Shown here: positions 1 to 64,000 of the stretch, piece after piece
Numbering within the stretch: the first letter of the stretch is position 1
Layout: every line of letters starts with the position of its first letter
Assembly: GCF_000321415.2 (NCBI RefSeq)
Contig: NC_019902.2
Span: 3,224,001 to 3,288,000 of the forward strand
Length of the DNA: 64,000 bases
Direction: 5' to 3'
DNA from: Thioalkalivibrio nitratireducens DSM 14787
GTDB taxonomy: Bacteria; Pseudomonadota; Gammaproteobacteria; Ectothiorhodospirales; Ectothiorhodospiraceae
Notes under the pieces: generated by a model
What the model was told of the DNA's origin: nothing
The model's input: only the letters and a program-made list of their open reading frames with translations
Database searches by the model: none
Translations under genes and position numbers: made by a program

Positions 1-957
1 GTAGCGGTAGCGCGGGAAGGTCGCCCGCAGCCACAGGAACAGGAACAGGAAGAAGGCGGTCTTCAGCAGGAACCAGTGGATCCCGGAATCAAGGAACCAG
101 CCGATCACCGGCCAGGCGAACGCGCTGTCCGGAACGATTCCCTGCAGCGGCGACAACCAGCCCCCGAAGAACAGCAGCGCGGCCAGCGCCGAAATCAGGA
201 TCATGTTCGCGTATTCGGCCAGGAAGAAGACCGCAAAGGCCATGCCCGAGTACTCGACGTGGAACCCGGCGACGATCTCGGATTCGCCCTCGGCCACGTC
301 GAACGGCGCGCGGTTGGTCTCGGCGACGCCGGAGATGAAGTACACCAGGAACAGCGGCAGCAGCGGCAGCAGGAACCAGTGATACACGCTCCCTTCCTGC
401 GCGCGCACGATCTCGCCGACGTTCAGGCTTCCAGCCGCCATGATCACGCCGACCAGCGCGAAGCCCATTGCGATCTCGTAGGCGACGATCTGCGCCGCCG
501 ACCGCATCGCGCCGAGCAGTGCGTACTTCGAGTTCGACGCCCAGCCCGCGATGAGCACTCCGTAGACCCCGAGCGAGGTCAGCGCCAGCAGGTACAGCAG
601 GCCGGCGTTCACGTCGGCCAGTACCATGCCGTCGTCGAACGGTACCACCGCCCAGGCGGCGAGCGCGGGGAACAGCGCGAGTGTCGGCGCAATCAGGAAC
701 AGGAAGCGGTTCGCGTTGGTCGGGACGATCACTTCCTTGGTCAGCAGCTTCACCGCGTCGGCGATGGGCTGCAGCCAGCCGCGCGGCCCGACCCGGTTCG
801 GTCCGATCCGGACCTGTATGTAGCCGATGACCTTGCGTTCGGCATAGGTCGTATAGGCCACCGCCAGCATCAGGGGCGCCACGATCAGCGTGATCTTGAA
901 CAGGATCTGCATCACCACCGGCAGCGCCTGAAAGCTTTCCATGAGCCAGTCGATCAT
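1..957 (-). CDS. nuoH: NADH-quinone oxidoreductase subunit H (partial)
   Basis: Membrane subunit of respiratory complex I that forms the quinone chamber and links the hydrophilic arm to the proton-pumping arm. The reading frame runs from an ATG at 957 to the window edge without a stop, giving the first 319 residues; the family is about 330-350 residues, so only the C-terminus is missing. Residues 39-60 hold the conserved [10 protein letters not shown] and [11 protein letters not shown] segments, and [20 protein letters not shown] follows at about 213-232. At least six hydrophobic helices are visible. It starts 13 bases after the nuoG stop and is the last visible gene of the nuo operon; nuoI to nuoN are expected beyond position 1. 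Confidence 0.97.
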
Positions 958-970
958 GTGTCGTCCCTTG

Positions 971-3352
971 TCAGGCCCGGGCCAGGGTAACCGGGGTTCC
1001 GGGTACATCGAGATCGGCGAGCGCGGCGCTGCCGGCCACGGTCACCGCGACTCCGACCGGAACCGTCTCGTCGTGCACCAGCGTGAGTTCCGCGTCGCGC
1101 CGCCCCTGGCGCAGGCGCACCCGGGTTCCGTCGGCATGGGAGCCGGCCGATTGCGGATGGATGCGCACCGTATCCGCGCGCCGGCCCTCTGGCAATACTT
1201 GCAACGGCGCCGCCCGGCGCACCAGCGGGTCGCAGGAATAGAGCCCCTGCACCTGCATCCGCACCAACGCCGAAGCCGTGTCGGGTATTTCGACCTGCGC
1301 AAGTCGCAGGTCGACCTGCGTGCTGAACGCCGCCTCGGGCAGTTGCGCCTTCATCTCGTCGCGCACCGCACGCGAATCCAGGTAGCCCACCCCGCGCACG
1401 TCCAGGAGGTTGCCGAGCACCCGCCAGACCTTCCAGCCGGGGCGGGCCTCGGCGGGCGCGGTCGCGACTGCCCGGAAACTCTGCCAGCGCCCTTCCGCGT
1501 TGACCAGGGTGCCGGAGGTCTCGAACGCGGTCGCCACCGGCAGCAGCACGTCGGCAATCTCCTCCAGTACGGGGTTCGCGAAGGCGGTCAGCGCCACAAC
1601 CAGACGTGCCTCGCGCAGCGCACGCAGTGCCGGCACCGGGTCCGCGAAATCGCAGTCCGGATCGATACCGGCCAACACGAACGCATCCCGGCCCTGTGCC
1701 AGCATGTTCCGCACGTCGGACCCGGACAGTCCGGTGGCCGCGCCACCGACCGAGCGCGTGGGCACGCAACCCGCGAGCCAGGCCCCGGCGGCGTTGGCGC
1801 CGGGCGCGAGGTAGCCCAGACGCGCACCGGTTTGCCGGGCGATCCAGCCGGCAAGCGCGCGCAGCGTCGAGAAAGCCGGGCTGGCGATCGCGTCGGCACC
1901 GAGCAGCACGTGCGACTGATGCCCTTCGGACAGCGCGGTCGCGATGCGCCGCTGCGCCTCGAGCGTGGCCTCGTCCTCGGTGAAGGCGGCGGCGACCACG
2001 TCGGAGAGGAGCTTCGGCAGCTTCTTGCCGTTTTCGGCGAGGCGCGCCGCGACCCCGGCCAGCCCGAGCACCTGGCTGCGCACATCACCCAGCAGCTGGG
2101 CATCGGTCGGGTAGGTCAGGTCGAGCCAATGCGTGTGCACCGCGCTGATCCGGGCGCCCTTCAGGCCGGCCTTGCGCAAGCGGTGGGCGAGCATCGGAGC
2201 CTCGCGCCGCGGATTACAGCCGACCAGCAGTACCGCGTCCGCACGGTCCAGATCCTCGATGGCACTGCCGAGCCAGGGGAACAGCGGGGCCGCGGCTTCA
2301 TCGCGGAAATCCAGCTGGCCCAGGCGATGGTCGATGTCGCCGACGCCGAGACCGCGCAGTACCTTCTGCGCCAGGTAGAACTCCTCGAGGGTAAGCGACG
2401 GCGACAGCAAGGCCCCGGTACGCGCCGGGTCGGCCATGCGCAGGCCGTCGGCGGCCTTGGCCAGCGCCTCTTCCCAGCTCGCGTCCTGCCATTCGCCGTC
2501 GACCTTGATCCGCGGCCGGGTCAGGCGATCCCCTGCGGAGAGGCCGGCGTAGCTGAAGCGATCCCGATCCGAAATCCAGGTCTCGTTCACCGCCTCGTTC
2601 TCGCGTGGCACGACGCGCATCACGCGCCCGTTATACGTGTGCACGAACACGTTGGAGCCGACCCCGTCGTGCGCTGCCACCGACGGTGCCTCGCGGTATT
2701 CCCAGGCCCGCGCCCGATAGCGCGACGGCTTCGCGGTCAGCGCTCCCACCGGGCACAGATCGATCACGTTGCCCGAAAGCTCATGGCTGACGGTGTGCTC
2801 GACGTACGTCCCGATGCGGACGTACTCCCCGCGCCCGGTCGCTCCCAGCTCGCGCACGCCGGCGATCTCCTCGGCGAAACGCACGCAGCGGGTACAGTGG
2901 ATGCACCGGGTCATCTCGGTCTCGATCAGCGGCCCGATGTCGCGGTCGTTCACGACGCGCTTCGCCTCGGCATAGCGCGACACGCTCTCGCCGTAGCCCA
3001 TCGCGACGTCCTGCAACTCGCACTCGCCACCCTGATCGCAGATCGGACAGTCCAATGGATGGTTGATCAGCAGGAATTCCATCGTGCCCTTCTGCGCCGC
3101 CAGCGCCAGCGGGGAACGCGTGTGGACCTTCATCCCCTCCATCACCGGGGTCGCACACGCGGGCAGCGGCTTCGGCGCCTTTTCCACTTCGACCAGGCAC
3201 ATACGGCAGTTTGCGGCCACCGACAGCTTCTTGTGGTAGCAGAACCGCGGGACGTGGATGTTCGCGTCATCGGCGACATCGATCAGCATCGTGCCCTTCG
3301 GCGCCTGCAGCGTCTGTCCGTCGATCTCGAAGGTGACCAGATCCTGGCTCAT
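971..3352 (-). CDS. nuoG: NADH-quinone oxidoreductase subunit G
   Basis: The large iron-sulfur subunit of the complex I peripheral arm. Starting at the ATG at 3352 ([10 protein letters not shown]) gives 793 residues; the open frame extends further upstream but overlaps nuoF. Cluster ligands are all present: Cys38, 49, 52 and 66 for the [2Fe-2S] centre N1b, His98-Cys102-Cys105-Cys111 for N5, and Cys150-Cys153-Cys156 with Cys200 for N4. The rest is a molybdopterin-oxidoreductase-like domain that in this family carries no molybdenum cofactor. No fourth Cys motif for an N7 cluster is evident after residue 220. It lies 23 bases downstream of nuoF in the same operon. Confidence 0.97.
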
Positions 3353-3375
3353 AGGGGTTTCCTGCACCGGGGCAA

Positions 3376-4656
<1,281 letters not shown>

Positions 4657-4659
4657 AAT

Positions 4660-5163
4660 TCAGGACTCCAGCTTGGCGAGGATTTCGTCCACGCGCTCGG
4701 GCGTCAGGTTCTCGTAGTAGACATGGTCTACCTGCATCATCGGGGCGCCGCAGCAGGCGGCCAGGCATTCCTCCTCCCGCTTCAGGTAGAACTTCCCGTC
4801 GGGGGTCGACTCGCCAAGCCGGATCCCGAGCTTTCGTTGCAGATGTTCGATGATGGCATCGGAACCACGGAGCATGCAGGAGACGTTGCTGCAGACCGCG
4901 ATGGTGTGCCGGCCGACCGGTTCGAGTTCGAACATCGAGTAGAACGTTGCGGCCTCGTACACATCCATCGCCGGGATGCGCAAATATTCCGCGACCGCAT
5001 CCATGAGCTCGGTGCTCAGGTAACCGTGCTCGTGTTGGGCCGCGCGCAGCGCGCCGAGCAGCGCCGAGCGGCGCTGGTTATCCGGGTAACGCGCCAGCCA
5101 GTGGTCGATCTCCGCGCGCAGGTGCTCGCTGAGCATCGGCGCGTTCTGCTCCTTCGCCGCCAT
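4660..5163 (-). CDS. nuoE: NADH-quinone oxidoreductase subunit E
   Basis: The 24-kDa-type thioredoxin-fold subunit of complex I, 167 residues from the ATG at 5163. Cys91-x4-Cys96 and Cys132-x3-Cys136 bind the [2Fe-2S] centre N1a. The open frame extends to 6081 but that part is antisense-frame shadow inside nuoD; the chosen ATG overlaps the nuoD stop by one base (TGATG), the usual coupling signal in this operon. The N-terminal region MSEHLRAEID-like helices and YLRIPAMDVYEAATFYSMF are typical of the family. Confidence 0.96.
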   Translation of the reverse strand: MAAKEQNAPMLSEHLRAEIDHWLARYPDNQRRSALLGALRAAQHEHGYLSTELMDAVAEYLRIPAMDVYEAATFYSMFELEPVGRHTIAVCSNVSCMLRGSDAIIEHLQRKLGIRLGESTPDGKFYLKREEECLAACCGAPMMQVDHVYYENLTPERVDEILAKLES

Positions 5164-6416
5164 CAGCGGTCCACCTCCCCGAAGACGATATCCTGCGTAC
5201 CGATGATCGCAACCACGTCCGCCAGCATGTGCCCGCGCGCCATCTCGTCCAGCGCGGACAGATGGACAAAGCCCGGGGCGCGGACCTTCAGCCGGTAGGG
5301 CTTGTTCGCGCCGTCGGAGACCAGGTAGACGCCGAACTCGCCCTTCGGATGCTCGACCGCGGCATAGGCCTCGCCTTCCGGCAGGCAGAAACCCTCGGTG
5401 AACAGCTTGAAGTGATGGATCAGCGCCTCCATGTCGGCCTTCATCTCCTCGCGCCGCGGCGGAGCGATCTTGTAGTTCTCCAGCAGTACCGGGCCGGGAT
5501 TCGCCCGCAGCCAGTCGATGCACTGGCGGATGATCCGGTTCGACTGGCGCATCTCCTCGATCCGGACCAGGTAGCGGTCGTAGCAATCGCCGTTCACGCC
5601 GACCGGGATGTCGAAATCCAGACGGTCGTAGACCTCGTAGGGCTGTTTGCGGCGCAGATCCCACTCGACGCCGGAGCCGCGCAGCATCGGCCCGGTCAGG
5701 CCCAGCTGCTTCGCGCGCCCGGGGCTCACCACGCCGATCCCCACCGTGCGCTGTTTCCAGATCCGGTTGTCGGTCAACAGCGTCTCGTATTCGTCGACGC
5801 AGCCGGGGAAACGCTCGGTGAACGACTCGATGAAGTCCAGCATCGAGCCCTGGCGGTTCGCATTCAGCGCGTCGACCTCGGCCTGCGTCTTCCAGCGCGA
5901 CGGCTGATATTTCGGCATCGCGTCGGGCAGGTCGCGGGCGACACCGCCCGGTCGGTAGTAGGTCGCGTGCATCCGGGCACCGCTGACTGCCTCGTAACAA
6001 TCCATCAGATCCTCGCGCTCGCGGAACGCGTACAGGAAGACCGTCATGGCGCCGATGTCGAGCGCATGAGCACCGAGCCACAGCAGGTGGTTCAGGATCC
6101 GCGTGATCTCGTCGAACATCACGCGGATGTACTGGGCGCGCAGCGGCGGCTCGATCTCGAGAAGCTTCTCCATCGCCAGCACGTAGCCGTGCTCGTTGCT
6201 CATCATCGACACGTAGTCGAGCCGATCCATGTAACCGATCGACTGGTTATACGGCTTGCTCTCGGCAAGTTTCTCGGTACCGCGATGCAGCAACCCGATG
6301 TGCGGATCTGCGCGCTGGACCACCTCGCCGTCCATCTCCAGCACCAGGCGCAGCACGCCGTGCGCCGAAGGATGCTGGGGACCGAAGTTCAGGGTAAAGT
6401 TGCGGATCTCAGGCAT
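5163..6416 (-). CDS. nuoD: NADH-quinone oxidoreductase subunit D
   Basis: The 49-kDa subunit, 417 residues, which with NuoB forms the quinone-reduction site. It begins [20 protein letters not shown], the invariant start of the family in which the His residues contact quinone. [14 protein letters not shown] and the C-terminal [12 protein letters not shown] are also characteristic. It is a separate gene here, not fused to nuoC as in Escherichia coli. It overlaps the end of nuoC by eight bases and touches nuoE. Confidence 0.97.
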
Positions 6417-7131
6417 TGCGTTCGTCTCCCGCCTGCTCGTCCCCCGCGTAGCGGTGGTCGTCGCGGATCACCTTGGGCACGAGCACCCGCGGCTCGATGG
6501 TCACCGGCTGGTAGATCACCCGCTGTTGTTCGGGGTCATAGCGCATCTCCACGTGACCGATCAGCGGGAAGTCCTTGCGGAACGGGTGGCCGACGAAACC
6601 GTAGTCGGTCAGGATCCGGCGCAGGTCCGGGTGGCCCGCGAACAGGATCCCGAACAGGTCGAAGGCCTCGCGTTCGAACCAGTTGGCCGACGCCCAGACC
6701 CCGGTGACCGACTCGATCCCGGGAAAGTCGTCGTCCGGCAGGAAGGCGCGGACGCGCAGCCGCCGGTTATGCGCGATCGACAGCAGGTGCATCACCACCG
6801 CGAAGCGCGGGCCTTCCCGATCCGCGTCATCCGCGGCCTCGTCGAACGTGAACCGCCCCGAGGTCGCCGGCGACACCCCACGCGAGAAGCCCTGGCGGGA
6901 GGCGGCCTGGGTCGCCCATTCGGTACGCCCGTATTCGAGGTAGTCGACACCACAGAGGTCCACGAGCATGTCGAATGCGAGGTCCGGGTGATCGCGCAGA
7001 CGCTCTGCCACCGTCTTCCACTGGTCGGCGGGGATCTCGATCGTCACCTCGCCATGATCGACGTGCACCGCCTGCAGTTGCGGCTCGAACTCCGCCCGCA
7101 GGATATCGATCCAGTGCTTGCTTTCGGACAT
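6409..7131 (-). CDS. nuoC: NADH-quinone oxidoreductase subunit C
   Basis: The 30-kDa subunit of complex I, a structural partner of NuoD. The ATG at 7131 ([11 protein letters not shown]) gives 240 residues; the upstream extension of the open frame lies inside nuoB. The family signature [23 protein letters not shown] and the following [19 protein letters not shown] are present. It has a stretch at about residues 90-125 ([10 protein letters not shown] to [11 protein letters not shown]) that looks like a lineage-specific loop. It starts 16 bases after nuoB and overlaps nuoD by eight bases. Confidence 0.96.
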
Positions 7132-7147
7132 CGTCTTCCCCTGCGGA

Positions 7148-7624
7148 TCAGCGGGCAATGGTATTGGTGCGGCGGATCTTGTTCTGCAGCTGGATGATCC
7201 CGTACAGCAGCGCCTCCGCAGTCGGCGGACAGCCGGGGACATAGACATCGACCGGCACGATGCGGTCGCAACCGCGCACAACCGCGTAGGAATAGTGGTA
7301 GTAGCCACCGCCGTTCGCGCAGGAGCCCATAGAGATCACCCAGCGCGGTTCGGCCATCTGGTCGTAGACCTTACGTAGTGCCGGAGCCATCTTGTTCACC
7401 AGCGTGCCGGCCACAATCATCACGTCCGACTGCCGGGGACTCGGCCGGAACACGATGCCGAAACGGTCAAGATCGTACCGGGCGGCACCGGCGTGCATCA
7501 TCTCGACCGCGCAGCACGCCAGCCCGAAGGTCATCGGCCAGAGCGACCCGGTACGCGCCCAGTTGATCAGCTTGTCGGCCGAGGTGGTGACGAAACCTTT
7601 CTCGAGAACGCCTTCTATTCCCAT
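7148..7624 (-). CDS. nuoB: NADH-quinone oxidoreductase subunit B
   Basis: The PSST subunit that carries the terminal [4Fe-4S] cluster N2 and donates electrons to quinone. The ATG at 7624 gives 158 residues. Cys37-Cys38 (GLACCAVEM), Cys102 and Cys132 are the four ligands, including the unusual adjacent-cysteine pair. [21 protein letters not shown] is typical. The start lies inside the last codons of nuoA, so the genes overlap by ten bases, consistent with coupled translation. Confidence 0.97.
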
Positions 7625-7971
7625 TCCAGGGCCCCCTTCTTCCACTCGTAGATGAAGCCGATCACCAGGATCACCAGGAACAGCGCCATCGCCAGCAGAC
7701 CGAACAGCCCGATGTCGCCGAGTGCCACTGCCCAGGGGAAGAGAAACGCAATCTCCAGATCGAAGATGATGAACAGGATCGCGACCAGGTAGAAGCGCAC
7801 GTCGAACTTCAGCCGCGAGTCCTCGAAAGCCTCGAAGCCGCATTCGTACGGGGAATCCTTCGCCGCGTCCGGCTTACGCGGACCGATCGCCATGCCCAGG
7901 GCGAGCGGCACCAGACCTGCCACGGCCCCAACCACGAGGAAGATCAGTATCGGCAGGTAGCCTTCCAGCAT
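7615..7971 (-). CDS. nuoA: NADH-quinone oxidoreductase subunit A
   Basis: Small membrane subunit of complex I, 118 residues, with three hydrophobic helices (about residues 6-26, 62-82 and 88-110). The loop [25 protein letters not shown] contains the conserved cysteine that switches between the active and deactive states in the family. It is the first gene of the nuo operon, about 140 bases downstream of a good sigma-70 promoter at 8111-8140. Confidence 0.96.
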
Positions 7972-8110
7972 TCTCTTCTCCCGAACGCAGCCCGGGGGCA
8001 GGTTCTTCTGTGCGGGCGCGGATCGGACGCGTCGCGCGAGGCGTATGTGCTGGGTGAGATCCGGTGCGTCCGGCGCCCTGTAGGGGCGCGGCCGCTCCCA
8101 CCGGGCTGGC

Positions 8111-8140
8111 AGTCTAGGGGAAGCCCGGAAACGGTGTCAA
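8111..8140 (-). promoter_or_regulatory. sigma-70 promoter of the nuo operon
   Basis: On the minus strand TTGACA (8135-8140) is followed after 18 bases by TAGACT (8111-8116), a consensus -35 box and a good -10 box. It lies upstream of nuoA and downstream of tRNA-Leu, in the AT-richer part of the intergenic region. It predicts a leader of about 130 nucleotides before nuoA. No transcript data are available, so function is inferred from the match. Confidence 0.6.
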
Positions 8141-8229
8141 GTGACCAATAACACCTTAAGGTATTGATATTAAAGCCTTAGAAGAACCGGACCCGCCTGC
8201 CCTGGCCGACCGACTCCGGTACTCATGAT

Positions 8230-8314
8230 TGGTGCAGATGGTGGGACTCGAACCCACACGGCTTGCGCCACTACCCCCTCAAGATAGCGTGTCTACCAAT
8301 TCCACCACATCTGC
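8230..8314 (-). tRNA. leuU: tRNA-Leu (anticodon GAG)
   Basis: An 85-nucleotide class II tRNA folds on the minus strand. The acceptor arms are GCAGATG and CATCTGC, followed by an encoded ACCA end. The D region GGTGGAATTGGTAGACAC and the T arm GTGGGTTCGAGTCCCAC are clear, and a long variable arm (GTGGCGCAAGCCGT) is present. The anticodon stem CTATC/GGTAG closes the loop TTGAGGG, giving GAG. It sits 58 bases after secG, the same secG-leuU order as in E. coli, and is probably processed from the secG transcript. Confidence 0.97.
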
Positions 8315-8372
8315 GTGCGCTGTATCGAGCGTCGATCGGGATGCCCCGTGGTGCCGCCACCCGCTACCGGGC

Positions 8373-8723
8373 CTAGTCGGGGATGTCGCTCGGGCGGCCC
8401 GGGACCGGGTCCAGCGGCAGCGATTCGTCAAGCACCTCTTCCTGCGCCGCCTGCTCCCGCATCTGCTCGATCAGGCTGCGCGTCTCGGGCTCCGAAGCCG
8501 CAAGGTAGGCGAGCGACAGGCTGTTCACGAAGAATACCACTGCCAGGATTGCGGTGGAACGGCTGAGGAAATTGGCCGACCCCCGCGCCCCGAATACTGT
8601 CGCCGAGGCGCCGCTGCCGAACGCCGCACCGGCGTCCGCCCCCTTGCCGTGCTGCATCAGCACCAGCGCGATCAGCGCCACTGCCACCAGCACCTGCACC
8701 ACCAGAAGAATGCCGTAGATCAT
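8373..8723 (-). CDS. secG: Preprotein translocase subunit SecG
   Basis: Small integral-membrane partner of SecYE, 116 residues from the ATG at 8723. Two hydrophobic helices (about 3-22 and 52-72) flank the conserved cytoplasmic loop [19 protein letters not shown], the hallmark of SecG. The C-terminal tail is acidic and variable as usual. It follows tpiA by eight bases and precedes tRNA-Leu(GAG), conserved gammaproteobacterial synteny. The open frame extends upstream but overlaps tpiA completely. Confidence 0.95.
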
Positions 8724-8731
8724 AGGGCTCC

Positions 8732-9496
8732 CTAGCCTCGCGCGGCGCCGGCCGCGTCGACGATCGCAACGAACGAGCGGGCGTCCAGCGAAGCGCCGCC
8801 GATCAAGCCGCCGTCGATATCCGGCAGCGCGAACAAGCCCGCCGCGTTGTCGGCCTTCACACTGCCACCGTACAGGATGCGCAGACCGGCAGCCACCGCG
8901 GAATCCCTTGCCGCGACCCGTGCGCGGATGAGCCCATGCACCTCTGCCGCCTGATCCGGCGTAGCCGTAAGCCCGGTACCGATGGCCCAGACCGGCTCGT
9001 AGGCCACCACGCTCCGCTCGAACGCGGCCACGCCGGCCAGATCCAGCACCGCGTCCAGCTGCTCGGCGACCACGGCATCGGTGCGCCCGGCCTCGCGGTC
9101 GGACAACTGCTCGCCGACACAGAGGATCGGTACCAGACCCGCGGCCTGCGCGGCAATGAACTTGCGCGCGACCCAGGCGCTGTCCTCGCCCTGCCGGGCC
9201 CGACGCTCGGAATGGCCGACGATCACGTACTCGCAGCCGACTTCCTTCAGCATGCTGGCCGCGATCTCGCCGGTGTAGGCACCCGCAGTCTCGTCGGAAC
9301 AGTCCTGGCCGCCCACCGCAATCGGGCCGCCGTGCAGCTGGTCCACCACGTCCGGCAGATACACCGCGGGCGGACACACCGCGACATCGACCCGATCGCC
9401 GCCTGGAATGGCCTGTTTCAGCGCAGACAGGAGCTCCCGGTTCGACGTCACCGACCCGTTCATCTTCCAGTTCCCTGCGACCAGAGCCTTGCGCAT
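8732..9496 (-). CDS. tpiA: Triosephosphate isomerase
   Basis: Interconverts dihydroxyacetone phosphate and glyceraldehyde 3-phosphate in glycolysis and gluconeogenesis. The 254-residue TIM barrel has the catalytic Lys11 (GNWKMN), electrophilic His95 (IVGHSERR) and base Glu167 ([11 protein letters not shown]), with the C-terminal phosphate-binding YGGSVK. It begins with ATG at 9496 and sits between glmM and secG, an arrangement common in gammaproteobacteria outside the enterics. Confidence 0.97.
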
Positions 9497-9535
9497 GCCA
9501 CCAACCTTGCTGAAGCGTGAATAAGCCGCGGAATG

Positions 9536-10906
9536 TTACCGGCCGGACGGACTCAAAGCAACCGGCCCCGTAGCGAGCGCTTCGCGAATGGCACTCGAAA
9601 TGCGCTCGGCGGCGGCGACGATCTGCCCGTTGTCCCGGCCCTCCACCATCACCCGCACCAGCGGTTCAGTGCCCGAGGGACGCAGCAGCACGCGGCCGTT
9701 CTGCGCCAGCTCCGCCAGCACCTCGTCCACCGCCGCGCGCACCGGTGGCGCTCCCAGCACCCCGGTGGCGGACCCTTCGACCGGCACGTTGACCAGCACC
9801 TGGGGCAGTTTCTGAACGACCCGGCGCAACTCGGACAGGGGCCGGCCGGTCCGGTGGATCAGGTGGGCGATGCGCAGCGCCGCCACGGTGCCGTCCCCGG
9901 TCGTGGTATGGCCCAGGCAGACGATGTGGCCGGAACCCTCGCCACCCAGCTGCCAGCCGTGGCGGCGCAGTTCCTCGAGCACGTAGCGGTCCCCCACCCG
10001 CGCGCGGACGAACGGAATACCCGCAGCACCCAGTGCCAGCTCCAGCCCCAGGTTGGACATCTGTGTCCCCACCACACCCCCATTGAAGCCGCCGTTCCCC
10101 GGATCCGTCAGCGCCAGGATTCCCAGGATCTCGTCCCCGTCGACGATCTCTCCCCGCTCGTCGGCGAGGATCACGCGATCGCCATCGCCATCCAGCGCGA
10201 TCCCGAGATCGGCACCGGCGGCGAGCACCTGCTGGCACAGTGCCTCCGGGTAGAGCGCGCCGCACTCGGCATTGATGTTGTAACCGTCGGGGCGGGTTCC
10301 GAGGGTATCGACGTCGGCGCCGAGTTCAGCGAACACCTGCGGGGTCACGTTGTAGGTCGCGCCATGCGCACAGTCGACCACGACCCGCAGTCCGCGCAAT
10401 TGCGAGCGCGCCGGAATCGCGCTCTTGCAGAACTCGATGTACCGGCCCGCCGCATCCTTGATGCGTTCCGCCTTGCCGAGGTTGCGCGAATCGAGCTCGC
10501 CCAGCGGGCGTTCCAGACGCTCCTCGATCGCCTGTTCCAACGCATCCGGCAACTTGTCACCCTCGGGTGTAAAGAACTTGAAGCCGTTGTCGTCGTACGG
10601 GTTGTGCGACGCGCTGATCACCACTCCCGCCGCGGCACGAAAGGTCCGCGTCAGGTACGCCACCGCGGGAGTCGGCATCGGGCCCAGCAACGCGATGTCG
10701 GTCCCGGCCGCCGACAGCCCCGCCTCGAGCGCGGACTCAAACATGTAGCCGGAGACGCGCGTGTCCTTGCCAATCAGCACGGGGCCGGAACTCTGCTGCC
10801 CCAGCACCTCCCCGACCGCATAACCCAGGCGCAGCGCAAAGTCCGGCGTCATCGGCCAGCGCCCGGTGCGACCGCGAATCCCGTCGGTCCCGAAGTATTT
10901 CCCCAT
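9536..10906 (-). CDS. glmM: Phosphoglucosamine mutase
   Basis: Converts glucosamine 6-phosphate to glucosamine 1-phosphate on the way to UDP-GlcNAc for peptidoglycan and lipopolysaccharide. The 456-residue protein begins [12 protein letters not shown]; the phosphorylated serine is Ser100 in ISASHNP. The metal-binding DGDGDR lies near residue 240 and the sugar-binding [15 protein letters not shown] near 415-430. It is about ten residues longer than usual at the C-terminus. Three bases separate it from folP, matching the conserved ftsH-folP-glmM order. Confidence 0.97.
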
Positions 10907-10909
10907 ATG

Positions 10910-11779
10910 TCATCGCTCCCCTGTAGTCGGCCGGCCCATCGTCCGGCCCAGTGCCACCTGCACCGCGAGCGCGTCCGCGGTCGCCGCTACATCGTGCACC
11001 CTCACGATCTGGGCGCCGTATCCGGCTGCCAGCGCCGCGGCCACCGCGCTGCCCATGATTCGCCCCCCGACCGGGCGCCCCCCGAGAATAGCCCCGAGCA
11101 TCGACTTGCGCGAGACGCCCACGAGCACGGGATATCCCAGTGACATCAGTTCCGGAAGCCCGCGGAACAGCGCCACGTTGTGCTCCAGCGTCTTGCCGAA
11201 TCCGAACCCCGGATCGAGCACGATCCGGCTGGCCGGCACGCCGGTTCCGCGCAGCGTTGACGCCCGTTCCGCCAGGAACGCGCGCACCTCGCCCACGACG
11301 TCATGATAACGGGGCTCCCGCTGCATCGAGCGGGGCGTGCCCTGCATGTGCATCACGCAGATCGCTGCCCCGCTCTCCGCGGCCGCCGGCAACGCACCGG
11401 GCGCGCGCAGACCGTTCACGTCGTTGATCAGGCCAGCGCCGGCCGCGACCGCGGAACGCATCACCTCGGGCTTGCTGGTGTCGATCGACAGCGGCACGGC
11501 GAGCTCCGCACGCAGCGCGGTCAGTACCGGGATCACGCGCCGGAGTTCTTCCTCGACCGATACCGGCTCCGAACCGGGGCGGGTGGACTCGCCGCCGACG
11601 TCGATGATGTCCGCGCCGGCGTCGACCATCGCCCGCGCATGCGCCACCGCGGTCTCCGGCTCATGGAAACGGCCTCCGTCCGAGAACGAGTCCGGCGTCA
11701 CGTTCAGCACGCCCATGATCCGGGGGCGATCGAGACACAGCGGCCTTCCGGCACAGTCCAGGGTCAGCAGATCAGGCAT
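10910..11779 (-). CDS. folP: Dihydropteroate synthase
   Basis: Condenses 6-hydroxymethyl-dihydropterin pyrophosphate with p-aminobenzoate to make dihydropteroate in folate synthesis, the sulfonamide target. The ATG at 11779 gives 289 residues; the frame stays open upstream only as a shadow of ftsH. Both signatures are present: GVLNVTPDSFSDGG at about 23-36 and the loop GGESTRPGSEPVS after it, then DPGFGFGKTLEHN. An intrinsic terminator lies just 27 bases before its start, so expression depends on readthrough or an internal promoter. Confidence 0.97.
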   Translation of the reverse strand: MPDLLTLDCAGRPLCLDRPRIMGVLNVTPDSFSDGGRFHEPETAVAHARAMVDAGADIIDVGGESTRPGSEPVSVEEELRRVIPVLTALRAELAVPLSIDTSKPEVMRSAVAAGAGLINDVNGLRAPGALPAAAESGAAICVMHMQGTPRSMQREPRYHDVVGEVRAFLAERASTLRGTGVPASRIVLDPGFGFGKTLEHNVALFRGLPELMSLGYPVLVGVSRKSMLGAILGGRPVGGRIMGSAVAAALAAGYGAQIVRVHDVAATADALAVQVALGRTMGRPTTGER

Positions 11780-11805
11780 CGCCCGATGGTAATGGAACCG
11801 CAACC

Positions 11806-11839
11806 AAAAAGGACCACCCGGGTTGAACCCGGGTGGTCC
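11806..11839 (-). terminator. Intrinsic terminator after ftsH
   Basis: A perfect 12-bp GC-rich stem (GGACCACCCGGG with loop TTGAA and its complement, 11811-11839) is followed on the minus strand by TTTTT (11806-11810). It lies 20 bases beyond the ftsH stop and upstream of folP. It should end or attenuate the rlmE-ftsH transcript. Confidence 0.85.
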
Positions 11840-11859
11840 TGGTGCCCGCAGCGCACGCC

Positions 11860-13803
<1,944 letters not shown>

Positions 13804-13842
13804 AATGCCACCTCGAAATCGCTGAGTTCGCTGATGCGAACG

Positions 13843-14469
13843 TTACACATCCCGCAGCTCCCGCGCCAATACATACACTTCCCGTGACCGTGGGCGCGAC
13901 GCCTGGGGCTTGCGCACCGCCACGCGGCGGAACCGCAGGCGAAGCTCGCGCAGGTATTCGTCGGAACCCTGCCCCTGAAACAGTTTGACGAGAAAAGCAC
14001 CATTCGGTTTCAGCACACGGAGCGCGAGGTCGAGCGCCAGTTCACAGAGGTGGATGGCGCGCGGCTGGTCGACCGCATCCGTACCCGAGAGATTGGGGGC
14101 CATGTCGGAAAGTACAAGGTCTGCGCGTTCGTCACCGAGCGCCGCAAGAATCCCCTCCAGCACCGCCTGTTCGCGGAAGTCGCCGGTCACGATGTCGACC
14201 CCGGGAATCGGATCCATGGACAGGATATCCGAGGCCACCACGCGGCCGGTGGGCCCGACCCGGTCCGCCGCGTACTGGCTCCACCCCCCCGGGGCGGCAC
14301 CCAGGTCGACGACCCGCAGGCCCCGGCGCAGCAGGCGCTCGCGCCGGTCGATCTCCTCGAGCTTGAAGACCGCGCGCGAGCGATACCCCTCCTGCTGGGC
14401 GCGCGTAACGAACCGGTCGTCAAAATGTTCCTTCAGCCAACGCTGGCTGGACTTGCTGCGTTTCGGCAT
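13843..14469 (-). CDS. rlmE: 23S rRNA (uridine-2'-O-)-methyltransferase RlmE
   Basis: FtsJ-type SAM-dependent enzyme that methylates U2552 of 23S rRNA. The 208-residue sequence has the SAM-binding [18 protein letters not shown], the acidic [12 protein letters not shown] and the later [15 protein letters not shown], consistent with the K-D-K-E catalytic set. It is placed directly before ftsH, as in E. coli (rlmE-ftsH), and is divergent from yhbY. Confidence 0.96.
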
Positions 14470-14540
14470 CGTGCCCCTTTCGGACCCGCGCGACAGCCAT
14501 GCTACACTGCGCGCAATTCCAAGCGGTATCCTCTCGAGAA

Positions 14541-14846
14541 GTGAATCTGACCGAACCGCAGCGGCGGCTGCTCCGCAGCCTGGCGCACCCGCGCAAACCC
14601 GTCGTGACCATCGGCCGCAACGGCCTCACCGACGCGGTGCTGGCCGAGCTGGAGCAGGCGCTGGACCACCATGAACTGGTCAAGGTAAAGGTCAATATCG
14701 GCGACCGCGAGGGCCGCAACGCCACCGTCACCACCCTCTGCGACCGGACCGGCGCCGACCTGGTGCAGCGTGTGGGATTCGTGGCCACACTGTTCCGGCG
14801 CAATGCCGAACACCCGGTGATCAGCCTCGGCCCGCCGGTCAGTTGA
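14541..14846 (+). CDS. yhbY: Ribosome-associated RNA-binding protein YhbY
   Basis: A 101-residue CRS1-YhbY (KH-like) domain protein that associates with pre-50S particles. The frame is open from 14499, but homologues start at MxLTxxQ, so the GTG at 14541 ([21 protein letters not shown]) is preferred; no strong ribosome-binding site is seen. The signature [27 protein letters not shown] is complete. It is divergent from rlmE with a TACACT -10-like box at 14503-14508, and its last eight bases overlap the end of convergent greA. Confidence 0.9.
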
Positions 14847-15318
14847 CGTAACGGACTTCCAGGATCTCGTACTCCAGCGCCCCCCCCGGGGCGTTCACCG
14901 TCACCAAGTCTCCCTCCTCGCGCCCGATCAGCGCGCGCGCGATCGGCGAACTCACCGAAATCATCCCCTGCTTGATATCGGCCTCGTCGTCGCCGACGAT
15001 CCGATACGTTGCAGGCGTACCGTCTTCGGTGCCCTCCAGCAGCACGGTCACGCCGAACACGACCTTCCCGGTTTTCGGCAACGCAGTGACGTCAATGACC
15101 TGGGCATGCGACAGCTTACCCTCGATCTCGCGGATACGCCCCTCGATGAAGCTCTGCTGTTCGCGAGCGGCGTGGTACTCGGCGTTCTCCTTCAGATCTC
15201 CATGGGCGCGTGCCTCCGCGATCGCGTTCACGACCCGGGGGCGCTCCACGGTCTTCAGGCGGCGCAGTTCTTCCTTCAGCTTTTCCGCCCCGGTGACGGT
15301 CAGTGGCGTCTTGCTCAT
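14839..15318 (-). CDS. greA: Transcription elongation factor GreA
   Basis: Rescues backtracked RNA polymerase by stimulating cleavage of the transcript 3' end. The 159 residues comprise an N-terminal coiled-coil hairpin (about 1-75, with [20 protein letters not shown] at the acidic tip) and a C-terminal globular domain ending in [14 protein letters not shown]. Its ATG overlaps the carB stop by four bases (ATGA), so it is translated with carAB. This carA-carB-greA order is typical of gammaproteobacteria. Confidence 0.97.
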
Positions 15319-18300
15319 GCCTCACTCCTTCCCCGCAGGGCCTCCTCGTGCAGATCCTGCAGTCGAAACACGTTCTCGAATTCCAGGTGATCCAGCGCCT
15401 GCACCGTCGCGAGCGCGCCGGCGATCGTGGTCGTGTAACTGACCTTGTGCATCAGTGCTTCGCGCCGGATCGTGAACGAATCGGCGGTCGCCTGCTTGCC
15501 CTCGACCGTGTTCACGATGAAGCTGACCTCGTCGTTCTTGATCATGTCGACGATGTGCGGGCGGCCCTCGGTGACCTTGTTCACCACGGTCACCCCAACC
15601 CCCTGCTCCTGCAGGAAGGCCGCGGTGCCCCGGGTCGCCAGCACGTCGAAGCCCAGCTCGACCAGCCGCCGGCCGACCTTCGCCAACGCGGGATTTTTGT
15701 CGATGTCGCGCACCGACACAAACGCCTTCCCACGCGCCGGCAGGCGCACCCCGGCGCCGAGCTGGCTCTTCGCGAAAGCCTCGGCAAAGCTGCGGCCGAC
15801 CCCCATCACCTCGCCGGTGGATTTCATTTCCGGGCCCAGGATCGGGTCCACGCCCGGGAACTTGGCGAACGGGAACACCGCCTCCTTCACCGCATAGTAG
15901 TCGGGGCGCACCGGCGCATGCAGATTCTGCCCCTTCAGGCTCTGACCCACCATGCAGCGGGCCGCGATCTTGGCCAGCGGCAGACCGACCACCTTGGATA
16001 CGAACGGTACCGTGCGTGACGCGCGCGGATTCACCTCCAGCACGAAGATGCTCTCGCCCTGGATCGCGAACTGGGTATTCATCAGGCCAACGACCTTCAG
16101 CCCCAGCGCCATCCGGCGCACCTGTTCGACCATCTCGTCCTGCAGCCGGTCGGACAGCGAGAACGGTGGCAGCGAACAGGCGGAGTCGCCGGAATGGACT
16201 CCGGCCTGTTCGATATGTTCCATGATCCCGCCGATGAACACGTCCTGGCCGTCGCAGATCGCGTCGACGTCGACCTCGATCGCGTCGTCGAGAAAGCGGT
16301 CGAGCAGCACCGGGGCATCGTTGGACACCGACACCGCATCGCGCATGTAGCGTTTCAGATCGTCCTCGTCGCGCACGATCTCCATCGCGCGCCCGCCGAG
16401 CACGTAGGACGGCCTTACTACCAGCGGGTAGCCGATTTCGGCGGCAAGCTTCTCGGCCTCGTCCTCGCTGCGCGCAGTGCGGTTCGGCGGCTGACGCAGG
16501 TCGAGCTTCTGCAGCAGGTGCTGGAAGCGCTCGCGGTCCTCGGCCAGATCGATCGAGTCCGGCGAGGTGCCGATGATCGGCACGCCGGCCGCCTCGAGGT
16601 CGCGCGCGAGCTTCAGCGGCGTCTGGCCACCGTACTGCACGATCACGCCCTTCGGTTGTTCGACCGCGACGATCTCGAGCACGTCCTCCAGCGTCAGCGG
16701 CTCGAAGTACAGCCGGTCGGAGGTGTCGTAGTCGGTCGAGACCGTCTCGGGGTTGCAGTTGACCATGATCGTCTCGTAGCCGTCCTCGCGCATCGCGAGC
16801 GCGGCGTGCACACAGCAATAGTCGAACTCGATGCCCTGCCCGATCCGGTTCGGGCCGCCGCCGAGTACCATGATCTTCTCGCGGTCACTGGGCTCGGCTT
16901 CGCTCTCGTCCTCGTAGGTCGAATACATGTACGCGGTGGTCGTCGCGAATTCCGCGGCACAGGTGTCCACGCGCTTGTACACCGGGTGCACGCGTAGCGC
17001 CTGGCGCTGCTTGCGCACCGCCTTCTCGGTCTCGTTCAGCAGTTTCGCCAGGCGCCGGTCGGAGAAACCGCGGCGCTTCAGGTCGAACAGCTCGGCGGCG
17101 CTCAGGTCGTTCAGGAAACGGTCGCGCACGCCGCGCTCGATCTCGATCAGCTGGTGGATCTGGGCCAGGAACCAGCGGTCGATCGCGGTGAGTCCGAACA
17201 CGTCCTCGATGCTGAGACCGGCGCGGAACCCGTCGGCGACGTTGAAGATGCGCTCCGGCCCGGGGTTCCCCAGCAACGTGCGCAGCCGCTCGGTGACGTC
17301 ATCGGCATTCAGGTCGACCTTCTCGTCGAGGCCGTCCGCGCCGGTTTCCAGGCCGCGCAGCGCCTTCTGCAGCGATTCCTGGAAGGTGCGGCCGATCGCC
17401 ATCACCTCGCCGACCGATTTCATCTGTGTGGTCAGCCGGGCCTGCGCCTGCGGGAACTTCTCGAAGGTGAAGCGCGGGATCTTGGTGACGACATAGTCGA
17501 TCGATGGCTCGAACGACGCCGGGGTCAGACCGCCGGTGATGTCGTTGCGCAGTTCGTCCAGCGTGTAGCCGACCGCGAGCTTCGCCGCCACTTTCGCGAT
17601 CGGGAAACCGGTCGCCTTTGACGCCAGCGCCGAGGAGCGCGAGACGCGCGGGTTCATCTCGATCACGATCAGTCGGCCGTCGTCGGGATTCACCGCGAAC
17701 TGGACGTTGGAACCGCCGGTCTCGACGCCGATCTTGCGCAGCACCGCGATCGACGCGTTGCGCAGAATCTGGTATTCCTTGTCGGTGAGCGTCTGCGCCG
17801 GGGCCACGGTAATCGAATCACCGGTGTGCACGCCCATTGGGTCGAGGTTCTCGATCGAGCAGATGATGATGCAGTTGTCCGCCTTGTCACGGACGACCTC
17901 CATCTCGAACTCCTTCCAGCCCAGCACCGACTCCTCGAGCAGCACCTCGTTGGTCGGCGACAGGTCGAGACCGCCCTTCACGATCTCCTCGAATTCCTCG
18001 CGGTTGTAGGCAATGCCACCGCCGGAGCCGCCGAGCGTGAACGATGGCCGGATGATCACCGGGAAGCCGATCTCGGGCTGCACCTTCTGCGCCTCGTCCC
18101 AGGTGTTGGCGATAAAGGCCGTCGGCGTCGCGAGCCCGATCTCGGTCATCGCCTCGCGGAAGCGCTCGCGGTCCTCCGCCATGTCGATCGCGTCCTCGTT
18201 CGCCCCGATCATCTCCACGCCGTATTTCTTGAGCACGCCTTCGCGCGCAAGGTCGAGCGCGCAGTTCAGCGCGGTCTGCCCGCCCATCGTCGGCAGCAGC

Positions 18301-18554
18301 GCATCCGGCCGTTCCTTCTCGATCACTCGGGCGACCACGCGCCAGTCGACCGGCTCGATGTACACCGCGTCGGCCGTTTCCGGGTCGGTCATGATCGTGG
18401 CCGGGTTGGAGTTCACCAGGATCACCCGGAAACCCTCCTCGCGCAGTGCCTTGCAGGCCTGCGCCCCGGAGTAGTCGAACTCGCAGGCCTGGCCGATCAC
18501 GATCGGACCGGCGCCGAGGATCAGCACGCTCTGGATGTCGGTACGCTTGGGCAT
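15315..18554 (-). CDS. carB: Carbamoyl-phosphate synthase large subunit
   Basis: Makes carbamoyl phosphate from bicarbonate, ATP and ammonia delivered by CarA, feeding pyrimidine and arginine synthesis. The ATG at 18554 ([17 protein letters not shown]) gives 1079 residues, the expected length. Two homologous ATP-grasp halves are visible, each with a [10 protein letters not shown] or [10 protein letters not shown]-type start and a [12 protein letters not shown] or [12 protein letters not shown]-type active site, followed by the allosteric MGS-like domain at the C-terminus. The sequence upstream of this ATG is a shadow of the carA-carB gap and carA. It ends inside the greA start. Confidence 0.97.
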
Positions 18555-18603
18555 GACGGGGCAACTCCGGGGGTCGGATTCGGGTCGGGCTTTCCGGGCG
18601 GGG

Positions 18604-19737
18604 TCAATCCCGCGCGGCGCGCATCGCGGCAATGAACTCGTCGAAGCCGGGGGCGACGTCGTGGGGACCCGGGCTCGCCTCGGGATGCCCCTGAAAGCCG
18701 AACGCCGGACAATCGGTGCGGGCGATCCCCTGCAACGAACCATCGAACAGCGAGCGGTGCGTGGCCACCAGAGTGCCGGGGAGGTTGGCCTCGTCCACCG
18801 CGAAACCATGGTTCTGGCTGGAAATCATCACCTTGCGGCTGCGCAGATCCTGGATCGGATGGTTTGCACCGTGGTGGCCGAATTTCATCTTCACCGTCCG
18901 CGCTCCACTTGCGAGTCCGAGCAGCTGGTGCCCGAGACAAATGCCGAACACGGGACGCCGCTTCTCGCAAAACCGGCGAATGCTCTCGATCGCGTAGGCA
19001 CAGGGCTCCGGGTCACCCGGTCCGTTCGACAGGAAGATCCCGTCGGGCTCCAGCGCCAGCGCGTCCTCGGCCGGAGTCTCTGCGGGCACCACGGTCACAC
19101 GGCAACCGCGGCCGACCAGCATGCGCAGAATGTTGTGCTTGATGCCAAAGTCGTACGCGACCACGTGAAACTCGGCCTCGTCGGGCTTCAGTCGCGGCGG
19201 TGGGCCATCGAGTCTCCAGGGGCCATCCAGCCACTCATAGCGGTTCGCGGTGCTGACCTCGCGCGCGAGATCCATGCCCTTGATGCCCGGGAACGCCCGG
19301 GCTTGCTCCAGCGCCCGTTCGGCATCGACCTCGCCGCCCTGCAGGCAGCCGTTCTGGGCTCCCTTCTCGCGCAGGATCCGGGTCAGCCGGCGGGTATCGA
19401 TGCCCGCGATGGCCACCACGCCGTGGCGCATCAGGTAGTCCGGTAGCGACTCGCGGCTGCGCCAATTGCTGACCAGCGGCGGCACGTCGCGCACGATCAG
19501 CCCGGCCGCGTGTACGCGGGTGGACTCGTCGTCCTCGGACGTGGTGCCGACGTTGCCGATGTGCGGGTAGGTCAGCGTCACGATCTGGCGGGCATAGGAA
19601 GGATCGGTCAGGATCTCTTGGTAGCCGGTCATCGCGGTATTGAACACGACCTCGCCGACCGTCTCGCCGACCGCCCCCACCGACTGGCCATGGAACACGG
19701 TTCCGTCTTCGAGGACGAGCACAGCTGGCGCGGACAC
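18604..19737 (-). CDS. carA: Carbamoyl-phosphate synthase small subunit
   Basis: Glutaminase subunit that releases ammonia for CarB, 377 residues. The class I amidotransferase nucleophile lies in [15 protein letters not shown] (Cys near 265), with His and Glu in [11 protein letters not shown] near the C-terminus. The N-terminal domain begins [16 protein letters not shown] and contains [17 protein letters not shown]. It precedes carB by 49 bases. A sigma-70 promoter with an 80-base leader is found at 19817-19846. Confidence 0.97.
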
Positions 19738-19816
19738 GGCAACCTCCAGGGACTGGCCTGAGCGGGGCCCGCCGCCGGGATACGGCGCCGGGCGGATGCA
19801 TCATCGGGATGCGTTC

Positions 19817-19846
19817 AGTGTACGCGAGCCCAGAAACGCGGTCCAA
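19817..19846 (-). promoter_or_regulatory. sigma-70 promoter of carAB-greA
   Basis: On the minus strand TTGGAC (19841-19846) and TACACT (19817-19822) are 18 bases apart, with an alternative TGGACC register at 17. The position, about 80 bases before carA, fits the operon start. No ARG box or pyrimidine-responsive attenuator was recognised in the leader. Confidence 0.5.
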
Positions 19847-19873
19847 CCACCCGCCCCGTGGACACGGCGGCGG

Positions 19874-20173
19874 TCAGGGGGCCTCCGGAAACAGACCGAC
19901 GTAGGGCGCCCCCACCCGCGGCTCGGCCATCATCGACGCCACCGCCTCGCGCCAGGCATGGTAGTGGGGGGTTTCCTTGTGTGCCCGGGCATCGGCCTCG
20001 GTCGCATAGGCCTCGTACAGCACGAAACGCGTCGGATCTGCGGCATCGCGGAGCACGTCGAAGCGGCGGTTGCCGGGTTCGCGCGTGGACGCAAGGTGGT
20101 TCTCGCGCGTCGCCGCGATAAAGGCGTCGGCATGTTCCGGCTTCACATGAACGTGGACGAGGGTGACGTGCAT
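19874..20173 (-). CDS. Antibiotic-biosynthesis-monooxygenase-fold protein
   Basis: A 99-residue ferredoxin-like (ABM-domain) protein of the type that includes LsrG and YgiN. It begins MHVTLVHVHVKPEHADAFIAAT and contains NRRFDVLRDAADPTRFVLYEAYATEADARAHKET-like sequence ending in PHYHAWREAV, the usual ABM layout with a substrate-side His/Tyr cluster. The substrate cannot be told from sequence. It lies between dapB and carA on the same strand, 64 bases after dapB in map order, and may simply be a passenger in that group. Confidence 0.85.
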   Translation of the reverse strand: MHVTLVHVHVKPEHADAFIAATRENHLASTREPGNRRFDVLRDAADPTRFVLYEAYATEADARAHKETPHYHAWREAVASMMAEPRVGAPYVGLFPEAP

Positions 20174-20237
20174 CGGGGCTCTCCTTAATCCAGTCTCCAG
20201 CGGGATCGCGGCACCACGGGCGAGCCGGGCGTCTGTG

Positions 20238-22501
<2,264 letters not shown>

Positions 22502-22572
22502 CGGCCATTTGGACGGTCATGGGCCGGGAGCGCAGCGACGCCGGCCGGGCCGCCCGCCGTCAGTTCAGGGAT

Positions 22573-23700
22573 TCAGGAATCCCCCGCGTCCGGAGCACCA
22601 TTCGCGAGCACCTCGGTGTAGGCGGGGATGCCGGTGCGGACATCGGTATTCTGGGCGCGATGGCGCAGCGCATGGTCCATCAGCACCAGCGCCAGCATGG
22701 CCTCGGCGATCGGCGTCGCGCGAATGCCGACGCAGGGATCGTGCCGACCCTTGGTCACGACCTCCACTGCTTCCCCGGAGGTGTTCACCGTGCTCCCCGG
22801 CAGACGGATGCTCGACGTCGGCTTCAGCGCGATGCTCACACGGATCGCCTGCCCGGACGAGATCCCGCCCAACACACCGCCGGAGTGGTTGCTCAGGAAA
22901 CCCGCTGGCGTCATTTCGTCGCGGTGCTCGGTCCCGCGCTGCGCGACCACCGCGAAGCCATCGCCGATCTCCACGCCCTTCACCGCGTTGATGCTCATCA
23001 TCGCGTGGGCGATGTCGGCATCGAGCCGGTCGAAGATCGGTTCGCCCCAGCCGGGCGGTACGCCGCGCGCCTCGACGTCGACCCGCGCACCCACGGAATC
23101 GCCGGACTTGCGCAGCCCATCCATGTACTCCTCGAGCTCCGGCACGCGGGCGAGGTCTGGCGCGAAGAAGGGGTTCGAATCGATCGCCGACGGATCCCGA
23201 AATTCGATCGGGATCGGACCCAGCTGCGACAGCCAGCCCCGAATCTCCACGCCGTAGCGCTGCTGCAGATAGCGTTTCGCGATGCCACCGGCCGCGACGC
23301 GCAGCGCGGTCTCGCGGGCCGAGCTGCGACCGCCACCGCGGTAGTCGCGCAGACCGTATTTCTGCTGGTAGGTGTAGTCCGCATGTCCGGGCCGGAACCG
23401 GTCCATGATCTCGCTGTAGTCCTTCGAACGCTGGTCGACGTTCTCGATCAGCAGGCCGATCGGTGCCCCGGTCGTCTGCCCTTCGAAGACCCCGGACAGG
23501 ATGCGCACCCGGTCGGGCTCGCGGCGCTGGGTCGTATGCCGGGACTGCCCGGGTCGGCGCCGGTCCAGGTCGTGCTGCAGGTCACCCTCGGTCAGCGGCA
23601 GGCCTGGCGGGCAGCCGTCGACGATGGCTCCAAGCGCCGGCCCGTGGCTCTCGCCGAAGCCGGTGACGACGAACAGTTTTCCAAAGCTATTTCCAGACAT
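22573..23700 (-). CDS. aroC: Chorismate synthase
   Basis: Last step of the shikimate pathway; converts EPSP to chorismate using reduced FMN. The ATG at 23700 ([20 protein letters not shown]) gives 375 residues. The three family signatures are visible: [38 protein letters not shown] followed by GGRSSARET, and the C-terminal [17 protein letters not shown]. It is near prmB, as in E. coli, but a rhodanese gene has come between them on the opposite strand. Confidence 0.97.
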
Positions 23701-24045
23701 CCGCGTAGTGTAGCCCGAGCGCGCGCGCGAGGGTATCGACGCACGGGATGTGGCGTACCTGCGCCCCGTCCAATTCCTCCGGCGCCGGCCGGTTTCACTT
23801 CGCCCACCCAACACCCAAAGGGCACACCGTCGCCGGCGGCGTGCAAATGCCCGGCCGGCCACCCTACCTGGCCAGTGCCTCGGATTCGTCATCCGACAGC
23901 GCCGACCTGGATCGCGCACGGGCTTCGTCCGAAGCCCGTGCAGCTTCCGACACAATGGGATCGAACCCCACGGCATCGGCAGGAGCGCTATAGTCCCTGT
24001 TGCCAGAACCCGGGCGAAGGCGGCCGAACCCGATCGGAGGGGACC
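23701..24045. other. Intergenic region aroC / rhodanese
   Basis: No gene is supported in these 345 bases between divergent genes. It contains a perfect 10-bp inverted repeat (CACGGGCTTC, loop GTCC) at 23917-23940 with no T-run on either side, and a TATAGT -10-like box at 23989-23994 that could serve the rhodanese gene. Confidence 0.5.
23917..23940. repeat. Perfect stem-loop, 10-bp arms
   Basis: CACGGGCTTC-GTCC-GAAGCCCGTG is perfectly self-complementary. It lacks a following T-run on both strands, so it is not a classical terminator. It may be an operator or a relic of a dispersed repeat. Confidence 0.6.
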
Positions 24046-24471
24046 ATGACCACAGCCACGCCGAAGCGTATTACGCCCCACGAAGCCTTCGAACGGCTGC
24101 AGAGCAGGCCGCGCGACCTGCTGGTGGATATCCGTTCCACCATGGAGTACCTGTTCGTCGGGCACCCGGTCGGCGCGGTGCATATCCCCTGGATCGACGA
24201 GCCCGACTGGGTCGAGAACCCGCAGTTCGTGGCGCAGGTGCGCAAACTGCTGCTGGGCGGCGTCGGCGACGAGTCGGAGGACGCACCGGCCATCTACCTG
24301 ATCTGCCGCAGCGGCAAACGATCGCTGGTGGCCGGCCAGGCGCTGATCACGGCCGGAATCGAGAACGTGTATTCTGTGGACGAGGGTTTCGAGGGCCCGC
24401 TGGATGCCGAACACCACCGGTCCACGGTCTCGGGCTGGCGTTTCCGGGGCCTGCCCTGGGAGCAATGCTGA
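24046..24471 (+). CDS. Rhodanese-domain protein
   Basis: A single-domain sulfurtransferase of 141 residues. The ATG at 24046 is preceded by a strong GGAGGGG ribosome-binding site; the longer open frame upstream has no homology. The active-site loop CRSGKRS (Cys near 96) and the upstream [22 protein letters not shown] are typical of rhodanese domains. It likely handles persulfide sulfur, but partner and substrate are unknown. It is convergent with prmB. Confidence 0.9.
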
Positions 24472-24684
24472 CCTCCGACCGCGGACGAGCGCCCGGCAAC
24501 GCCCGTATCCTTCCGTATCCGTTGCTAGTAGGCGATGCGGAAAGTTCGCTGCCTATGGAGCACAGCCGGGCGCGCCGGAGCAAGGCGGGCAAGCTCAGGA
24601 ATCGCCAACCCATTTCAAACTTGCCCAACGTAGCACCGGCGTGTCTCGCGAAGCGATCTGGCGATGAACGTTCCGCATGGCCCG

Positions 24685-25593
24685 CTACCGCCCCGCAGGC
24701 AGCTGGTCGTGGGTCAACAAGAAGACCCCCTCGCCGCCGCTTTCGAACTCCAGCCAGGTAAACGGCAGATCGGGAAACGCAGCCTCGAGCGCCGGCTGGC
24801 TGTTGCCTACCTCAACGATCAGCACACCACCCGGATTCAGGCGGGAACGGGCGCCAGCGAGGATGCGGCGGACGATATCGAGCCCGTCGGCCCCGGCGGC
24901 CAGGCCGAGCGCAGGCTCCTGCCGGTACTCGGCCGCGAGGGCCGCCATCTCCGCGGCATCGACATAGGGCGGGTTGGAAACGACCAGGTCGAAGCGGGCG
25001 CTTTCGTCGAGCCCGGAGAACACGTCGCTCTGCACGAGATGGGTGCGTGCCTCGAGCCCGTGCCGGCGCACATTCTCGCGCGCCACCGCCAGCGCGTCCC
25101 GGGACAGATCCGATAGCCAGACCTCGGCCCCGGGCAGGACCGCGGCGGTGGCCAACCCGATACAGCCACTGCCTGTGCACAAGTCCAGCACCCGACGCAC
25201 ACGGTCGGGCTCCAGCCATGGGCTGAATCCTGCGGCGATCAGTTCCGCGATCGGTGACCGCGGAACCAGCACGCGCTCGTCCACGTAGAACGGCATCCCC
25301 ATGAACCAGGCCTCGCGCGTGATGTAGGCGGCGGGGCGGCGGCTGGTGACGCGTTCGCGCAGCACCGCTTCCACCCGCAGGCGCTCCGAACGCGTCAGCC
25401 GACTGTCCCACCAGGACTCCGGCAGATCCAATGGCAGCGCGAGGGAATGCAGAACCAGCCAGGCGGCCTCATCGAACGCGTTATCCGTGCCGTGCCCGAA
25501 CTCCAGGCCCGCGGCCCGGAACTGGCTCGCGCCGAAACGGACGAAATCGCGAATGCTGCGTAGGTCTGCGGCGGAATCCATGGGAACGCTCAT
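24685..25593 (-). CDS. prmB: 50S ribosomal protein L3 N5-glutamine methyltransferase
   Basis: SAM-dependent methyltransferase that modifies a Gln of ribosomal protein L3. The 302-residue protein has the SAM-binding VLDLCTGSGCIGLA and the Gln-binding NPPYVD motif, and the N-terminal helical domain of the HemK/PrmB family. The region MGMPFYVDERVLVPRSPIAELI separates it as PrmB rather than PrmC. The neighbouring aroC also matches the E. coli prmB-aroC order. Start chosen at the ATG at 25593 by family length. Confidence 0.95.
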   Translation of the reverse strand: MSVPMDSAADLRSIRDFVRFGASQFRAAGLEFGHGTDNAFDEAAWLVLHSLALPLDLPESWWDSRLTRSERLRVEAVLRERVTSRRPAAYITREAWFMGMPFYVDERVLVPRSPIAELIAAGFSPWLEPDRVRRVLDLCTGSGCIGLATAAVLPGAEVWLSDLSRDALAVARENVRRHGLEARTHLVQSDVFSGLDESARFDLVVSNPPYVDAAEMAALAAEYRQEPALGLAAGADGLDIVRRILAGARSRLNPGGVLIVEVGNSQPALEAAFPDLPFTWLEFESGGEGVFLLTHDQLPAGR

Positions 25594-25632
25594 CGCGCGC
25601 GGCCACCTCTCCCGACCCTGAAAGAAGCGTAG

Positions 25633-25662
25633 GGCGGAAAAGGCCGAAGGCCGTCATCCGCC
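25633..25662. repeat. REP-like hairpin
   Basis: GGCGGA-aaa-GGCC-gaa-GGCC-gtca-TCCGCC forms a nested double inverted repeat just upstream of the prmB start. The shape is that of small extragenic palindromes; family membership cannot be checked within this window. Confidence 0.5.
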
Positions 25663-25911
25663 ATTCCCACGCTGGGGTTGCCGCGGGCACCGTGGGTGCA
25701 TTGGCGTATGGGGTGGACCGCTACGCTGGAATCTACACTGCAGGCGCGAGCCTCGCTCGCGACACCGCGTTGGGCTGGCCGCCAGCGCCAGGCGCGCCTG
25801 CGGCGCGTTCGCGTGCACGGCACGCTCCTACGGGGGGGCGCAGGCAGGGTCGCGACTTTCACACCAACTCCCATGCTCCCGGGCGTGAGGCACCCCGAAG
25901 GATGTGAACGG

Positions 25912-25990
25912 GCCACGGATGAACACGGAAACACATTGAAAAGGCTCTGAATATGCTTCATTTCTCGTGATTTCCGTGTTCTTCCGTGGC
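25912..25990. repeat. Palindromic CCACGG element, copy 1
   Basis: The left arm starts GCCACGGATGAACACGGAAA and the right arm read in reverse starts GCCACGGAAGAACACGGAAA, so about 20 bases pair across a 35-40-base loop. The motif resembles dispersed CACGGAA-type repeats found in many bacterial genomes. It is flanked by direct repeats that end in GGCACCCCGAAGGATG (near 25889-25904 and 26028-26043). Confidence 0.8.
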
Positions 25991-26141
25991 TGAATTTTCA
26001 CGCTAACTTTCATGCCCTCGGCCGCGAGGCACCCCGAAGGATGAAAATACGATTATAAATCAGAGACATACGATTCTCGGGCGGCGGATTTTCACGTTAA
26101 CAGCCATGCTTGGCGACTGCCGCCATACCTCGAAATGGCGA

Positions 26142-26219
26142 GCCACGGAATGCACGGAAACGCACTGACAACCTATGGAACTCATCACGCTTTCCGTGCT
26201 TTGCGTGTCTTTCCGTAGC
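26142..26219. repeat. Palindromic CCACGG element, copy 2
   Basis: A second element of the same type. Its left arm starts GCCACGGAATGCACGGAAAC and the right arm read in reverse starts GCTACGGAAAGACACGCAAA, with a small insertion relative to copy 1. The two copies are about 150 bases apart in the same orientation. Confidence 0.75.
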
Positions 26220-26310
26220 CTGATTCTCACTTTGGCGGTCCTCCGCAACGGTTTGCGGAACCAGGTCATCGGCAGCCGTGCGGTCGGGCAAACCCCAGAG
26301 CCCTCGGCTG

Positions 26311-26940
26311 GCGCGCGCCGGCTGTGCCACACTCTACAACAATCCCGCGGCACAAATGCTCGATGCCCGGGAGGGTGAACCCGGCACGCTGGAAAACCGT
26401 GAGGCCCTGTCCATGCGCACCCGGCGCGGGCACAGCTTTGAGGCCGACATCGTTTTGACCGGGGCGATCATCGACGGCAACCCCTGCATCGTGGTGCACC
26501 TGGGAACCGCCGACGCTGGATCGGTGCTGGAACCACCGCCCGGCGCTCACCGGACACACGCGAAAGTCCGGCCGCCACCACCCGAGATCGGTGCGGACCC
26601 AGAGGAGGATGCGCTGGAGACGGTCCCGATCCTTGCACGACACCGAGGCCCGGCGACCGAACCCGACACCGGTCCGGAAGCGGTCCGGGAAGCGGTCCGG
26701 GAAGCGACGCCGGCCGAGAAAACAACAGAAGCGACGCCGATGCAGGAGCCCGCAACGACACGGGATCCTGAACCAGAGCCGGCGCCCCGGGATACCCCGC
26801 AGCCGGATCCTGCGCAAGCCATGGACGGGCAGGAAATCGCGCTCTCGTGGTCCTCGAACGCAGGGACAGGAACAGACACCCCCCCTCCCGCAGGGACAGG
26901 AACGGGCACCACCACTCCCGCAGTTTCCGGTGGTCAACAC
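26311..26940 (+). pseudogene. Decayed PAS-domain fragment with Pro/Glu/Thr-rich linker
   Basis: The frame reads a PAS-like YNNPAAQMLDA followed by RRGHSFEADIVLTGAIIDGN, which aligns with residues 227-246 of the FimX-like protein encoded at 33200-35266 (QGRSFEAEVVLTDATVDGEG). After about 26540 it becomes a low-complexity linker with in-frame microrepeats (EAVREAVREA; AGTGTDTPPP then AGTGTGTTTP). The frame has no stop until deep inside psd, and no GGDEF or EAL part follows, so it is a remnant and not a working gene. A start at ATG 26356 is possible but lacks a good ribosome-binding site. Confidence 0.55.
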
Positions 26941-27016
26941 CAGGCCCGATGCGCTATCGTGTCTAGGCCCGGACCGGTGGTTCGCATGGCATTCCCCCTC
27001 ACGAACCTGACCCGAG

Positions 27017-27877
27017 ATGGCCACCCTCGACACCCTGCTCGCGCAATCGCTCCGGCTGTTGCCACATCACGCGATTTCCCGGTTTACCCATCGCGTCGCG
27101 CGCTGGGAGTCCTCCCGGATGCAGCCGCTGCTGCGGTTGTTCATCCGCCACTACGCCCTCGACATGTCGGAGGCACAGCCCTCCGACCCGGCAGCCTACC
27201 CCAGCTTCAACGCGCTGTTCACACGACCGCTGCGGCCGGAGGTTCGGCCGCTGGAGGGGGACGAACGCAGCATCGTCAGCCCCGCCGATGCGCGGGTCAG
27301 TGCGTTCGGTACCATCGAGGCCGGCCAGGTCTTCCAGGCCAAGGGGCACAGCTATACCGTCACCGAACTGTTCGGGGGCTTCGGCGATCTTGCCGAGCCG
27401 TTCGCACGCGGGCACTACCTGACGGTGTACCTCTCACCCCGCGACTACCACCGCGTGCACATGCCGCTGTCCGGACGGTTGACGACGATGCTGCACGTCC
27501 CGGGGCGGCTCTTCTCGGTGGCGCCGCGCATCGTCGCCAACACGCCACGCCTGTACGCCCGCAACGAACGGGTGGTCGCGTTCTTCGAGACCGAAAGCGG
27601 GCCCATGGCGCTGGCCCTGATCGGCGCGATCAACGTGGGTTCGATCGAGACCGTCTGGGCCGGGGAGATCACGCCCCCGGCAGGCCGGGCGATCCGTCGC
27701 ATCGACTACAGCAACCAATACATCCGCCTCGAACGCGGGGCAGAAATGGGGCGTTTCAACCTCGGCTCGTCGGTGGTGGTGCTGCTGCCCGACACGCCAG
27801 TCCGGTTCGACCCGGTCCTGACTCCGGACTCCGAGGTGCGCATCCGTTCCGAGGTTGCACGCATCCTGGGCGGCTGA
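27017..27877 (+). CDS. psd: Phosphatidylserine decarboxylase proenzyme
   Basis: Inner-membrane enzyme that makes phosphatidylethanolamine. The 286-residue proenzyme self-cleaves in the LGSS motif; Ser251 would become the pyruvoyl group on the short alpha chain. The catalytic Asp in SPADARVSAFG and His in YLSPRDYHRVHMP are present. It is convergent with epmA; the 458-bp gap between them is filled by dispersed repeats and no terminator is evident. Confidence 0.97.
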   Translation: MATLDTLLAQSLRLLPHHAISRFTHRVARWESSRMQPLLRLFIRHYALDMSEAQPSDPAAYPSFNALFTRPLRPEVRPLEGDERSIVSPADARVSAFGTIEAGQVFQAKGHSYTVTELFGGFGDLAEPFARGHYLTVYLSPRDYHRVHMPLSGRLTTMLHVPGRLFSVAPRIVANTPRLYARNERVVAFFETESGPMALALIGAINVGSIETVWAGEITPPAGRAIRRIDYSNQYIRLERGAEMGRFNLGSSVVVLLPDTPVRFDPVLTPDSEVRIRSEVARILGG

Positions 27878-28030
27878 GCGCCTCGGTGCGCGCCGATATC
27901 CTCCTCCGTGGCGCGGGCGACCCGAACCTGCCCGGCAAGAAAATCCGCAGGCAGGCAGCCAGGCCTGCATGGGCGATCCGGGAGCGCCAACACGGCCGGA
28001 CGCGTGCCGGTGGCAAACAGGCAAGGGGCA

Positions 28031-28316
28031 TCCTGATTATCGCGGAAGCTCCGCAAATTGGAACGGGCCGTCATCGAAACCACCGTCATCGCGAGGAGCG
28101 AAGCCTTGAGCCGCGAGCGCAGCGTGGCGGGACGTGGCGATCCAAACGGCGTTAGCCCTCCCCACGCCGCCTGGATTATTCGCTGCGCTCACCCTGCGGG
28201 CCAGCCTTCGGCTGTTCAATGCGCTGCGCGCATTAGTGCCGCGCTACGCTCGCAATGACGAGCGACCGACGCAGAACGGCGTCGCACTCGCTGCGGAGGT
28301 TTCGTGATAATCAGGA
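28031..28316. repeat. Outer inverted repeat, 26-bp arms
   Basis: The left arm (28031-28056) begins TCCTGATTATC; the right arm read in reverse (28316-28291) begins with the same 11 bases and then matches at about 10 of 14 further positions, sharing CTCCGCA. It encloses the 178-bp repeat symmetrically and could be the ends of a small non-autonomous element. The second copy of the inner repeat lacks these arms. Confidence 0.6.
28083..28260 (+). repeat. 178-bp GTCATCGCGAG dispersed repeat, copy A
   Basis: The element begins CCGTCATCGCGAGGAGCGAA and ends GCGCTACGCTCGCAATGAC(G), so its tips are inverted repeats of each other (GTCATxGCGAG). It matches copy B (53802-53979, opposite orientation) almost base for base over both arms, while the roughly 25-base core around 28146-28170 differs. 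The tips resemble a class of extragenic palindrome found in many proteobacteria. Confidence 0.85.
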
Positions 28317-28335
28317 GGGGCACTGTTCAAACTCC

Positions 28336-29301
28336 TCAGGCGCGCCCCCAGGGGAAATCGATCACGCCGGTGATGTCATCGACGTCGAGCAGGCGCATCA
28401 GCAGGCGATCGATTCCAAGAGCCACCCCCGAGCAGTCCGGTAGCCCCGACTGCATGGCCTGGGCGAAGTATTCATCGGCCTCCGGAATCGGCTGCTCCTG
28501 CCGCTCCCGGCGCGCGCGATCGGCCTCCCGCCGCTTCAGAAAGACCGCCGGATCGGTCAGCTCGTGAAATCCGTTCGCCAGCTCCAGATCGCCCCAGTAC
28601 AGTTCAAACCGACTCGCGTACCCGACCGCGCGTGGGTTGGAGCGGGCCAGGATTGCCTGGCTCTCCGGGTAGTCGACGATGAACGTCAGCCGGTCCCGGG
28701 GGAAGCGCGGGGCCAGTACCAGCGCCATCAGCGCATCCAGCCAGCCGTCACGGTCGAGGTTGCCGGTGAGTTCGAGACCGGCCTCGTGAGCCGCGCGCGC
28801 ACACTGGACAGCGCTGCAGGTCAGGGGGTCCAGCCCGAGTTCGCCCCGGAAGAGTTCGGCATAGGCCACGCGGGTCGCCGTACCGACCGGGCGAGCCCAC
28901 GCCCGATCCTCCGCGGCGACCGCCTGCACCAGATCCAGGACCTCGTCCATCAGGCGCCCGTCGTCGTAGCCCTGGCGATACCATTCCAGCAGCGTGAACT
29001 CGGGATTGTGGCGCCGGCCGCGTTCCTCGCCCCGGAACACGCGGGCAATCTGGTAGATGTCGCCGGATCCGTCGGCCAGCAGGCGTTTCATCGGATACTC
29101 GGGTGAGGTCTGCAGGTAACCGCTCGCCCCGCCCGGAGCCGACGCGCACCAGCTCTCCACCCCGGGATCCAGCGGCGCGCCCCCGGACAGCACCGGGGTT
29201 TCCACCTCGAGCACTCCGCGCCGGGCGAAGAAGCGACGTATGGCCGCGTTCACCCGCGCGCGCGGCTTCCGGGACGTCCCCGCGCAGGGCCGCCAGTTCA
29301 C
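28336..29301 (-). CDS. epmA: Elongation factor P--(R)-beta-lysine ligase
   Basis: Paralogue of class II lysyl-tRNA synthetase (321 residues) without the anticodon-binding domain; it attaches (R)-beta-lysine to Lys34 of EF-P. Motif 2 (YQIARVFRGEERGRRHNPEFTLLEWY) and motif 3 (GVALGIDRLLMRLL) are intact. It begins MNWRPCAGTSRKPRARVNA, as EpmA proteins do. It lies directly downstream of efp on the same strand (93-bp gap), with epmB divergent on the other side of efp. Confidence 0.95.
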   Translation of the reverse strand: MNWRPCAGTSRKPRARVNAAIRRFFARRGVLEVETPVLSGGAPLDPGVESWCASAPGGASGYLQTSPEYPMKRLLADGSGDIYQIARVFRGEERGRRHNPEFTLLEWYRQGYDDGRLMDEVLDLVQAVAAEDRAWARPVGTATRVAYAELFRGELGLDPLTCSAVQCARAAHEAGLELTGNLDRDGWLDALMALVLAPRFPRDRLTFIVDYPESQAILARSNPRAVGYASRFELYWGDLELANGFHELTDPAVFLKRREADRARRERQEQPIPEADEYFAQAMQSGLPDCSGVALGIDRLLMRLLDVDDITGVIDFPWGRA

Positions 29302-29394
29302 CGTGCCGCCCCCTGCAATCCGGATCCCGCACGGCGCCGATTCCCGGCTGGGCCGCCCATGGCGGGGACAGCGCGACGCGTTGCCTGCGCTGCC

Positions 29395-29958
29395 TCAGAC
29401 GCGAGAGACGTATTCCCCGGAGCGGGTGTCGACCTTGACCGTCTCGCCCTCTTCCACGAACAGCGGCACCTTGACCACCGCCCCCGTTTCCAGCGTGGCC
29501 GGCTTGGTGCCGCCCTGCGCGGTATCGCCGCGGACGCCCGGGTCGCATTGCACGATCTTCAGCTCCACGAAGTTCGGCGGCATCACCGACAGCGGCTCGC
29601 CGTTCCACAGCGTGACGGTGCAGATATCCTGCTCCTTCAGCCATTGCGCGGTATCCCCGAGTGCGGCCTCGCCCACCGCATACTGCTCGTAGGTATCCGG
29701 GACCATGAAGTGCCAGAATTCGCCGTCCGTGTACAGGTACTGCATGTCGGTATCCATCACGTCGGCCGCCTCGACCGACTCGCCCGACTTGAAGGTCTTT
29801 TCCAGCACGCGGCCGGTGCGCAGATTACGCACCCGGACCCGGTTGAACGCCTGGCCCTTGCCCGGCTTGACGAACTCGTTCTCGACGATCACCTGCGGAT
29901 CGCCATCCAGTAGAATCTTCAGCCCCGCCTTGAATTCGCTGGTACTGTACGTTGCCAT
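29395..29958 (-). CDS. efp: Elongation factor P
   Basis: Relieves ribosome stalling at polyproline stretches. The 187-residue protein has the domain I loop [11 protein letters not shown] with the modifiable Lys34, and the C-terminal [21 protein letters not shown]-type signature. Lys34 in a PGKG context with epmA and epmB next door indicates beta-lysylation and not rhamnosylation (which uses Arg32 and EarP). Start ATG at 29958, divergent from epmB. Confidence 0.97.
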
Positions 29959-30030
29959 GTCGTGTCGTCCTCGCGGCCCTGCTGCCGCCTGCAAGCGGAA
30001 TCGTGGCCGGCCCCGGCCACCCAGGTAACC

Positions 30031-31122
30031 ATGCCCACAAAGCCCATCATGATACCCCGACCCGGGCCATCCGCACAGACGCCCAAATGGCAGCGGGCGC
30101 TGGCCCGGGCGATCACCGACCCGCTGGAACTGCTGCGCCGGCTGGATCTCGAGCCCGACCGGGAACCGGAGGCGCTGCAGGCCCACCACGGATTCCGCAC
30201 CCTGGTGCCGGAAAGTTATCTCGCACGCATCCGGCGTGGCGACCCCCGGGATCCGCTGTTGCTGCAGGTTCTGCCCCAGGGCGCCGAGGTGAACGAACGC
30301 CCCGGTTTCCTGGCCGATCCGGTCGGCGACCGCAGCGCCTTGGCAACCCTCGGACTGCTGCATAAGTACCCCGGGCGTGTGCTGCTGGTCACCACCGGTG
30401 CCTGCGCGATCCACTGCCGGTACTGCTTCCGGCGGGAGTTTCCCTATGGCGAACTTCAGGCGTCGCGGGACTGGGGCGATGCGCTGGATTACATCCGCGC
30501 GAACACCGGGATCACCGAGGTCATCCTGAGCGGGGGCGACCCCTTGGCGCTGCCCGACCGGCGGCTGTCCGAACTGGTTCGGCGCCTGGACGCGGTTGCC
30601 CACCTGCGCCGGCTGCGTATCCACACGCGGCTGCCCGTGGTGCTGCCGGAACGGGTCGACGCGGGACTGTTGTCCTGGCTGGGGACCGGGCGCCTGGCGC
30701 ATGTGGTGGTGCTGCATGCGAACCATCCCCGCGAATTCGAGGCTCCCGCCGCGGCTGCGCTCGCACGGCTGCGATCCGCCGGGGTCACCCTGCTCAACCA
30801 GGCGGTGCTGCTCGCGGGCATCAACGACGATCCGGACACGCTGTGCGAATTGCAGCAGGCGGGCTTCGCGGCAGGGGTCCTGCCGTACTACCTGCATCTG
30901 CTCGACCGGGCCCGGGGCGTGGGGCACTTCGATGTCGACGAACGACGCGCACAGGCGCTTCATGCCATGCTGCGCGAACGACTGCCCGGCTACCTGGTGC
31001 CGCGACTGGTCCGCGAGATCGCCGGTGCACCCAGCAAGGTCCCCGTACCGGGCGATCCGGCCCCACGTGCTGGGTCCGATCCGGTCGGCGATGGCGGAGC
31101 CCGGATGTTTTCCATAGGATGA
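30031..31122 (+). CDS. epmB: EF-P beta-lysylation protein, lysine 2,3-aminomutase-like
   Basis: Radical-SAM enzyme that converts L-alpha-lysine to (R)-beta-lysine for EF-P. With the ATG at 30031 it has 363 residues; an ATG 18 bases later is an alternative. The cluster motif is Cys125-x3-Cys129-x2-Cys132 ([17 protein letters not shown]), followed by the [10 protein letters not shown] and HTRLPVVLP segments of aminomutases and the PLP-site-like [17 protein letters not shown]. It is divergent from efp with only 72 bases between start codons. Confidence 0.95.
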
Positions 31123-31152
31123 TCCCACCACGGACGCAACCTGGGGCAGGCC

Positions 31153-32958
31153 ATGAATGACCCGACGACAGGTGCACCATTCCCGCTCCCCCGGCGTATT
31201 CCTCCGGAAGCCGGAGGCTTCCCGCCACTCGAACTTGAGGCGCTCGCCCAGTGGATCGACGGCCACCCGCTGGCCGACACACAATCGGCCGCAGCCACGA
31301 TGCTCGAGGCCGTACACGCGATCAACCGTGTCGCCATCGCGCCTGAACGGCTCGGGCCACTCGCCGATCTGCTGGACTCCCGGGTCCTGCCCATGCTGGA
31401 CCTGCTCGACCAGCGGCTGCGCCAGCTCCCGGTCCCGCTGGGGCGCAAGAGCCGCGCACTCGCGGAGACCTATACTGCGCTGAGCGGTGAACTCACCATC
31501 ACCCACCTGCAACGCGCGGACGACGCACTGCAGCAGGGCGGCACGGCCGACCCTGGGGCATTGCCGCACCTGGCCCGGGCCCTGCTGCTGACCGGGTGCC
31601 GCTGCATGCATGCCTGGCGCCTGTACCAGCCGGTGCCCGAGGGCATCTGGTTGCTGATCCACCGGATTTTCGCGGCAGCCGAACGCTCGGGCGTTGCCTC
31701 CCGCGCCGCGCCGCTACACGACAACCACCATGCGCTGGTGGCCGACAGCATCGACGGGCTGACCGCACGTCTCGCCGTACTCAGCGCCACCAATGTCCAC
31801 GCCCTGCGACAGGGAGAAATCGATCATCTCGCACGCTGGCTGAACCCCCTGCCCCTGCGCTGCCTGGATACACCGCCGGCGGATGGCGGGGATGGCACCC
31901 CGTATCTGCGTATCCTGCTGGATGAAGACAGGCTTCCGTCGCTGCTGGCGGGAGGCCACCCGCCGGACACGGGCACAGCACGTTACGTCGCCCTCGGCCC
32001 GGTGCTGGCGGCGATCCGTTCGGGCCCCGGGGATCCGCCACGGGGCTGGCACCCGGTCAGCACCGGGCTGGACCAGCGGCTCCTCAATCTTTGGGTTGTC
32101 GGGCCGAAGCGTCATTTCAGCCGCGAACCTGCCGATACCGGCCCGGTCATCAGCGTCACCGGCCTTGCGGACATCCACGCACTGGTCCGCGCCGACTACC
32201 GTCACCAGCGCAAGCTGGCGCGTGGCGAAACCAGCCTGTTCCCTTCCGGTGTCTTCGTGCCGGGGTCGGACGGCGATGGCAGCCGGATCCCGGGCGTGTT
32301 CGCCGGTGATCGGGCAGAAGCCGACGAGGACAGTGGCTTGAGCCTCGAGGAGCGCACCACGGACACCCCGGGCGGGACCCGCTGGCTCGCCGATCAGGAC
32401 ATGGACCGCCTCGCAGTAGCCTGGAACTCGGCGTTACGCGGGATCGACCCGCGCTTGCAGGATGCCGGTGCTGCCCCGGCGGGCCGCGTCCCCCGCCCCA
32501 TCGCCGCCCGGTTGCGCGATCTCGGTGCCGGGGGACTGAGCCTGCGGCTTTGCGCACCGGCCCAGAAGGTGTTCAGCGGCGACCTCATCGCGATTCGGAC
32601 CACCCGTCAGCGGCACGTGTACTGGCAACTCGGAATGATCCGCTGGCTGCGCTACGACGACCCCGAGGACGTCACGGTGGGCGTACAGTTTCTCGCGCCC
32701 GTCTGCTCGCCCACCGAGATCCAGGCATACCGCGCCAAGCGGCCTTCTGGAAAAGCATCCCCCGGCCTGTTCCTGCGCCTGCCAGGGGAGCCCGCGCGCG
32801 GCAGCCTGCTGTTCGCTCCCGGAACGTTCGCCGAAGGCACCCGGGTCGTTTTCCGCCAATCGGGGGAACTGCAGACAGTGTCCCTGGACACGATCCGGTC
32901 CGAGAGCCACACCTTCGCCCGTGCCGATTTCCTGCTGTCGGAAGTGGCGCTCGCCTGA
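31153..32958 (+). CDS. PilZ-like domain protein
   Basis: A 601-residue soluble protein with no signal peptide. The N-terminal two thirds are helical and not recognised. The C-terminal part (about 460-545) reads [20 protein letters not shown], then a basic [19 protein letters not shown] and [10 protein letters not shown]; this pattern is that of C-terminal PilZ-like domains in proteins that bind cyclic di-GMP, although the classical RxxxR motif is not obvious. It has a GGGGCAGG-type ribosome-binding site, follows epmB by 30 bases and precedes the FimX-like gene, which suggests a shared c-di-GMP role. Function otherwise unknown. Confidence 0.6.
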
Positions 32959-33015
32959 CCGTCGGCACGCCCGGGTACCTGTAGCGCGCACACACCTACC
33001 GGCGCGATCGACCCT

Positions 33016-33045
33016 TGGTCAGCAGGGCCGCAACTTGGGTATGAT
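33016..33045 (+). promoter_or_regulatory. Possible promoter of the FimX-like gene
   Basis: TGGTCA (33016-33021) and TATGAT (33040-33045) are 18 bases apart in the 241-bp gap before the FimX-like gene. The leader would be about 148 bases. The -35 box is weak, so this is only a candidate. Confidence 0.3.
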
Positions 33046-33199
33046 GCCGAGCAGGGGAGATTAACAAGGGAACCGCGTCGCGACCCACGGCTCGCCCACA
33101 TGATCCGGGCAGGCCCCGCCGGCAGCGTCCCCCGCGTTCGGCTGCACTCATCGCGTGCGGCCGATACGGCGCGCTCGATCCAGGAAACGATGGGTATCG

Positions 33200-35266
33200 A
33201 TGATGACCGCAGCGATCCACACTCTGTTCGTCACCCTGGACCCGGAGCGGGCGGAACGCGTGATCAGCGGCATCCGAATGCGCGGCACCGCAGTGCGTGC
33301 GCAGCAGGCGTCGGACCGTTCGCAACTGGATGAGCTTCTCGACGCCAGCCGCTTCGACACGGTCGTGCTGATCGAGTCCGGGCTGGATCTGCAGCTGGAC
33401 GAAATCCGCACGGCCCTGCACCAATCCGGACGGGAAACGCCGGTCATCGTGATCACCCCGCGCCCCGAACCCGAGCGGCTGGCCATTTACGAGGCTGGTG
33501 CCTTCGGGGTGGTCGGCTGCGACCAGGAAGACGTCGCCGCGATGCTGATCCTGAAGGCGGTCGAGTACCAGTTCTGCTGCAATCAGTTACACCGGACCCG
33601 CTACACGCTGCAGGAGGCCGAACGGCGTTACCTGCTGCTGCTGGACAGTTCGCGTGACCCCATCGCCTATGTGCAGGACGGCACCTACCTGTATGCCAAC
33701 GACGCCTGGCGCGAATTCTTCCAGATCGAAACCCCGGAAGATCTCGCCCGGTACCGCATCGACGATTTCGTGGCCCCGGAACAGCGGGATCTCCTGCAGG
33801 CGTTGCTGGACGCGCGCAACGAACAGCCCGATACGGTCGAAACCACCCAGACGATGACGCTGCGGGATGCGCAAGGGCGATCCTTCGAGGCCGAGGTCGT
33901 GCTCACGGATGCCACCGTCGACGGCGAGGGCTGCACGGTGCTGCGCGTCGCCAACGATCGCCCCACGGGGACCACGGGTCAATTGTCGGTGCTCGACCCG
34001 GTCACGGGACTGTACAACCGGCGCTACCTGATCCGCTCCCTCGAGGATGCGCTGGTTACCGCGGCACGCTCCGAGTTGCCGTTTGCACTGATCGATATCT
34101 CGATCGACGACTTCGCGTCGATCCGGATCGAGCGCGGGCTGAGCACGTCGGACGTCCTGCTCGCCGACCTAGGCGTGTTTCTCAGGGAGCGTTTCCCCGC
34201 TCCAGCCACCGTCGCCCGCCTGCGCGGAGAGGAGTTCGGCGTGCTGGTGCCCGACGCCCGGCGCGCGGATTTGGAACCACAGCTCGACGCGCTGATCCGG
34301 GATGCATCCAAGCGGTCGATCGACCTGGGGCAGGACACGATCACGGTCACGCTGTCCTGCGGTGTCGTGATCGCAGACAACTCGGTGCCCGCCGCCGAAC
34401 ACCTGCTCACGCGCACCACCCGGGCGCTGGACCAGGCGCGCAGCGCGGGCGGCAACCGCTGCCACTTCCATCGCCCGGAGGACGGGGGACCGGCGCGTAC
34501 GGCATCTGACCAGGCTTGGCACGCGCGGATCCAGGAGGCAATGGCCAACGACCGGCTGCGGCTGCTGTATCAGCCGGTGGTCAACCTGCACGGTGCGGAC
34601 GTCCCCCGTTTCAACGTGTTTGTCCGACTGTTCGGACTCGAGGGCCAGATCTACGAGCCCAGCGATTTCCTTCCTGCCGCCGAACGTACCGGAATCGCAG
34701 CCGAGCTCGACCGGTGGATCATCCGCCACGCGATCGGAATACTGGCGGAGCGGCTGAAGGAGGATCCGAAGGCGATCTTCTTTCTGAAGCTCACGTGCGG
34801 CTCGCTGAACGACGGCTCGGTCGTCGTTTGGCTGCAGGAGGTACTGCACCAGCACCGCGTGCCGGCGGGCAACGTGGTGGTCGAGATCAAGGCGGCCACG
34901 ATCATCACCAATCTGAAGGCGGCAATCGCTGTGGCGCGCGGCCTGAAGACGATCCACAGCTGCCTGTGCATCGACGATTTCGGCAACGGGCTCAACCCGT
35001 TCCACATCCTTCGCCACGTGGACGCCGACTACATCAAGCTCGACGGGGCCTTCGTCCGCGACCTGGTCACCGACGCGAACAACCAGCAGGCCATCCGCCG
35101 CTTCACCGAGGCGGCCCACGCGAAGGGCAAGCAGGTGATCGTGCCCCGGGTGGAGGACGCCGCTACACTCGCGGTCCTGTTCAGCCTGAACGTGAACCTG
35201 GTGCAGGGCTATTTCGTGCACCCCCCGAGCGAACAGCTGGACTTCGATTTCACCCAGGTGCTCTGA
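33200..35266 (+). CDS. FimX-like protein: pseudo-receiver, PAS, degenerate GGDEF and EAL
   Basis: A 688-residue signalling protein from the ATG-ATG pair at 33200. Residues 1-125 form a receiver-like fold whose phospho-acceptor position reads IESG, so it is probably not phosphorylated. A PAS domain covers about 140-255, a GGDEF domain about 262-425 with RGEEF (342-346) in place of GGDEF, and an EAL domain about 435-680 with NVFVRL in place of EVLLRL. This REC-PAS-degenerate GGDEF-degenerate EAL order is that of FimX, a c-di-GMP receptor for type IV pilus extension. It most likely binds but neither makes nor breaks c-di-GMP. Confidence 0.85.
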   Translation: MMTAAIHTLFVTLDPERAERVISGIRMRGTAVRAQQASDRSQLDELLDASRFDTVVLIESGLDLQLDEIRTALHQSGRETPVIVITPRPEPERLAIYEAGAFGVVGCDQEDVAAMLILKAVEYQFCCNQLHRTRYTLQEAERRYLLLLDSSRDPIAYVQDGTYLYANDAWREFFQIETPEDLARYRIDDFVAPEQRDLLQALLDARNEQPDTVETTQTMTLRDAQGRSFEAEVVLTDATVDGEGCTVLRVANDRPTGTTGQLSVLDPVTGLYNRRYLIRSLEDALVTAARSELPFALIDISIDDFASIRIERGLSTSDVLLADLGVFLRERFPAPATVARLRGEEFGVLVPDARRADLEPQLDALIRDASKRSIDLGQDTITVTLSCGVVIADNSVPAAEHLLTRTTRALDQARSAGGNRCHFHRPEDGGPARTASDQAWHARIQEAMANDRLRLLYQPVVNLHGADVPRFNVFVRLFGLEGQIYEPSDFLPAAERTGIAAELDRWIIRHAIGILAERLKEDPKAIFFLKLTCGSLNDGSVVVWLQEVLHQHRVPAGNVVVEIKAATIITNLKAAIAVARGLKTIHSCLCIDDFGNGLNPFHILRHVDADYIKLDGAFVRDLVTDANNQQAIRRFTEAAHAKGKQVIVPRVEDAATLAVLFSLNVNLVQGYFVHPPSEQLDFDFTQVL

Positions 35267-35377
35267 ACAACCGCGAAAATGCAACCAGCGCAGATCCTGC
35301 GTCGATCGCGGCGACTCGCGCCGATGGCACCGGAATCCTCGTCCTGCGGGGCAGGCTGCTCTCCTACGCGGACCTGA

Positions 35378-35400
35378 CCGCGCGAGCGCTTCTCGCGCGG
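35378..35400. repeat. Stem-loop downstream of dnaJ
   Basis: CCGCGCGAG-CGCTT-CTCGCGCGG is a perfect 9-bp stem 50 bases beyond the dnaJ stop, in the 183-bp gap shared with the convergent FimX-like gene. It has no T-run, so it is at most a weak terminator or a 3'-end stabiliser. Confidence 0.45.
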
Positions 35401-35449
35401 GAAACCAACCCCTGCGCGTGCCTGCTGCGGCTGCCGCCGCGCGCCGGCC

Positions 35450-36607
35450 TCACTTGCTCCAGAACTTCAGGTCCTCGAAGAAGCTGCGCACGCCGTCGAG
35501 CCAGGAATGCGTCTGCGGGCTGTGCCGCGTGCCGCCCTCCTGGGTGGAGGCGTCGAATTCCTTCAGCAGTTCCTTTTGCCGATGGGTCAGATTGACCGGC
35601 GTCTCCACCACGACCCGGCAGAGCAGGTCGCCGACGCCGCCTCCATGCACCGAGGTCACGCCTTTGGCGCGCAGCCGGAACTGCTTGCCGCTCTGCGTCT
35701 CGGCGGGGATCTTCAGGGACACGCGCCCCTTCAGGCAGGGCACCTCCAGTTCTCCGCCGAGCGCGGCAGTCGCGAACGAGATCGGCACTTCGCAGTGGAG
35801 GTCACTGCCATCCCGCCTGAACAGCTTGTGCGGCTTGACCCGCACCTGCACGTACAGGTCGCCGGGCGGGCCGCCGTTGATCCCGGCCTCGCCCTGCCCG
35901 GACAGCCGGATCCGGTCCCCCGTGTCGACCCCGGCCGGGATCTTTACATCCAGCGTATTCTGCTGCTGTACTCGGCCGGTACCGCCGCAGGACTTGCAAG
36001 GGCTGGGGATCACCTTGCCGGTGCCGTGGCAGCGCGGACACGTCTGCTGCACCGAGAAGAAGCCCTGCTGAATCCGCACCTGCCCGACGCCGTTGCAGGT
36101 GGGGCAAGTCTCCGGGCTGGTGCCCGGCTCGGCGCCGCTGCCGTCGCAGGTATCGCAGACGGCAGTGGTCGGCACGCGTATCTTGACCTCGGTGCCGAAC
36201 ACCGCCTCTTCGAGCGTGAGCTCCAGGTTGTACTGCAGATCCGAGCCGCGATAGGCGCGGGCACCCCCGCCCCGGGCACCGCCGCCGAAGATATCCCCGA
36301 AGATATCCTCGAAGATGTCGCTGAAGCCCCCTCCGCCGGCACCGCCGAACCCGCCGGGCCCGCCGGGCCCCGCTGCCGACGCATCCACGCCGGCATGCCC
36401 GTAACGGTCGTAAGCCGCGCGCTTGCGGGCATCGCTCAGGACATCGTAGGCCGCCCGCGCTTCCTTGAACCGGGCCTCGGAATCGGCGTCGCCCGGGTTG
36501 CGATCCGGGTGATACTTCATCGCCAGGCGCCGAAACGCCTTCTTGATCGCCTCGGATGAAGCGTCACGGGCCACGCCGAGCACTTCGTAATAGTCACGTT
36601 GCGCCAT
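35450..36607 (-). CDS. dnaJ: Chaperone protein DnaJ
   Basis: Type I Hsp40 that delivers substrates to DnaK and stimulates its ATPase. The 385 residues comprise the J domain with His33-Pro34-Asp35, a Gly/Phe-rich linker (about 75-115), four CxxCxGxG zinc repeats ([32 protein letters not shown]) and the C-terminal substrate domain. The ATG at 36607 ([12 protein letters not shown]) fits the family. An intrinsic terminator lies between dnaK and this gene, so it is probably expressed at a lower level. Confidence 0.97.
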
Positions 36608-36654
36608 CTCGGATCCTTGCGGGTTGCCGCGCCGCCCGTTCCGGGCCACGCGGT

Positions 36655-36698
36655 AAAAGGCACGCCCGGTCCCCTGTCGTGCCGGTCCCGGGCGTGCC
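36655..36698 (-). terminator. Intrinsic terminator between dnaK and dnaJ
   Basis: On the minus strand an 11-bp stem (GGCACGCCCGG and its complement, 36659-36698, loop 18 bases) is followed by TTTT (36655-36658). It lies 54 bases after the dnaK stop and 48 before dnaJ, so it probably attenuates readthrough into dnaJ. Confidence 0.75.
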
Positions 36699-36752
36699 TG
36701 ATCGGGTCAACTGCCAACCGCCGGCCCATTGCGGTACCGGCGCCGCAGCTGC

Positions 36753-38672
36753 TTACTTTTTCTTGTCGTCGACTTCTTCGAACTCGGCGTCCACGACGTC
36801 GTCCGACGACCCGGAACCCTCGCCGGCGTCGGCGCTTCCGGTTTCGCCGCCGCTGGTCTTCGCATAGGCCTTCTCGGCGAGTTTGCCCGAGGCCTCGGCG
36901 AGTTTCTGGGTGGCGGCCTCGATCGCGTCCACATCGTCACCCTTCATGGCCGTGCGCACCTCGCCGATCGCGGCCTCGATCGTGACCTTCTCGTCGGCTT
37001 CGACCTGGTCCGCCAGATCCTTCAGCGATTTCTCTGCCGAGTGCACCAGCGCGTCCGCCTGGTTGCGCGCAGCGACCAGTGCGTGGAAGCGCTTGTCTTC
37101 CTCGGCGTGCGCCTCGGCATCCTTCACCATCTTCTCGACTTCCTCGTCGCTGAGTCCGGACGAGGCCTTGATCACGATGCGGTTCTCCTTGCCGGTGGCC
37201 TTGTCCTTCGCCGACACGTGCAGGATGCCGTTCGCGTCGATGTCGAAGGTGACCTCGACCTGGGGCACCCCGCGCGGCGCGGGCGGGATGTCGGTCAAGT
37301 CGAAACGGCCGAGCGACTTGTTGGCGCTCGCCTGCTCGCGCTCGCCTTGGAGAACGTGCACGGTGACCGCGGTCTGGTTGTCGTCGGCGGTGGAGAACAC
37401 CTGCGTGGCCTTGGTCGGGATCGTCGTGTTCTTCTCGATCAGCTTGGTCATCACTCCGCCCAGCGTCTCGATTCCGAGCGACAGCGGCGTGACGTCAAGC
37501 AGCAGCACGTCCTTCACGCTGCCGCCCAGCACCCCGCCCTGCACCGCGGCGCCGACCGCAACCGCCTCGTCCGGGTTGACGTCCTTGCGTGGCTCTTTGC
37601 CGAAGTAGCCCTGGACCGCCTCCTGCACCTTGGGCATACGGGTCTGTCCGCCGACCAGGATGATGTCGTCGACCTGCCCGGTGGACAGGCCCGCATCCTT
37701 GATCGCGATCTTGCAGGGTTCGATGGTCCGCTGGATCAGATCCTCGACCAGGCTCTCGAGCTTGGCCCGGGTAACCTTCATCGCCAGGTGCTTCGGCCCG
37801 GTATTGTCGGCGGTGATGTAGGGCAGGTTGACCTCGGTCTGCTGGCTGGACGACAGCTCGATCTTGGCCTTTTCGGCCGCCTCGCGGATCCGCTGCATCG
37901 CCAACGGATCGTTCTTCAGGTCGATCCCCTGCTCCTTCTTGAACTCGCCGACCAGGTAGTCGATCAGGCGGTTGTCGAAGTCCTCGCCACCGAGGAAGGT
38001 ATCCCCGTTGGTCGCCAGCACCTCGAACTGGTGCTCGCCGTCGACCTCGGCGATCTCGATGATCGAGATGTCGAAGGTGCCACCGCCGAGGTCGTAGACC
38101 GCGATCTTGCGGTCACCGCGCTTCTTGTCCATGCCGTAGGCCAGCGCCGCCGCGGTCGGCTCGTTGATGATGCGCTTGACCTCGAGACCGGCAATGCGCC
38201 CGGCGTCCTTCGTCGCCTGGCGCTGGGAATCGTTGAAATAGGCCGGAACGGTGATCACCGCTTCGGTGACCGTTTCGCCGAGGTAGTCCTCGGCAGTCTT
38301 CTTCATCTTCTGCAGCACGCGCGCGGAGATTTCCGGAGGGGCCATCTTCTTGCCGCGCACCTCGACCCAGGCGTCGCCGTTGTCCGCCTTGATAATCGAG
38401 TACGGAACCAGCTGGATGTCCTTCTGGACCTCCTTCTCCTGGAAGCGGCGCCCGATCAGACGTTTGACCGCATGCAGCGTATTCTTCGAGTTGGTGACGG
38501 CCTGGCGCTTGGCCGACTGCCCCACCAGCACCTCACCGTCCTCGGTAAAGGCCACGATGGAGGGCGTAGTCCGGGATCCTTCGCTGTTCTCGATCACCTT
38601 GGCCTGGTCGCCTTCCATCACGGCGACACAGGAGTTGGTGGTACCGAGGTCAATGCCGATGATCTTTCCCAT
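36753..38672 (-). CDS. dnaK: Chaperone protein DnaK
   Basis: Hsp70 chaperone, 639 residues. It begins [19 protein letters not shown]; the phosphate-binding [12 protein letters not shown] and adenosine-binding [10 protein letters not shown] motifs are intact, and the linker [10 protein letters not shown] joins the substrate-binding domain. The acidic tail ends [12 protein letters not shown], the usual EEVD-like end. The ATG at 38672 is preceded by a consensus sigma-32 promoter whose -35 box overlaps the end of grpE. Confidence 0.98.
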
Positions 38673-38744
38673 GGTGTGCAGCTCCTGCGATGAATTGGGT
38701 GTTTGCAGCGCGCAACCGGGCTGGCCGCCGCCTTTCTGTCCGGG

Positions 38745-38772
38745 ATATGGGGTGGGTGCCGGCGTTTTCAAG
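38745..38772 (-). promoter_or_regulatory. sigma-32 heat-shock promoter of dnaK
   Basis: On the minus strand CTTGAAA (38766-38772) is followed after 13 bases by CCCCATAT (38745-38752), a full match to the RpoH consensus CTTGAAA-N11-16-CCCCATNT. It lies 73 bases before dnaK and its -35 box overlaps the grpE stop codon. Confidence 0.85.
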
Positions 38773-39352
38773 CGCCGCCGGGGGATTCCTCCGGCGCCCG
38801 TGACACGATGACCATCGCCGGACGCAGCACCCGCCCCTGCAGCAGGTACCCCTTCTGCATCGTCATCAGCACCGTGTTCGGCGGATGCTCGGTGCTCTCC
38901 TGCGTCGTCATCGCCTGATGCCTCTCCGGATCGAAACGCTCGCCGGTCGGATCCACCGGCTCGATCCCGAACTTGTCGAAGGCCTTGCGGAAGGCCTTCA
39001 GCGTCAGTTCCGTGCCTTCGATGATGCTGCCCGCATCCTCGGTCTTGCGTGCCGCTTCCAGACCCATTTCGAGGCTGTCGCACACGGTCAGCAACTCGGC
39101 CGCGAATCGCTCCATCGCGTACTTGTGCGCCGCCTCCAGTTCGCGCTCGAAACGGCGCCGCTGGTTCTCGAGTTCCGCCTGCGCGCGCAGCAGCTGATCC
39201 CGGCGCCGATCCGCCAGCTCCTCGAGGTCCGCGAGCCGCGCCTGGATGTCTTCGCCGCCCTCTGCTGCCGGCCCTTCGGTTGCGCCCGTTGCCGTTTCCT
39301 GCTCCTCCTGGTTCACGGACTCGTGTTCCACGTTTTCCCGCTGGTTGGACAT
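38768..39352 (-). CDS. grpE: Nucleotide exchange factor GrpE
   Basis: Homodimeric partner of DnaK that exchanges ADP for ATP. The 194 residues comprise a disordered, Glu-rich N-terminus, a long coiled coil (about 35-90, [20 protein letters not shown] onward) and the beta-wing domain with [25 protein letters not shown]. It lies between hrcA and dnaK in the classical hrcA-grpE-dnaK-dnaJ order. Confidence 0.97.
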
Positions 39353-39407
39353 GCTTCCCTCTTGCTGGTGACGAAATCGAATGGAGGCGCAGCACTGCGC
39401 CCGCGTC

Positions 39408-40463
39408 TCAACGGCTGTCTGGGGACTCGTTGTGCGAATTCAAGGCGGCGCCGAGCAGGCGCGCGGTGATGTCGACGATCGGGATCACCCGGTCATACGA
39501 CATCCGGGTCGGCCCGATCACCCCGAGCACGCCGACGATCTCGCCGTCCACGCTGTACGGCGCGGTCACCACGGAGCAGTGCTCGAACCATTCCAGCCCC
39601 GACTCCCGGCCGATGAAGATCTGCACCCGGTCGGCCCGGATACACTGATCCAGGATCGCCAGGATCTCGCGCTTCTCGTGGAAGGCTTCGAGCAGCTGGC
39701 GCAGCCGCTGGATGTCGGACAACTCGTCATAATGCAGCAACTGCGTCTCGCCGGCCACGAGCATGTCGTCGGGATCGTCCTCGCCGATCGCGCGTTCGCC
39801 CAGGTCGATCGCCGCGAGCATCATCGCGTCGAGATCGCGGCGTACCGAACGCATTTCCGCGAGCAGCTGCCCGCGTACCACCTGCAGCCCCTGCCCCGCG
39901 AGGTGGGCATTCAGGTAATTCGCCATGCGCTGCAGTTCCGGCGGCTGATAATCGCGCTCCAGCTCGAGCACACGGTTCTGCACCTCCTTGCCATCGATCA
40001 CTAGGATCGCGAGCACCCGGCGTTCGCTCAGGCGCAGGAACTCGATCTGGGTCAGCGCCACGTTGCGGTTGCGCGGCAGGCGCACCATGCCGGCCAGCCG
40101 GGTCACGCTGGACAGCACGCTTCCCGCCGTGTCGAGCAGATCCTGGGTCGTCGCACCCCGGTGGAAGCGTGACTCGATGGCTTCGACCTGTTTCCGGTTC
40201 GGCGCCCGGATCTCGAGCAGCGCGTCGACGAACAGCCGGTATCCAGCCGCGGTCGGCACCCGCCCGGCCGAGGTATGCGGCGCATGCACCAGCCCCAGAT
40301 CCTCGAGATCCGCCATCACGTTGCGAATCGTCGCCGGGCTGACGTTCAGCCCGCTCGTGCGGGCCAGCGTGCGCGAACCGACCGGTTGCCCGTCGCGGAT
40401 GTAACTCTCGATCAGGGTGCGCAGCAATGTCCGTGCGCGGGCATCGAGTTGGATGTCCTGCAT
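39408..40463 (-). CDS. hrcA: Heat-inducible transcription repressor HrcA
   Basis: Repressor that binds CIRCE operators and is kept active by GroEL. From the ATG at 40463 the protein has 351 residues: an N-terminal winged helix (VSPATIRNVMADLEDLGLVHAPHTSAGRVPT at about 42-72 contains the recognition helix), then the dimerisation and GAF-like domains ending in GPTRMSYDRVIPIVD. A CIRCE-like sequence sits 15 bases before the start, at the predicted transcript start, so it is likely autoregulated. Its co-existence with a sigma-32 promoter at dnaK means dual heat-shock control. Confidence 0.96.
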   Translation of the reverse strand: MQDIQLDARARTLLRTLIESYIRDGQPVGSRTLARTSGLNVSPATIRNVMADLEDLGLVHAPHTSAGRVPTAAGYRLFVDALLEIRAPNRKQVEAIESRFHRGATTQDLLDTAGSVLSSVTRLAGMVRLPRNRNVALTQIEFLRLSERRVLAILVIDGKEVQNRVLELERDYQPPELQRMANYLNAHLAGQGLQVVRGQLLAEMRSVRRDLDAMMLAAIDLGERAIGEDDPDDMLVAGETQLLHYDELSDIQRLRQLLEAFHEKREILAILDQCIRADRVQIFIGRESGLEWFEHCSVVTAPYSVDGEIVGVLGVIGPTRMSYDRVIPIVDITARLLGAALNSHNESPDSR

Positions 40464-40477
40464 GCGTCGTTCTCGTA

Positions 40478-40504
40478 TCAGCGCTTGGGGCCGTTGAGTG
40501 CCAG
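40478..40504. promoter_or_regulatory. Degenerate CIRCE operator
   Basis: TCAGCGCTT-N9-GAGTGCCAG matches the CIRCE consensus TTAGCACTC-N9-GAGTGCTAA at 13 of 18 positions with the exact 9-base spacer. It starts just after the -10 box of the hrcA promoter, where HrcA binding would block initiation. Confidence 0.5.
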
Positions 40505-40507
40505 CCC

Positions 40508-40535
40508 AGTCTATGCCATGCCCCCGGCCAGTCAA
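40508..40535 (-). promoter_or_regulatory. sigma-70 promoter of hrcA-grpE
   Basis: On the minus strand TTGACT (40530-40535) and TAGACT (40508-40513) are 16 bases apart, upstream of hrcA and next to the CIRCE-like operator. Confidence 0.55.
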
Positions 40536-40601
40536 GGGTGCTCCGAACCGGCTGCTGGCGACCCGGGTGCACGCACCCGCGGTTTTCCGGATAATGCAGC
40601 G

Positions 40602-41480
40602 ATGCAAGCAACTTTCAGCACGATCGGGCTGGTCGGCAAGGCCAACGATTCCCGCACCGCCCCTCTTGTATCGGTCCTCGTCGACGCATTGCACCAGCGT
40701 GGCCTGGGCATGATCATCGAGCAGGGCATCGGAGATTGCGAGCACCCTTCAGGATGTACGGTCGCTCCACTCGCGGAACTGGCGCCGGCAGTCGACCTGA
40801 TCATCGTGATCGGCGGGGACGGTACGCTGCTCGCCACCGCGCGCGCAACGGCCGAGCACGGCACCCCGATGCTCGGGATCAACCTCGGGCGGCTGGGGTT
40901 CCTGGTCGACGTGTTGCCGGACCGCGCAGCTACGGAACTGAACGAGGTACTCGACGGCGCCTACGAGATCGAGCCGCGCGCGATGCTGCAGACGACGCTG
41001 CTGCGCGACGGCAGCCCGATCCACCATGGCCTGGCGCTGAACGACGCAGTGCTGCACGTGCAGAGCGTGGTCCGGATCATCGAATTCGACACCTTCATCG
41101 ATGGACTCGACGTGGGACGCCTTCGCGCCGACGGACTCATCATCGCCACACCCACCGGCTCGACCGCCTATGCGCTGTCGGCCGGTGGCCCGATCCTGAC
41201 TCCCGAACTGGAGGCGATGGTCGTGGTGCCGGTCTGCCCGCACAGTCTGAATCACCGCCCTCTGGTGGTCAGCGGACGTGCGGTCATCGAGATCAAGCTC
41301 AGCAGTGCCAGCCGTTCCCCGGCGCAGGTGGCGCTGGACGGACAGGAGAACCTGGACTTCGCACCGGGGGACGTCTTGCGGGTGGAGCGGCGGGCAGAAC
41401 CGCTGACGCTGGTGCACCCCCGCCACCACCACTTCCTGCGCATGCTGCGCTCCAAGCTGCGCTGGGGCGAGCATCCCTGA
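40602..41480 (+). CDS. nadK: NAD kinase
   Basis: Phosphorylates NAD to NADP with ATP or polyphosphate. The 292-residue protein has the catalytic IGGDGTLL motif (Asp73), the NE/D-type LALNDAVLH and the glycine-rich TPTGSTAYALSAGGPI. The ATG at 40602 is divergent from hrcA, a common arrangement, and a GATAAT-like -10 box lies just upstream. It precedes recN by 23 bases. Confidence 0.97.
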   Translation: MQATFSTIGLVGKANDSRTAPLVSVLVDALHQRGLGMIIEQGIGDCEHPSGCTVAPLAELAPAVDLIIVIGGDGTLLATARATAEHGTPMLGINLGRLGFLVDVLPDRAATELNEVLDGAYEIEPRAMLQTTLLRDGSPIHHGLALNDAVLHVQSVVRIIEFDTFIDGLDVGRLRADGLIIATPTGSTAYALSAGGPILTPELEAMVVVPVCPHSLNHRPLVVSGRAVIEIKLSSASRSPAQVALDGQENLDFAPGDVLRVERRAEPLTLVHPRHHHFLRMLRSKLRWGEHP

Positions 41481-41503
41481 CCGGCCGGGGACGAAGACCA
41501 GCC

Positions 41504-43210
41504 ATGTTGCGGCATATCACGGTCCGGGACTTCGCCATCATCGACCACCTGGAACTCTCGCTCGGCGCAGGCATGACCGCACTGACCGGGGAAACCGGCG
41601 CCGGCAAGTCGATCCTGATCGATGTAATCGGTCTGCTGCTGGGTGACCGGGCCGACGCGGCCAGTGTGCGCGACGGTACCGCGCAGGCCGACCTGAGCGC
41701 GGAGTTCGAACTGCGGCCGGGCCATCCGACCGGCGCATGGCTCCGGGGCGAGGCGTTGGCAGAGCTGGCGGACGACCCGGACACGACCCACGTGCTGCTG
41801 CGCCGGGTGATCACCGCGCAGGGCAAGAGCCGAGCCTGGATCAACGGCCGCCCGGTCACCGTGGCCCAGCTAAAGACGGTCGGGAAATGGCTGGTCGACA
41901 TCCACGGCCAGCACGCCCACCAGCAGTTGCTGCAGCGGCCCGCCCAGCGGGCACTGCTGGACGGTTTCGTGGCGGTGGACGTCCGCCGCGAGGTGACCGC
42001 GGCCCACGCCGAACTTCAGGCCACTTCCGGGCGCCTGGACACGGCGCGCGAGCGGCTGGCATCCGCGTCCGACCGCCTCGACCTGCTCCGGTTTCAGGCG
42101 GCGGAGATCCGCGAACTGGGGCCGCACGAAGGCGAATTCGAGGAGATCGCCGGCGAACAGACACGGCTCGCGCATGCGGCGGAGGTGCTCGGGGCCCTGC
42201 AGGCCGCGCACCAGGCGATCGACGACGATGCCGGGATCGACCCGGGCCTCGGCCAGGTACTGGCCGGCTTGCAGAAGGCCGCGCGCCATGACAGCCGGGT
42301 CGAACCCGTGCTGGAACTGCTCGAGTCCGCGCGCATCCAGGTCCAGGAGGCGGGCGACCAGCTGCGCCGCATGGCCGACCGCATCGAGATCAATCCCGAG
42401 CGGCTGGCCGAGGTCGACGCGCGGGTTGCCGCCTACCTCCGACTGGCCCGCAAACACCGGACCAACCCCGATGCACTGCCGGGTCTGCTCCATGCGATGG
42501 AGGCCGAACAAAAGGAACTCGACGCGGGCGACGCGGCGGTCGCGGCACTCGAGCAGGATCTGGCCGCGGCACAGGCCCGCTACGACCGGGCCGCCGAGGC
42601 GCTGAGCCAGGCACGGCGCGCGGCCGCTGCGCGGCTCGATCCGGCGGTGACCGAGACGATGCAGGAACTGGGAATGACCGGCGGTCAGTTCCGGATCGAG
42701 TTGCAGGAGCGACCCGACGAAGCCGGCCCGCAGGGGCGTGACCGGATCGAGTTTCTGGTCTCCGCGAACCCGGGCTCCTCACCGCAGCCGCTGGCTCGGG
42801 TCGCCTCCGGGGGCGAACTGTCCCGGATCGGCCTTGCACTGCAGGTGCTCGCCAGCGCGGAGCAGGCGGCGGACAGCCTGATCTTCGACGAGGTCGACAG
42901 CGGAATCAGCGGCGCAGTGGCCGAGGTGGTCGGGCGCAAGCTGCGCGCGCTCGGCGCACGTTACCAGGTGCTCTGCGTTACCCATCTGCCCCAGGTGGCT
43001 GCACAGGCCCACTGCCAGTTCCAGGTCAGCAAGTACCGCGGGCGCGACCATGCACGCACCGAGATCACCCGTCTCGCGCCGGGCGACCGCATCGAGGCAG
43101 TGGCGCGCATGCTCGGGGGCGTCACACTGACCGAACGCAGCCTCGAGCACGCGCGCGAGATGCTGGAAGCAGCGGCCGGAGAACCCGCGGGCACCGAGCG
43201 CGCATCGTAG
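41504..43210 (+). CDS. recN: DNA repair protein RecN
   Basis: SMC-like ATPase acting in double-strand-break repair. From the ATG at 41504 it has 568 residues: Walker A GETGAGKS at 29-36, a long coiled-coil arm in the middle (about 160-380) and the C-terminal signature ARVASGGELSRIGLALQVL with Walker B LIFDEVDSGISG. The larger open frame upstream overlaps nadK and has no homology. No LexA box was recognised before it. It is convergent with fur. Confidence 0.96.
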   Translation: MLRHITVRDFAIIDHLELSLGAGMTALTGETGAGKSILIDVIGLLLGDRADAASVRDGTAQADLSAEFELRPGHPTGAWLRGEALAELADDPDTTHVLLRRVITAQGKSRAWINGRPVTVAQLKTVGKWLVDIHGQHAHQQLLQRPAQRALLDGFVAVDVRREVTAAHAELQATSGRLDTARERLASASDRLDLLRFQAAEIRELGPHEGEFEEIAGEQTRLAHAAEVLGALQAAHQAIDDDAGIDPGLGQVLAGLQKAARHDSRVEPVLELLESARIQVQEAGDQLRRMADRIEINPERLAEVDARVAAYLRLARKHRTNPDALPGLLHAMEAEQKELDAGDAAVAALEQDLAAAQARYDRAAEALSQARRAAAARLDPAVTETMQELGMTGGQFRIELQERPDEAGPQGRDRIEFLVSANPGSSPQPLARVASGGELSRIGLALQVLASAEQAADSLIFDEVDSGISGAVAEVVGRKLRALGARYQVLCVTHLPQVAAQAHCQFQVSKYRGRDHARTEITRLAPGDRIEAVARMLGGVTLTERSLEHAREMLEAAAGEPAGTERAS

Positions 43211-43260
43211 AACGCCGCGGGTACCGTGTCCGCGGGCGGCCGGGGAACCGGCGCCGGGGA

Positions 43261-43686
43261 TCAGCCGGGCCGGTGCGGGCAGTTCTCATCGCTGCAGTCG
43301 CCGTAGATCACCAGCGCATGATCCTGGATCCGGTACCCGTGCGCCGTCGCAATCTGGCGCTGGCGCTGCTCGATGGTGTCGTCGAAGAACTCCTCGACCC
43401 GGCCGCACTGGTTGCAGATGATGTGGTCATGGTGGCCGCCCCGCTCGAGCTCGAAGACCGCCTGGTTGCCCTCGAAATGCAACCGGGACACAAGCCCCGC
43501 CGCCTCGAACTGCGTCAGCACGCGATACACCGTGGCCAGGCCGATCTCCTCGCCCGAATCCAGCAACTCCCGGTAGATCGCCTCGGCCGTCAGGTGGCGG
43601 GTCTCCGACTCCTCCAGGATCTGCAGAATCTTCATTCTCGGAAGCGTGACCTTCAGTCCCGCCTTCTTCAGGTTTTGGGTTTCCAC
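43261..43686 (-). CDS. fur: Ferric uptake regulator
   Basis: Iron-responsive repressor, 141 residues. The frame is open to 43755, but a GTG at 43686 has a strong AAGGAG ribosome-binding site six bases upstream (43693-43698) and gives the family N-terminus VETQNLKKAGLKVTLPRMKIL, so it is chosen. The winged-helix TVYRVLTQFEAAGLVSR, the metal-binding GGHHDHIICNQCGRVEEF (His85-His88, Cys91, Cys94) and Cys131/Cys136 are present. It is divergent from bamE, as is usual. Confidence 0.95.
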   Translation of the reverse strand: METQNLKKAGLKVTLPRMKILQILEESETRHLTAEAIYRELLDSGEEIGLATVYRVLTQFEAAGLVSRLHFEGNQAVFELERGGHHDHIICNQCGRVEEFFDDTIEQRQRQIATAHGYRIQDHALVIYGDCSDENCPHRPG

Positions 43687-43793
43687 TGCCAGCTCCTTGA
43701 CACCCTGGAGGTCACGGTCACGCCTGCTGCTGACCTCGAGCGGATGTTGTACCATCGGACGCTCGCATTCGCCAGATCGGAAGCACGCGCCCG

Positions 43794-44126
43794 ATGCTCA
43801 AGATTCTCACTTCTATTGCCGTCATCGCAACCCTGCTCGCGGCCTGCAGCGTCCCGTCCTACCGGCTCGACGTGCAGCAGGGCAACGCCATCGACGACGA
43901 CAAGGTCGCGCAGCTGCGCGAGGGCATGACCGCGCGGCAGGTCGCCTTCCTGCTCGGCACCCCGCAGGTACAGGGCACGTTCGTGCGCGAGGACCGCTGG
44001 GACTACGTCTACTACAAACGCCCGGGCCGGGGCGCAACCGAACTGCGCCGGGTCTCGGTATTCTTCGACCGCGGCCGCGTCGCCCGGATCGAGGACACCC
44101 GCCCACCCACCGCACCCGACGGTTGA
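43794..44126 (+). CDS. bamE: Outer membrane protein assembly factor BamE
   Basis: Small lipoprotein of the BAM complex that inserts beta-barrel proteins. It has 110 residues with a signal peptide ending in the lipobox LLAACS (Cys18) and the SmpA/OmlA fold with LREGMTARQVAFLLGTP and DRWDYVYYKRPG. It is divergent from fur and convergent with rnfH. Confidence 0.95.
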   Translation: MLKILTSIAVIATLLAACSVPSYRLDVQQGNAIDDDKVAQLREGMTARQVAFLLGTPQVQGTFVREDRWDYVYYKRPGRGATELRRVSVFFDRGRVARIEDTRPPTAPDG

Positions 44127-44141
44127 CCCGCTAGTGGCCCA

Positions 44142-44492
44142 CTAGGCACTGCCGTCGGCGCCCGAGGCCCCTCCCTTGCGGGTCGGCTTGCCCTGGGCCG
44201 CGCGCTGGCGCCGCACCTCCTTCGGGTCCGCGATCAGCGGGCGGTACACTTCGACACGATCGCGGGCCCGCAGCACGGTATCCATGCGCGTGAGCTTGCC
44301 GAAGATGCCCACCTTCGCCGAGCCGAGGTCGATTTCCGGAAACCGCTCGGCAATCCCGGACTCCTGCAACGCGTCAGACACGGTCGCGCCTGTCGCCACC
44401 TGCACCGGCAGCACGACCTGCACGTCCGGGCGCGCGTAGGCTACCTCGACCGAGATCGTCGGCGTGGCGTTCGGTTCGCGCTGCTCAGCCAT
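44142..44492 (-). CDS. rnfH: RnfH/UPF0125 ubiquitin-like protein
   Basis: A 116-residue protein with a beta-grasp (ubiquitin-like) fold; homologues are named RnfH or YfjF and lie next to ratA. ISVEVAYARPDVQVVLPVQV and KVGIFGKLTRMDTVLRARDRVEVYRPLIADPKEVRR are characteristic. It overlaps the ratA stop by eight bases. The biochemical role is not established; it has been linked to the RatA toxin as a possible partner. Confidence 0.9.
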   Translation of the reverse strand: MAEQREPNATPTISVEVAYARPDVQVVLPVQVATGATVSDALQESGIAERFPEIDLGSAKVGIFGKLTRMDTVLRARDRVEVYRPLIADPKEVRRQRAAQGKPTRKGGASGADGSA

Positions 44493-44928
44493 CGTCTGTA
44501 CCGTGAACCACCCGCGCACGCCTGACGAAGGCATCCACCAGGGAATTGGCCAATTGGTTGAAGACCGGGCCGAGCGCCATGGCCATCAGTCGGTTCGAGA
44601 ACTCGAACTCCAGATCCAGCACGATCCGGGTGCCGCCGTCGTGTTCGTTGAACTGCCAACCGCCCTGGAGCCGGCGGAATGGCCCGTCGACCAGCTGCAT
44701 CCGGATCCGGTGCGGCGGATCGAGACGATTGCGCGTGGTGAACGACTTGTGCAGCGCGCCCTTGGCCAGTTCGATCCGCGCCTTGACCTCCGCCTCCCCG
44801 GTCTCCAGAACACGGGCGCTACGGCAGTGCGGCAGAAACTCCGGGTACGCGTCGATGTCGTTGACCAGGGCGAACATCTGCTCGGGCGAGTACGGAACCA
44901 CCGCCGAGCGCTGGATGCGGCTCGGCAT
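44485..44928 (-). CDS. ratA: Ribosome-association toxin RatA family protein
   Basis: A 147-residue START-like (coenzyme Q-binding, COQ10-type) protein. In E. coli RatA blocks 70S assembly, while the eukaryotic relative acts in ubiquinone function; which applies here is open. IQRSAVVPYSPEQMFALVNDIDAYPEFLPHC and FRRLQGGWQFNEHDGGTRI fit the family. It is sandwiched with one-base and eight-base overlaps between the symporter and rnfH, so the three are translated together. Confidence 0.92.
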   Translation of the reverse strand: MPSRIQRSAVVPYSPEQMFALVNDIDAYPEFLPHCRSARVLETGEAEVKARIELAKGALHKSFTTRNRLDPPHRIRMQLVDGPFRRLQGGWQFNEHDGGTRIVLDLEFEFSNRLMAMALGPVFNQLANSLVDAFVRRARVVHGTDDG

Positions 44929-46286
44929 CAGACCAGGCCGACCGCACGCAGGAACACCACCAGAATGGCGATCGGGGCCACGTAGCGGACGAGGAAATAC
45001 CACAGCGTGAACAGCCACCCCAGTTTCAGGCGCAACTCGGACTGCACCGAGCGTTCGGTCATGCGCCAGCCGACGAACAGCGCGATCAGGAACCCGCCCA
45101 GCGGCAGCAGGATGTTCGCGGTGAGGTAGTCCAGCAGGTCGAGGATACCCCGGTCGAACAGCGTGTACTCCGCCCACACGTTCAGCGACAGCAGCGCGCC
45201 GATTCCGAGCAGCCACGCGAGCATCGCCACCGTCGTGGTCGCGAACACCCGGGTCGCCCCGAGGTTCTCGACCAGGAAGGCGACCGCCGGCTCGATCAGG
45301 GAGATCGCCGAGGTCCAGGCCGCGAACACCAGCAGGATAAAGAACAGCGTCCCGAAGTACAGCCCCAGCGGCATCTCGGCGAAGGCCAGCGGCAGGGTCA
45401 CGAAGATCAGCCCCGGACCCTGGGCCGGCGACAGGCCGGCGGCCAGCAAGATCGGGAAGATCGCCAGCCCTGCCAGCAACGCCACCAGGGTGTCGGCCGC
45501 GACCACCGTACCCGAGGTCTTCGCGATCGCGGCATCGCTGCTCAGGTAGCTGCCATAGACCATGATCGCCCCCATCCCGAGACTCAGCGTGAAGAAGGCC
45601 TGGCCCATCGCCAGCAGCACCGCGTTCGCGGACAGCGCGGAGAAGTCCGGGCGGAACAGGAAACGCAGACCGTCGGCAAACGCGCCCTGCGCCATCGAGT
45701 AGCCCACGAGGATGATCAGCAGCACCACCAGTGCCGGCACCAGAATCGTCACCGCGCGCTCGAGCCCGGACTGTACCCCCCGCGCAACCACCATCGCGGT
45801 CATCACCATGAAGATGGTATGCCAGGCGAGCAGTGCCTCCGGGTCCGCCAGCATCGCACCGAACAGCTCCGAGGAGCCGTCCGCGTCTAGGCCGGTGAAA
45901 CCGCCACTGCCGGCCTTGAACACGTAGGCCAGTGCCCAGCCCGCGATCACACTGTAGAACGACAGGATTAGGAAACCGGCCAGCACGCCGATCCAGCCCA
46001 TCAGGCCCCAGCCGCGGCTGAGCCCTTCCTCTCGGGCCACGGTCAGCATGGTGTTGATCGGGCTCTGCCGCCCCCGGCGCCCCAGGAGGATCTCCGCCAT
46101 CATGATCGGCAGGCCGATCAGGAGGATGCAGGCGAGGTACACCAGAACGAACGCACCACCCCCGTTCTCGCCGGCAATGTACGGGAACCGCCAGATGTTC
46201 CCCAGACCCACCGCAGAACCCGTGGCCGCGAGAATGAAGGCCAATCGCGTGGACCACTGCCCGTGGATGGAGACGGTTGCTGGCAT
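44928..46286 (-). CDS. Sodium:neurotransmitter symporter family (SNF) transporter
   Basis: A 452-residue LeuT-fold carrier with about twelve helices. It begins with the sodium-site helix LAFILAATGSAVGLGNIWRF and ENGGGAFVLVYL, the family hallmark; AFFTLSLGMGAIMVYGSYL follows in TM6. Substrate is probably an amino acid but cannot be specified. It starts at the ATG at 46286 and ends overlapping the ratA start. The grouping smpB/SNF/ratA/rnfH recurs in gammaproteobacteria. Confidence 0.9.
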   Translation of the reverse strand: MPATVSIHGQWSTRLAFILAATGSAVGLGNIWRFPYIAGENGGGAFVLVYLACILLIGLPIMMAEILLGRRGRQSPINTMLTVAREEGLSRGWGLMGWIGVLAGFLILSFYSVIAGWALAYVFKAGSGGFTGLDADGSSELFGAMLADPEALLAWHTIFMVMTAMVVARGVQSGLERAVTILVPALVVLLIILVGYSMAQGAFADGLRFLFRPDFSALSANAVLLAMGQAFFTLSLGMGAIMVYGSYLSSDAAIAKTSGTVVAADTLVALLAGLAIFPILLAAGLSPAQGPGLIFVTLPLAFAEMPLGLYFGTLFFILLVFAAWTSAISLIEPAVAFLVENLGATRVFATTTVAMLAWLLGIGALLSLNVWAEYTLFDRGILDLLDYLTANILLPLGGFLIALFVGWRMTERSVQSELRLKLGWLFTLWYFLVRYVAPIAILVVFLRAVGLV

Positions 46287-46512
46287 CGATCTGCTTCCCC
46301 CTGGTTTTGGCGGATTGTGAGGCAAGGCCGGCAGGGGCTCAACTGAACCCCGCCGGACCCGCGTCTTCCGCCGCAGCCACGGGGGGACGTGCCCGGCGAG
46401 CCCGAAGCGGAGGCGGGGCTCGCACACCCGCATAGCCAGCCCGACCGCGACGGATTCACGCTCCGCCAGTCGACGGGCCACGCGGCGGCAGCGATTGTTA
46501 TACTGCACGGTT

Positions 46513-46992
46513 ATGGCCAAGAAGAACTCCGGGAAACACGACGGCTCCGCCACGATCGCGCTGAACCGCAAGGCGCGGCACGATTTCTTCATCGAGGACC
46601 GCTTCGAGGCGGGGCTGGTGCTGGAAGGCTGGGAGGTCAAGTCCCTGCGCGAAGGCCGTGCCCAGCTCAGCGAGTCGTACGTATTGCTGCGCAACGGCGA
46701 GGCCTGGCTGTTCGGAGCACACGTGACCCCACTCAGCACCGCTTCGACCCACATCCACCCGGACCCGACCCGCACTCGCAAGCTCCTGCTGAAACGCTCG
46801 GAGATCAGCCGCCTGATCGGCGCGGTCGAACGCAAAGGCTACACGCTGGTTCCGCTCGCCCTTTACTGGAAGCGCGGGCGGGCCAAACTGGAGATCGGGC
46901 TCGCCAAGGGCAAGAAGGAATACGACAAGCGCGCGACCGACAAGGAGCGCGACTGGCAACGCGAACGGGGCCGGATCCTCAAGGGCCGCTGA
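46513..46992 (+). CDS. smpB: SsrA-binding protein SmpB
   Basis: Partner of tmRNA in trans-translation, 159 residues. It begins [21 protein letters not shown] and has [26 protein letters not shown], the conserved oligonucleotide-binding barrel; the C-terminal basic tail [20 protein letters not shown] enters the decoding site. A TATACT -10-like box (46499-46504) is only nine bases before the ATG, so the mRNA could be almost leaderless, although the -35 region is poor. No tmRNA gene is found in the following 370 bases. Confidence 0.96.
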
Positions 46993-47361
46993 CCCCTTCG
47001 CATCCCCCAGCGCCGAGGCTGCAAGGACACCCGCCGCCACCGCGAGGCTGCCCCTGGATCTGTCCGAAAGGTTGGGGGTGCAGGCATCCGCAACCGGCTT
47101 TCATCTGCCGGGGCGACGCGGGCCGCCACGATCGTTCGCACTCGGGCCAGAGTTCGCGGGTGCGGGTCGGCGAGTCTGCCCGCGGGCTGTACGAAACCCG
47201 ATGTTTCGTCTATACCCACATGCGCGAAGGGGCTTACCCCCTTCGCAGCATCGACCACCCACGAACGAATGGCACGCACGCGGGAAGTACCGCCGCCAGA
47301 GTGCCCCGGAGCCGCTCTGGTCCGGGAACGATCCGCTCCGTGCCACCGAGGAGAAGACCTG
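46993..47361. other. Intergenic region smpB / peroxidase
   Basis: No gene is supported in these 369 bases; tmRNA ends are absent. A perfect 9-bp hairpin (GCGAAGGGG, loop CTTAC) is at 47224-47246 and a good ribosome-binding site (GAGGAGAAG) precedes the peroxidase start. Confidence 0.5.
47224..47246. repeat. Perfect 9-bp hairpin before the peroxidase gene
   Basis: GCGAAGGGG-CTTAC-CCCCTTCGC, about 115 bases before the peroxidase start and with no T-run. It could be an operator or a leader structure. Confidence 0.4.
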
Positions 47362-48363
47362 ATGAACAGCCTTCGTAAGTCCACCCGGGCGGCCGTAACG
47401 GCACTGGGAGTGGGAATCACCCTCGCCTGTACCGGGATTGCCGTAGCCGACGACGGCTACGGCGACTACCGCAACCGGTTCGACCCCCTGCCGGCGATGC
47501 CGCCGATTCCAGCCGACAGCTCGCTGACCCCGGAGCGCGTCGAGCTCGGCAACATGCTCTTCTTCGAACCGCGGATCTCCAGCAGCGGCGTGATCAGCTG
47601 CGCCACCTGTCACAATCCGGCGCTTGGCTGGAGCGACCGCATCCCGCGAGCCGTTGGACACGAAGGCCAGGTGGGCGAACGCAACACCCCGACCGTACTC
47701 AACTCCGGGTTCTTCGAGGCGCAGTTCTGGGACGGCCGTGCGGCCGACCTGGAAGAGCAGGCGCTCGGCCCGATCGAGGCCGATATCGAGATGGCGATGT
47801 CACTCGACGAGGCCATCGCTCGCCTGAACGAGTTCGACATCTACAAGAAGAAGTTCGCCGCCGCCTTCCCCGGTGACGAGAACCCGATCCGCGAGGAGAA
47901 CGTCGCCAAGGCACTCGCGAGCTTCCAGCGCACGCTGAATACACCAAACTCGCGTTTCGACCGCTACCTGAATGGCGATCTCGATGCCCTCACCGAGCAG
48001 GAAAAGCGCGGCATGAAGAAGTTCGCGGACAGCGGATGTCAGGCCTGTCACAGCGGGCCGGCGTTCACCGACAGCCGCTTCCACCGGATCCAGGTGCCCG
48101 GTTCCGAGGACGAGGGGCGCTTCCTGGTGACCGGAAAGGACTCCGACCGCTTCGCGTTCAAGACCCCAACCCTGCGCAACATCGCGCTGACCTACCCCTA
48201 CATGAACAACGGCGCCACGGCGACACTGGAGGAAGCGGTGGCAATCATGGGCCAGGAGATGCTCGGCCGTGAGTACGCCGAGGATGAAATCGGCGATTTG
48301 GTGGCCTTCCTGCATACCCTAACCGGCGAAATGCCGACGTTCGAGATTCCAGCACTGCCCTGA
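47362..48363 (+). CDS. Di-heme cytochrome c peroxidase (CCP/MauG family)
   Basis: Periplasmic peroxidase that reduces hydrogen peroxide with electrons from cytochrome c. The 333-residue precursor has a signal peptide ending near VADDG (residue 30). The two heme-attachment sites are Cys80-x2-Cys83-His84 (CATCH) and Cys226-x2-Cys229-His230 (CQACH). ERNTPTVLNSGF and FKTPTLRNIALTYPYMNNGA are family signatures. The ATG at 47362 has a clear ribosome-binding site; the frame upstream is non-homologous. It stands alone, convergent with aztD. Confidence 0.9.
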   Translation: MNSLRKSTRAAVTALGVGITLACTGIAVADDGYGDYRNRFDPLPAMPPIPADSSLTPERVELGNMLFFEPRISSSGVISCATCHNPALGWSDRIPRAVGHEGQVGERNTPTVLNSGFFEAQFWDGRAADLEEQALGPIEADIEMAMSLDEAIARLNEFDIYKKKFAAAFPGDENPIREENVAKALASFQRTLNTPNSRFDRYLNGDLDALTEQEKRGMKKFADSGCQACHSGPAFTDSRFHRIQVPGSEDEGRFLVTGKDSDRFAFKTPTLRNIALTYPYMNNGATATLEEAVAIMGQEMLGREYAEDEIGDLVAFLHTLTGEMPTFEIPALP

Positions 48364-48377
48364 CCTCCCGGGCCGCG

Positions 48378-48420
48378 ACAGGGCTGCGGCCGGTGCATGG
48401 ATGCGCGGCCGTAGCCCTGT
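48378..48420. terminator. Long stem-loop between peroxidase gene and aztD
   Basis: A 15-bp stem (ACAGGGCTGCGGCCG with its complement, one G-U pair, loop 13) lies 15 bases after the peroxidase stop between two convergent genes. It lacks a clear T-run, so bidirectional termination is likely but not certain. Confidence 0.5.
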
Positions 48421-48478
48421 GCTTCGAGGCCGGGCCGCAGAGAACCCGACCGGTGCGCCGCGGGCGACCCGTCGGATC

Positions 48479-49789
48479 TCAGTGATCGCCGTAGTCCACG
48501 AGGCTGGCCGGATGCCGGAACAGGGTCATGCGCACCGGTGGTTCCGTGAGCTCGATGGCCTGCGTGATCTCGCCGTCATGGTCCAGGTCGATTTCGATCA
48601 GATCCGAATCCGCCGGCCGCGTCAGATAGGCAAAACCGCCGACGCTGCGCAGCACGGGGCGCGTTCCGGCACATTCGAACGGGGTCATCACCTGCATCGA
48701 CGAGTGTACTGCCCAGTTGGCCACATCGACGCTGTGCAGGAAGCCGTCGACGGTCAGCACGAGCAGATCCTGGCCGTGGTCATCGCGCATCGCGTAGCCG
48801 CACTGGCGCGCAGGCAGGTTGAGGATGTCGTCTTCGCTCAGGGCATCGGCGGTTGGGTTCACGCGGATCATCGCCTCGGTACCCCAGGGTGCAACCGCCC
48901 AAGGGCTTTCCGGGTGGTAGGCGAAATTCGAGATATGCAGCGCGCCTTCGGGATAGGTGATCTGCGCTTCGATGAAGCGATCTCCGGGATGGACGGCATC
49001 GGGGTCGTGGGTGATGCGCAGCACGCCACCCGCGCCGTCCGTGCGATGACATCCCAGCAGATAGTGAGGGCCGATGGCCGCGTAGCCGTGCAGCCCGGGG
49101 CATGACTGCGGGAACGCGCCAATCTCGGCGCCGCCGTCATCGTAGATGCGGACCCCGGTCCGGGCCCGACCCTCGCCTTCGGCCACGCTCATGATCACCG
49201 TATCCTCCGCGGCGGGCAGCGCCAGGCCGTGATGTCCGTTGCCCGTCAGTGACACGGGGGGCGGGTTTCCGCCGCTCTCGAGCGCCGAACGCCTCAGGAT
49301 CACCGCCACGGCGGGGTCAGTCTCCGCGTCGCCATCGAAGAACAGCGCTACGCGGCCGTCGCGGGAGACGACATGCGCCGGGCGGCCGGTGCCGTGGTCG
49401 GACCCGTTGATCGAAAACGTGAGGAGTTCCGGATCATCGACCTCCAGGTGCACGTGGTCCACGTGATCGAGCACCCAAACCCCGGAATCGAGGAAGCGGA
49501 ATTGCTGGCCGTCGCCGCGGACGTTGATCACCCCGAACCGACCGTCCTCGGTCGTGGTGACGCCGGAAACGTCTGCAATCTCGTAGCTTGCCCCTGCCAC
49601 GAGCGTCCCATCCGCGATGTTGTAAAGCCACAGCGAGTCGGCGTCGCCGACCAGCACTCGCACGGCGCCCGTGACGTCGTGATCATGGTCATCATCATGG
49701 TGATGGGACTCATTGCTGCTGCCGCCACAGCCCGAGAGAGCCAGCGCAACCGCGAGCGTAAGGGGGGACAGGAGAACGTGAATCTTCAT
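48479..49789 (-). CDS. aztD: AztD-like zinc metallochaperone, lipoprotein
   Basis: A 436-residue beta-propeller protein of the AztD type, which hands zinc to the solute-binding protein AztC in the periplasm. The signal peptide ends with a lipobox (LALSGC, Cys21), so this one is membrane-anchored. A His/Asp-rich segment (SHHHDDDHDHD, 28-38) follows at once and is a likely metal site. Propeller-like repeats such as LWLYNIADGTLV and VWVLDHVDHVHLEV fill the rest. It is downstream of aztCAB but 162 bases away, with its own operator-like palindrome at 49812-49827. Confidence 0.8.
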   Translation of the reverse strand: MKIHVLLSPLTLAVALALSGCGGSSNESHHHDDDHDHDVTGAVRVLVGDADSLWLYNIADGTLVAGASYEIADVSGVTTTEDGRFGVINVRGDGQQFRFLDSGVWVLDHVDHVHLEVDDPELLTFSINGSDHGTGRPAHVVSRDGRVALFFDGDAETDPAVAVILRRSALESGGNPPPVSLTGNGHHGLALPAAEDTVIMSVAEGEGRARTGVRIYDDGGAEIGAFPQSCPGLHGYAAIGPHYLLGCHRTDGAGGVLRITHDPDAVHPGDRFIEAQITYPEGALHISNFAYHPESPWAVAPWGTEAMIRVNPTADALSEDDILNLPARQCGYAMRDDHGQDLLVLTVDGFLHSVDVANWAVHSSMQVMTPFECAGTRPVLRSVGGFAYLTRPADSDLIEIDLDHDGEITQAIELTEPPVRMTLFRHPASLVDYGDH

Positions 49790-49811
49790 ATGATGTACCT
49801 CGTTGTTAATT

Positions 49812-49827
49812 CATCGTTATAACGTTG
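49812..49827. promoter_or_regulatory. Zur-box-like palindrome before aztD
   Basis: CATCGTTATAACGTTG is palindromic at 14 of 16 positions around GTTATAAC, the core of Zur boxes in many proteobacteria. It lies 23-38 bases before the aztD start. Zur binding is inferred. Confidence 0.55.
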
Positions 49828-49951
49828 CATAGCGGCCGAGAAAGTCACCGCTACAGATCGGGCGGCTGCGTCGGGAGCCGCCGTTCGATGCCCGTGAGGG
49901 CGGTTCGCGAGCCGCAGTCTCCGGGCGGTCGCCGATTCACCTTTCCCGGCT

Positions 49952-50743
49952 TCAGGTGCGCCTCCGGAGCCGGACCAGAGACACGGAGGCTCGGGGCACC
50001 GCGGCGATCACCAGGGCCCACAGCACGAAAACCGGGCCGAAGGGCTGGTCGAAGTGCAGGGCGCTGACCCAGGCCAGCAGAAACACCATCGCGCCCAGCA
50101 GCAGCGACCCCGCGAGAAAGCCATGCAGCCCCCGGACCACCGAGGCCGCCCCCCACGCCGGCAACAGCAGCGCCGCGAGCGCGGCAGGAAGTCCGAGGGC
50201 GGCGCTGCCCAGCACCAGCACGCCGACCCACCACATCGCTTCCAACACGACGAAAACGCCGCGGTGCGTAGACCGCAGGCCGACGTCCGGGGTCGCCTGC
50301 GCGAAAAGCCAGATGCGAGCGAGCAAGGGCGCGAGCAACAGGCTTGCGGCCGCCACGCCGCCGATGATCCGGAGCAGTTCGCGGTCGAGGAAGTACACCT
50401 GCCCCTCGGCCCAGCGCGCCGCGGCGAGATTCGCCTGCGGCAGATTCGCAGCGAACAGCGTGACCAGGGCAAGCCCCGCCAGGAACAGCGCCAGCGGCCA
50501 GCGCTCGCGGTCGCAAATGCGGTGCAACACGATCATCACGGCGCCCGCCAGTGCGACCGCGACCGGCACTACCGGCAGCGCAACCGTCGCCGCGATCACC
50601 CCGCCGAGCGCGGCCCATTGCCCAACCGCCAAGGCCTGCCAGACCGAGCCGCGCAGAAACAGCCCCGCGCCTGCGAACGCCAGCATCAGGGTGACCGCCA
50701 GGCCCCCCGCGAACGGAACCGACCACCACAGGTCGCCGGTCAT
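49952..50743 (-). CDS. aztB: Zinc ABC transporter permease AztB
   Basis: Inner-membrane permease of the ABC-3 (ZnuB/manganese-zinc) family, 263 residues with about seven to eight helices. It begins MTGDLWWSVPFAGGLAVTLMLAF; ALAVGQWAALGGVIAATVAL and LRSTHRGVFVVLEAMWWVGVLVL are typical. Its ATG overlaps the aztA stop by four bases. The neighbours AztA, AztC and AztD identify it as the zinc importer. Confidence 0.85.
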   Translation of the reverse strand: MTGDLWWSVPFAGGLAVTLMLAFAGAGLFLRGSVWQALAVGQWAALGGVIAATVALPVVPVAVALAGAVMIVLHRICDRERWPLALFLAGLALVTLFAANLPQANLAAARWAEGQVYFLDRELLRIIGGVAAASLLLAPLLARIWLFAQATPDVGLRSTHRGVFVVLEAMWWVGVLVLGSAALGLPAALAALLLPAWGAASVVRGLHGFLAGSLLLGAMVFLLAWVSALHFDQPFGPVFVLWALVIAAVPRASVSLVRLRRRT

Positions 50744-51327
50744 AGAAGTTCCGCCAGCGGCACTGCGGGAAATCCCGTGCCGGCAAGAAAATCGGTGTCG
50801 TGACTGGTCATCAGCACCGCGGTTTGCGGCGGCAGCGACTGCAACAGGCCCAGTGCACTGTCGCGAACCTCGGCATCCAGATGGTTCGCGGGCTCGTCGA
50901 GCAGCAGCACGTCGGCGGAGGTGTGCAGCACCGCCGCCAGGCGCAACAGTTGCCACTGCCCGCCACTCAGGCGGTCCAGCCGATGCGGAAGCAATTCGCG
51001 CACCGGGCCGTGCGCGGGGGCGCCGGCACCCAGCGCACGGAACCAGTCCTGGCCACTCAGCGGCCAGAGGGCCGGTCGCGGGTGCTCCTGCGCGAGCAGG
51101 CACGTCGTCGTGCGAGGCAACCGGTCGACGCGTCCCCCGAAGACCCGAGCCTGGCCGATCAGGGCACGCAGCAACAGCGACTTGCCGGCACCGTTCGGGC
51201 CGGTCAGGACCATTCTCTCGCCACGACCGAGCCGTAGGTCCAGCGGACCGAGCAGCGGGCGGTCGAACCCGACCCGGACGCCCGTGCACGACAGCACGGG
51301 CCGGGCGCTCTGCGGCATCTGGCTCAT
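50740..51327 (-). CDS. aztA: Zinc ABC transporter ATPase AztA
   Basis: Short ABC ATPase of 195 residues. Walker A GPNGAGKS is at 43-50, the signature LSGGQ near 133 and Walker B VLLLDEPANHLD near 152, with the H-loop SHDTDF. The short length is in line with other AztA proteins. The ATG at 51327 overlaps the aztC stop by four bases and its stop overlaps aztB by four, so aztCAB are coupled. Confidence 0.87.
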   Translation of the reverse strand: MSQMPQSARPVLSCTGVRVGFDRPLLGPLDLRLGRGERMVLTGPNGAGKSLLLRALIGQARVFGGRVDRLPRTTTCLLAQEHPRPALWPLSGQDWFRALGAGAPAHGPVRELLPHRLDRLSGGQWQLLRLAAVLHTSADVLLLDEPANHLDAEVRDSALGLLQSLPPQTAVLMTSHDTDFLAGTGFPAVPLAELL

Positions 51328-52250
51328 TCCCCCGCCTGAAACGCAGCGGCCCAGACCTGCATCAGCTCGAGGTAATCCTCGAGCCCGCCGTTCGCCGGCG
51401 GTTCCATCGGCAATGCCTGGCGGGACCACCCGATTTCGGCTGCAAGGAATTCGGCGCCGCGCGCGGGCTGATAGACCGCGTGCAGAACCACGCCCTCGGG
51501 CCCGTCGCGCAGGGAATCGGCGAGGCTGCGCAGATGCCTCGCGGTGGGCGGTATGCCCGGCAGGGGTTCAAGGTAGCCGGCGATCTCGACCGGCAGCCAC
51601 TCCTCGAGATAGTCGATGTCTTCGTGATAGGCCACGAAGCGCTGGCCGGGATCCAGCCGCGTGGCGACGGTTTCCGCGTGTTCGAGGATCCGGGCGCTGA
51701 CCATCCGGGCGCGGTCCTCGAATGCCTCGCGATCGGCGGGCAGCAACTCGCCCAGACGCGCCGCCAGGGGTGCAGCGACCGCCGCGACCCGCTGCGGGTC
51801 CAGCTGGAAGTGCGGGTTGCCCTCGCCGTGCACGTGGCCGAGATTGGGGCCGTCCATCGTGATGGACCGGCGCAGATGGAGGAAATCCGACGCCCGGAAG
51901 TGGCCCGGACGCCCGCTGTTCAGCCTCGGGTTCGCGGCCCCGGTCAGCGCAGCCGGCAGCCAGCCCTCCTCGAGATCACCGCCCTTCTCGACGAGCAGGT
52001 CGGCCCTGCGCAGAGCTGCCATGAACGCCGGCCGGGCGTCGAGGTAGTGCGGATCCCGGTCCGGCGCCGCAAGCACGCGCACCTCGACTCTCTCGGCTCC
52101 GATCTCGCGCGCCAGCATTCCCATCGTCGAGGTGGTCGTCACGACGTTGAGCGCACCGGCCTGGACGCTGGCCGCGGACAGCGCAAACAGCAGCAGGGCC
52201 GTCAGTACGGCTGGGACCAGACGGCCTCCGATAGCCATCGGCAAAGACAT
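51324..52250 (-). CDS. aztC: Zinc-binding periplasmic protein AztC
   Basis: Cluster A-I solute-binding protein for zinc, 308 residues from the ATG at 52250, which follows an AAGGGGAG ribosome-binding site. The signal peptide ends near ASVQA (residue 33). Predicted metal ligands are in DRDPHYLDARP, the GHVHGEGNPHFQLDP segment, VAYHEDIDYLEEW and the late ILHAVYQ-type loop. The His-rich loop of ZnuA is very short here (HVHGEGNPH), consistent with a separate chaperone (AztD) supplying zinc. It follows the outer-membrane protein by 53 bases. Confidence 0.88.
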   Translation of the reverse strand: MSLPMAIGGRLVPAVLTALLLFALSAASVQAGALNVVTTTSTMGMLAREIGAERVEVRVLAAPDRDPHYLDARPAFMAALRRADLLVEKGGDLEEGWLPAALTGAANPRLNSGRPGHFRASDFLHLRRSITMDGPNLGHVHGEGNPHFQLDPQRVAAVAAPLAARLGELLPADREAFEDRARMVSARILEHAETVATRLDPGQRFVAYHEDIDYLEEWLPVEIAGYLEPLPGIPPTARHLRSLADSLRDGPEGVVLHAVYQPARGAEFLAAEIGWSRQALPMEPPANGGLEDYLELMQVWAAAFQAGE

Positions 52251-52303
52251 GGTGTTCTCCCCTTTCACGAAGTTTGCTGTCAGGATCACGGGCGATCTCG
52301 CCT

Positions 52304-53647
52304 TCAGAACCGATGGGCCCCGTGAGCGCCGAGCGCCACGTTGATCTGGAACAGGAACCCCAGTCCGCTACCCGAACCGCCGTGGCCCTGGTGATCGTGG
52401 TCATGCCCATGGTCGTGACCGTGATGCGCGAAGTCGTCGTAGTGGATCTGTGCCCGCAGGAACAGGGGTTCGACCGGCCGAAAGGTGACCTGCGCGGCGC
52501 TGCGATACGAGGCATCGAGCGATTCGAGTCGGGTGGGGTGGAAGTCCACCACCCGGTTGGTCAGACCCAGTGCCTCGGCGCGCAAGCCCGCTTCCCAGCG
52601 CGGGAGGAAACCGTAGACCGCCTGCAGATACAGGCCATCCTGGCGCTCGGTGTAGTTGCCCCGCCGAGTCCAGCCACCGTGGCCCTGCAGATATTCGTCG
52701 ACGTTGCGGGACACGAGAAAGTATTCTCCGCCGACCCGCCAGTCCCCGTGTCCATAACTGCGCCCGGCGTAATGCCGGTAAACGGCGTCGACACCGGCAA
52801 ACCAGCCGTCGCCCACGACCGCGTGGCCGTGTGCGCCGTGGTCCTCCAGGCGGCCATGGTCGCGCAGGAAGCCCGCCGAGGCTCCCAACTGCAGGGCATG
52901 ATCGGCACCGAGATCAGGCCCGGTCTTGGCAAACGCAGTGAACAGGCGGGGTCCGGACTCCCGATCCACGGGGATGCCGTCGTCGAAGCGCGCGATACCT
53001 TCGTCCTCGTCGCCCTGGAAGGCCTCGACGCCAAGCCGGGTATACCAGGGCGTGGCGGGAACAAAGCTCAACTGCACACCGACGTCTTGCAATCCGTGGT
53101 GACCGAACAGGAATTCGCTGAACAGCGGACGGTCCACGAAGTCCCAGTCGTGGTTGTGGTGGCTGTTGATGTACCCGATGTCCGACAGGAACTTGCCTCC
53201 CTTCAGCTGGAGTCCCGCGGGCAGGCTCAGGGTCCGGAGATACGCTTCTTCCACCTCGACGTTCTTGTCGTCGAACCCGAGCATCAGTGCGCCCTCGAGC
53301 CAGTCCCCCATCCGCGCCTCGACCGCGAGTTCCGAGTGCCCCAGGTTGAAACCTTCGTCGAGCCCGTGGTCGTGGCCGTGGTGATGTCCGTGACCGTGCC
53401 CATGGTCATGCCCGAAGCCCGCGGGCTCCTCGTTGCCTTCGGACAGCCGCTGGTAATAGATGCCCTCGAGGATCAGCGAAACGCTGATATCCAGCGGGTC
53501 TTCCGCCTGTGCCGAGTTGAGCATGGCGACGAAAAGAATTGCCGGCATGGCCAGATGCCACCGCATCATCCGCCTCGATTTCCTGCTTGGTACGCCGGGG
53601 CTACGGGCCAACGCGGATCGGTTTTTCATGTTGTGATGTAATTTCAT
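52304..53647 (-). CDS. His-rich outer-membrane beta-barrel protein, probable zinc entry
   Basis: A 447-residue precursor starting at the ATG at 53647, which has an AAGGAA ribosome-binding site; the signal peptide (unusually long n-region, about 1-48) ends AMLNSAQA. The mature protein alternates short beta strands and loops and ends with Phe, as outer-membrane barrels do. Two His/Asp/Gly-rich segments stand out, at about 80-95 (GHDHGHGHGHHHGHDHG) and about 410-428 near the C-terminus. No TonB box is obvious. It heads the aztCAB transcript, so a zinc-selective pore or receptor is likely. Confidence 0.65.
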   Translation of the reverse strand: MKLHHNMKNRSALARSPGVPSRKSRRMMRWHLAMPAILFVAMLNSAQAEDPLDISVSLILEGIYYQRLSEGNEEPAGFGHDHGHGHGHHHGHDHGLDEGFNLGHSELAVEARMGDWLEGALMLGFDDKNVEVEEAYLRTLSLPAGLQLKGGKFLSDIGYINSHHNHDWDFVDRPLFSEFLFGHHGLQDVGVQLSFVPATPWYTRLGVEAFQGDEDEGIARFDDGIPVDRESGPRLFTAFAKTGPDLGADHALQLGASAGFLRDHGRLEDHGAHGHAVVGDGWFAGVDAVYRHYAGRSYGHGDWRVGGEYFLVSRNVDEYLQGHGGWTRRGNYTERQDGLYLQAVYGFLPRWEAGLRAEALGLTNRVVDFHPTRLESLDASYRSAAQVTFRPVEPLFLRAQIHYDDFAHHGHDHGHDHDHQGHGGSGSGLGFLFQINVALGAHGAHRF

Positions 53648-53994
53648 AACGTTCCTTCCACGAAAGATTGATAGGTTCGTCTCCGGTCGTTCGGCGGAGG
53701 AGCGAATGTTAGGTACCGTTGAGCTCACGGGATTCCCCCGTCCAGGCAGCGCCCGGTCGAGCTCCTCAACCTTGCGAGGGAAGCGCAGATCAAGCCATCC
53801 TGTCATTGCGAGCGAAGCCCGGCACTAATCCGCGCAGCGCGTTGAACAACCGAAGGCTGGCCCGCAGGGTGAGCGCAGCGAATAATCCAAGCGGAACCAA
53901 TAAAATCATAGCCTTATGGATCGCCACGTCCCGCCACGCTGTGCTCGCGGCTAAAGGCTTCGCTCCTCGCGATGACGGTTTAATCAGCGCTTCC
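53648..53994. other. Intergenic region COG0523 GTPase / outer-membrane gene
   Basis: These 347 bases hold copy B of the 178-bp dispersed repeat (53802-53979) and about 150 bases of presumed promoter for the outer-membrane gene. No convincing operator was found. Confidence 0.6.
53802..53979 (-). repeat. 178-bp GTCATCGCGAG dispersed repeat, copy B
   Basis: Same length as copy A and in the opposite orientation. Read on the minus strand it begins CCGTCATCGCGAGGAGCGAA and ends CTTCGCTCGCAATGAC. The two copies differ at few positions in the arms and differ widely in a 25-base core between GATCCA and TTGGATTATT-like flanks. It separates the COG0523 gene from the outer-membrane gene. Confidence 0.85.
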
Positions 53995-55209
<1,215 letters not shown>

Positions 55210-55272
55210 GGCGGGAACTCCTCGAAGCTTGCAGTCGTGAAACGGATGCCAAAGGGACGGAGCGAGATGTGT

Positions 55273-55966
55273 TCAGGTCTCCCAGATCGCATCCAGCGAC
55301 AGCATCACCCGGGACGCATCACAGGGGGAGACCTGCGGCGAGCGGTGGATCACGCCGCGGCCGGCATTGCCCTGCCACAGCCGCCCCCTTCAACAGGCCG
55401 ACAGCGAAGGTCGGAATACTCCGCACCTCGGCGCCGGGCAGCATCAGCCCGGAGTGTTCGTCGGCAAGCCCACGGCTGCCGGGACCGAGGCGGCTGCGGT
55501 CGGCCCAGCCGTCGTGCAGCCACTCGGTACCGGGCCCACTCCAGGTGCAGACCAGGCGGATGCCCGTGCAGTCGACGTGAAAGCGTGGGCACATCGGTCG
55601 ATCCAGCACCTCAATGCGCAGCCCCACGGACGGGCAGCCAAGCAGGTCGGTGTACACCCGGGTCAGCCAGCCGATCTCGGCAAACAGCGCATCCTTGCCC
55701 GCATCGTCCGGCAACTCGAGGTCGGGAAGCTCATCGTCCGCATGCACCACGCGGGAACGTCCGGAGGCAAGTCTGCGGGCCACGGCCTGCAGGTACTCGG
55801 GAATCGCGGGGACCGGCGCGCGCTCGAACCAGGCGATTTGAACTCCGGGTTCGAAAATCCGGACGAGCCCACCCACCGAGGTGCTCGTGGCGGTATGCGG
55901 GGCATCCGCATCGGGCGGTGAGACGACGTCCTCAGTCAGGGTTGCCTGCAGCATGGGAATAGCCAT
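55273..55966 (-). pseudogene. DUF1826 family protein, frameshifted near the C-terminus
   Basis: DUF1826 proteins are usually encoded next to COG0523 GTPases in zinc regulons; their function is unknown. From the ATG at 55966 the frame is good through VGLLKGA, then stops early at 55319. After one base is removed from a run of five G at 55384-55388 (minus strand) the frame continues with GNAGRGVIHRSPQVSPCDAS and RVMLSLDAIWET to a stop at 55273, the expected C-terminus. So the gene has a +1 insertion in a homopolymer, either real or a sequencing error. The conserved FHVDCTGIRLVCTWSGPGTE-like metal-binding region lies before the break. Confidence 0.75.
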
Positions 55967-55967
55967 A

Positions 55968-55986
55968 GATGCAATTGAGTTGCATC
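55968..55986. promoter_or_regulatory. Palindromic operator 1 (GATGCAA-N5-TTGCATC)
   Basis: GATGCAATTGAGTTGCATC is a perfect 7-5-7 inverted repeat two bases before the DUF1826 start. It lies in the gap between zur and the DUF1826-COG0523 pair, so Zur is the likely binder. Confidence 0.6.
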
Positions 55987-56006
55987 TTATACCACCGAAC
56001 GACCGG

Positions 56007-56027
56007 TAATTGCAACACAGTTGCGTC
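56007..56027. promoter_or_regulatory. Palindromic operator 2, imperfect copy
   Basis: On the minus strand GACGCAACTGTGTTGCAATT matches operator 1 at 12 of 14 arm positions. The two centres are about 41 bases apart, close to four helical turns, which would suit cooperative binding. Confidence 0.5.
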
Positions 56028-56058
56028 TGTCGCGATCGCCTGGTGCGGGCGCGCCGGT

Positions 56059-56493
56059 TCAACCAGCGCAGCGCGGACAGCGGCCATGGATGGTGATCTC
56101 CGTGCGTTCCGGTTGATACCCCTTCGGAAGCGCGAAACCAGCGGTCGAATCCGGGCCATCCAGACAGACGATCTGGCCGCATCGGGTGCAGTGGAAATGC
56201 GCGTGATCGCCCGGCTGCACGCGATCCATCGCGTTGAAGCGCCAAACCCGGTCCTCGGCAGCAATCCGGTGCGCAAGATCGCGTTCCACCAGCCAGTCCA
56301 GAACCCGATACAGCGTCACCCGGTCCACATCCAAGCCACGCCTTTCGATGGCATCTTCGATCTCGTGGTGAGATAGCGCCGCTGCGCTGCCGAGCAGGAC
56401 CTCCAGAACGGCCAGGCGAGCCGGCGTCAGACGGCCGCCGACTGACCTCAGCCATTCACGCGCCCGGGATTGTGGGTCTGCCTCCGCCATCAT
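56059..56493 (-). CDS. zur: Fur-family regulator, probable zinc uptake regulator
   Basis: A 144-residue metalloregulator from the double ATG at 56493. The winged helix contains LTPARLAVLEVLLGSAAALSHHEIED-like sequence and DRVTLYRVLDWLVERDLAHRI. Structural zinc ligands are Cys102-x2-Cys105 (HCTRCGQIVCL) and Cys139-x2-Cys142; His97, His99 and His101 cluster just before. It clusters with COG0523, DUF1826 and aztABCD, so it is called Zur; the true Fur is at 43261. Confidence 0.82.
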   Translation of the reverse strand: MMAEADPQSRAREWLRSVGGRLTPARLAVLEVLLGSAAALSHHEIEDAIERRGLDVDRVTLYRVLDWLVERDLAHRIAAEDRVWRFNAMDRVQPGDHAHFHCTRCGQIVCLDGPDSTAGFALPKGYQPERTEITIHGRCPRCAG

Positions 56494-57072
56494 CGGACCA
56501 TTGCAGCACCTGGTGCGGGGCATAGCAATCCCGCGCGCTTCATCAACCAGGCCAATGCGCTATCCGATGCGGTCCGCACAGACGGGTCGGCCAGAAGAAG
56601 CACGCGATGATGCTGCGTACCGGGCGGGCCTCCGCGAGCCCTCAGGCTCCGGAGTCCCCCGTATCGCCGACCGGTTCCAGCAATGCAGGATCGTCATTCG
56701 CCGGCCGGTTCACCCGGATCGAAACCGGGTACGCGACCAACCGCTCCGCATCCAGCCGCCGGGCAACGTTGCGCAGCGTCTCCCGGTCCGAAAGCCCCGG
56801 ATCCAGCCACTGCCACCGGCACCCGGGATCGAGCACCACCGGCTGGCCAAAGTAATTGACGCCGACCGGACAGAATAATTGACGTCAGACAGCCGCAGCA
56901 GCTTTTCGAACTGGGGGTTCCGGAGCAGGTTCCTCACTGCTGATTCGAATGCGAACTGTCCTTTCATCCGGCCGCTCGTTTGGGTTGTCTGTGCCTATGC
57001 GGTTTTCGTGGAGGCTTTCTGGGGTCTGGGCTACAAGCCGGGGTGACAACAAGGCGCCGTGGTTGCGGCCGC
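56494..57072. other. Gene-poor junction between zinc island and accessory operon
   Basis: No complete gene is supported in 579 bases. A minus-strand N-terminal fragment (MKGQFAFESAVRNLLRNPQF, from 56967) breaks off near 56880, and another minus-strand fragment without an in-frame N-terminus (VVLDPGCRWQWLDPG) ends at 56642. Between them TAATTGACG is repeated at 56853-56861 and 56876-56884, in a setting that resembles the repeated ends of IS21-family elements. Confidence 0.45.
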
Positions 57073-60000
57073 TCATGTTGGCGGTGAAAGGTCAATGGCC
57101 CAGCGCTGCAGTGCGTAGGCGTCCATGTCCGCCTGTTCCAACAGCCCTAGTAGTTCCTCCTGGCGCGGTTGTCCGAACACGACTCGGTAAGCAGCGAGCT
57201 GTTTCTTGAGGCGGCCGAATGCCTCGACCTCCTTGCTATAGGGCAGCAGGGGTACGTACCTTTGCACGCGGTGCTTTCCTGAGACGATCCAGTAGGGGAC
57301 CAGGTCGCTCTCGTTCATTGACCTTGCCTGCTGCTCGGCGAGGTTAAAGATTCGATGCCAGAGGTCATCGCCCGGTTGCCATTGGCGCAGGGCTTCGTTC
57401 GCGTATTGCTCTGCGACGTTCTTGCGCACCGCATGCCCCTTGTACCGGTGGACACGGCCTTCGCGCTGTTCAAGGTCGACGGGATTGCCTGGCAGGTCCC
57501 AGTGCACCAGGTGGTGACACCAGGGGTGAAAGTCGAGTCCTTCCTGACCGACCGAAGTGCTGGCGAGGACGAACGGTCTGAACGGGCTGTTGAATGAGCT
57601 GCGGACGGCGTCCTGGCTGAAGGCCCCGTCTTCGGAGCGGATGTGGCCGAAGCGTAGGCAGAGCACTGTCCTGATGCGAATCTGGTCGGTGGTGACGCTG
57701 TTGTCGGTGCCATTCGGTTGATAGAACTGCGCGTGAACGCGCGAGGGGCGCGGCTCAACGGCCTCCGCGATGTCGGCGACGCATAGGCGTGACGTGTCAG
57801 TGGTAGAGGCGGTCTCGTTCCAGGCGTGTTGTTCCCATCGCAGATGCCACATTTCGTCGAGCACGGCCTGGAGATTGCCCTGTACGCAGTAGCGGAGCAC
57901 CTGCTTCCAGTAGACGTTGTCCGCCTCTTCGTGGTGCGGATCGTGGCCGGAGACCTGCTGCAGCAGCCGAACCACGGCTGGGCGATTGAAGAGCTTCCAG
58001 AAGGCGTGGGCGATCTCTACACTCTGAAAACGCCGCTCCAGGTCATCCAGGCCCGCCGGCGCCAGGCTTCGTACGGCCAGCACGCCCGGAGCGCCGAGCG
58101 CCAGTTCGGTGACCAGCTCGGCCAGATGCTCGGGCCGGCGGCCGAGCTCGGCGGCATCCAGTTGGAGGAGGTCATCAAGGTAGGCGGACATGACCTCGGG
58201 ATTGGGCTTCGCGACGTCGTCTTCGTTCGCGTCGCGCCACCTGGCAAGGAACAGGTCCATGCCCGGATCGAGCAGGCGGAGAATCATCCACTCCCAACGG
58301 TCGTCGACCGGCCCCTCCTGAGGATCCGGGAGGTCGGGCTGCGCGAGCAGGGTCTCCACACGCGCTCGAACCCAGGCGCGGCGCTCCTCGCCGAACGGAG
58401 CGCCCAGGGGGTGGGCCACATCCGCCAGCGGCAGGCAGGGCAGCAGGAGTAGCAGCAGTCGATGCCTGTTTCGCGTGCCTTCGCCCGTCTGCGTCAGTCG
58501 CAGCAGGCCGCGTTGTTGCCGGTCGGGATCCAGATAGGAGTCCATGCTACCGCCCACCATGCGTCGTTCGGCCTCGTAGCTCAGCATCGCGCTGACGGCG
58601 TCGGGCACAACGTTCCAGGCCGAGAACAGCAGGCTCTTCGTCAGCCCCTCCTTGTCCGCATAGGGGCCCTCCAGGTCCCAGTACGGCACCGTCGGCGGGA
58701 TCCACAGCAGCTTCCAGAGGCCCCGGTCCAGCAGGCTCGAGACGAGTTCCCGCAGCTTGGCGTTGCCTGGGTCTATCTCTGACCAATCTTCAAAAGCCTG
58801 TTTGGCCAGGAAGGCACTACGGTGCGTCCGCAGTACGGTGCTGACCTTGTCCGGCGACAGGCTCAGCGCATCGGTCAGCCGCTCGTTCACCCGGTAGCCG
58901 TGCATGAAATGCAGTGGGTAAGGCGCAGACTTCCAGAAGGGCATCGGGTCGTGGTCACCGACGGCACGGAAGACCGCGTCGGTGGCGATGAAATGGCGGA
59001 CATCAAGGGGCGTCAGTTCGGGCCTGGCCGGTGGCTCGGCGACCATCGCATCTCGATCAGCGCTGGCCGCGACCCTTTCCGTCCGTGACATCACCGCGCA
59101 CAGGCTGTCCTCCACGTCGCGCTTGGCGTCGAGCATTCGGTCGGTGTGTTCGAGCGATGCGCGCTTGAGCTCAGTGCCGAAGCGCGACAGCCGCGCCTGA
59201 AGCTGCTGGACCTTCGACTCATCGCCTGCCATCAGGAAGCGCGTAGTGGCGAGGAAGTCGGCGTAGTGGTCCTCGTGCTGGATTTCCGCGTCGGCGGTGT
59301 ACAGCTTGTAGGGGGTGGCCGACAGCAGCAGTGTTCTTACCGGATGGCCTTCGCGCGTCGGTGCATTGAACAGGTGCTGTGCCAGCTCCGCAGCGGGGTC
59401 GTGGTCCAGGTCACGCGTTTCCAGCAGCGCCTTGAAGCGCTGGAACTCGTCGAGAATGATCAGGTCCGGCTCAAGCTCCCGCACGCAGACTTCGGCGAGC
59501 AGCCGTCTCAGCCTGCTCAGGAGCTGGTTGCATCGTTGGCGGGCTTTGCGCGGGTAGGCGTCGCGGTGATCCGTGAACCAGGTCTCGATGACCTGACGCA
59601 GGTCCTCCCGCAAACCGGGCGCATCGTTGACGGCGCTGACAAAGCGTTCGGCGATGCCGGCGTCGATGGCCAAGGGCCGGTGACGGATCTTATACTGCCA
59701 GATCTCCGTTCGTCTGACCGCCCCCTGAAGCAGGTGCATCAGACCCGTGCGATCAAGGTCGAGCGGTTCCAGGAGATGGTAGAGGACGCGCCGCTCCCTG
59801 GCGTGGCCGCCGGAGTGCCCCATCTCGAAGGAGGTGCCCGGCGTGAAGCTGATGAAGTTGACCTTGCCGTCGCGGAGGCTGGTGTGGTTGTCGCGCAGCG
59901 CCAGTTCGGTGGCGAGCATCGTCAGTCGGGTGGCCTGCGCGTAGCCGTTCTGCGACACGCTTCCGATCTGCAGCTTTGGTAGGTTGGCCCGGGCAATGGA

Positions 60001-60237
60001 GGTATTGCTGCAGATGTAGACCACGTTGATGTGGTCTACCGCATACCACAGGCGGTCGATGGCCTTGGCGATAATGCCTCGTGCCACGAGGGTCTTGCCG
60101 AGCCCCACTTCGTCGGCCACCAGGAAACGCCCCGTGCTGTCCGGCGCTTCGAAGAGCCGCCGGAATGCGTGCGCGACGGTACGCCGCTGGAAGGGCTTGA
60201 GTGTCCCGAGAGCGGAGTCGACGTCAGGTCGTTGCAT
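57073..60237 (-). CDS. SF2/SNF2-type helicase of the accessory operon
   Basis: A 1054-residue DNA or RNA translocase. Motif I is DEVGLGKT (42-49), motif II DEFQ (263-266, in LIILDEFQRF), motif III SATPYKLY (306-313), motif V TSVGQEGLDFHP near 894-905 and motif VI EQREGRVHRYKG (923-934). The 550 residues between motif III and motif V have no known domain. The ATG at 60237 lies within the last bases of the PLD gene (14-base overlap). Helicases with this DEFQ/QREGRVHR pattern are found in defence islands beside PLD-like proteins; whether this one acts on phage DNA is inference. Confidence 0.8.
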   Translation of the reverse strand: MQRPDVDSALGTLKPFQRRTVAHAFRRLFEAPDSTGRFLVADEVGLGKTLVARGIIAKAIDRLWYAVDHINVVYICSNTSIARANLPKLQIGSVSQNGYAQATRLTMLATELALRDNHTSLRDGKVNFISFTPGTSFEMGHSGGHARERRVLYHLLEPLDLDRTGLMHLLQGAVRRTEIWQYKIRHRPLAIDAGIAERFVSAVNDAPGLREDLRQVIETWFTDHRDAYPRKARQRCNQLLSRLRRLLAEVCVRELEPDLIILDEFQRFKALLETRDLDHDPAAELAQHLFNAPTREGHPVRTLLLSATPYKLYTADAEIQHEDHYADFLATTRFLMAGDESKVQQLQARLSRFGTELKRASLEHTDRMLDAKRDVEDSLCAVMSRTERVAASADRDAMVAEPPARPELTPLDVRHFIATDAVFRAVGDHDPMPFWKSAPYPLHFMHGYRVNERLTDALSLSPDKVSTVLRTHRSAFLAKQAFEDWSEIDPGNAKLRELVSSLLDRGLWKLLWIPPTVPYWDLEGPYADKEGLTKSLLFSAWNVVPDAVSAMLSYEAERRMVGGSMDSYLDPDRQQRGLLRLTQTGEGTRNRHRLLLLLLPCLPLADVAHPLGAPFGEERRAWVRARVETLLAQPDLPDPQEGPVDDRWEWMILRLLDPGMDLFLARWRDANEDDVAKPNPEVMSAYLDDLLQLDAAELGRRPEHLAELVTELALGAPGVLAVRSLAPAGLDDLERRFQSVEIAHAFWKLFNRPAVVRLLQQVSGHDPHHEEADNVYWKQVLRYCVQGNLQAVLDEMWHLRWEQHAWNETASTTDTSRLCVADIAEAVEPRPSRVHAQFYQPNGTDNSVTTDQIRIRTVLCLRFGHIRSEDGAFSQDAVRSSFNSPFRPFVLASTSVGQEGLDFHPWCHHLVHWDLPGNPVDLEQREGRVHRYKGHAVRKNVAEQYANEALRQWQPGDDLWHRIFNLAEQQARSMNESDLVPYWIVSGKHRVQRYVPLLPYSKEVEAFGRLKKQLAAYRVVFGQPRQEELLGLLEQADMDAYALQRWAIDLSPPT

Positions 60238-62071
60238 TGCTGGTCCCAGTGGTTTCGGCCGAGTCGCGCGGCGTCGCTTGGTCGAGGTCGTGGTGGACGG
60301 CGGCGTAGATCGTCCGCCACATCTCGTAGAGATCGTCCGGCACAATGCTGGGGCCTTCGCTGGTGGCGCGCAGGTCTTCGATCAGGCGCTGCAGGGGCTC
60401 CAGACGCTGCGGGTCCCGGGAGGCGGCCCTGACGAGGTCTTCCAAGAGCGGGGCATTGTCCAGGCCGTCAGATTGGTGGCGCTGCCAGCTTCCGCCCCCG
60501 TTGCCCATCGCCCAGTCGGGCATGCTGTCCAGGCCGCCGAGCAATGCCCGCAGAAACTGCAGGAAGCGTTGCGGGCTGTCGATCAGGGTGCGAAGCACCT
60601 GGGCAACACGGCTGTCGGGTATGCCGGAGGCCGGGAGCTTCAATGCCATGCGCACGTCATCGATCGCCGCGTCGGCTTCGACGCGGAAGGCGACGAATGC
60701 GGTGAGTCGTGACATCGGGAGGGGCCATGCCAGCGGCAGTTCCAGCGGGCGCGCGTGGTCTTCGTTGACGGAAACGGGCCAAGCCGACACCGAGACACCC
60801 TCGGGCAGCGCCACGCTGCCCTCCAGCATCCAGGTCCATGCCTTACCCTCGGGTCGGCAGACCACTCGCAGGTCGCCTTTCACGAGTCGTTGCCGGGCCG
60901 TATCAAGCCGTTCGCGTGCGGCCGCGATCTTCGGGTCTTCAGTAGCGGGCTCGCCCGGTCGATATGCTTCACACAGCCTGGGAAAGCCGGACTCGACGAA
61001 GCGTTCGATTCCCGATCCCTTGTCCGAACCGGGTCGCCCCTTGGGTCCGGTGATGGCGGCCACCACTTCCACATTGCGCCCGGTGAACGCCGCATGGGTA
61101 AGGTTGGCCGAACCGACATACCAGGTCACCTGGTGGCCGTGCTCGAGGGCGATGAGCTTGGCGTGCAGGTCGGAGTGGCGCTCAGTCTGGCGGTCGTCCG
61201 GTTCATCCAGCGCACTTTCGGAGAGCACCAGAATCGAGTCCCAAGCCTCACGGTGCCGGGGTGGCAGTGCATCCAGGGCTTCACGCCGGCTGATCAATGT
61301 GCGTGGTGGTCGGGACAGGCGCACGAGCTGATCCAGCGTCGTGGCGCTCAGGAATGGCGCGATGGCCAGCAGGCCATTGCCCTTGCGCTCGAGTTGCCAC
61401 GGCGTGTCGGCGCCGTCTTCCAGCCCGAGGCCATGAAAGCGAATTGGCCCCCGGAAGCCCTGAGGGGCGGGGAAGCTCGTCCGTGCCACGTCTTCTGCAA
61501 GTGCCCGCACGACGTCGATGCGTTGGACATCGAGGGTTTGCGCGGTCAGTTCGGGTAGCGTGTTCAGAAAGCGAGCCAGATCCGCTGAGGCCTCGACAGG
61601 GCGCTGCTCGTCGGCGGCGTTCTCGCTGACCAGCGCCACATCCCAGGAGCGGTCGAAGGTCAGGTTGCGCGAAGCGATCGCGACGCGAAATCGGGGTGGG
61701 GCGTCGTCGCTGACGAAGCGCACGACCCAGACCTTCGGATGGAAGGTGCCGCCATTGACGCTGCGCACGGGATGCACGCTGGTTTCGAGCAGGCTGTAGA
61801 GCGCCCGGTTGGTGTGTGGGATGGCAATGCCGGATTCGTCCACGAAGACGTGCACGCGCTCGCCGGCTTCGCGCAGGGCCTCCAGCAGCAGCAGAGGCTC
61901 CTCCATCAGCTCATCGACGCCTCGGTCCGAATGCGCCAGAACCGCCAGCGGCAGCGCCAGCAGGACGTCGAGGTCGAGCGAGTAGGTCGACAGGACGGCG
62001 TGGTCGATGCGAAAGCCTGCCGGTGGGCGCAGCACGTCCATCGCCACGGAGCGGGTATCAGGAGCGAGCAT
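60224..62071 (-). CDS. Phospholipase-D-like protein with two HKD-type motifs
   Basis: A 615-residue protein with two HKD-like half-sites: FHPKVW (His111, Lys113) with ASRNLTFDRSWD (about 133-144), and LHAKLI (His303, Lys305) with GSANLTHAAFTGRNVE (320-335). Two half-sites in one chain would form a single active centre, as in PLD nucleases such as the DISARM protein DrmC. The C-terminal 240 residues are not recognised. The ATG overlaps the stop of the DUF6361 gene (TGATG), and its end overlaps the helicase start, so the three are translated as one unit. Confidence 0.8.
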   Translation of the reverse strand: MLAPDTRSVAMDVLRPPAGFRIDHAVLSTYSLDLDVLLALPLAVLAHSDRGVDELMEEPLLLLEALREAGERVHVFVDESGIAIPHTNRALYSLLETSVHPVRSVNGGTFHPKVWVVRFVSDDAPPRFRVAIASRNLTFDRSWDVALVSENAADEQRPVEASADLARFLNTLPELTAQTLDVQRIDVVRALAEDVARTSFPAPQGFRGPIRFHGLGLEDGADTPWQLERKGNGLLAIAPFLSATTLDQLVRLSRPPRTLISRREALDALPPRHREAWDSILVLSESALDEPDDRQTERHSDLHAKLIALEHGHQVTWYVGSANLTHAAFTGRNVEVVAAITGPKGRPGSDKGSGIERFVESGFPRLCEAYRPGEPATEDPKIAAARERLDTARQRLVKGDLRVVCRPEGKAWTWMLEGSVALPEGVSVSAWPVSVNEDHARPLELPLAWPLPMSRLTAFVAFRVEADAAIDDVRMALKLPASGIPDSRVAQVLRTLIDSPQRFLQFLRALLGGLDSMPDWAMGNGGGSWQRHQSDGLDNAPLLEDLVRAASRDPQRLEPLQRLIEDLRATSEGPSIVPDDLYEMWRTIYAAVHHDLDQATPRDSAETTGTSNATT

Positions 62072-63279
62072 CAGTGACCGAGTCCTTTATGAAGATCGAT
62101 GAGGAGCCGGCGTACCTGGGGCCACCGGAACTGCATGCGCCCGACACCGACATTGCCGCGCCAGTCCAGCAGCCGCCCCTGGTTCACGACCCGGGCCCTC
62201 GGTCCCTTGAGTTGGCGCTCCCGGTCGGCGATCAGCCGGCGCAACTCTTCGTCATTCACGACGCCATCCGGTCCGTTCATGGCGACCCGCCGGGACCATG
62301 TTTCGACGAAGCGCTGTTGGGGTGTGGGCAGGTGCGCGCCGTGCAAGCGCACGAAGTGCCAGAGCGCTTCTGGATCAAATGCGTCCTCGTCGGCCTCGCG
62401 ATTCGCCCATTCTGCGAGCGCGTCGCGGTAATGCTCGATCCATTCCTCGTCGTCAGCCCGGTCGTGCTCGGTACGACGCAGTTCCGCCAGCAACAGGTTG
62501 TAGAGCAGCGGCGCGCCCTCGACGTGCCGTGAAAAGCGGCGCGCAAGCTCAACCACATCGCAGATGGCCGGAGGGCCGCGAAGCGCTTCCGGGTCTTCCC
62601 ACAGATACTCGGCCGGTGAACTGGAGCCCTCGCGGGCAAGCCACGCCAGCAGGGTGCCGTTGCAGGTGGCTTCCAGGCGCCCGAGCAAGAAGTCGGCTTC
62701 TTCCGGGGTCAGCGCAAAGGCGGCGTCTTCCGGGAACGCATCGGGTGCGGGCGGGAGCCGAGGGTGCCAGGTGGCCTCCTGAGTCCAGATCACGCCGGGA
62801 TCGTCGGTGCGAGGGTAATCGGAACGCCGACGCCGGAGGCTGTGGAAGTGCGCGTGATACCAGCCCTGACTCTTGGCGGGAACGAACAGGCCCCAGTGCA
62901 CTAGGGCCGCCCAGTAGGCGGAACTGGCCAGCCGCGCCACCGCCTCGCGCGCGTGGACGCCGATGATCCCCTCCGGCGCATCACTGGTAGCAAGGGCGTC
63001 GATCAGCGTGACCTCAAGGCGCCGAGCCTCACTGGCGACATCAAAGTTGCCGTGCCTGGCCTCGAGCTGCTGATAGACCCACGGAATGAACAGCACGTAC
63101 CGAAGCCTTGTGTGCAGCACCGAGGTGCCGGGAAACAGGGCGTTGGACAGCACATCGCGCAGGCTGCCAAGCCCGAGCTCATCGACCGTGCCCTGCTCAT
63201 TGAACAGATCGAGCACCTTGCGCGCTTTGTCGCGATCCGCTGCGGTCAGATCGAGCCAGTGCAGATAGGCGTTATCCAT
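62071..63279 (-). CDS. DUF6361 family protein
   Basis: A 402-residue protein starting at the ATG at 63279, which is preceded by a very strong GGAGGGGGAG ribosome-binding site (63283-63292). The N-terminus YLHWLDLTAADRDKARKVLD and the following LGLGSLRDVLSNALFPGTSV fit the family known to me as DUF6361, whose function is unknown. No catalytic motif, membrane segment or signal peptide is seen; the charged helical composition suggests an interaction protein. It is the first gene of the three-gene operon and faces the truncated regulator. Confidence 0.72.
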   Translation of the reverse strand: MDNAYLHWLDLTAADRDKARKVLDLFNEQGTVDELGLGSLRDVLSNALFPGTSVLHTRLRYVLFIPWVYQQLEARHGNFDVASEARRLEVTLIDALATSDAPEGIIGVHAREAVARLASSAYWAALVHWGLFVPAKSQGWYHAHFHSLRRRRSDYPRTDDPGVIWTQEATWHPRLPPAPDAFPEDAAFALTPEEADFLLGRLEATCNGTLLAWLAREGSSSPAEYLWEDPEALRGPPAICDVVELARRFSRHVEGAPLLYNLLLAELRRTEHDRADDEEWIEHYRDALAEWANREADEDAFDPEALWHFVRLHGAHLPTPQQRFVETWSRRVAMNGPDGVVNDEELRRLIADRERQLKGPRARVVNQGRLLDWRGNVGVGRMQFRWPQVRRLLIDLHKGLGH

Positions 63280-63415
63280 CGTCTCCCCCTCCGGACGTAT
63301 CGTCATTCTCCGGCTGATCGCGTCTCCTCTTCCGCGCGAACGCGAAGATTAGATCAGCATTCCGGATCGGCTGGCGGTTGGTCGCTTCAGGGTTCATGTG
63401 ACCATTGTCTGCAGT

Positions 63416-63440
63416 CTATGCGACTTCCCATGTCGCATAG
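63416..63440. promoter_or_regulatory. Operator palindrome of the accessory operon
   Basis: CTATGCGAC-N7-GTCGCATAG is a perfect 9-7-9 inverted repeat between the divergent DUF6361 gene and the winged-helix regulator. Its symmetry and place fit a dimeric repressor site; TAGACT, a -10-like box on the minus strand, overlaps one edge. Confidence 0.65.
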
Positions 63441-63478
63441 TGGGGTTCCGATGGAACTTCCGTGCACACTGGAATCCT

Positions 63479-63751
63479 ATGGCCAATCACAGCGACCAGG
63501 TTTACCGGCAGTGGCAACTACTGAGGGCCATCCCCCGTGCGCCCCAGCGTCGTTCGACGCGCGAGCTCTATGAGCATCTGCGGCATAACGGTTACGACAT
63601 CACGGTGCGCTCCGTGCAGCGGGATCTGGCGGCTCTGTCGACTCAGTTTGGCTTCGTCGACGAAACGCAGGGCAGAACTGCATACTGGTACTGGCCGGAA
63701 AGCTTCCGGGTGCTTGATGTCCCGGGCATGGATCCGAAGGATAAAGGATAG
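63479..63751 (+). CDS. Truncated WYL-family regulator (winged helix only)
   Basis: A 90-residue protein with the winged helix-turn-helix typical of WYL-domain regulators: QVYRQWQLLRAIP, STRELYEHLRHNGYDITVRS, VQRDLAALSTQFGFVDE, YWYWPESFRVLDVPGMDP. Full-length relatives carry a WYL domain of some 200 residues after this point, but here the frame stops inside a 31-bp repeat. It is therefore probably a remnant, although it could still bind DNA. It is divergent from the defence-like operon, and the operator lies 40-65 bases upstream. Confidence 0.72.
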   Translation: MANHSDQVYRQWQLLRAIPRAPQRRSTRELYEHLRHNGYDITVRSVQRDLAALSTQFGFVDETQGRTAYWYWPESFRVLDVPGMDPKDKG

Positions 63752-63807
63752 GAAATCCAATCGCCTTGAGGCAATTAAGGATAGAGGATAGCAAATCCAA
63801 CTGCCTT
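63737..63807. repeat. Two 31-bp direct repeats at the end of the regulator
   Basis: Copies at 63737-63767 and 63777-63807 match at 27 of 31 positions with a period of 40. Each contains two GGATA units and ends with a CCTT. The regulator's stop codon falls inside the first copy. Confidence 0.75.
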
Positions 63808-63893
63808 CGCCCGAATATCCCTTCGCCCAAGGGGTCTGTCAACTCCCAACGGAAGGCCCTTCTGAGCAGCGGCGGCAGCCTATGGGGCCGACT

Positions 63894-64000
63894 TCAGCCA
63901 ATTCGACGTCCCTGATCGCCCACGCACACGACGTCCGCCGGACACCAGACCGCCGCGTCGGCGTCGCCCAGGGGCACCGTGCGCCCCGCAAAGTACTCGG
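63894..64000 (-). CDS. C-terminus of an unidentified protein (partial)
   Basis: Read on the minus strand, 35 codons run from the window edge to a TGA at 63894-63896. They end VVCVGDQGRRIG after EYFAGRTVPLGDADAAVWCP. Base composition is like the rest of the chromosome. I do not recognise the family; the rest lies beyond the window. Confidence 0.35.
   Translation of the reverse strand, partial: EYFAGRTVPLGDADAAVWCPADVVCVGDQGRRIG

Follow-up and report, generated by a model that had tools for sequence, protein, structure and literature searches.

Azaca, Mokosh and DISARM each combine a PLD-like protein with helicase activity. In a passage of PMC10952713, the PLD-like domain is listed for both Azaca and Mokosh, and Azaca is grouped there with Mokosh under this domain and credited to Millman et al. 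2022. A passage of PMC12278908 lists 'Azaca (ZacC)' among the defence helicases, ZacC being the helicase of the system, and also names MkoA and MkoC of Mokosh as helicases. Azaca is placed among the systems of unknown mechanisms in a passage of PMC10482375, and the relevant table of a 2026 review (PMC12926258) likewise gives its mechanism as unknown. In DISARM, a PLD protein occurs together with a Snf2-like helicase, DrmB and a methyltransferase. The locus described here had been put forward in an initial annotation as an undescribed anti-phage module of three genes under the control of a WYL-type regulator.

The three genes and their match to Azaca

The window, which is the whole 64,000-nucleotide stretch that was analysed, covers positions 3224001–3288000 of a genome that forms one contig of 4,002,350 bases. 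The operon within it consists of the following features.

62071–63279, minus strand: zacA, first gene of the operon, DUF6361 protein of 402 aa (PADLOC ZacA 402.5 bits, residues 5–400; Pfam PF19888, E 1.6e-52)
60224–62071, minus strand: zacB, PLD-like protein of 615 aa with two HxK motifs (PADLOC ZacB 529 bits, residues 1–593)
57073–60237, minus strand: zacC, SF2 helicase of 1054 aa (PADLOC ZacC 1048.1 bits, residues 5–1052)
63280–63294, minus strand: Shine-Dalgarno-like leader of zacA, CCGGAGGGGGAGACG, read from the sequence

All three zac frames are full length, that of zacA being open and without stops. Sequence letters and ORF coordinates bear out the overlapping minus-strand arrangement of the initial annotation, with TGATG at the zacA/zacB junction and an overlap of 14 nt between zacB and zacC, and the ribosome-binding site that it placed ahead of the first gene is found as CCGGAGGGGGAGACG immediately 5' of the ATG of zacA. 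The three genes differ little in GC content (0.644–0.665) from the window as a whole (0.667).

Profile searches against PADLOC-DB reveal that the matches listed above cover 391 of 396 model positions for ZacA, 582 of 586 for ZacB and 1012 of 1019 for ZacC. The components are all present at full length, adjacent and in the order A-B-C, with a PLD-like domain and a helicase as in Azaca, and no difference from Azaca was found within the three genes. Judged by sequence, the three genes are a typical Azaca operon, and Azaca has already been named as an anti-phage system. We therefore assign the locus with high confidence to Azaca, as a zacABC anti-phage operon that was probably imported on a small region flanked by two copies of the 3' end of a SRAP gene. 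The anti-phage role suggested by the initial annotation has the support of family membership, each of the three proteins being matched by an Azaca (Zac) model. However, its claim of an undescribed system fails because the proteins match the named ZacA, ZacB and ZacC over nearly their full length; an exact match to a named system, which that annotation had itself given as grounds for withdrawing the claim, was found. DUF6361 was not found in the literature searched and NCBIfam gives no family for ZacA, as might be expected of a three-gene defence system not yet described, but models already bearing the names ZacA, ZacB and ZacC match all three proteins and Azaca is named in the phage literature, so that this explanation has next to no probability and is ruled out by the PADLOC-DB matches.

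The locus shares with DISARM the pairing of a PLD protein with a Snf2-like helicase. ZacC is locally similar to DrmD around residues 872–942 (E 1.8e-13) and ZacB is similar to DrmC (E 9e-4), which could point to a DISARM-type module whose methyltransferase is encoded elsewhere. However, these matches are short and score far below those to the Zac models. In contrast to DISARM, DrmB was not found beside the PLD and helicase genes and the operon holds no methyltransferase gene; Pfam, PADLOC and NCBIfam gave no methyltransferase match in ZacA, ZacB, ZacC or the HTH fragment described below. The genome encodes two proteins with the MZB/DUF1998 domain, which we take to be the marker of DrmB; they map to 0.15 and 2.30 Mb, both outside the window, in agreement with the earlier remark that DISARM markers are lacking next to the operon. 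A DISARM-type module is, on this evidence, very improbable. As for BREX, the scan covered the three Zac proteins and the HTH fragment, and in PADLOC a short stretch of ZacC matches a BrxH-like helicase (E 7.3e-11). No Mokosh model is among the 25 and 6 PADLOC families that ZacC and ZacB, respectively, match at E <=1.

Distribution, conserved residues and possible mechanism

The ZacA model matches nine of the 96 genomes sampled around the source genome, with the source genome itself counted. Five of these matches are nearly full length, three from the same genus (G002, G007 and G011) are broken or partial, and the ninth (G094) is weak at 21.5 bits and may not be ZacA. Across the phylum, 398 genomes were searched for DUF6361 and 5 gave a match, again counting the source genome. 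A recurring three-gene association, proposed earlier as a check, was found, since the order A-B-C is intact at 10 of the 12 homologous loci that were mapped; the other two are remnants within the genus. The zacA and zacB genes overlap by 1–11 nt in all ten intact loci and zacB and zacC by 4–14 nt in nine, the exception being L028 with a gap of 25 nt; this gap and the exact overlaps at all loci depend on an automated choice of start codons. One of the two remnants retains ZacA residues 3–226 and the other ZacA residues 1–74 near ZacC residues 938–1024. These broken loci lie at 9915–10586 of L031 (G011) and 10431–10959 of L032 (G002), and the ZacA piece of G011 is 64% identical to ZacA of the source genome.

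Outside chromosomes, a ZacA relative is present in 45 of 72,556 plasmid records, 19 of which (H2–H19 and H21) are large Cronobacter plasmids. Viral contigs gave no ZacA or ZacC match and one weak ZacB-like match. A ZacC match occurs in three phage records, and in one of these (H31) it spans 99% of ZacC at 29.5% identity.

The Pfam match to DUF6361 and an alignment of 11 homologues bear out the earlier description of the products as a DUF6361 protein, a PLD protein with two HKD motifs and a DEFQ-box helicase, and the residue numbers K48, H303 and K305 given at that time are all right. In ZacB, H111, K113, N136 and D144 of the first motif and H303, K305, N323 and E335 of the second are invariant in 11/11. 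In ZacC, DEVGLGKT (42–49, including K48) and DEFQR (263–267, including DEFQ at 263–266) are invariant in all 11, and SATPY (306–310), TSxGQEGLDFH (894–904) and EQREGR (923–928) are also kept in the 11-row alignment; Pfam assigns a Helicase_C domain to this protein. The PLD assignment of ZacB is weak, its PLDc_2 score of 26.1 bits being slightly under the Pfam cut-off of 27. Its H-x-K...N...E pattern presumably resembles that of BfiI-type PLD nucleases, and the NgoFVII family PF09565, related to these nucleases, is matched at E 0.038, below the family cut-off.

Among PDB sequences, the best match of ZacA reaches only E 0.24, ZacB has one match (E 0.011) with no close relative, and ZacC matches two RapA chains (E 1.2e-4 and 9.9e-4) in the motif region only, again with no close relative. 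AlphaFold models built on 3-row alignments have a mean pLDDT of 40.0 for ZacA and 44.1 for ZacB and are too poor for use. ZacA, too, has residues that are invariant in 11/11 (W8, D33, E34, G36, F49–S53, T57, R58, R60, Y61, K358, R363, W373, R385 and W386). As one more Azaca operon, the locus is already known in kind and matters little as a find; it is mildly useful in that the passages cited above (PMC10482375, PMC12926258) call the mechanism unknown, and the residue lists for ZacA, ZacB and ZacC offer mutation targets for probing it.

Family membership, gene order, tight coupling of the genes and invariant catalytic-type residues are the observations at hand. What we infer is nuclease activity, a DNA target and a role for ZacA. 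In the mechanism that we tentatively favour, a PLD nuclease would be guided by a helicase, with ZacA as an adaptor or sensor. ZacC, as a Snf2/RapA-like SF2 translocase, would engage invading DNA or travel along it. The two HKD-type motifs of ZacB could come together in the same polypeptide as a single PLD active centre, with which ZacB would cleave nucleic acid, and ZacA, without enzymatic activity of its own, might serve as adaptor or sensor and gate both ZacB and ZacC. The division of labour proposed in the initial annotation, in which the helicase would translocate, the PLD protein cut and DUF6361 sense or recruit, is contradicted by none of the results. The reading that we place next, and regard as quite possible, is a Hachiman-like one, where ZacC would be a sensor helicase restraining the nuclease ZacB until damaged or phage-modified DNA is met, and infected cells would die by abortive infection instead of being freed of phage. 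It has a precedent in the restraint of the nuclease HamA by the sensor helicase HamB (described in a passage of PMC12278908), and the three Azaca proteins show no match to a methyltransferase that could mark self.

A decaying, inactive zac copy is conceivable, as two loci of the same genus are remnants and the adjacent regulator is truncated. However, all three frames are full length and retain the invariant motifs, and we consider an inactive copy improbable.

The facing HTH fragment and the palindrome

The following features lie on the other side of the zacA leader.

63416–63440, no strand assigned: perfect palindrome with 9-bp arms and a 7-nt spacer, possible operator
63479–63751, plus strand: HTH fragment of 90 aa, read as that of a WYL-type regulator; aligns with the start of longer proteins, not conserved as a component of the system
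63744–63900, plus strand: dispersed repeat, with an opening 17-nt string at 63744 and its body from about 63784

The initial annotation had a WYL-type regulator facing the operon and controlling it. However, the facing gene encodes a DNA-binding fragment of 90 aa, and a WYL domain was not found after the HTH. Pfam gave no WYL match in the fragment, and the PADLOC WYL model covers its residues 8–57 only (E 0.016). Residues 8–87 are 31–38% identical to the start of seven proteins (341–399 aa) encoded in six genomes of this genus, a comparison in which seven of the eight places outside the source genome were aligned (G021:C9 was omitted). These relatives extend about 250 residues further than the fragment, and the one full-length relative that was scanned has WYL and WCX domains. 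The opening 17-nt string of the dispersed repeat contains the stop codon of the fragment. We read the facing gene as a WYL-type regulator truncated at the dispersed repeat, and the repeat may itself have caused the truncation. With an alternative start at a GTG at 63398, the product would have 117 aa and the palindrome would fall inside the frame.

The fragment was found at none of the 12 other zac loci (tblastn, E 0.01, up to about 9 kb upstream, with only 538 bases available for L010). The truncation of the regulator to a DNA-binding fragment and the failure to find it at these loci both weaken the case for WYL control. In G002, G007 and G012, a WYL-type gene is present on the same contig as the zac genes or remnants, 13–15 kb off; Type I restriction genes lie between the two in G012, and a Type I specificity gene and an AbiD gene in G002. 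Against a link between WYL-type genes and zac, the WYL-type gene is on another contig in G021 and G022 and more than 1 Mb away in G011, G025 is without one, and G029 has one without zac.

The palindrome, CTATGCGAC-N7-GTCGCATAG, is exact. When the 199-nt intergenic stretch was simulated 3000 times with a first-order Markov model, a comparable repeat, defined as perfect with arms >=9 and a spacer <=12, arose in 0.87% of the runs (P ~0.009), and the site (8-bp arms, spacer 5–9) has a single occurrence in the genome of 4.0 Mb. The perfect operator of the initial annotation is thus confirmed as an exact palindrome, but the 250 bases 5' of ten other zacA genes do not contain it. Perfect repeats with arms >=8 are present in the same 250 bases before one of those ten genes, and perfect repeats with arms >=7 before one of seven WYL genes, both unrelated in sequence. 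An operator shared among zac loci was rejected, such repeats being rare elsewhere and unrelated in sequence. The fragment and the palindrome, which set this locus apart from the other zac loci, may still act on zac locally. It is unlikely, in our estimate, that the fragment is a working zac repressor acting through the palindrome after loss of its ligand-sensing half; if it were, control of zac would no longer respond to a signal.

Genomic setting of the operon

A further feature lies on the zacC side of the operon.

56638–56847, minus strand: one of two copies of a SRAP 3' end, 94.8% identical over 210 bp to the other

The second copy, at about 64807–65016 (L009 807–1016) and so just past the window, belongs to a complete SRAP gene (PF02586), of which it forms the end. 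The two 210-bp SRAP 3' ends flank the zac region in the same orientation. This bracketing suggests an acquired island, and the sequence arrangement suggests that the zac region arrived by recombination at the SRAP gene. In G012 and G002, SRAP genes share a contig with zac, about 16 and 27 kb, respectively, from zacA and past the WYL-type and restriction genes; none was found within the 12 mapped zac loci. The dispersed repeat (~110 bp) has five other stretches of 92–114 bp in the genome (L002, L003, L004, L005 and L007), where a sixth match in the repeat search was assigned to the next stretch and not counted.

A non-exhaustive scan of neighbours identified no defence-like genes directly beside the operon in the source genome. 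At the other zac loci, 18 neighbour ORFs besides zac were considered (8 + 8 by protein, plus 10 by Pfam, including two L011 ORFs and one WYL gene); these were picked by hand, and the list is not a measure of enrichment. Type I restriction subunits are present near zac at L028, L029, L030 and L058 (G012), and L033 has a neighbouring UvrD helicase with a generic GajB match. Recombinases also occur, namely integrases at L011, L028 and L030 and a serine recombinase at L034. With the limits used, PADLOC gave no match for L058:19291–19764, the two L011 ORFs and L036:3302–5464.

Some further arrangements were observed. In G025, the stretch just 3' of zacC (L029 14810–16462) encodes an additional, separate protein that has PLD-like domains (PF13091, E 1.3e-34). 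At L034 48–4912 (G315), the DISARM genes for DrmA and DrmB adjoin a zac operon and converge on its zacC. The source genome itself contains a second defence-like cluster at 2.295–2.335 Mb (L075 and L076), with a DruE-like helicase (322.8 bits), SoFic (409), a PDC-S25 Sir2-like protein (268.3), a Type IIG restriction enzyme (890.1) and a DrmD-like helicase (303.9).
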